Positions 1 through 25,217 of a stretch of 25,217 nucleotides of DNA are shown piece by piece. Within the stretch, counting starts at the first letter, position 1. Each line of letters begins with the position of its first letter. A program made the translations under genes and the position numbers. The notes beneath the pieces were generated by a model. That model did no database searches. It had not been told where the DNA came from and saw nothing but the letters and a program-made list of their open reading frames with translations. Source of the DNA: a virus; the IMG/VR virus record IMGVR_UViG_3300047510_001575, positions 1 through 25,217 of that record; one strand, given 5' to 3'.

Positions 1-1686
1 TGTTTGAGAATGAGCAGCATCTAATCTCATTTTATTAGCTCGATTCATCATAATATCTTGAGTATTTTCATACCCTTCGTAATTATTATAAATCTCTTCT
101 AAAGTTCTAAGATTTTTTATGTTTTCGTTTGCTCTATCAATATGATCTTGTCCTACTTCGTTTGGATCTTTTTGTGCTTCTTCTTTATAAAGATTTTCTA
201 AAATTTCGGTAGTACCTGTACTAAAAGCATCGTAAGCTTGCTTCTCAAATCTTTGATTAAATAATCTATCTACTTCTGCTTGATTTCCTTCTTCAGCAGC
301 CTTTTTAAGTTTTTCTTCAAATAAAATTCTGTCTTGCAAGTTTTGCATAGTGTCTGTAGCTTTGACACCATTGGCTTCCATTTCTTTTATTATTTGCTGC
401 TGCTTTTCATAATCAGTTGCTTGCTTTTGCTTTAAACTAATTCTGTTGCCATTTTCATCAGTAGTACTTCCAGGGCCGTATTTAGAATACTGCATAGCAG
501 TAGTTCCTCCTGTTTGTGCAATACCTCCAATAGCTCCTAATATTGCAGCTTCTACTCCTTCAGCACTGCCCATATCTCTATAAGCATCTGCCCAACCGTA
601 ATCTTTTCCCTTACCTACAGCTTCACCTTTTTTAGAAGCAACATGGTTTACTAATTCTTCTAGAGCTTCTTGGCTTCCTTCTTTAGTTAGTTCTCCTAAT
701 GTAGTAGCCATAGTGCCTTTTTCTATTAGGTTCCTAGTAAATTGACGAGGATTCATAAAAGCTTTTGCAGAAGTAAGATTCAATGCAATATTTAATCTAT
801 TAATATTCATTGTAGTAGCCGCTGCTTGAGAAGCTTTTATTCTAGCTTTTTCATAAGGTAGTCCCTTATTTAAAGCATCTTCTAAAGTATTTTTATAAAC
901 TTGAGTAGCTTCTATAACGGCTTCAGATTGATTAAGCATTGTAGCACTGCCTAATGTTGCCAATGCGTTTGCTCCTGTTGCTCCTGATTCTGCTCCAATT
1001 TCTAAACCTGTTATAGCTTTTGTTAATTGTCTAGCTTTTCCTAGAGTGCCTAAACTTTTTGCTGCCAAAGATGCAAATTTTCCTACACCGTATCCTTGCG
1101 CTAAAAAACTTCCTATCGATTCTACTAATCCTGAACCACGAGTCATCCACCATGCCCAATCTCCAAGTTGCAAAGCTTTATTAGGACTTTCTTCATAAAT
1201 AGGTAGCCATTCTTGATCTACAGTTTTTTTAATATTATCTGCCCAATTAACAATAGCATTATTAGCTGCATGCTCTGCATCAAAATAACCAGGAACATCT
1301 ATCATAGAAGCAAACCCTCCCATAATTTGTGGAACTATATTTAATGCTACTCTACCTGTTGCATTTCCTAATTGTTCCCAATTAGATTGGTTTTCTGCTC
1401 TAAGTTTATTTAAATCTTCAATATCTAATTGACCTCCGCGAAGAGTTCCTTTATCAATATAACTTTCGTATTTATCAAAATAATCTTCTTCTAAAGGTTT
1501 ATATAAAACATCTGCTCCTGAATAAACAGTAGGATTTAATTCTGCTCTTTGTTCAACAAATTTAGGATCTACTATATCTCCTTCTTTTATTGCGTCATCA
1601 GAAAGACTTTTAAATAAATTTCTGTTTGATAAATAATCTTGAGAAGGTGGAATGGGTTTAGGTAAATTAGAATTTTTCTTAGCCAT
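1..1686 (-). CDS. Large internal virion (cargo-type) protein, N-terminal 562 residues, truncated by window edge
   Basis: I translated this by hand. An ATG at 1686 opens a frame with no stop down to base 1, giving 562 residues. The protein starts MAKKNSNLPKPIPP. Features seen: a Trp-rich stretch GDWAWWMTRGSGLVESIGSF at about residues 175-194, followed by Gly/Ala-rich helices, a second Ala/Gly-rich segment around 380-400, and a charged helical region (about 430-562) rich in Glu, Lys and Gln that looks like coiled coil. There is no enzymatic motif. The WWMTRGS...ESIGSF block is, from memory, typical of very large internal proteins of crAss-like and related Bacteroidota phages. Known family context: large cargo proteins sit between the muzzle gene and the virion RNA-polymerase genes. 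Inference: a packaged protein ejected with the DNA. The true length is unknown because the 3' end lies outside the window. The gap to the upstream gene is 33 bases. Confidence 0.8.
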   Translation of the reverse strand, partial: MAKKNSNLPKPIPPSQDYLSNRNLFKSLSDDAIKEGDIVDPKFVEQRAELNPTVYSGADVLYKPLEEDYFDKYESYIDKGTLRGGQLDIEDLNKLRAENQSNWEQLGNATGRVALNIVPQIMGGFASMIDVPGYFDAEHAANNAIVNWADNIKKTVDQEWLPIYEESPNKALQLGDWAWWMTRGSGLVESIGSFLAQGYGVGKFASLAAKSLGTLGKARQLTKAITGLEIGAESGATGANALATLGSATMLNQSEAVIEATQVYKNTLEDALNKGLPYEKARIKASQAAATTMNINRLNIALNLTSAKAFMNPRQFTRNLIEKGTMATTLGELTKEGSQEALEELVNHVASKKGEAVGKGKDYGWADAYRDMGSAEGVEAAILGAIGGIAQTGGTTAMQYSKYGPGSTTDENGNRISLKQKQATDYEKQQQIIKEMEANGVKATDTMQNLQDRILFEEKLKKAAEEGNQAEVDRLFNQRFEKQAYDAFSTGTTEILENLYKEEAQKDPNEVGQDHIDRANENIKNLRTLEEIYNNYEGYENTQDIMMNRANKMRLDAAHSQT

Positions 1687-1719
1687 TTACAAAAGTTTTA
1701 TCAGTAAAGTTAAAGAATT

Positions 1720-4416
1720 TTATTCACCGTATAAACTTTGAGCAGCAAATACTTTAGCAGCGTCTATATCTGAAGTAGAAAACCGTTTACCATTCTGAGT
1801 CAAATATTCTGTCTTTCCGCTTTTGTTTACACTACGAACAAATAATTGAGGTGGTCTTCCTTGTACATATTCTTTAGTTATTTGCAATTTTACTCCTGGA
1901 GCAATATCATTTAAATCTACAGTTTGTAAAATTACAGGATCGTCTCCTTTATCTACATCAGTAATATTTACAAGTCTATCATTAAGACTACTATTAGTCA
2001 TCATATCAAACTGCATAGCTTTTACTGTCTCATAAGTTTGTTTAGCGTAGTTATCAGTATTTCTTCTGTCTTTGTTTAGATATAGTATGTGATCAATAAT
2101 TTTTTCCTGCGTCGGTCTTGCTGCCTTTTTAAAATCTACTAATACTGAAGTAACACTTTTTTTATTGTCATCATTAGTATATTCATAAGGAATTTCTAAT
2201 AACATTTTATTGCCTTTCTTAACTATCTTAACAGATTGTTTATCAGTAAGTAATAATTTTGTTCCTTGTTCTAATCTTCCTTCATCATCAAAACCTTTTA
2301 CTCCTTTCCAGCTATTTGTTGTAGCAGGTTGAAAAGAAGAAAAATCTTCAGCAGTTAAAAATTGAGCATTTAAAAATTTATCTACTTTAGTATCTCCAAC
2401 ATAACGAGTACTCATAAATTCTCCTTGAAGATTACTATTAACTAACCTTTGTTTTTCTTGTTTAATCTCTTGATCAATATTTCGACTTCTGATACCTCCG
2501 CCTATTATATCGCCGCTAAAAATTTTATCGCCACTTTCAACTAATTGTTTTAAAGTTTTGCCTTTAAGTTTAGCTATATCTCCTACTTTCATTCTGTAGT
2601 AAGTAAAACTTTTTCCTACTTCTGGATTATCTTGTTGTAAAATATCAACATCAATTCCTTTTTTCTCTAGTGCTGCAGTTATTTTACGAGGATCGTTAGT
2701 ATTGATATTTAATAATTTCATCATTTTATCTGTACTAACTTGTAAATCTTCTTGTCCTAATTTTCCTAAATAATTATTAAATTCTTTTAATTCAGTTACC
2801 TTTTTATTAATTACATCTTCTTGAGATTTAGCATCTGACCATTTATTAAAATTATCTCTAGAAGCATCTAACTGCTCCTGCATATAATTTAAAGTATTTC
2901 CATTGTTACCTTTCAAAGCATTAAATGCTCTAGTAGCAACATCTAAACTGTTTCCTTCTTTAATTCCAGCATTCCATAATGCACGATGGAAATCTTTAGC
3001 AGTTCCTCCTTTTTGTATTGTAGTAGCAGCAATTTGGAAAATCTTTTCTTGACGTTCTCTTTGAAGGCCATGATTTTTTTCCATATTATTTCTAAAATCA
3101 GTTCCTTTGCGCCCTTGAGTTAATGTTCTTATAGATCCTCCTCCTATATCATTTACATTTTTAAGATGAGGAGTAATTCCTGAAATAGCATTATATCTTT
3201 GTTTAGCAAGATTATCTAAATTTAATGGATCGTAAGTAGTTTCTGCAAATCCTCCAGTAAAATCTAATGGATCTTCGGAACCTGCACCGCCGCCACGTCC
3301 ATTTCCTTGAGTTGGAATATCTCTAAAAGTATAATCAGTATCGATTTTTTTGTACGCAAATACTTTACCTAAAGCAGTCATGTCGTACATTTTATTAAGA
3401 GCCTCTTGATCATATAATCCTTTGATTAAAGGTTCTTCGTATTCTCCTGTTTGTCTTGCTTTTGAAATCTCGTCTTTATAAGCCAACAATTGTTTGTATT
3501 CATCAGATTCTAATAATTCTTTTTGGCCTTTCTTTTTAGATTCTTTTTCAATATATGCTATCTGATCATTAATAGAAGATAATGCATTTTTAGTAAGCTC
3601 ATCAGTTTTTTTAAGATAACCTTCAGGGTTAGTAGCTTTTAATTCATCATAATCAAAATCAGCTTTTTCTAATGCCCAATCTCTAAATCTAGGAAGTGTT
3701 TTTAAATAACCAGAGACAGCTTTAGCTACTTTTTCTGGAGTTCTTGCTTCAGTAATAGTTTGCATGAATTTTTTATCCATTAACGTAGGATCTACTCCAA
3801 GTTCTACTAATGCTCCTGCAATCTTATCTCCTTCTACAGCGCTAGCTACTTTCCAAGACATGTCTTCTAATTCTTTTTCCAGATCTGCTAAACGAGCTTT
3901 AGTGCCGTATAGATTGTACTGTCCTTCTTTTAAATTAGGATCATGTTGCCAATAAGTACCTTGGCCCGATTTATACTCTCTGTCTTTGCGAGCAATATCT
4001 TGATAATATTGATCTCGTGTAATAGCATCTTTTTTGCCGCTATCGATACGTTCTTTTTGTTCTTTTAAATAAGCTTGACGTGCTGCGTAATTATATTCTA
4101 AAGCCTTTTTTTCAGGATCATTTTGCCATAGTCGGTTAAGTTCTTTTAGTTTAGTAGCAGCTTGAGTGTAGTTACCAGTTTCTACTAAACTTTTAGCTAA
4201 CTCATCTCTTTTTTGACGGTAAATTTCTTTTAGTTCCTGAGCTTTAATTGGATCAGTTCCTAAAGAAGTATGTGCTAAATCTACATCAGACTCATTAATT
4301 AAAGCCTGAGTAACATCAAACTTCTCTTGCATTTGTGCTAAAGGAACAGCAAAAGCCGCTAAGTTAAGCGGCTTATACTCAAACTGTATAGGAGTAGTGT
4401 ACGGAGTAATTGGCAT
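1720..4416 (-). CDS. Large internal virion (cargo-type) protein, 898 aa
   Basis: Complete 898-residue frame. The N-terminus (MPITPYTTPIQFEYKPLNLA) followed by AQMQEKFDVTQALINESD and then GTDPIKAQELKE is a pattern I associate with internal structural proteins of crAss-like phages. Residues about 55-150 are strongly helical with tetratricopeptide-like spacing and many Lys, Glu and Tyr. A Gly-rich linker (GNGRGGGAGSEDP) near 375-387 separates a helical N-half from a mixed C-half. The C-terminal 200 residues are more beta-like, with short Val/Ile/Leu strands. No signal peptide, membrane helix or catalytic signature is visible. The upstream stop is 11 bases before its ATG, so it is probably co-translated with the 1195-aa gene. 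Inference: a head-resident or ejected protein. The exact role is unknown. Confidence 0.8.
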   Translation of the reverse strand: MPITPYTTPIQFEYKPLNLAAFAVPLAQMQEKFDVTQALINESDVDLAHTSLGTDPIKAQELKEIYRQKRDELAKSLVETGNYTQAATKLKELNRLWQNDPEKKALEYNYAARQAYLKEQKERIDSGKKDAITRDQYYQDIARKDREYKSGQGTYWQHDPNLKEGQYNLYGTKARLADLEKELEDMSWKVASAVEGDKIAGALVELGVDPTLMDKKFMQTITEARTPEKVAKAVSGYLKTLPRFRDWALEKADFDYDELKATNPEGYLKKTDELTKNALSSINDQIAYIEKESKKKGQKELLESDEYKQLLAYKDEISKARQTGEYEEPLIKGLYDQEALNKMYDMTALGKVFAYKKIDTDYTFRDIPTQGNGRGGGAGSEDPLDFTGGFAETTYDPLNLDNLAKQRYNAISGITPHLKNVNDIGGGSIRTLTQGRKGTDFRNNMEKNHGLQRERQEKIFQIAATTIQKGGTAKDFHRALWNAGIKEGNSLDVATRAFNALKGNNGNTLNYMQEQLDASRDNFNKWSDAKSQEDVINKKVTELKEFNNYLGKLGQEDLQVSTDKMMKLLNINTNDPRKITAALEKKGIDVDILQQDNPEVGKSFTYYRMKVGDIAKLKGKTLKQLVESGDKIFSGDIIGGGIRSRNIDQEIKQEKQRLVNSNLQGEFMSTRYVGDTKVDKFLNAQFLTAEDFSSFQPATTNSWKGVKGFDDEGRLEQGTKLLLTDKQSVKIVKKGNKMLLEIPYEYTNDDNKKSVTSVLVDFKKAARPTQEKIIDHILYLNKDRRNTDNYAKQTYETVKAMQFDMMTNSSLNDRLVNITDVDKGDDPVILQTVDLNDIAPGVKLQITKEYVQGRPPQLFVRSVNKSGKTEYLTQNGKRFSTSDIDAAKVFAAQSLYGE

Positions 4417-4427
4417 AATTAATTATT

Positions 4428-7400
4428 TTATACTTCTGTATTATCTTTATTGTTTTTACGATTTTTTATAGCTTCCATTGCTTGATCAAATATACTTTTA
4501 TATTCAAATGTTTTACCATATTGAGGCGATAACAATCTCATATATTTTTCTTGAGCATCCATTGTTTGGCTGCCTTCTGACATTTGAGCAAGTTGTTCTA
4601 ATCCTTTTGCTAACATTGCTTGTTTAGCTGCTTTAGCGCGATAATTTAAATCTTGTACTTTTAATTTAGTTTCAGCATTTTGGCTTCCTATGTTAGCGTT
4701 GTATATGTCAGCTTGCATTTTTAATTGCTTATCTGCATTTTCTTTACCTGCTAAAATATCTTTAAAGCTAGCAGATCTACGACTAGCTATATTTGCAAGA
4801 TTAGTTAAATAAGCTCCTGAACCAGGTGCAGCATTTCTTACTGCTTCTTGTGCAGCATTATAAGCTAATCTAGTTTGATTTAATTGTGGATCTACATTTA
4901 CTTCATAAGGAGTAATTCTAGATTTATTTAAATAATCATCAATGTTATATTTAGCAGTTTTACCGAACAATCCCATGCCTATATTATAAGCAGCGGGCGC
5001 AGCTAATCCTAAAAACTGAGGTAAAGTTTGTTTCATTTTTAAATTTACCATCCTATCCTCAGTTTGCATATTAGCCCTTTTTAATTCTGATAAATATTCT
5101 TGAGCTTTTTTCTTTTCTTCTTCAGTCTTAGCGTTTTTTACTGCTTCTTCAGCAAGTCTAATTTCTCTTTCAAGATCTGTTTCTTCTTGGCCAATATTAG
5201 AATCGCTTCCTGGCTCATCATTATTTCCATTAAAAGTTCCTGTATTTTCTGCTTCATCAAAATAATCTGCTATTTCATCTGCATCCATTATTCTCAATAA
5301 TTCAGGAGATTCTAAAGCTTCTTCTTTTGTATAAGATACTACTTTAGGAACATTAGTATAAGCATCTAAAATAGTAAAGTTTACTTTTGTTTCACTATCT
5401 GTATTAGGCTCATTATTAGTTCCAGTATTATTGCTTTTTAATAAATTATTTTGAGTGGAAAGAGTATTAGTTACAATAGATGTACCTACATCAGTATCCT
5501 CTGGCAAACCTACTAATGACCCAACATTACGAGTTGTTATAGGAGTTGCTGGTAAATAAGGCATTCTAGAAAGTGGAGTAGTATCTAAAGGATTAGTTCT
5601 ATTTTGTATTTCTTGCATTATATTTCTATTACCTCCTATTCCTTGTAAAGAAGAAGCTAATTGGTTCTGCATAAAATTTGCATTTTCTCCTTCTACTCTA
5701 TACGCAGGTGGAACTTCATATTCTCCCGTGTTAGGATCTGTCCATTCTGCTACTACTTTAGGATCAAATCCCATAGCAATAGCTGCTTCTGGACTAGTTA
5801 AATAAGATGTTAAAGGTGCAACATCTTTTATTAACATTCCTGTTCTAGGATCTATACCATAAGGTTCGTCTAAGTTTCCCATAGATCCTCCTTCATCGTA
5901 CAACATTCCTCCCATTCTTTCTACATTATCTAAAGGCATGTACATTTGTTGACGGGGAGCCTGCAAAGACCCCCCGTAATTAAAAAGTACGTCCATCCTT
6001 TGCCCCATAGGCCCTGCGTTGTTTTTATATCTTGGATAAATAGTAGGGTATAAATGACCTCCAGTCTTTTGCATCATACTTCCAGCCATTCCTGTTACTT
6101 GTTGTAAGAAAGGATTTTGTCCTGCTTTCATCATTGTTTGGGCAAATTTAGGAATATCAGAAGCTCCTTGAGCAAAATCTGTTGCTCCTTCTACTCCTTG
6201 AATACTTCCTAAAGCTCCTGTTGCACCAGTTGCTGTCCCAGCGCCTCCTCCCATTCCTCCTGCAATAGTTCCTGCAAGTGAACCTACTTTTGCTAAAGAA
6301 TTGACTACATTATCAAATTTATCATTAGTTCCGTGAATGTTACTTAATCCTGCTCCTAATCCTTTTGATCCTTGAGAAATTGCTGCTCCCGTAGCAGCTC
6401 CTCCTGATACAATACCTCCAGTAATAGCACCTGCAGTATTAGCAAAACCTCGAATCATTTTATCTCTTTCAATATCATCTGCATCTCTTTGTCCTCCTAT
6501 ACTAGCAAGCGCTTCATATCCTTTATCTGTTATAGGATCCATAAAAGGCATAAGAGTATCTACTAGTCCTTCTCCTACACCATAAGCTCCTGCACCAATA
6601 CTTCTAAGAACTTGTCCACCGCTTGCATACATACGACCGCCTGAACGATATCCTGCCATAGTATTAGGATTTTGCATAAAAGAAAATTGTGGAGTATCAT
6701 AAACACCTAAATCTTTTCTCAATTGTCTATTAGTACTTGCTCCAGGATATATTCCAGTTGCAGGTTGTTCAGGATTCATATAAAAATTACTTCTTACTTG
6801 TCCTCCCATTCCTGTTTCTGGATTTCTCCATTGTGACACAGATGCCTCATTAACAGGATTTTTCATATAAGCAGTAGCTTCTTCTTGAGATCCAAACACA
6901 GGTTCGTCTCTTAAAATTGTTGGAGACATATAAGCTCTGTTAGTATAATCAGGAGCATACATATTATATTGAGTACTCCAATTAGGTTGATAAGTTGGAT
7001 TAGGATTTGTATTTATAGCTCCTCCATTAGGATACATTCTTCCTCCATTCATATACATCTTACCTCCACATGCAAACATAGAACCACCATAAGACATTGG
7101 AATTTGTCCCATTTGCTCTTGTGGCATTCCTCCTTGTTGCATGGCCATTTGTTCTGCCATTGCTGGATCCATTTGTCCTTGTTGCTGAACCATCATTATT
7201 TGCTGTTCTTCTGGAGACATTTGAGGAGGACCTTGAGGCTGCCCTTGTTGGTTCATAGCACCTTGTAATGCTTCCATAACTTCAGGATGTTTACGTTGCA
7301 TCATTTCCATATCTTTTTGGAGATCTACTGCTTTAAAAGCTTCTTGAGCCTGCATTAAATTTTCTAAATCTCTTTGTTTAGCATTTTGTTCGATTGTATC

Positions 7401-8015
7401 GTTATCTCTACGAGAATTAGGTCTATCTAATTTTTTAGATATCTCAGCAAAAGTTTTACCCACATCTTTTTTAGGTAAATTAAATGCAGAAGCTATTCCT
7501 TCATCTAATTTTAAAGTATCAGAAAAAATGTAATTGGAAGCATTTAATTTAGTCTCTCCCTCTTCTACAAGATTTAATCTTCCATCTGGAGCACTGCCTT
7601 GAGGAATACCCCCTAAACGATTTTCTTCGTGACTTCCTCCTTCATTGAACTCAGTCAATTGAGGCATAGTTCCACCATTAGCAAAAGCTCTTGCTTTTAT
7701 TTTAGCTTGCACATCTTTAGGCAAAGCATTAAATCCTGGGTTATTAAACCCTCCATATTTAAAATTCATAGTATTTGGTATATCTAAATTACCTCCCATT
7801 GCATGTTTCCATCCTGCAGCATTACGTGCAAAATTAGCACGTTTAACTTGAGTGCTAGGATAATTATCTTTATTAGCTAAAACATGGGAAGCAAATTCTT
7901 GCACTCCCATTCCCGCCGCATTTGCGCTAGCAGCAAACTTGCCTTTATTTTCTGGCTTAATATAAATACCGCTTCCGCTTTTTAATTGACGAGATGCATT
8001 TGGATATTTATTCAT
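4428..8015 (-). CDS. Large low-complexity internal virion protein with GG-x-M motif array, 1195 aa
   Basis: Complete 1195-aa frame. N-terminus: a conserved block at about 11-70 (GSGIYIKPENKGKF, then VKRANFARNAAGWKH), and a second block at about 126-165 (GGSHEENRLGGIPQG then LNLVEEGE), both recurrent in phage internal proteins from memory. Residues 240-305 are Gln/Met/Pro-rich. Residues 309-333 pack four GG-x-M-type units, with further copies near 458-467, 652-656, 680-684 and 701-712. Residues 528-606 are Gly/Ala-rich with glycine-zipper spacing and could insert in a membrane. Residues 870-950 are acidic and disordered. Residues 945-990 form a charged coiled coil, and the C-terminal 150 residues are helical, Ala/Gln/Lys-rich. 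No enzyme motif is seen. It follows the 677-aa gene by 7 bases. Inference: a packaged cargo protein that may contribute to DNA ejection. Family membership is more certain than function. Confidence 0.82.
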   Translation of the reverse strand: MNKYPNASRQLKSGSGIYIKPENKGKFAASANAAGMGVQEFASHVLANKDNYPSTQVKRANFARNAAGWKHAMGGNLDIPNTMNFKYGGFNNPGFNALPKDVQAKIKARAFANGGTMPQLTEFNEGGSHEENRLGGIPQGSAPDGRLNLVEEGETKLNASNYIFSDTLKLDEGIASAFNLPKKDVGKTFAEISKKLDRPNSRRDNDTIEQNAKQRDLENLMQAQEAFKAVDLQKDMEMMQRKHPEVMEALQGAMNQQGQPQGPPQMSPEEQQIMMVQQQGQMDPAMAEQMAMQQGGMPQEQMGQIPMSYGGSMFACGGKMYMNGGRMYPNGGAINTNPNPTYQPNWSTQYNMYAPDYTNRAYMSPTILRDEPVFGSQEEATAYMKNPVNEASVSQWRNPETGMGGQVRSNFYMNPEQPATGIYPGASTNRQLRKDLGVYDTPQFSFMQNPNTMAGYRSGGRMYASGGQVLRSIGAGAYGVGEGLVDTLMPFMDPITDKGYEALASIGGQRDADDIERDKMIRGFANTAGAITGGIVSGGAATGAAISQGSKGLGAGLSNIHGTNDKFDNVVNSLAKVGSLAGTIAGGMGGGAGTATGATGALGSIQGVEGATDFAQGASDIPKFAQTMMKAGQNPFLQQVTGMAGSMMQKTGGHLYPTIYPRYKNNAGPMGQRMDVLFNYGGSLQAPRQQMYMPLDNVERMGGMLYDEGGSMGNLDEPYGIDPRTGMLIKDVAPLTSYLTSPEAAIAMGFDPKVVAEWTDPNTGEYEVPPAYRVEGENANFMQNQLASSLQGIGGNRNIMQEIQNRTNPLDTTPLSRMPYLPATPITTRNVGSLVGLPEDTDVGTSIVTNTLSTQNNLLKSNNTGTNNEPNTDSETKVNFTILDAYTNVPKVVSYTKEEALESPELLRIMDADEIADYFDEAENTGTFNGNNDEPGSDSNIGQEETDLEREIRLAEEAVKNAKTEEEKKKAQEYLSELKRANMQTEDRMVNLKMKQTLPQFLGLAAPAAYNIGMGLFGKTAKYNIDDYLNKSRITPYEVNVDPQLNQTRLAYNAAQEAVRNAAPGSGAYLTNLANIASRRSASFKDILAGKENADKQLKMQADIYNANIGSQNAETKLKVQDLNYRAKAAKQAMLAKGLEQLAQMSEGSQTMDAQEKYMRLLSPQYGKTFEYKSIFDQAMEAIKNRKNNKDNTEV
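7017..7091 (-). repeat. Dense GG-x-M-Y motif array inside the 1195-aa protein
   Basis: Encodes residues 309-333, in which YGGSM, CGGKMY, NGGRMY and NGG follow one another every 7-8 residues. Related single copies occur elsewhere in this protein and in the adjacent 677-aa protein. Confidence 0.75.
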
Positions 8016-8022
8016 AGCATGA

Positions 8023-10056
8023 TTATTTAAACTTTTTAATTAATCTTCCTCCCAGCCTGTAAACATACGAATTTTCTGGGTAAGTTAGGTCTTTATTAGA
8101 GATATTATTATCAGGTACATTACTAGCATAAAAGTGGCTAGACATTCCTCCACCGTTTCCGTAAATAGCTGGATACTGTGCAGGACTACTAGCATAAATG
8201 CTATTGTGTAGATTATTTCCTCCTTGTTTAAAACTATCTTCTGGTAAACTATAAGGTCTAGGGAATTGTCCACCTGTTCTATATTCTCTATTAATTTTTC
8301 TTTCTTGAGCTAACATTTCTTTAGTAGGCTTTTTACCTGAACCAGCATTTGCTCTAATGTTATCCCATAAACCTCTTTTAGAATACGAACCATCTGCACG
8401 TTTAAGCATTCCTCCTGTTTTATATGCAAAAGGATTAATACCTTTTTGCGACATTTGAAGAATCATATCTTCATAGCCTTTTTGAGCTTCGTATTTATCG
8501 TAAGCTCTATTGTATTCTTCTTGAAGAGCTTTATCTGCTTTATTTCGATATCCTTGAAATTCTATTCTTCTTCCTTCTTCTTGAGCACGTTCTATTTCTC
8601 CAGGATAATAAGCATCACCTCCTTGATATCCTTCCATTTCTTCAGGATTATATCCTGAAAATTTTCTAATTAACTTATCTCTAATAGTATAAGAATCTCT
8701 AGGAGCTAAATAAGCTTCATTATATTTTTCCAAAGTAGGTAAATGAATATATCTACTTTTTCCTTTTTTAATTAAATCACCTCCGTGTCCAGGTTTTCTA
8801 AATTTTGGAAGATGGTATTCTACATCTTTGTGTCCCCAATTTATTCTTGTTTTATAATCATCATGCCATTCCATACCTGTAAAAGGAATAGGATAACTAG
8901 GCGGTAAATTTTCTTCTGGAGTTCCTGCTAATTTTTTTGTATTTATAGAAATTGGCTCAGGTTTTCTAAGCTCCATTTTTATAGGCTTTAATCTAACTGG
9001 CTCTGGCTCATTCCAATAAGGTAGATAATAATTAAGTTTTTTATTATATGCTAAAATCTCATCTGGATAATATCCTATCTGTCCTGTATCAGGATCCCTA
9101 AAACTAATAGGAGGATTAAAATCAGGATATTTAATAGAAACAAATTCAGTAGAAGTAGATCCGTCTTCGGAAGTTATAGTTTGTTCACTTCCTGGACCAC
9201 TAAGCCAATTATAATTCCCTTCAGTATTTCTAGTATTACTAATATATTCAGGAGTAGTCCTACTTTCTAATACCCAACTGTCAATTTCTGCATCTGTTAA
9301 TGCTGGATAAGTTTGTCTTAATCTATCTCTGTTTATTTTATCTTCTAAAAAAGCTGTATTTGGGATAGTCCAATTTCCGCTATTCCTTGCTATACCATAT
9401 TGATAAGGACTATCTGTTTCTTTTGTGTAAATCTCGTAGCCTGCAGGAGGATATTTTGCAGTTAATTCATTTATTCTTGTTTGATAGCCGCTTAATCTAG
9501 GATTATTAATTTTTTGAAAATCTGCAAATTCTTTAGGAGTCATCCTTTGTTTAAAAGCTGCAGAACCATAAGGACCTTTAGTATCGTCTAAATATTCAGG
9601 ACTTTCTGGATCATTTATTACATCTTTATTATTTTCTAAAAATTTTTGATAGTTAAATAATCTATTGGGGTCATTTCTTAAAGCATAAGTAGCTAAATCT
9701 CTTTGCTCATAATTTGGTACTTGACTATGTTCGTATAATTGTTTTCTAATAAGATAATCTTGATAAATAGGATCATCTATACTTTCTACTATTATGGGTT
9801 TTTTAATAGGAACACATTGACCTAAAGCCTCATCATAATATTGTCCTGGACCACAATCAGGCGGAATCATTTGTCCTCCTTCAGCATAATAATTTCCTGG
9901 AGAAGAAGCATATAAACTTGGTAAAAGTTTGCCGTGGTTTGTCTTATCTACTAATGGCCCACCTGTTAAAAAAGGCAGAGCTGTTGTATCTCTAAAAATC
10001 GGCGTCCCTTCAGCTTTATAATAAGTTGCAATATTTTTAACCTTTTTCTTTTTCAT
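8023..10056 (-). CDS. Internal virion (cargo-type) protein with YASSP/GG-x-M motifs, 677 aa
   Basis: Complete 677-aa frame whose ATG shares one base with the stop of the 1489-aa gene (TAATG), so translation is probably coupled. Very basic N-terminus (MKKKKVKN). A YASSPGNYYAEGGQM unit lies at 49-63 and a related NSIYASSPAQYPAIYGNGGGM unit near 618-638, with FYASN at 642-646. A small Cys-bounded segment, CGPGQYYDEALGQC, is at 68-81. The middle is Pro/Tyr-rich with little predicted globular order. Residues 546-591 hold KTGGMLKRADGSYSKRGLWD and GSGKKPTKEMLAQERKIN, a motif I remember from many unrelated phage proteins of unknown role. The C-terminus is basic (RLGGRLIKKFK). The position directly after the muzzle-type gene corresponds to that of the first cargo gene in crAss-like phages. 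Inference: packaged protein. No catalytic function is visible. Confidence 0.8.
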   Translation of the reverse strand: MKKKKVKNIATYYKAEGTPIFRDTTALPFLTGGPLVDKTNHGKLLPSLYASSPGNYYAEGGQMIPPDCGPGQYYDEALGQCVPIKKPIIVESIDDPIYQDYLIRKQLYEHSQVPNYEQRDLATYALRNDPNRLFNYQKFLENNKDVINDPESPEYLDDTKGPYGSAAFKQRMTPKEFADFQKINNPRLSGYQTRINELTAKYPPAGYEIYTKETDSPYQYGIARNSGNWTIPNTAFLEDKINRDRLRQTYPALTDAEIDSWVLESRTTPEYISNTRNTEGNYNWLSGPGSEQTITSEDGSTSTEFVSIKYPDFNPPISFRDPDTGQIGYYPDEILAYNKKLNYYLPYWNEPEPVRLKPIKMELRKPEPISINTKKLAGTPEENLPPSYPIPFTGMEWHDDYKTRINWGHKDVEYHLPKFRKPGHGGDLIKKGKSRYIHLPTLEKYNEAYLAPRDSYTIRDKLIRKFSGYNPEEMEGYQGGDAYYPGEIERAQEEGRRIEFQGYRNKADKALQEEYNRAYDKYEAQKGYEDMILQMSQKGINPFAYKTGGMLKRADGSYSKRGLWDNIRANAGSGKKPTKEMLAQERKINREYRTGGQFPRPYSLPEDSFKQGGNNLHNSIYASSPAQYPAIYGNGGGMSSHFYASNVPDNNISNKDLTYPENSYVYRLGGRLIKKFK

Positions 10057-13000
10057 TAGAATATTTGGTAATCAAAATAAGACATCAAACGATTCATAAT
10101 TAATTCTTTATTATTTGAATTATCAAAATATAAAGTTAATATAAAATGTGTACTTCTCAAACGTCCACGGTCAGTATTATTTCTAGGAATTTTTACTCTC
10201 CATTTATCAAATTTACGCTTTATTCTATCAGGTGAAAAAGGAACTTTACCTGTTGTTTGGTACTCTGTACTAATTTCAAAAGCTGTTATAGTTTGAGTTC
10301 TATCTATTACTTTGTTATCATCTCTTATAATAGAATTGAACTCTAAAGTTCTCAATACTTTGTTAATATCTGCTTGAGCATTTAACACCATAGTTAAAGA
10401 ACATTCTACTTCATTACCGTAAAATACTCCCCAATCTCCTATATTATGGATATAAACATCTTCTGGATTTTCTAAATTTGTACTAAGTAAAGTATCAGAA
10501 TTTGAAATCCAGATTTTAGGAGTAGCAGAATAAAAACAAGAAAATTGTTGCATCAATTCATCATAAACTAATGAATGATATACAGGCAATACAGGTCTAG
10601 AAAGTATTTCAGCATTTTGATTTAATAATATTAAATTTTCTACATTATCAGAGCCAGTAGTAAAGTTAGAGGTGACTTGGTAATAAAAACTAGGTAGAAC
10701 AAATACAATATCATTGACAAAATAATCTGTATTTGGATTAAGTCTTTTAATAATTGGATCTGCTAAAAATGTAAAAATTATCTCATCATTAATAAAATCT
10801 TGTCCTATATGAACGCCTTTTTTTAATATTGGATTATCTCCTCCATTTTCTTTTCTAAGAAAAATAGTATCAGGTAAATTATTTAACCAAGAATGCATTC
10901 CTTTTACTTCAGAAATTGGATTATTTTTAGACTCACTTCCTGAAGTCTGTATTATAAATATTTTTCTTGCTAATGCATCGAAGAAATAAATTCCTGACTC
11001 AGATGTTTTTACTGCCCATTGATGAATAGAACCATGAACTTTAGAAAAATATTGGTGCTTTCCGAACCCTTGTCCTGTTCCTAATTGTGTAGGAACTCCA
11101 TCTGAAGTAGTAGTAATAGCAGCTCGATTAATAGCATATACTCCTACTGCTCTATCTTGAATAAAATGTACAATATCTTTATAGTTAACTATTTTATTTA
11201 TAGGGCCATAATCATCTATGTCATAAAAATTATTTACTCCAAACTTAGTCCAAGAATCAATTTTTTCATCATTTATTTTGACATTAGATAAATAGGCTCT
11301 AACATCATTTACATTACAATTTTCTAATTCATTTGGATTAGGATCTACGAAAAAATTTATTTGATCATTTTCTAAAGAATATACTAAATCATAGTTGTAC
11401 ATATTTAGAATTTTTGCAGTAGGTGCTAAAGAATTATTAGTCTCTTGTCTTAATACTTCTTGTTCTTCCGTTGTACTTCCTGAAGTATAACTATATTTTA
11501 CTCCTGTTCTTAATGTAGCTCCGTTAGCTAAATCTAAATTTAATGTAGATTCTACTACAAATGTTTCAGTCCTAGGTCCAGAATGTGCATAATATTTAGG
11601 GTTATTACTTATATTAACATCAAAAAATTCTTCTTTAAATTCTATATGAGAAATATCTATTGTGGCCATATTTAAAAAAGTATCGCCGCCAAATACTATC
11701 ACAGTATCAGTATTTCCAATAATATTGTTTTTCTTTATAAAAGGAGAAGCTATAATAAAAGTATTAGATTGTAAAGTATTTATATTATTACCTCCGTATA
11801 TTTCTTTTTTTGGAATCACTAATTCTATAATAGGAAAGAAATTATTTCCTACAATAGGACTTGTAATTTTTGGATAAGGATTATTATTTTTTACTACATT
11901 ATTGTTACTAATAAAAAATTCTGCTATAGATGATGTAATAGAAGTTCCTGTAAAAATATCGTTAGATATTTTATCTAATTGTACTACTAAGTTAGATCCT
12001 GATTTACTTATTTCAGGAAAAAAAGTAGGACTGCCTCCTCCTCCTTGAGGATCATTAAGAGTACTATTATTTCCTATTCCTTGCCATCCATCTATTACCC
12101 AATAATTTCTAAGATAATAATCACCGTTACCTAAACTTGTACCAGCATTAGAAGACCATAATTCTGTTACAGTATTATTATAATCACAATCATGTGGCAT
12201 AGAAAAATACTGAGATTCTTTTAATTTCTTAATATTTTCAATACTGTTATAAGTAACAGGAACTACAGTTCTTCTTTTAAATCTTCTATCTTGACTCGAT
12301 ACTGCAAGATTTACATTTGTAAGATCTTTTTCTCTAAGAATTTCTCCTCCTGTATTTGCATATCCTCCTGTCATTAAGAAACAAGGATTGTTAGCTAAGT
12401 TAGTTCCGTTATTTACTACATTATTTTTATTAAAAGAAACATCAGGAGAATAAAAACCTAAAAAATTAGATTTAATCCAATATCCACTTTGCACTGTACC
12501 TGCTACAAAAGGTATTGCATTTGAATATACATCCCCACCAATAGTTTCAAGAAACTGATGATCCCCCATTGTTCCAAAAGTCTGTGAATTTGCTAATACA
12601 TTTTGGTATGAGACCATTAAATGAAGTACGTCTTCACTGTCTTCAACTCTTAAGTCAAATCCTCCTGGAGCTTCGCTTGGATCTCCTGCTATTTGTCTTT
12701 GTCTCCAAAATGTTCTTATAATACCTTGAGAAATTCTTCTTCTATCTAATTCTTCTTTTTTTACTCTTACTATTTGATATCCTATAATATTAGTTAATAA
12801 AGTAGGACAAGTACTAAAATCTAAAATAAATTTTATACCCATGGAATATCCAATGGTTTTATTTCCGTCTAAAGTACTTTGTTGGGATAATGGCCAATAG
12901 TTAGTATTGGATAAATTATTAGCGCTATCTTCTTCAGATATGTCTGGAAATTTAACATCTCCTATATATTCTACAAAAGAAGTTTCCCCTTTATTTGTGT

Positions 13001-14525
13001 AAAAAACAATTCCGAATCTATAGGTTTCTCCTCTTTTATAGCCTCTTAGTAAACCCGATATAAAAGGAGAAGCATGATTAGCATAGGTAACATTATTATA
13101 TACTCCGTACCCATCATCTAAATTATGGGCATCGTAAGGAAATCCATAAGGAACTGGCGAGATATTAACAAATCCTTGTTGTGCATCTCCGTCAATAGTA
13201 AAGGGTTCAAGATGAAAAGTATAATTTATATTTGGGCCTTCTCCTCCTAAAGTTATACCGTCAGATTGGAATTTATATTGTTTATTATCATGCCAATCTT
13301 GATTCCAATGAGCATCTGTATTTAATTCTGAATTAAATGCATTATTTAAATTATTTCCTGTTGGATCTAATGGATCGGGGTCAATTGGAAAAGGAGGTTC
13401 TATTACTGGTCCTATTTTTCTATATCTTCTAGTCTTAGCATCAAAAGTTTCTCCAGGGCCTAGTAAATCTTTTATTTTTATAGTAGATCCTTTTATATTT
13501 GCTGCTACTAAAGAATTATCTTTAGGAGTAATAGTTTTAGGAGTTTTAAAAGCAAAGTTCTTAGTAATAAAACTAGCTAATTCTAATTCTATAATGCTGT
13601 TATTAATACCTGTGTAAATAAACTCTACAGTTGGCTGATTATCAATATTTTGTTCGGATACAGAATATACTACTGGAACAGCTGTAGTACTTGCATAATG
13701 CACTACTATAAATTCTATTTTTTCAAAATCTAAATATTGACTAGTATCGATTAAAATAGTAAAAGTTTTTCCTGTATTAACAGTTCCAGGATTTATGTCT
13801 CCATTATAATTTGCAGACTGAGGTAAAGTATCAGAATCTGCTACCATGTGAAATAAATTTCCTGGAGGAGAAATTAAAGTTTCTTTACCATCAGAAGTAA
13901 TTAATCTATAAGCTGGTTGATATATTCCTCCTAATACTGATCCTCCTCCTCCTATACCTTTTAATAAAGGCTGAGTATAAGTTAGATCTGGAAATATATC
14001 TACACTGCCTAAAGGGTAGGAAGTCAAGTCTTCTGCTATATTTAAGCTTCTAAAAAAATTATTATAATCTGTCCAATAAACTCTTTGAATACAATCAGAT
14101 TCATAACGACCTACGGCTTCTATTGGCCAAATCTTTTTAAAATTTAAATTAGCATTATAGTAAACTAATTTAGGATAATTAGGAGAAATTTTTTTATTTC
14201 CTGGATTATATTCTAAATCATAAATCCAACCATTTTGTTCAGAATCATCTGCTACAAATAAAATTATTTTATTTCTAATAGTAGCATATCCGATGATTTC
14301 TGGAACGCCTGAAGCTGTCCATAACCCAAATGGAGCATTTTCTTCTCCTTGAGTAGGAATTGTAAATGCAAACTCATTACCTCGGATATTAGTAAATGCT
14401 CCCATAGATTCTCCTGTTACAGGAGTTATTCTAATATCTAAAGCATCGATATAAAGAGTACTAGCTATGGTATCATAGGCAGTATCTTTATTCATTCCTT
14501 GATAAGTATTTATATTTTTTTCCAT
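10056..14525 (-). CDS. Tail muzzle / stabilisation-type structural protein, 1489 aa
   Basis: Largest frame in the window. The N-terminus MEKNINTYQGMNKDTAYDTI followed by LYIDALDIRI and GESMGAFTNIRGNEF is characteristic, from memory, of the large tail protein that follows the ring genes in crAss-like phages (muzzle, gp44 in phage PhicrAss001). Residues 50-350 are rich in short beta strands. A Pro/Asp-rich linker (EPPFPIDPDPLDPTG) lies at 376-390, followed by Asn-rich beta structure through the middle. A conserved-looking C-terminal block is present (DKWRVKIPRN, then THFILTLYFDN, ending MNRLMSYFDYQIF). No signal peptide or membrane helix. Its ATG shares one base with the stop of the 274-aa ring-type gene, and its own stop shares one base with the next ATG. 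Inference: it forms the distal, host-facing end of the short tail. Identification is good; the exact fold was not tested. Confidence 0.82.
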   Translation of the reverse strand: MEKNINTYQGMNKDTAYDTIASTLYIDALDIRITPVTGESMGAFTNIRGNEFAFTIPTQGEENAPFGLWTASGVPEIIGYATIRNKIILFVADDSEQNGWIYDLEYNPGNKKISPNYPKLVYYNANLNFKKIWPIEAVGRYESDCIQRVYWTDYNNFFRSLNIAEDLTSYPLGSVDIFPDLTYTQPLLKGIGGGGSVLGGIYQPAYRLITSDGKETLISPPGNLFHMVADSDTLPQSANYNGDINPGTVNTGKTFTILIDTSQYLDFEKIEFIVVHYASTTAVPVVYSVSEQNIDNQPTVEFIYTGINNSIIELELASFITKNFAFKTPKTITPKDNSLVAANIKGSTIKIKDLLGPGETFDAKTRRYRKIGPVIEPPFPIDPDPLDPTGNNLNNAFNSELNTDAHWNQDWHDNKQYKFQSDGITLGGEGPNINYTFHLEPFTIDGDAQQGFVNISPVPYGFPYDAHNLDDGYGVYNNVTYANHASPFISGLLRGYKRGETYRFGIVFYTNKGETSFVEYIGDVKFPDISEEDSANNLSNTNYWPLSQQSTLDGNKTIGYSMGIKFILDFSTCPTLLTNIIGYQIVRVKKEELDRRRISQGIIRTFWRQRQIAGDPSEAPGGFDLRVEDSEDVLHLMVSYQNVLANSQTFGTMGDHQFLETIGGDVYSNAIPFVAGTVQSGYWIKSNFLGFYSPDVSFNKNNVVNNGTNLANNPCFLMTGGYANTGGEILREKDLTNVNLAVSSQDRRFKRRTVVPVTYNSIENIKKLKESQYFSMPHDCDYNNTVTELWSSNAGTSLGNGDYYLRNYWVIDGWQGIGNNSTLNDPQGGGGSPTFFPEISKSGSNLVVQLDKISNDIFTGTSITSSIAEFFISNNNVVKNNNPYPKITSPIVGNNFFPIIELVIPKKEIYGGNNINTLQSNTFIIASPFIKKNNIIGNTDTVIVFGGDTFLNMATIDISHIEFKEEFFDVNISNNPKYYAHSGPRTETFVVESTLNLDLANGATLRTGVKYSYTSGSTTEEQEVLRQETNNSLAPTAKILNMYNYDLVYSLENDQINFFVDPNPNELENCNVNDVRAYLSNVKINDEKIDSWTKFGVNNFYDIDDYGPINKIVNYKDIVHFIQDRAVGVYAINRAAITTTSDGVPTQLGTGQGFGKHQYFSKVHGSIHQWAVKTSESGIYFFDALARKIFIIQTSGSESKNNPISEVKGMHSWLNNLPDTIFLRKENGGDNPILKKGVHIGQDFINDEIIFTFLADPIIKRLNPNTDYFVNDIVFVLPSFYYQVTSNFTTGSDNVENLILLNQNAEILSRPVLPVYHSLVYDELMQQFSCFYSATPKIWISNSDTLLSTNLENPEDVYIHNIGDWGVFYGNEVECSLTMVLNAQADINKVLRTLEFNSIIRDDNKVIDRTQTITAFEISTEYQTTGKVPFSPDRIKRKFDKWRVKIPRNNTDRGRLRSTHFILTLYFDNSNNKELIMNRLMSYFDYQIF

Positions 14526-15349
14526 TATGAAGTAGCGGGATTAGGGCCTTGGGCACCTGCTGTTAAAACATTAATTGTAGAAATTAATCCTGTACCTGCT
14601 TTAGGTCTAAATTTACGTTGCTCAGGTAATTGCATATTAGCAAAGAAAGAAGTGTGAGCTTGAACATCAGGAATAGTACGAAGTACAGAATTTTTAACTG
14701 ATTCAGCTTCATCAACATTTTGCCATTGTTTTGCATGGTTTACTGCTTGAGCAAAATACCAATCTCTGTCGCGTTCTATGATTTGGAATTTGTCTGCAGT
14801 TAATTCATTTCTTAACCAAAGTTTACGAGCAATTTTATGAGCAATAAAATGTGCACCTGCTTCCATCCATTGTTGTTCTGCAGGAATAGTTGGGTATCCG
14901 CATTCATCCGTAGGAATAGCTGAATAACTCATTGCTAACATTCCTTCACTAAAAGACGGAAAAATATATCCTTGGCCTACTGTATAAGTTTCTCTGGATT
15001 CGGTTGTATAATCTCGATTGTCTCGATGATATCTTTTATGAAAGTAATCTGTTTTCCATCGCATAGGAAGTAGTCTTCCTTTTCCGCAAGAAGCTTCTTC
15101 AAGACTTTCTACACCTTCTACTTGTGCTACTTGGCCAATTTTATGTAAATCAAAAGGTAAATCCGCTCTTCCATCGCATACTCCTATGTAGGCAATTTTT
15201 TCTTCTAGAACTACTCCGACATTAGTATGAGCCATAAACTCGGCTAACCATTCTATGCCTTCTTCTTCCATAATATCATATTTAAAACCAAAATCTCTAA
15301 TGGTCTTATCTAAGATTGCTTTGTATGAAACGGTTTTACCTGCGTACAT
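14525..15349 (-). CDS. Tail ring / tubular protein, 274 aa
   Basis: Complete 274-aa frame starting MYAGKTVSYKAILDKTIRDF. A helical N-terminal part (residues 1-40) leads to a beta segment with KIAYIGVCDGRADLPFDLHK at 51-70. The C-terminal half contains QQWMEAGAHFIAHKIARKLW at about 159-178 and DWYFAQAVNHAKQW at 196-209, i.e. long amphipathic helices of the kind found in podoviral tail-tubular (T7 gp11-like) and ring proteins. In crAss-like genomes a protein of this class sits immediately before the muzzle gene, as here. Stop and next start overlap by one base; the upstream stop is one base before its ATG. Inference: one ring of the portal-proximal tail stack. The alternative is another ring paralogue. 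It could not be placed to a named ring. Confidence 0.75.
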   Translation of the reverse strand: MYAGKTVSYKAILDKTIRDFGFKYDIMEEEGIEWLAEFMAHTNVGVVLEEKIAYIGVCDGRADLPFDLHKIGQVAQVEGVESLEEASCGKGRLLPMRWKTDYFHKRYHRDNRDYTTESRETYTVGQGYIFPSFSEGMLAMSYSAIPTDECGYPTIPAEQQWMEAGAHFIAHKIARKLWLRNELTADKFQIIERDRDWYFAQAVNHAKQWQNVDEAESVKNSVLRTIPDVQAHTSFFANMQLPEQRKFRPKAGTGLISTINVLTAGAQGPNPATS

Positions 15350-15350
15350 T

Positions 15351-15626
15351 TTACATATTTTTAAGTACCTGCTCTAAACGAGAAATAATTCCTCCAGTAG
15401 AAGAATCTATATTTGGATTTTCTTGGCTTACAGATTTTTCTGTTTTCCATTGCCAACAACCATCTTTATCTTTATAGCGAGTTTCTTTAGTGATAATATA
15501 ACCGCCTTCTACTTGTTCTACACGAGTTTCTTCTGAAGAACCATCTTCAAATTCTTTTCTTGTAATATTAACAGTTGTTTCTACTTCTTTACCTCCTCCA
15601 GAGGCCATTGTTATTTCGTTATCCAT
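15351..15626 (-). CDS. Small conserved structural-block protein, 91 aa
   Basis: Ninety-one residues: an N-terminal beta segment (VETTVNITRKEFEDGSSEE), a middle hairpin (GGYIITKETRYKDKDGCWQW) and a short amphipathic C-terminal helix (IISRLEQVLKNM). Acidic overall, no membrane segment. The gene overlaps the end of the IHF-like gene by 8 bases and ends one base before the ring-protein ATG, which supports expression from the same message. It is not assigned to a named family. Its position between the IHF-like and ring genes suggests a minor neck or tail component, or an assembly factor. Confidence 0.7.
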   Translation of the reverse strand: MDNEITMASGGGKEVETTVNITRKEFEDGSSEETRVEQVEGGYIITKETRYKDKDGCWQWKTEKSVSQENPNIDSSTGGIISRLEQVLKNM

Positions 15627-16149
15627 AATAAAATATTTTTCTGTTTGGATTTTTAATTACTTGAGCTAATAATCTAGAATACTGTCTAGATGGTTTAAAC
15701 TCATAAAAACTTTTATACTTTAAATTGGTAGTAAAATTATTCCAATAATGAATATAGAATTCTTGATTGCTATGTTCGTTATCGTGATATAATAATTGCT
15801 TACCTTCTAATTTAACTATTTCTTCTTTTGTCAAACCTGGATATTTCTTAAACCAAAATTCCCAAGTATCTTTCCAATTAACTTTTAATTTACTTAATTC
15901 TCCATTGGGTCTAATAATATTAAGAAGCTTTGTTCTAATTCTAATTTTTCCTATTTGAGGAAGTTTTATTTCTAATGCTTCTTTAATTATTGCTGTACTA
16001 AAAGTTTCTAATAAATCTTTTAAAAACCCGTTGTATTTAATTCGATCGACCTTTGTCAATTTAGCGTTGTCTTGGTAGTATTTAAAAAAATCTTTTTTTC
16101 TAACACTTCCTATATTTTTTCCTTTTCCTCTTTGTAAAAAATTATTCAT
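15619..16149 (-). CDS. IHF/HU-like protein of the crAss-like structural block, 176 aa
   Basis: The N-terminal ~30 residues are very basic (RGKGKNIGSVRKKDFFKYY). Residues about 37-75 carry two helices followed by EIKLPQIGKIRIRTKLLN, which resembles the helix-turn plus beta-hairpin start of the IHF/HU fold (compare I-x-G-F/I-G-x-F in HU). Instead of the usual ~90-residue length it continues to 176 residues with a Trp/Tyr/Lys-rich tail (WKDTWEFWFKKY, then FYIHYWNNF). In crAss-like phages an IHF-like subunit is a core gene located next to the tail-stabilisation gene, exactly as here. It may bind DNA or have been exapted as a virion ring component; the sequence alone does not decide. It overlaps the upstream gene by 8 bases. 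Confidence 0.7.
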   Translation of the reverse strand: MNNFLQRGKGKNIGSVRKKDFFKYYQDNAKLTKVDRIKYNGFLKDLLETFSTAIIKEALEIKLPQIGKIRIRTKLLNIIRPNGELSKLKVNWKDTWEFWFKKYPGLTKEEIVKLEGKQLLYHDNEHSNQEFYIHYWNNFTTNLKYKSFYEFKPSRQYSRLLAQVIKNPNRKIFYYG

Positions 16150-16852
16150 TTATTGGCTGTGTTGGTCTATCTGCTCTTTGATCATCTGCATCATTAGCAT
16201 CATCATATTGATTAACTCCTTTTTGTATTAACTGCTGTACAATATAAGGCTTCATATATTCCCACATCCATTGATTCAATGGATAAGGATCTTCTGGAGA
16301 CCAACATGTTCCTCCTGTATTACAATTAGAAAAGTCTTTTAATGATGTAGGATCTTCAAAAATTCCTCTGATAGAAATATACTTCAACAGACTAAATCCT
16401 AGGTCTTTACTAATTAAATAAATGTATTCTCCATATAAAAAAGCATATACAGTTTTACCAGTTGTACGCCCATGCCCTACATAAGGTACTCGCGAATAAT
16501 CAATAAGAGACAATCTGGGTTTTGTAATATCTGGGGATCCTACAGAAACAATTCCTTTAGTATAAAAGAATTCTATAGTATTAGGAATTTTTCTTTTAGT
16601 TCTTAATACTTTGCATGTAACAGGTACATCTATACAACAATCGATCGGACTTACTTGCTCTAGTTCTAAACAATTAAGATTTTGAAGTACATAAGGATCA
16701 ATACTTCTATTTTTATTATACTCATTTCTTAACCATAATGCTCTTTGACCATTAATTAAATCAGTGTAAAACGGAAGAGCAAAAGACGACTCTACAGAGT
16801 TAATTGCTAACGCTTCATCTAATTGGGCACAAAGGTCATATAATGATAACAT
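16142..16852 (-). CDS. Tail adaptor / tail-stabilisation protein (P22 gp4-like candidate), 236 aa
   Basis: The N-terminus MLSLYDLCAQLDEALAINS is followed by FYTDLINGQRALWLRNEYNK at about 28-47, then a Cys-containing beta region (SPIDCCIDVPVTCKVL at about 73-88; SVGSPDITKPRLSLIDYSRV at about 102-121), a segment NCNTGGTCWSPEDPYPLNQW with a CX5C pair, and a C-terminal helix ending in an acidic tail. The helical start plus YxDLINGQRALWLRNEY is typical, from memory, of the crAss-like tail-stabilisation/adaptor family. It precedes the IHF-like gene with an 8-base overlap, matching the conserved Crassvirales order. Inference: it binds the portal and begins the neck. No SD-like motif is visible upstream of the ATG; the upstream region is an AT-rich string. 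Confidence 0.75.
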   Translation of the reverse strand: MLSLYDLCAQLDEALAINSVESSFALPFYTDLINGQRALWLRNEYNKNRSIDPYVLQNLNCLELEQVSPIDCCIDVPVTCKVLRTKRKIPNTIEFFYTKGIVSVGSPDITKPRLSLIDYSRVPYVGHGRTTGKTVYAFLYGEYIYLISKDLGFSLLKYISIRGIFEDPTSLKDFSNCNTGGTCWSPEDPYPLNQWMWEYMKPYIVQQLIQKGVNQYDDANDADDQRADRPTQPINE

Positions 16853-16883
16853 AGTAGCAAATATATAGGTTTTATTTTAGAAA

Positions 16884-17024
16884 TTATCTTCCTTGACCTC
16901 TATTTAATTTACGATAATTTTTAGAGGTTTTTAATTTAGAAGTTTTATTTTTTGAATGAATTCCAGGACGAGATACTTTTACTTTAGCTTTTACTCCTCC
17001 TGTAGTTTCTTTTATCTTAGCCAT
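16884..17024 (-). CDS. Very small basic protein, 46 aa
   Basis: I found this by hand translation. ATG at 17024 gives 46 residues starting MAKIKETTGGVKAKVKVSRP and then GIHSKNKTSKLKTSKNYRKL, ending NRGQGR, then TAA. Nearly one third of residues are Lys or Arg and there are almost no acidic or aromatic residues. The frame fills the only space between the 52-aa gene (stop two bases upstream) and the adaptor gene (31 bases downstream). The SRPGIHSKxKTSKxKxSKNY pattern is one I remember as recurrent in small proteins of Bacteroidota phages, unverified. Unstructured nucleic-acid binding or a virion-assembly scaffold role is possible. Function unknown. Confidence 0.68.
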   Translation of the reverse strand: MAKIKETTGGVKAKVKVSRPGIHSKNKTSKLKTSKNYRKLNRGQGR

Positions 17025-17026
17025 GG

Positions 17027-17185
17027 TTATCTATTTTTGATAGTAAAATTGCAAATAGTAAGCAGATAGAATTCTTTGGTAAAGTTTATTTCTATACAAA
17101 AAATGTCAATAGAAATAAAGTTTAATTTAAAAATTAAACTCTTCCATTGACGATGTTTTGCTTTCCAATTATTTCGAAACTTCAT
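17027..17185 (-). CDS. Small protein of unknown function, 52 aa
   Basis: Starting at ATG 17185 the frame gives 52 residues: a basic start (MKFRNNWKAKHRQWKS) then a hydrophobic, Phe/Ile-rich remainder (LIFKLNFISIDIFCIEINF) ending NR. A longer start at 17218 exists but would lie deep inside the upstream gene, so the 17-base overlap version is preferred. The gene fills an otherwise empty 140-base gap and ends two bases before the next ATG. The hydrophobic part has alternating polar and apolar residues, so it could be a beta segment or a weak membrane anchor. It could also be spurious. No family recognised. Confidence 0.5.
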   Translation of the reverse strand: MKFRNNWKAKHRQWKSLIFKLNFISIDIFCIEINFTKEFYLLTICNFTIKNR

Positions 17186-17477
17186 TGTTATTAAATTTTT
17201 TAATAAATTTATTAGCAATAAAATTTCCTATTTTTTTTAACAAATTGCCTTTAGCTTCTACAACAACTTTTGTACCTTCAGCAGTTTTCTTTACGTTAAC
17301 ATCAAGTTTTTCACTATCTAGTTTAAACTCTTTATTAGTTACATCTGTATGTAATTCAACATCTACCTTATCAGTGTCTACTATTACGTCTACTTTTTTG
17401 TCTTCTTTTTTAGCTTTAATTTTAACTTTTTTAGTTTTTACTTCAGCCTCAAAATTTTCAATCTTTTTCTTTGCCAT
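17169..17477 (-). CDS. Lys-rich protein with C-terminal cationic amphipathic helix, 102 aa
   Basis: Residues 1-75 alternate Lys, Val, Asp and Glu (for example KVKIKAKKEDKKVDVIVDTD), suggesting a highly charged beta ribbon. Residues 79-95 read LLKKIGNFIANKFIKKF: hydrophobic residues repeat every 3-4 positions with lysines on the opposite face, a cationic amphipathic helix like those of membrane-active peptides. No signal peptide. The gene starts 11 bases after the endolysin stop and overlaps the next small gene by 17 bases, so it belongs to the lysis cluster by position. Possible roles are outer-membrane disruption during lysis, or a minor DNA-binding or structural protein. Function not established. 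Confidence 0.72.
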   Translation of the reverse strand: MAKKKIENFEAEVKTKKVKIKAKKEDKKVDVIVDTDKVDVELHTDVTNKEFKLDSEKLDVNVKKTAEGTKVVVEAKGNLLKKIGNFIANKFIKKFNNNEVSK

Positions 17478-17487
17478 TTTACTTTAT

Positions 17488-17946
17488 TTATGAAGCAATT
17501 TCAAAATGCATCCAGTCATAATCTTTTTCACGACCCAAAGAAAGAAATCCATGTTTATAAAAGATATCAATCATTGGTTTATATTCAGGACGAGCAAATC
17601 TTGCAGTACGATGATTTTCTTTAAGCAAATTTCTTGCTGGATCTAAATCAATAGCTACTCCCCAAGAATGCCTAGATAATTCTGTTCCCCCGCGCATTTT
17701 GCGATAATTAAAGCAACCTCCGTACTTATTAATTCCTAGTGCTTGAATTTTTTCTAATCCATAAACTGTTAGAATTTCTTCGAATACTGCTTTAAATTTA
17801 TCTGCCACTAATTTATGGCAACGCATTTTTTTAACTGGTTTTCCGTCATAGTAAAAATCATACGGAAGATCAATAGTAACTAGGTATCCTTTTCCTTCTG
17901 CATTAGGAGTACCGTACTTTTTAGTCAATTCTTTTGTCGTCAACAT
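17488..17946 (-). CDS. Endolysin, M15-family zinc peptidase, 152 aa
   Basis: A clear peptidase M15 (D-Ala-D-Ala carboxypeptidase / L-Ala-D-Glu endopeptidase-like) domain. Motif [13 protein letters not shown] at 91-103 supplies zinc ligands His93 and Asp100. DYDWMHFE at 142-149 supplies His147, with Asp144 the likely catalytic acid/base. Family knowledge: these enzymes cut peptidoglycan stem peptides using one Zn2+. The whole protein is essentially the catalytic domain, with no cell-wall-binding domain and no signal peptide, so it needs a holin to reach the periplasm. Start choice: ATG 17946 overlaps the upstream 82-aa membrane-protein gene by 26 bases and gives a standard M15 length. It sits directly after holin-like genes, completing a lysis cassette. 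Confidence 0.92.
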
Positions 17947-18169
17947 TTTCTTCTATTTTAGTTGGTTCTTTTGTTAATTGTGCTGTAGTTGCTACGGTTG
18001 TTCCTATTGCTACTACATATCCAGCTGCTGTTACTACTACTGCTGGCAAACTTACAGGTGCTGTAAGAATTATTCCCGCTATAGTTCCCGCTACAATAGC
18101 TACTCTTTGTACTTTTTTCCAAAACTTAGGAGTTGGAGCTTTCCATCTTTTTACAAGTTCTTTTGTCAT
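17921..18169 (-). CDS. Small membrane protein, two hydrophobic helices, 82 aa (lysis-cassette accessory)
   Basis: A basic, amphipathic start ([20 protein letters not shown]) is followed by two Gly/Ala/Val-rich membrane-spanning segments at about 22-37 and 41-62 joined by a Pro-containing turn, then a charged tail ([16 protein letters not shown]). The topology is a hairpin with both ends on the same side. It sits one base downstream of the holin stop and its 3' end overlaps the endolysin by 26 bases, so it is tightly coupled to both. From memory, similar small proteins starting with a K[13 protein letters not shown] stretch accompany lysis genes in Bacteroidota phages. It could be a second holin, an antiholin or an inner-membrane spanin-like factor, but no spanin signature (long periplasmic coil) is present. 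Confidence 0.75.
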
Positions 18170-18170
18170 A

Positions 18171-18659
18171 TTAATTTTCTTTATCTATTAATTTTTTTAA
18201 TCCAAATCTAGATTTTAAAAGTCTTACTAATGCTTTAGGCAATAATCCTATTTCTCCTAAATTTTCCAATAAAGATACAAAATATACTGAATAAAATCCT
18301 CCAATAACTAATCCTGGTAATAAAGTAAATAGCATATTTCCTTTAGCCATATTCCAAGAAATGTGTAATAAATAAGAAGTGGCTATAAAATACAATGGCA
18401 TACGCCATACTTTAAAACTAACAAATCTTTTATTTATAATACCTTTTGCAATTCCTGTAATCCAATCTGTCATCATTAGTGACCACAAAGTATAAACTGC
18501 TGTTGGATCATCCCAAATGTAATTAGTAATAAAGGAAGTAGAAGCAGCAGTCAAAGCAACACAAGTGTTGACTATCCAACTTTTAGTTCCTACTAAAGAA
18601 TTAAAAAAATCAATTGGATGAGAAAATCCTATAAATCCTGCTTCAGCTTCTTTTTTCAT
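18171..18659 (-). CDS. Holin, phage holin 4 (toxin-secretion/lysis holin) family candidate, 162 aa
   Basis: Four hydrophobic segments at about 28-47, 54-72, 86-104 and 108-130. The loop carries MTDWITGIAKGIINKRFVSF at 63-82, matching the D-x-x-TG...K pattern seen in holin 4 family proteins, followed by a Lys and a hydrophobic helix. The C-terminus is basic (LLKSRFGLKKLIDKEN), as expected for a cytoplasmic tail. Family role: oligomerises in the inner membrane to release the endolysin. The endolysin gene is two genes downstream, separated by a small membrane protein, giving a coherent cassette. A 53-base gap lies upstream, the largest in this neighbourhood. Confidence 0.85.
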   Translation of the reverse strand: MKKEAEAGFIGFSHPIDFFNSLVGTKSWIVNTCVALTAASTSFITNYIWDDPTAVYTLWSLMMTDWITGIAKGIINKRFVSFKVWRMPLYFIATSYLLHISWNMAKGNMLFTLLPGLVIGGFYSVYFVSLLENLGEIGLLPKALVRLLKSRFGLKKLIDKEN

Positions 18660-18712
18660 TTAACAAAAATATTAAAAAATAATTTTAAATATCATTGTTA
18701 TGGTAAGTATTT

Positions 18713-19033
18713 TTACGTAGGCTGATTCATATCAATGATTACTTCATATCCTTGTTGCTCATACGCTATCTTAGCATATTTATGTGCTGTCTCCAAAGAT
18801 TGTACTTCACCTTCTTCAAGATTGGCTTGATAGCTTCCAATAGGAACATCAGTGTAAAGCATTTTACCTTCTGCAAATGTTTCTGCATTAGCAAATGTAG
18901 CTACCTCACCTTGAATAGTGTTACCTGCAAAATCACCTACAAAACGGATTCTACCATAAACCTCTGGTAATTCAATACCTGTTCCTGAGATTGTAATCTT
19001 TTTTTCTTCTGTTGCTTTAATTAAAATTGCCAT
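18713..19033 (-). CDS. Small structural-type protein, 106 aa
   Basis: Residues 1-75 are beta-rich (ILIKATEEKKITISGTGIEL, then YGRIRFVGDFAGNTIQGEV), and about 78-96 form a helix (QSLETAHKYAKIAYEQQGYE) before a final strand and a short tail. No membrane segment, no Cys. It lies between the tail fibre and the holin, with 25 bases upstream to the fibre stop. Similar small proteins accompany fibre genes in Bacteroidota phages in my memory, but I cannot name the family. A tail-fibre accessory, fibre-tip cap or baseplate-type protein is plausible. Confidence 0.65.
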   Translation of the reverse strand: MAILIKATEEKKITISGTGIELPEVYGRIRFVGDFAGNTIQGEVATFANAETFAEGKMLYTDVPIGSYQANLEEGEVQSLETAHKYAKIAYEQQGYEVIIDMNQPT

Positions 19034-19058
19034 AATATTTTTTTTGTAAAGATAATAA

Positions 19059-20144
19059 TTATCCTAATAATCCTAAGTTTGTTAATATGGTTACTAAATC
19101 ACCAACTGTTGCTATACCTGCACTTGATTGTTTGTATAGTTTAATTATATCTCCAACCTCAGTTCTAAAATGTGGTGCTGCATTTCCTGCTGTTATGTCT
19201 GCTGAGTATTGTATAAATCTATCAGCACTACTTACTGTTGGAGCAGTTCCATTTTTTAAAGATAATCCACCTTCACCACTTGTTTGTGCTATTCCTGATG
19301 TTTGTTCTAATTGAAAATTACCATTTTTGTATTGTAAAAAAACATGAGTAGAAACACCTGAGTATAATACGTCAGATGTGGTAGTTATTCTTGTTACGGC
19401 AGTGCTTTCAGTATTTATATTTAATGTTTGACCTCCTGATGTTCCTAATTGTAAAGTATTTGAACCATCCCAATATATAAATTTATTTCCAGCATTATTT
19501 CTAAAAATAAAAGTACCTGTTCCATCTTGATAATACAAGTTTTGCGTATCAGCACTATTCCTAACTCTAAATGCTATGTCAGTTGATAATGCACCTTGGG
19601 CTCTTACGTCAAGTCTTGCACCTGCTGTTGTAGCACCTAATACTAAATTAGAAAATTGCATATAAGAATCACCTGAACAAACAAATCTTGTTCTTACTGT
19701 TCCATTATATCTACCTAAGTCTATCCTGCCTTCATATCCTTGATTACCATCTAAAGCTGAATAAACATTAGAAGTATAAAAATTATGCCATTTATATCCA
19801 ACTGAACCTAAATACATTGTAGGAGCTCCATTTACATCTTTTGACATATTAATTGTAGCTGTAGCTCCTGTTGTACTTGTTCTAAAATTTATATTACCAT
19901 CACCGATTACATCCATTAAATTAGCTGTACCAGCACTATTCTGAATCTGAAATGGTATATCAGTAGCAGCTGTTCCTACAGCCTTTAATCCTAATCTTTT
20001 TAATGTATTATCATAAGTAAAGTTAGCATCTTGCTGAATTACTCCACCTGCTTGAAAGAATACTCTACCATCTGTTCCTGATGTTACAGCTGTTGTACCT
20101 ACTGTTAAATCTGATGATGGTGCTATGTTTATTCCTGTACTCAT
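19059..20144 (-). CDS. Tail fibre / receptor-binding protein with internal 38-residue repeat, 361 aa
   Basis: Rich in Gly, Thr, Ser and Asn, with no lysine-rich or membrane segments, typical of trimeric beta-structured fibres. Residues 51-88 and 178-215 are two 38-residue copies (pattern L-x-x-[KR]-A-x-G-x-x-x-T-D-I-x-F then N-S-A-x-T-x-N-L, ending in FR). The C-terminus ADITAGNAAPHFRTEVGDII followed by KLYK is a common distal end in Bacteroidota phage fibres, from memory. The last 20 residues are hydrophobic, leucine-rich and could form a trimerisation helix. The N-terminus MSTGINI closely resembles that of the upstream gene, suggesting a shared anchoring peptide. Receptor unknown. One base separates the upstream stop and this gene's ATG. 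Confidence 0.8.
   Translation of the reverse strand: MSTGINIAPSSDLTVGTTAVTSGTDGRVFFQAGGVIQQDANFTYDNTLKRLGLKAVGTAATDIPFQIQNSAGTANLMDVIGDGNINFRTSTTGATATINMSKDVNGAPTMYLGSVGYKWHNFYTSNVYSALDGNQGYEGRIDLGRYNGTVRTRFVCSGDSYMQFSNLVLGATTAGARLDVRAQGALSTDIAFRVRNSADTQNLYYQDGTGTFIFRNNAGNKFIYWDGSNTLQLGTSGGQTLNINTESTAVTRITTTSDVLYSGVSTHVFLQYKNGNFQLEQTSGIAQTSGEGGLSLKNGTAPTVSSADRFIQYSADITAGNAAPHFRTEVGDIIKLYKQSSAGIATVGDLVTILTNLGLLG
19500..19613 (-). repeat. 38-residue fibre repeat, copy 2
   Basis: Encodes residues 178-215 of the tail-fibre protein and aligns without gaps to copy 1. The two copies are separated by about 90 residues of unrelated sequence, so this is not a simple tandem array. Confidence 0.75.
19881..19994 (-). 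repeat. 38-residue fibre repeat, copy 1
   Basis: Encodes residues 51-88 of the tail-fibre protein. It shares the TDI-x-F, NSA-x-T-x-NL, G-x-G and terminal FR positions with copy 2 at identical spacing, with no gaps. Suggests duplication of a fibre-shaft module. Confidence 0.75.
20124..20144 (-). repeat. Repeated gene-start element, copy B
   Basis: The first 21 coding bases of the 361-aa fibre gene, 19 of 21 identical to copy A at 20680-20700. Both encode MST-x-INI. Similarity falls off directly after it. Confidence 0.8.
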
Positions 20145-20145
20145 C

Positions 20146-20700
20146 TTAATATATTTTTGTTAAAATAAAACTCTCGCTATAAATATTGTTCCCAGCATTA
20201 TTACTACTCCATTGTGCTGTTATACCTAATGTGTTACTCACATCTGTTGCAAAGGTAGTATTATTTATAGTACTAAAATCTGAACCTTCATAAGCACTAG
20301 AGGCATCTTTAGAATAAGTAAACTGCCCAAATGAAGCCACAGAAGCTACACCAGCAGCACCTAATGTTCTTATAGTAAATCTTACTTGTAGATCCCAATG
20401 CTGATTAGTACATTGCCCCATTCTTACTAATCCAGTATCCCCTAATATTATACTACCAGCCTTTACTCTTATTTGTAAGTCTTCATTGTTTACACAAGAT
20501 ATAATACCACCTAATGACGCCACAAAACTATCTCCTACTTTAAAGAAGTTAGCAGGTACAGTTAAGCTACCTACTCCACCATCTAATAAAGTTGTTTCAA
20601 CTGTAGTACCTGTTATAGGAATACTATTTGCTGTCTGAGCAAATAACCCTCCTGTAATAGTATAAGGGTTAGCTGATAATATGTTTATTTGTGTACTCAT
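20146..20700 (-). CDS. Fibre-type adhesin, C1q/TNF-like jelly-roll candidate, 184 aa
   Basis: A beta-rich protein with the pattern GGVGSLTVPANFFKVGDSFV (about 41-60), then LQIRVKAGSIILGD (about 80-93) and WDLQVRFTIRTLG (about 101-113), closing with SESFILTKIY. This alternation of strands and an aromatic C-terminal strand is like the C1q/TNF-like domains seen at the tips of phage and viral fibres; this is pattern-based, not tested. The first seven residues (MSTQINI) match the next gene apart from one residue. The ATG lies in an ATGA overlap with the stop of the 76-aa gene, with AGAGGA just in front of it. Inference: part of the host-recognition apparatus. Confidence 0.7.
   Translation of the reverse strand: MSTQINILSANPYTITGGLFAQTANSIPITGTTVETTLLDGGVGSLTVPANFFKVGDSFVASLGGIISCVNNEDLQIRVKAGSIILGDTGLVRMGQCTNQHWDLQVRFTIRTLGAAGVASVASFGQFTYSKDASSAYEGSDFSTINNTTFATDVSNTLGITAQWSSNNAGNNIYSESFILTKIY
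20680..20700 (-). repeat. Repeated gene-start element, copy A
   Basis: The first 21 coding bases of the 184-aa adhesin gene. Nineteen of 21 bases are identical to the start of the 361-aa fibre gene (20124-20144); the two differences are adjacent, changing only the fourth codon. Confidence 0.8.
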
Positions 20701-20927
20701 TCCTCTGTTGTCACTTCAAAAGTTGTTGGTTGCCCTAAAATTTGTTCAATGCTTTCATCAAAGACAATATACCAAAAAATAGGATTATCAAGTTCTGCCG
20801 TTTCATAGTCTACCCAGTATTGAGTAACATCTTCAGGTGAAACTGGTAAACCATAATAATCAGCGCAAGCCTTTCTTGCGTTTATTGCGTCCTGTTCATT
20901 TGTGTATTTGTAGCCATTAATAAGCAT
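20697..20927 (-). CDS. Small conserved fibre-region protein, 76 aa
   Basis: Acidic, single-domain: INGYKYTNEQDAINARKACA is a helix-containing start, YYGLPVSPEDVTQYWVDYET follows, then WYIVFDESIEQILGQPTTFE. I remember small proteins with this N-E-Q-x-A-I-x-x-R and Y-G-L-P pattern next to fibre genes in Bacteroidota phages; no biochemical role is known to me. The start overlaps the end of the 472-aa gene by 11 bases, and the end overlaps the next ATG in ATGA, the only TGA stop in the window. A chaperone or accessory of the flanking adhesins is possible. Confidence 0.7.
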   Translation of the reverse strand: MLINGYKYTNEQDAINARKACADYYGLPVSPEDVTQYWVDYETAELDNPIFWYIVFDESIEQILGQPTTFEVTTEE

Positions 20928-22335
20928 TCCAGTAAGTATTTATATTTGTTTCTATTCCTATTCTATTTGCACTTTGTTCTGAATTCCAATATATGTATTC
21001 TTGGTACTGACCGCTTGTGTAGATTGTTCCAGCTTGACCAAACACATCTAAAGTTCCCGTTGTTGGTGCTTCTGTTGCTGTATTTGTTAATTGAGTCCCA
21101 TTACGATAAGCAACTTTTAAATTAGATGAATCTTTTAATGAAGTCATAATACAACGACCTTGAGTAGATATTGATTGAAAATCAAATGAAGTAGGCATAT
21201 AGCTTCTAATATTATATGACGCTAAAGAACCATTCCAAAGTAAAGGAGCTGGGCCAAGTGTTGACGCATTCCCTAAATGTATTAATCTATCAGAAAGATT
21301 TGTTCCTCTTCTAAACATTGAAACAGATAAATATTTAGTATTTGTACTTATTCCAGTTGTTAAACTATACCTATCAGTTGTCCAAGTTGTTGATATTTTA
21401 CTTGTATCAGCATCAAGGATTAAATTACCACTTGAAACAATTTGAGCTTGACTTGTTGCTGTAGCTTGTGTGGCGTGATTTGCATTTGTAGTGTTATCAT
21501 ACCAAGTTGTGATAAAACCATTTCTTGCAGTATCTGTTGTTGTCTTTCCATAAGGTTTAACACTTGAACTTTGTGTTAGTTGGAATCCCCATACATAAGC
21601 CCCTGATGTGCCATCTCCTAAATATGAATTTGTAGTTCCATTATTTAAAAATACTCTTATTGGCACTACTGAAGTTGCTCCAGCATTAATAGTTACTGAA
21701 AATCTATACCAACCATTTGCCTCTGCTGTAATTACAGGTGTATTTGTAAATGTAGTTGAAACAACCGAACCTGTACTTAAATCAACTGTTGCATTTTGAT
21801 AAGCTCCTGATATTTCACTATCTATATAAACCCTTGTTCTTTCCGCTGGTTTTAAGTAAACTGATATATTATAATCAGAACCTATTGTAAATGCAGTGTT
21901 TAATCTTGTGGTAGAATGATTACTGTTTGCAGTATTTTCAATCATTTTATCTCCTGTTAATGTACCATCTGGAGCAGTTTGCACATCTACATATGGTGGC
22001 GTTCCTGTTGTATTCAATTGTACTTTAGACCAATATGTTTGACTAAAATCCTCTGAATATTGAAACAAATTATATCCCACAAAATCCAACATTGAAATTA
22101 TATCCAAGTCATATTCTTGTGTTAATGTATTATAGACAGTTCCAATATCTTGCTCAGCGTTATCACTTGACCTTCTAACTCTTATTGCTGCCCCTGTGTA
22201 TGCTGTTCTTAGTTTTCTTAATGAAAATGCAACTGCTGCATTTGTATAAGTATCTAATAACAAAGCAGGAGCAGGAGCTGGAGGAGTCAGCGATGCCAAA
22301 TAAATGCCAGTATTTCCACCTAAGATTACAGGCAT
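20917..22335 (-). CDS. Virion adhesin with arabinofuranosidase-B-like sandwich and CBM-like insert, 472 aa
   Basis: N-terminus: hydrophobic GGNTGIYLAS then a Pro/Ala linker (TPPAPAPA, 17-24). Residues 27-65 (LLDTYTNAAVAFSLRKL, then IRVRRSSDNAEQDIG) match the start of the alpha-L-arabinofuranosidase B catalytic-type beta-sandwich as found in phage fibres. Residues 88-265 look like a carbohydrate-binding module (NLFQYSEDFSQTYWSKV, later GWYRFSVTINAG and GAYVWGFQLTQ). Residues 273-291 (GFITTWYDNTTNANHATQA) resume the sandwich fold, which continues as a concanavalin/LamG-like domain to the end. No catalytic residues can be assigned, so glycan binding is more likely than hydrolysis. It follows the 146-aa gene by two bases. 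Confidence 0.8.
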   Translation of the reverse strand: MPVILGGNTGIYLASLTPPAPAPALLLDTYTNAAVAFSLRKLRTAYTGAAIRVRRSSDNAEQDIGTVYNTLTQEYDLDIISMLDFVGYNLFQYSEDFSQTYWSKVQLNTTGTPPYVDVQTAPDGTLTGDKMIENTANSNHSTTRLNTAFTIGSDYNISVYLKPAERTRVYIDSEISGAYQNATVDLSTGSVVSTTFTNTPVITAEANGWYRFSVTINAGATSVVPIRVFLNNGTTNSYLGDGTSGAYVWGFQLTQSSSVKPYGKTTTDTARNGFITTWYDNTTNANHATQATATSQAQIVSSGNLILDADTSKISTTWTTDRYSLTTGISTNTKYLSVSMFRRGTNLSDRLIHLGNASTLGPAPLLWNGSLASYNIRSYMPTSFDFQSISTQGRCIMTSLKDSSNLKVAYRNGTQLTNTATEAPTTGTLDVFGQAGTIYTSGQYQEYIYWNSEQSANRIGIETNINTYWNAY

Positions 22336-22337
22336 AA

Positions 22338-22778
22338 TTAATAAACAAAAATGATTATAAACTCAGTTCCTGTTGCATCATAAGCAAAGGAAGTAAAGTA
22401 ATTATTGATGGCATCAGCAGAAAAGTTTAATACTTCTCCTGGTTTAATATTACTAGCGCCTCCTAACACACTTCCATTAGCTGCACCTACATTAGCTACA
22501 GATACAGAATAAATTCTTCCTGATGCAGGCACAGTGTTTACATTACCAACTCCAGTAGGTCTTAATAACCCTGTAGTTCTAGCAATACCTAATTGATCGG
22601 AAGCTAATGTTACAGGAATAGAATCTGCCATAGCTTCTTGTCCTAGTGGGCCTGTTATTGTTACAGGTAATGTAACAGTAGGATCAAATGAATTTACTTT
22701 AACAAGTAATTCTTCTTGACCTGTTACTTTAGCTTTTACATTATTAGGACCTGTTATAGTGACTTCTTTTAGTGACAT
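22338..22778 (-). CDS. Small beta-rich fibre-anchor-type protein, 146 aa
   Basis: Contains two copies of VTITGP (6-11 and 39-44), the second followed by a QEAMADSIPVTLASDQ stretch that I associate with phage virion-surface proteins. The C-terminal part (SGRIYSVSVANVGAANGSVL, then YDATGTEFIIIFVY) is beta-structured with a hydrophobic final strand. No Cys, no membrane helix. It is the first gene of the fibre cassette, with a 65-base AT-rich gap upstream and a two-base gap downstream. Inference: it connects or caps the adhesin encoded by the next gene, or is a minor head decoration. Confidence 0.68.
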   Translation of the reverse strand: MSLKEVTITGPNNVKAKVTGQEELLVKVNSFDPTVTLPVTITGPLGQEAMADSIPVTLASDQLGIARTTGLLRPTGVGNVNTVPASGRIYSVSVANVGAANGSVLGGASNIKPGEVLNFSADAINNYFTSFAYDATGTEFIIIFVY

Positions 22779-22843
22779 AATTTTAAATTTAAATCTAAAT
22801 TACAAATATTATTCTTTTTATATTTTTTAGGAACATAATTAAT

Positions 22844-24199
22844 TTAGCATCCTAGTAATTTTTTAATTTGAGTATAAGGTAAAACATTATAATCAGTTGT
22901 ATTTGTAGGAATATCTCTTGTATCGTAACAATTTAATATTTCTAATATTCTTTTGTCATTTTTTAAATTATCTAATTCATCGCAACATGTATTACCAAAT
23001 TGTAAATGTTTAAGATAACTTAAAGTTTTAGTAGCAAATTCACATTGTTTTTCATGGAGTTTTTCACAAAAATCTTTTTCTGTTTGATCCCCGCAGTTAT
23101 AACCTCGAACCCAAAATCTCAAAAAAGTATCAGTATTAATATAATATCCAAAAGGACATAAACCTGTAGAAGTATTTTGAGTAATAAATATAATATCTTC
23201 TGCAAGTATAGTACTTACTACCCAAGTATTAGTAATACTATTAAAAAATATATAGTAAACATCTGTTTCAATATAAAATACATAATAAGGATATCCATTA
23301 TATATTAAATGATTTCCTTCAGAATTTACTTGAATATCCGCTTCTACATTAATTTCAATAGGTGGTTTACCTGATAATAAAATAGATATTATAAGTTTTT
23401 CATCACAGCATTGGCAATCTATAGGAGAAATTTTTATGTTATATCCGCTAACTCCTAAATCAATAAATGAATACCTAGTATCTATGCCACCAAATTCAAT
23501 TATATATTGACCGTATGGACATTGATTAAAAGTAAATAAATAGCCACTTGGTTGCCAAACTCCAGGAGAAACTTCTTCTTCTAATACCCAAGCAGGAGTT
23601 CCAGCTGGGGCTGTAGATCCAGGAATAACAGAAGAATCAAAAGTCCAAAAAAGTCTATAATTAATTGTAGGACCTGACCAATTACTTGTAAATGTATAAG
23701 ATTTTTTGCCGTTTACATAAGTTCCTTGCCAAGTAAATTGAGTATTAAAAACTTCTAAAACATTAAAAGCAACTGTTATACAATTTAAATCCCATCCTTG
23801 TACAGCAGTAGGGCAAGCATTTTCAGTATAATAAATTCCTATTAATATTTGATCGTCAATTTCTTGATTAAAATAAGATAATTCCCAACGACCTAATTCT
23901 GAATTATAAGTAATAGTTAAAACATACCCTAATCCTAATTGAGATTCCCAAACTGTGCTATTATTAAATTCAAAAAATAATGGATCTCCTTCTCCATTAC
24001 TATATCCTCCAGCTTGAGTACTTTCTATTAAAATACCTGCGCTATTATAAATGTCTAATGTAATACCGCATTCACATGTTAATATTTTAACAGTAGAATT
24101 TATAGGCCCACATTCAGGTGTAGGAAGCTGAGTAATAGTTTCAGTATTATTTGCTAAATCAAGAGTAACTATTTCTTGACATCCTTTACATCCGCACAT
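22844..24199 (-). CDS. Cys-rich repeat protein, probable head or virion-surface fibre, 451 aa
   Basis: Twenty cysteines in 451 residues. N-terminus MCGCKGCQ gives a CXCXXC cluster; further pairs are CEC (42-44), CQCC (262-265) and CC (405-406). Three degenerate units of about 105-120 residues can be drawn at roughly 35-140, 141-262 and 267-369, each Trp/Tyr/Phe-rich and ending with a CP element and a terminal Cys (NACPTAVQGW; QCPYGQY; LCPFGYY). The final ~80 residues are helical with five more Cys, ending KKLLGC. Similar W-rich repeat proteins sit near capsid genes in Bacteroidota podoviruses, from memory. The gap to the upstream gene is 10 bases. Inference: metal- or disulfide-stabilised surface protein. 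No enzyme motif. Confidence 0.72.
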   Translation of the reverse strand: MCGCKGCQEIVTLDLANNTETITQLPTPECGPINSTVKILTCECGITLDIYNSAGILIESTQAGGYSNGEGDPLFFEFNNSTVWESQLGLGYVLTITYNSELGRWELSYFNQEIDDQILIGIYYTENACPTAVQGWDLNCITVAFNVLEVFNTQFTWQGTYVNGKKSYTFTSNWSGPTINYRLFWTFDSSVIPGSTAPAGTPAWVLEEEVSPGVWQPSGYLFTFNQCPYGQYIIEFGGIDTRYSFIDLGVSGYNIKISPIDCQCCDEKLIISILLSGKPPIEINVEADIQVNSEGNHLIYNGYPYYVFYIETDVYYIFFNSITNTWVVSTILAEDIIFITQNTSTGLCPFGYYINTDTFLRFWVRGYNCGDQTEKDFCEKLHEKQCEFATKTLSYLKHLQFGNTCCDELDNLKNDKRILEILNCYDTRDIPTNTTDYNVLPYTQIKKLLGC

Positions 24200-24209
24200 A
24201 ATTTAAATA

Positions 24210-25043
24210 TTAACAGGTTCCTCCACAACCGCAATCAACACATCCTGAAATAGTTTCACAGTAAGTTGTTGCAGCAGTAATTATAGCATCAGCTGTATCA
24301 TAATTTTCACAAGAAAACGCAGATTGAATTCCGTAGATAAATATTTCCATTTGGTCTACTTGCTCTTTTAATTTTTTTACAGTTTCTGTGTCACATGCAT
24401 TAATTAATTTAGTAACTAACGCATTCTTGCAATTACATAAATTGCATAAAAACAATTCTTTCTGTTCTTGATTTGTATGAGTAGTATCGTCGTTAAACTC
24501 TATTGTATAAACTACTGAGTAAATTCCGTCAGGATTATTCCAAGTAGCTTCATTAACAGCTATAAAAGAATTTGGTGTTGGCGTACCTATAGCAGTAGCG
24601 TAAACATTAGTTACGCCGTCATATAATACATATAAAGAATCTAGGTTGTAAGATTTTACAGTTCCTGGAACTGTAGTCTGTGAAATATTAACTTGATAAG
24701 TTCCTCCATTATTATTTCCTGTTCCTGTTAATAGTCCAATAATAGTAGTGCCTGGCAATATTCCAGAACCTACTAAAATTTGTCCTACAGCAAAATTACC
24801 TGAAGTGTGAGTTGTATCAGTAAAAGTAGTTCCAGAAATAAACCCTACTCCTTCTGCAACTACTCCTGGAGTTTGATCAGAATTATAAAATGCTACGTGA
24901 GCAAGTATAATATCAGTAGTTTCTCTATTTGTAGTCCATCCCCCTGGATTAGTAGCTAAGTCAAAAGGTAATGTATTTTCAGTAAGAGTTACTAGATTAC
25001 ATTTGCCTGTAAAAGACACATCAATTTTAGGATCAAAAACCAT
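24210..25043 (-). CDS. Cys-rich head-type structural protein with inserted GTGxYxV domain, 277 aa
   Basis: First gene after the terminator. Residues 1-66 and 132-190 look like one continuous beta domain (ETTDIILAHVAFYNSDQTPG; then DSLYVLYDGVTNVYATAIGT and YSVVYTIEFND) interrupted by residues 67-131 (GFISGTTFTDTTHTSGNFAV; then GILPGTTI and TGTGNNNGGTYQVNISQT). That middle piece matches a common small phage-surface module (S-G-T-T-x-x ... P-G-T-x-I ... G-T-Y-x-V). Residues 200-277 are helical with ten Cys (CNLCNC, YCETISGCVD, CGCGGTC). The next gene begins with a matching Cys cluster. Inference: head decoration or fibre base. Function unknown. Confidence 0.72.
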   Translation of the reverse strand: MVFDPKIDVSFTGKCNLVTLTENTLPFDLATNPGGWTTNRETTDIILAHVAFYNSDQTPGVVAEGVGFISGTTFTDTTHTSGNFAVGQILVGSGILPGTTIIGLLTGTGNNNGGTYQVNISQTTVPGTVKSYNLDSLYVLYDGVTNVYATAIGTPTPNSFIAVNEATWNNPDGIYSVVYTIEFNDDTTHTNQEQKELFLCNLCNCKNALVTKLINACDTETVKKLKEQVDQMEIFIYGIQSAFSCENYDTADAIITAATTYCETISGCVDCGCGGTC

Positions 25044-25059
25044 TAGAGTTTTGTTTTAT

Positions 25060-25067
25060 CAAAGTTA
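25060..25067 (-). promoter_or_regulatory. Possible Bacteroidota -7 box
   Basis: TAACTTTG on the minus strand matches the Bacteroidota -7 consensus TAnnTTTG and lies between the terminator and the ATG at 25043, where a new promoter would be expected. No TTG/TTTG -33 element is visible at the usual spacing (that stretch falls in the terminator stem), and such eight-base matches are common in AT-rich DNA. Weak call. Confidence 0.3.
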
Positions 25068-25070
25068 ATG

Positions 25071-25125
25071 AAAAAAATATAGTAGCCCACCACACAGACA
25101 GCAAAATTTGTGGTGGGACTACTAT
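25071..25125 (-). terminator. Intrinsic (rho-independent) terminator after the upstream gene
   Basis: On the minus strand, the arms at 25125-25110 and 25093-25079 pair over 15 base pairs with a single bulged base (25118), including an eight-base GC-rich core CCCACCAC/GTGGTGGG, around a 16-base loop. It is followed at once by a run of seven T (25077-25071). It starts 12 bases after the stop codon of the upstream gene. It is by far the strongest hairpin I noticed in the window and would uncouple abundant capsid-type transcription from the genes downstream. Confidence 0.9.
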
Positions 25126-25136
25126 GGGGCGGAGAA

Positions 25137-25217
25137 TTACAATTCGTTTAACAGTGTGTTAGGAATAAATCCTAAAACTGTAAGTACTTCACGGCCTGTA
25201 TTAGCTGTAGAAGAAAG
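25137..25217 (-). CDS. C-terminal 26 residues of an upstream gene, possibly the major capsid protein
   Basis: Hand translation from the window edge gives LSSTANTGREVLTVLGFIPN followed by TLLNEL and a TAA stop at 25139-25137. Only 26 residues are visible, so identification is weak. The assignment to a capsid gene rests on what follows: a strong terminator straight after the stop, and Cys-rich head-type proteins downstream, in a genome segment where crAss-like phages place the major capsid gene before the tail genes. Another head protein is possible. Confidence 0.55.
   Translation of the reverse strand, partial: LSSTANTGREVLTVLGFIPNTLLNEL

Follow-up and report, generated by a model that had tools for sequence, protein, structure and literature searches.

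Glycine pairs mark the edges of recurring mini-domains in a crassvirus cargo protein 1 and its neighbour

Introduction

The closest described relative of the proteins considered here is gp45 of PhiCrAss001, the cargo protein 1 (C1; PF25725) of that phage, which has been detected in the virion and of which two segments were seen by cryo-EM, residues 214-245 in the tail barrel and 425-552 at the portal; a transmembrane helix was also described (PMC10172136). A search of the text of that paper found no description of joints containing a glycine pair (GG) or of exchangeable mini-domains.

Three other bodies of work are relevant. Polyvalent proteins of phages and conjugative elements are large multidomain proteins of invading DNA that have been proposed to enter with it, and their domains also occur solo (PMC5512222; the words crAss, glycine and linker do not occur in the text). 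The T7 gp14-gp16-type podovirus ejection proteins are internal, ejected at infection and mosaic, and a functional-domain swap between neighbouring ejection proteins has been described, with no description of a glycine linker (PMC8954989). Finally, domain mosaicism through shuffled fragments is general in phage proteins (PMC10684548; ejection, internal virion, crAss and linker do not occur in the text).

Results

We analysed a 25,217-nucleotide stretch of a viral record (IMGVR_UViG_3300047510_001575; the window), in which an earlier reading of the sequence had singled out a short GG-x-[ML] motif shared by two adjacent proteins, p1195 and p677 (named for their lengths in amino acids, and to which residue numbers below refer). 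The genes concerned are:

1720..4416, minus strand: 898-aa protein in the C2 position (C2 assignment by position only), used as negative control; GG not enriched
4428..8015, minus strand: p1195, C1 homologue of 1195 aa, a mosaic of mini-domains with putative GG-x-[hydrophobic] joints (PF25725; gp45 in PDB 7qog; gene order)
8023..10056, minus strand: p677, 677 aa, an extra gene inserted between muzzle and C1, carrying putative GG joints as well as module A (orthologues in the related loci L030, L034 and L003)
10056..14525, minus strand: muzzle protein, marking the crassvirus tail/cargo cluster (Pfam PF25731, E 2e-137)

The CARG1 domain of p1195 matches Pfam PF25725 over residues 116-234 (E 7.8e-27; 94.4 bits against a cut-off of 27), and residues 119-280 align with 440-589 of PhiCrAss001 gp45 (chain 7qog_M, E 9.2e-15). 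The order from muzzle to C1 is that of PhiCrAss001 except for the insertion of p677, and by these sequence matches p1195 is assigned as crassvirus C1. A whole-protein C1 scan of viral contigs gave no confirmed relatives. A tblastn search of the phage collection with p677 gave no match; relatives of p677 are encoded on 246 IMG/VR contigs, and among the matches listed it is mainly the module A region that is matched.

All of the GG copies that had been listed for the two proteins were found within one or two positions of the residues given (p1195: 114, 310/317/324/331, 459/466, 652, 681 and 702/709; p677: 60, 548, 595, 612, 635 and 669), although RLGGRL, placed at the very end of p677, has its GG at 669, nine residues before the C-terminus. 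Further copies had been overlooked, at 74 (KHAMGGNL), 88 (KYGGF) and 126 (NEGGSHEEN) in p1195 and at 32 (LTGGPL) and 425 (HGGDLI) in p677, the last lying inside a conserved stretch away from any edge. Against composition-preserving shuffles (2000 per protein), GG.[ML] occurs 10 times in p1195 where 1.51 are expected and six times in p677 where 0.34 are expected, and GG.M alone occurs six times in p1195 (0.70 expected), so the motif exceeds the level set by a Gly/Met-rich composition. The signature is confined to the muzzle-C1 cargo region, as proposed: each of the 17 other ORFs tested in the window has zero GG.[ML]. The C1 proteins of the six further crassviruses in the comparison are enriched in it too, that of cr10 marginally. 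Between them, the composition and orthologue comparisons thus gave neither of the outcomes that the original prediction had named as telling against it, a frequency no higher than composition predicts or absence from orthologues. The two proteins are otherwise dissimilar, as had been stated (best BLASTP E = 0.68).

The recurring, non-random glycine pair therefore stands, but the wording of the signature as Gly-Gly-basic-Met/Leu is too narrow, because the third position is basic in only 5 of the 16 GG.[ML] copies. GG-x-[hydrophobic] describes the family better, with GG-x-[ML] its commonest form in the window. A set of p1195 pairs at about 533-590 (AITGGIVSGGAATG, AGGMGGG) lies within a Gly-rich hydrophobic stretch and is probably a different kind of GG.

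The main pattern, which the original prediction had overlooked, is that the motifs flank swappable mini-domains. The stretches bounded by GG hold recurring units of about 20-65 residues that are weakly matched in Pfam or not present there. The parts of p1195 are:

7806..7967, minus strand: module C (IYIKPENKGKF...NFARNAAGWK), residues 17-70, a predicted three-helix unit (HMM matches; AlphaFold2)
7749..7802, minus strand: putative GG joint region between modules C and B (MGGNL...KYGG), residues 72-89; L030 and L034 align across it, without module B
7692..7742, minus strand: module B (NPGFNALPKDVQAKIKA), residues 92-108 (HMM matches in 23 loci; missing from L030 and L034)
7665..7685, minus strand: putative GG joint FANGGTM, residues 111-117, between module B and the CARG1 domain (motif position; alignment of relatives)
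7314..7670, minus strand: CARG1 domain, residues 116-234, homologous to the portal-bound domain of PhiCrAss001 gp45 (PF25725, 7qog; PMC10172136)
7017..7091, minus strand: four-unit GG array YGGSMFACGGKMYMNGGRMYPNGG, residues 309-333, no recognised module alongside; similar array in L003 C1
6615..6644, minus strand: SGGRMYASGG, residues 458-467, start of the Gly-rich hydrophobic domain conserved in L030 and L034
6048..6062, minus strand: GGHLY, residues 652-656, end of the Gly-rich hydrophobic domain; GGYL in relatives
5880..5915, minus strand: MGGMLYDEGGSM, residues 701-712 (motif position)
4482..5216, minus strand: C-terminal region of C1, residues 934-1178, GG-free and conserved in relatives

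Those of p677 are:

9943..10056, minus strand: N-terminal unit (TYYKAEGTPIFRDTTALPFLTGG), residues 1-38, a recurring segment in seven loci (59-67% identity in L003, L030 and L034)
8404..8421, minus strand: putative GG joint KTGGML, residues 546-551, upstream edge of module A
8290..8409, minus strand: module A (MLKRADGSYSKRGLWDNIRANAGSGKKPTKEMLAQERKIN), residues 550-589, net charge +6 (recurrence in IMG/VR contigs)
8263..8280, minus strand: putative GG joint RTGGQF, residues 593-598, downstream edge of module A
8041..8058, minus strand: C-terminal RLGGRL, residues 667-672; similar near-C-terminal GG in other hosts

In the C1 setting, modules come and go, change their order and pass from one gene to the adjacent one. 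Module B lies between two GG joints in the window, and L030 and L034, close relatives, have the same joints without it; module A is at the start of C1 in those two loci and near the end of the neighbouring protein in the window and in L003; module C is in tandem in DAC15 and follows CARG1 in cr108. Across C1-type proteins there are 31 module architectures, with the pairs A/C, A/E, B/C and C/E found in both orders. The module C HMM has matches in 38 loci of set 1 and in 67 loci of set 2, an independent set fetched through module C from which contigs shared with set 1 were removed. Modules A and C are also encoded as free-standing small genes near head or tail genes. Five of the 12 modules are strongly basic, the two commonest among them: net charge averages +7 to +12 for modules A, C, D, E and G, with the rest of the host proteins at about 0, and modules F, J, K and L are negatively charged.

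Existing families touch several of these units. PHROG 20603 matches module C, DUF6321 (Pfam) a free-standing neighbour of module A and, weakly, DUF5754 (Pfam) the module G/H region; none of the three says anything about joints. Module A had no convincing match among phage records and, within the genome collection, turned up in just two bacterial assemblies; that GKKPTKEM is exactly conserved in it follows partly from the method, since its loci were fetched by that pattern. Literature searches on the module sequence and on DUF6321 found nothing, and those on a Crassvirales glycine motif or cargo protein returned known crassvirus papers only.

Glycine pairs mark module edges far above chance. 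In set 1, a GG lies within 12 residues of 139/162 upstream and 151/182 downstream edges (83-86%), against 16.5% of random non-module 14-mers from the same proteins, and GG inside modules amounts to 0.08 per 100 aa against 1.41 overall. In set 2 the pair is near 55/58 and 53/57 edges (93-95%), against 19.8% at random. The first of these counts is inflated, because cutting at GG was how most modules first came to light. In a test blind to GG, the ends of local similarity between otherwise unlike proteins lay within seven residues of a GG in 53% of cases against 17%, or 56% against 19% for compact strong matches only; when the ends were collapsed, with no strength filter, the figures were 34% and 17%. 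The effect is thus smaller and still threefold (twofold when collapsed and unfiltered). In the window, nine of the 16 GG.[ML] copies, including the 309-333 array and those at 681-712, lie more than 20 residues from any recognised module edge; these may be decayed joints, edges of undiscovered modules or something else.

Separately, in GG-rich proteins the pair is about twice as dense over the final 15 residues as over the remainder, with no such excess at the N-terminus. A terminal GG tag was considered and set aside, as this excess is too weak to displace an explanation by joints.

The AlphaFold2 model of module C has a helical core at pLDDT 86-91 and flanks, carrying GG, below 50; module A was modelled poorly (mean pLDDT 61). 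A Foldseek search of the module C model against the PDB gave no match below E 0.8; searched against viral models, it matched C1 proteins and a crAss-like protein that bears the name PolyVal ADP-ribosyltransferase, with a weak match to a Thermus phage protein of 59 aa. In gp45, the tail-barrel segment sits between GG209 and GG263, adjoining GG and containing none, and the portal segment starts at FGG427 and stops before YGG562. GG114 and GG126 of p1195 correspond to GG434 and GG447 of gp45, the first pair matched by eye just outside the alignment.

Discussion

p1195 resembles gp45 in its CARG1 domain, its position after the muzzle, its GG joints and a copy of module C. Polyvalent proteins combine enzymatic, DNA-binding and other disparate domains, whereas the units here are mini-domains of 20-65 residues edged by GG (PMC5512222). 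p1195 and p677 contain several modules, two of which (A and C) recur as small genes, but no known enzymatic domain was found in them with Pfam, and HExxH, the mark of the zincin-like metallopeptidases that are a common, not universal, associate of polyvalent proteins, is absent from the window ORFs; we do not file them as such. One enzymatic domain swap is described for the podovirus ejection proteins (PMC8954989), in contrast to the many short modules here.

We consider it likely that GG-x-[hydrophobic] serves as a flexible joint within an ejection protein organised like beads on a string. C1 and the extra neighbour would be built of short, independently inherited mini-domains with a glycine pair in each joint, the second residue after the pair often being the first of the next module. 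The joints would be flexible and unstructured, judging only by their glycine content and by low confidence in the model. Against this reading stand the window copies that have no recognised module edge nearby, GG425 of p677, and GG434 and GG447 of gp45, which sit within a compact domain. Such joints could let a protein held in capsid and tail thread through the portal and tail channel, let each bead dock or bind DNA by itself, and let modules be exchanged with their neighbours undisturbed.

The original prediction had offered three functions, a processing site, a docking peptide for the portal barrel and a capsid-packaging tag. Were the pairs processing sites, with C1 and its neighbour polyproteins cut into modules before or after ejection, the occurrence of the same modules as separate small genes would be accounted for; GG does lie on both sides of modules, free-standing equivalents exist, HExxH is present in 6/69 module hosts of 300 aa or more, and zincin-like metallopeptidases have been proposed to process polyvalent proteins (PMC5512222). 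We nevertheless think this unlikely: the positions next to GG show no conserved fixed residue, only a weak preference for hydrophobic ones at +2, the window ORFs lack HExxH, and the per-residue frequency of HExxH in hosts, from small numbers, is only about double that of other ORFs. At the two copies that can be judged, GG434 and GG447, cleavage is unsupported, since residues 425-552 of gp45, described as one compact domain, are visible as a single piece across both in the virion (PMC10172136). The same piece is what speaks for a short, multi-copy docking peptide for the portal or tail barrel: it opens with FGGWLNTQGG and contains NEGGSHEEN, the window matches the region, and the C1 proteins of crAss001 and cr108 have sequences like NEGGSHEEN, that of DAC15 a variant. 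Docking at the portal may apply to this one region (GG114/GG126 of p1195), but most copies lie elsewhere, vary in number and place and track module edges, and the other channel-wall segment, 214-245, has GG adjacent and not included, so that as a general function docking seems quite improbable.

A tag common to all packaged proteins would fit the restriction of the motif, in the window, to two cargo-cluster genes. Known capsid-targeting sequences, that of T4 for example, occur once and at a terminus; the copies here are numerous and mostly internal. The packaged gp46, gp47, gp49 and gp50 of PhiCrAss001 and the window protein in the C2 position show no enrichment, and on the strength of the four virion proteins we reject the tag, which is very improbable. 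Another reading, that the sites are mainly recombination tracts where short similar DNA at GG codons promotes module exchange and any protein role is secondary, is compatible with joints; short imperfect direct repeats overlap some of the sites (for example TCCTCCTTCA at 5886, 7635 and 9874). These repeats were counted without a chance expectation, however, and the GG codons vary synonymously among copies (GGAGGT, GGTGGA, GGTGGT, GGCGGT and GGGGGG), and we hold it hardly probable that DNA similarity is the main role.

Going beyond flexible joints, C1 and its neighbours might form a plug-in delivery chassis, in which a conserved portal-bound CARG1 anchor and C-terminal region are kept and the GG joints admit interchangeable small basic modules; these would travel into the host together with the DNA, to act inside it or to coat the genome on entry, and the sets would differ between close relatives because hosts or defences differ; this we regard as possible rather than probable.

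Crassviruses belong to the most common viruses in the human gut. With regard to the storage and ejection of their cargo proteins, the joints suggest why one long protein can have two separately resolved segments, in capsid and tail. They also supply a parsing rule, in that recurring units emerge when C1 is cut at GG, by which long 'hypothetical' proteins become defined mini-domain families, several of them not in Pfam, that can be tested singly.

A GG-x-hydrophobic signature in crassvirus cargo protein 1

Judged by its genes, the window, a virus record of 25,217 bases from IMG/VR, is a crassvirus. Among its products are the muzzle (PF25731), both ring proteins (1 and 2) and cargo protein 1 (C1; PF25725), and the genes follow the PhiCrAss001 (crAss001) order. 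C1 is the 1195-aa protein (p1195), and the 677-aa protein (p677) is the product of an additional gene placed between muzzle and C1. Elsewhere, an 82-codon ORF lies between a Peptidase M15 endolysin-like gene at 17488-17946 and a gene of the holin family at 18171-18659, and a 91-aa small gene (15351-15626), with ring protein 1 on one side and an IHF-position gene on the other, has 4 GG pairs vs 0.8 expected and no GG.[ML].

The motif positions originally predicted in p1195 and p677 were confirmed, as was the lack of any further detectable similarity between the two proteins. GG.[ML] is more frequent than in composition-preserving shuffles (10 vs 1.51 in p1195; 6 vs 0.34 in p677), and no copies were found in the other 17 window ORFs tested. 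The third position, predicted to be basic, is so in only 5/16 copies, and the signature is therefore better described as GG-x-hydrophobic than as GG-basic-[ML].

In this form the window has 14 copies vs 3.4 expected in C1 and 7 vs 1.2 in p677. The original prediction had named orthologues as a check, and C1 is also enriched in crAss001 (12 vs 3.2), DAC15 (13 vs 2.9), jaberico (6 vs 1.1), and cr108 and cr127 (6 vs about 2), and marginally in cr10 (3 vs 0.85). Enrichment was not found in crAss001 gp46, gp47, gp49, gp50 or muzzle, and the 898-aa protein of the window that is assigned to C2 by position only likewise lacks it; C2 of DAC15 departs weakly from this pattern (4 vs 0.75). Because gp46, gp47, gp49 and gp50 are detected in virions (PMC10172136) and are unenriched, the motif belongs to C1-type proteins rather than to packaged proteins generally, which argues against the general packaging tag once suggested for it.

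Glycine pairs at the edges of recurring mini-domains

A viral-contig scan with p677 matched 246 contigs, among the matches listed mainly through residues 545-598, a mini-domain named module A. Further recurring units emerged when GG-rich proteins were split at GG and the fragments compared with one another, and HMMs A to L were built. Those in the two window proteins are:

p1195 residues 17-70, module C
p1195 residues 92-108, module B
p1195 residues 116-234, CARG1 domain
p677 residues 550-589, module A

Across ~90 loci there are 31 arrangements of at least two units, with both orders seen for many pairs. Of the module edges, 139/162 upstream and 151/182 downstream ones have a GG no more than 12 residues away, vs 16.5% for random stretches taken from the non-module parts of these proteins; module interiors are nearly free of GG. 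As GG cuts had served to recognise several of the modules, the edges were tested in two more ways. In an independent set of loci fetched via module C, with contigs common to the first set removed, the corresponding edge counts were 55/58 and 53/57 vs a background of 19.8%. Local-similarity ends identified blind to GG had one at a distance of 7 residues or less in 53% of cases vs 17%, a value of 34% when neighbouring ends were collapsed; for compact strong matches, likewise blind and collapsed, it was 56% vs 19%. The enrichment at module edges is thus real, and two- to threefold under the blind test. About half of the window GG.[ML] copies, notably the array at p1195 residues 309-333, have no recognised module nearby, and copies far from any module are only partly explained.

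Gain, loss and movement of modules

Two close relatives (L030 and L034) align to window C1 over KHAMGG ... RAFA[ND]GG ... LTEFNEGGSHE, and lack module B between the joints that enclose it in the window. Their C1 has module A at its N-terminus; in the window and in L003 this module lies close to the end of the protein that precedes C1. Module C occurs twice in tandem in DAC15, with GG joints separating the copies, and follows rather than precedes CARG1 in cr108. Crass-like loci from freshwater or other environments encode modules A and C and a DUF6321 unit in small genes of their own, situated between the ring/muzzle genes and the C1 position. In cr10_1 (L087), module C stands alone as a 75-aa gene (NC_055875.1 47339-47566) flanked by a peptidase gene and the head genes; the gene is annotated as a transcriptional regulator, for which the present analysis gave no support.

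Non-crass phages carry module A as a short gene, with terminase or portal genes on one side and the major head protein on the other. In four phages without crass hallmarks (L067, L044, L040 and L074) this gene has ~50 codons and is flanked by terminase-side genes and by the gene for the major head protein, and in L040 and L074 a second small basic gene adjoins it. A Thermus phage protein (NC_009804.1 80525-80674; also in other Thermus phages) is similar to module C: tblastn with a copy from an archaeal virus gave E 4e-3, and Foldseek matched the module to a 59-aa P74-26 protein (E 0.025). This mini-domain thus extends beyond Bacteroidota phages.

Two other features of these loci were observed. 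Four consecutive genes of L063 (3768-7956) share a near-identical short start, e.g. MKSKYRKYNEGGPVKPKKRK, and some of them otherwise look unlike. Some module-bearing cargo-type proteins (in L004, L024, L003, L002, L031 and L042) contain an HExxH metallopeptidase-like sequence.

Structural context and a possible role in ejection

AlphaFold2 predicted module C as three helices with a confident core and flanks, including the GG, of low confidence; the prediction for module A was poor. In crAss001 C1 (gp45), the segments seen by cryo-EM, 214-245 in the tail barrel and 425-552 in the portal (PMC10172136), are both bounded by GG pairs, and 425-552 also has GG434 and GG447 inside. Residues 440-589 of gp45 align with p1195 residues 119-280. 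Five of the modules (A, C, D, E and G) carry basic charge, suggesting that they touch the packaged DNA.

Among known classes, crassvirus C1 itself comes closest, together with mosaic ejection proteins (PMC8954989) and polyvalent proteins (PMC5512222); neither GG joints nor the present module set were found described in the literature searched, which included few subscription papers and no preprints. Our best reading of the C1-type protein is as small beads strung together by glycine joints. PhiCrAss001 C1 extends in a stretched state from the capsid into the tail, and its ejection in a partly unfolded state has been proposed (PMC10172136, PMC10136315). Small units threaded through such a route on flexible joints would be well suited to it, and the joints may be natural sites for the gain and loss of units.
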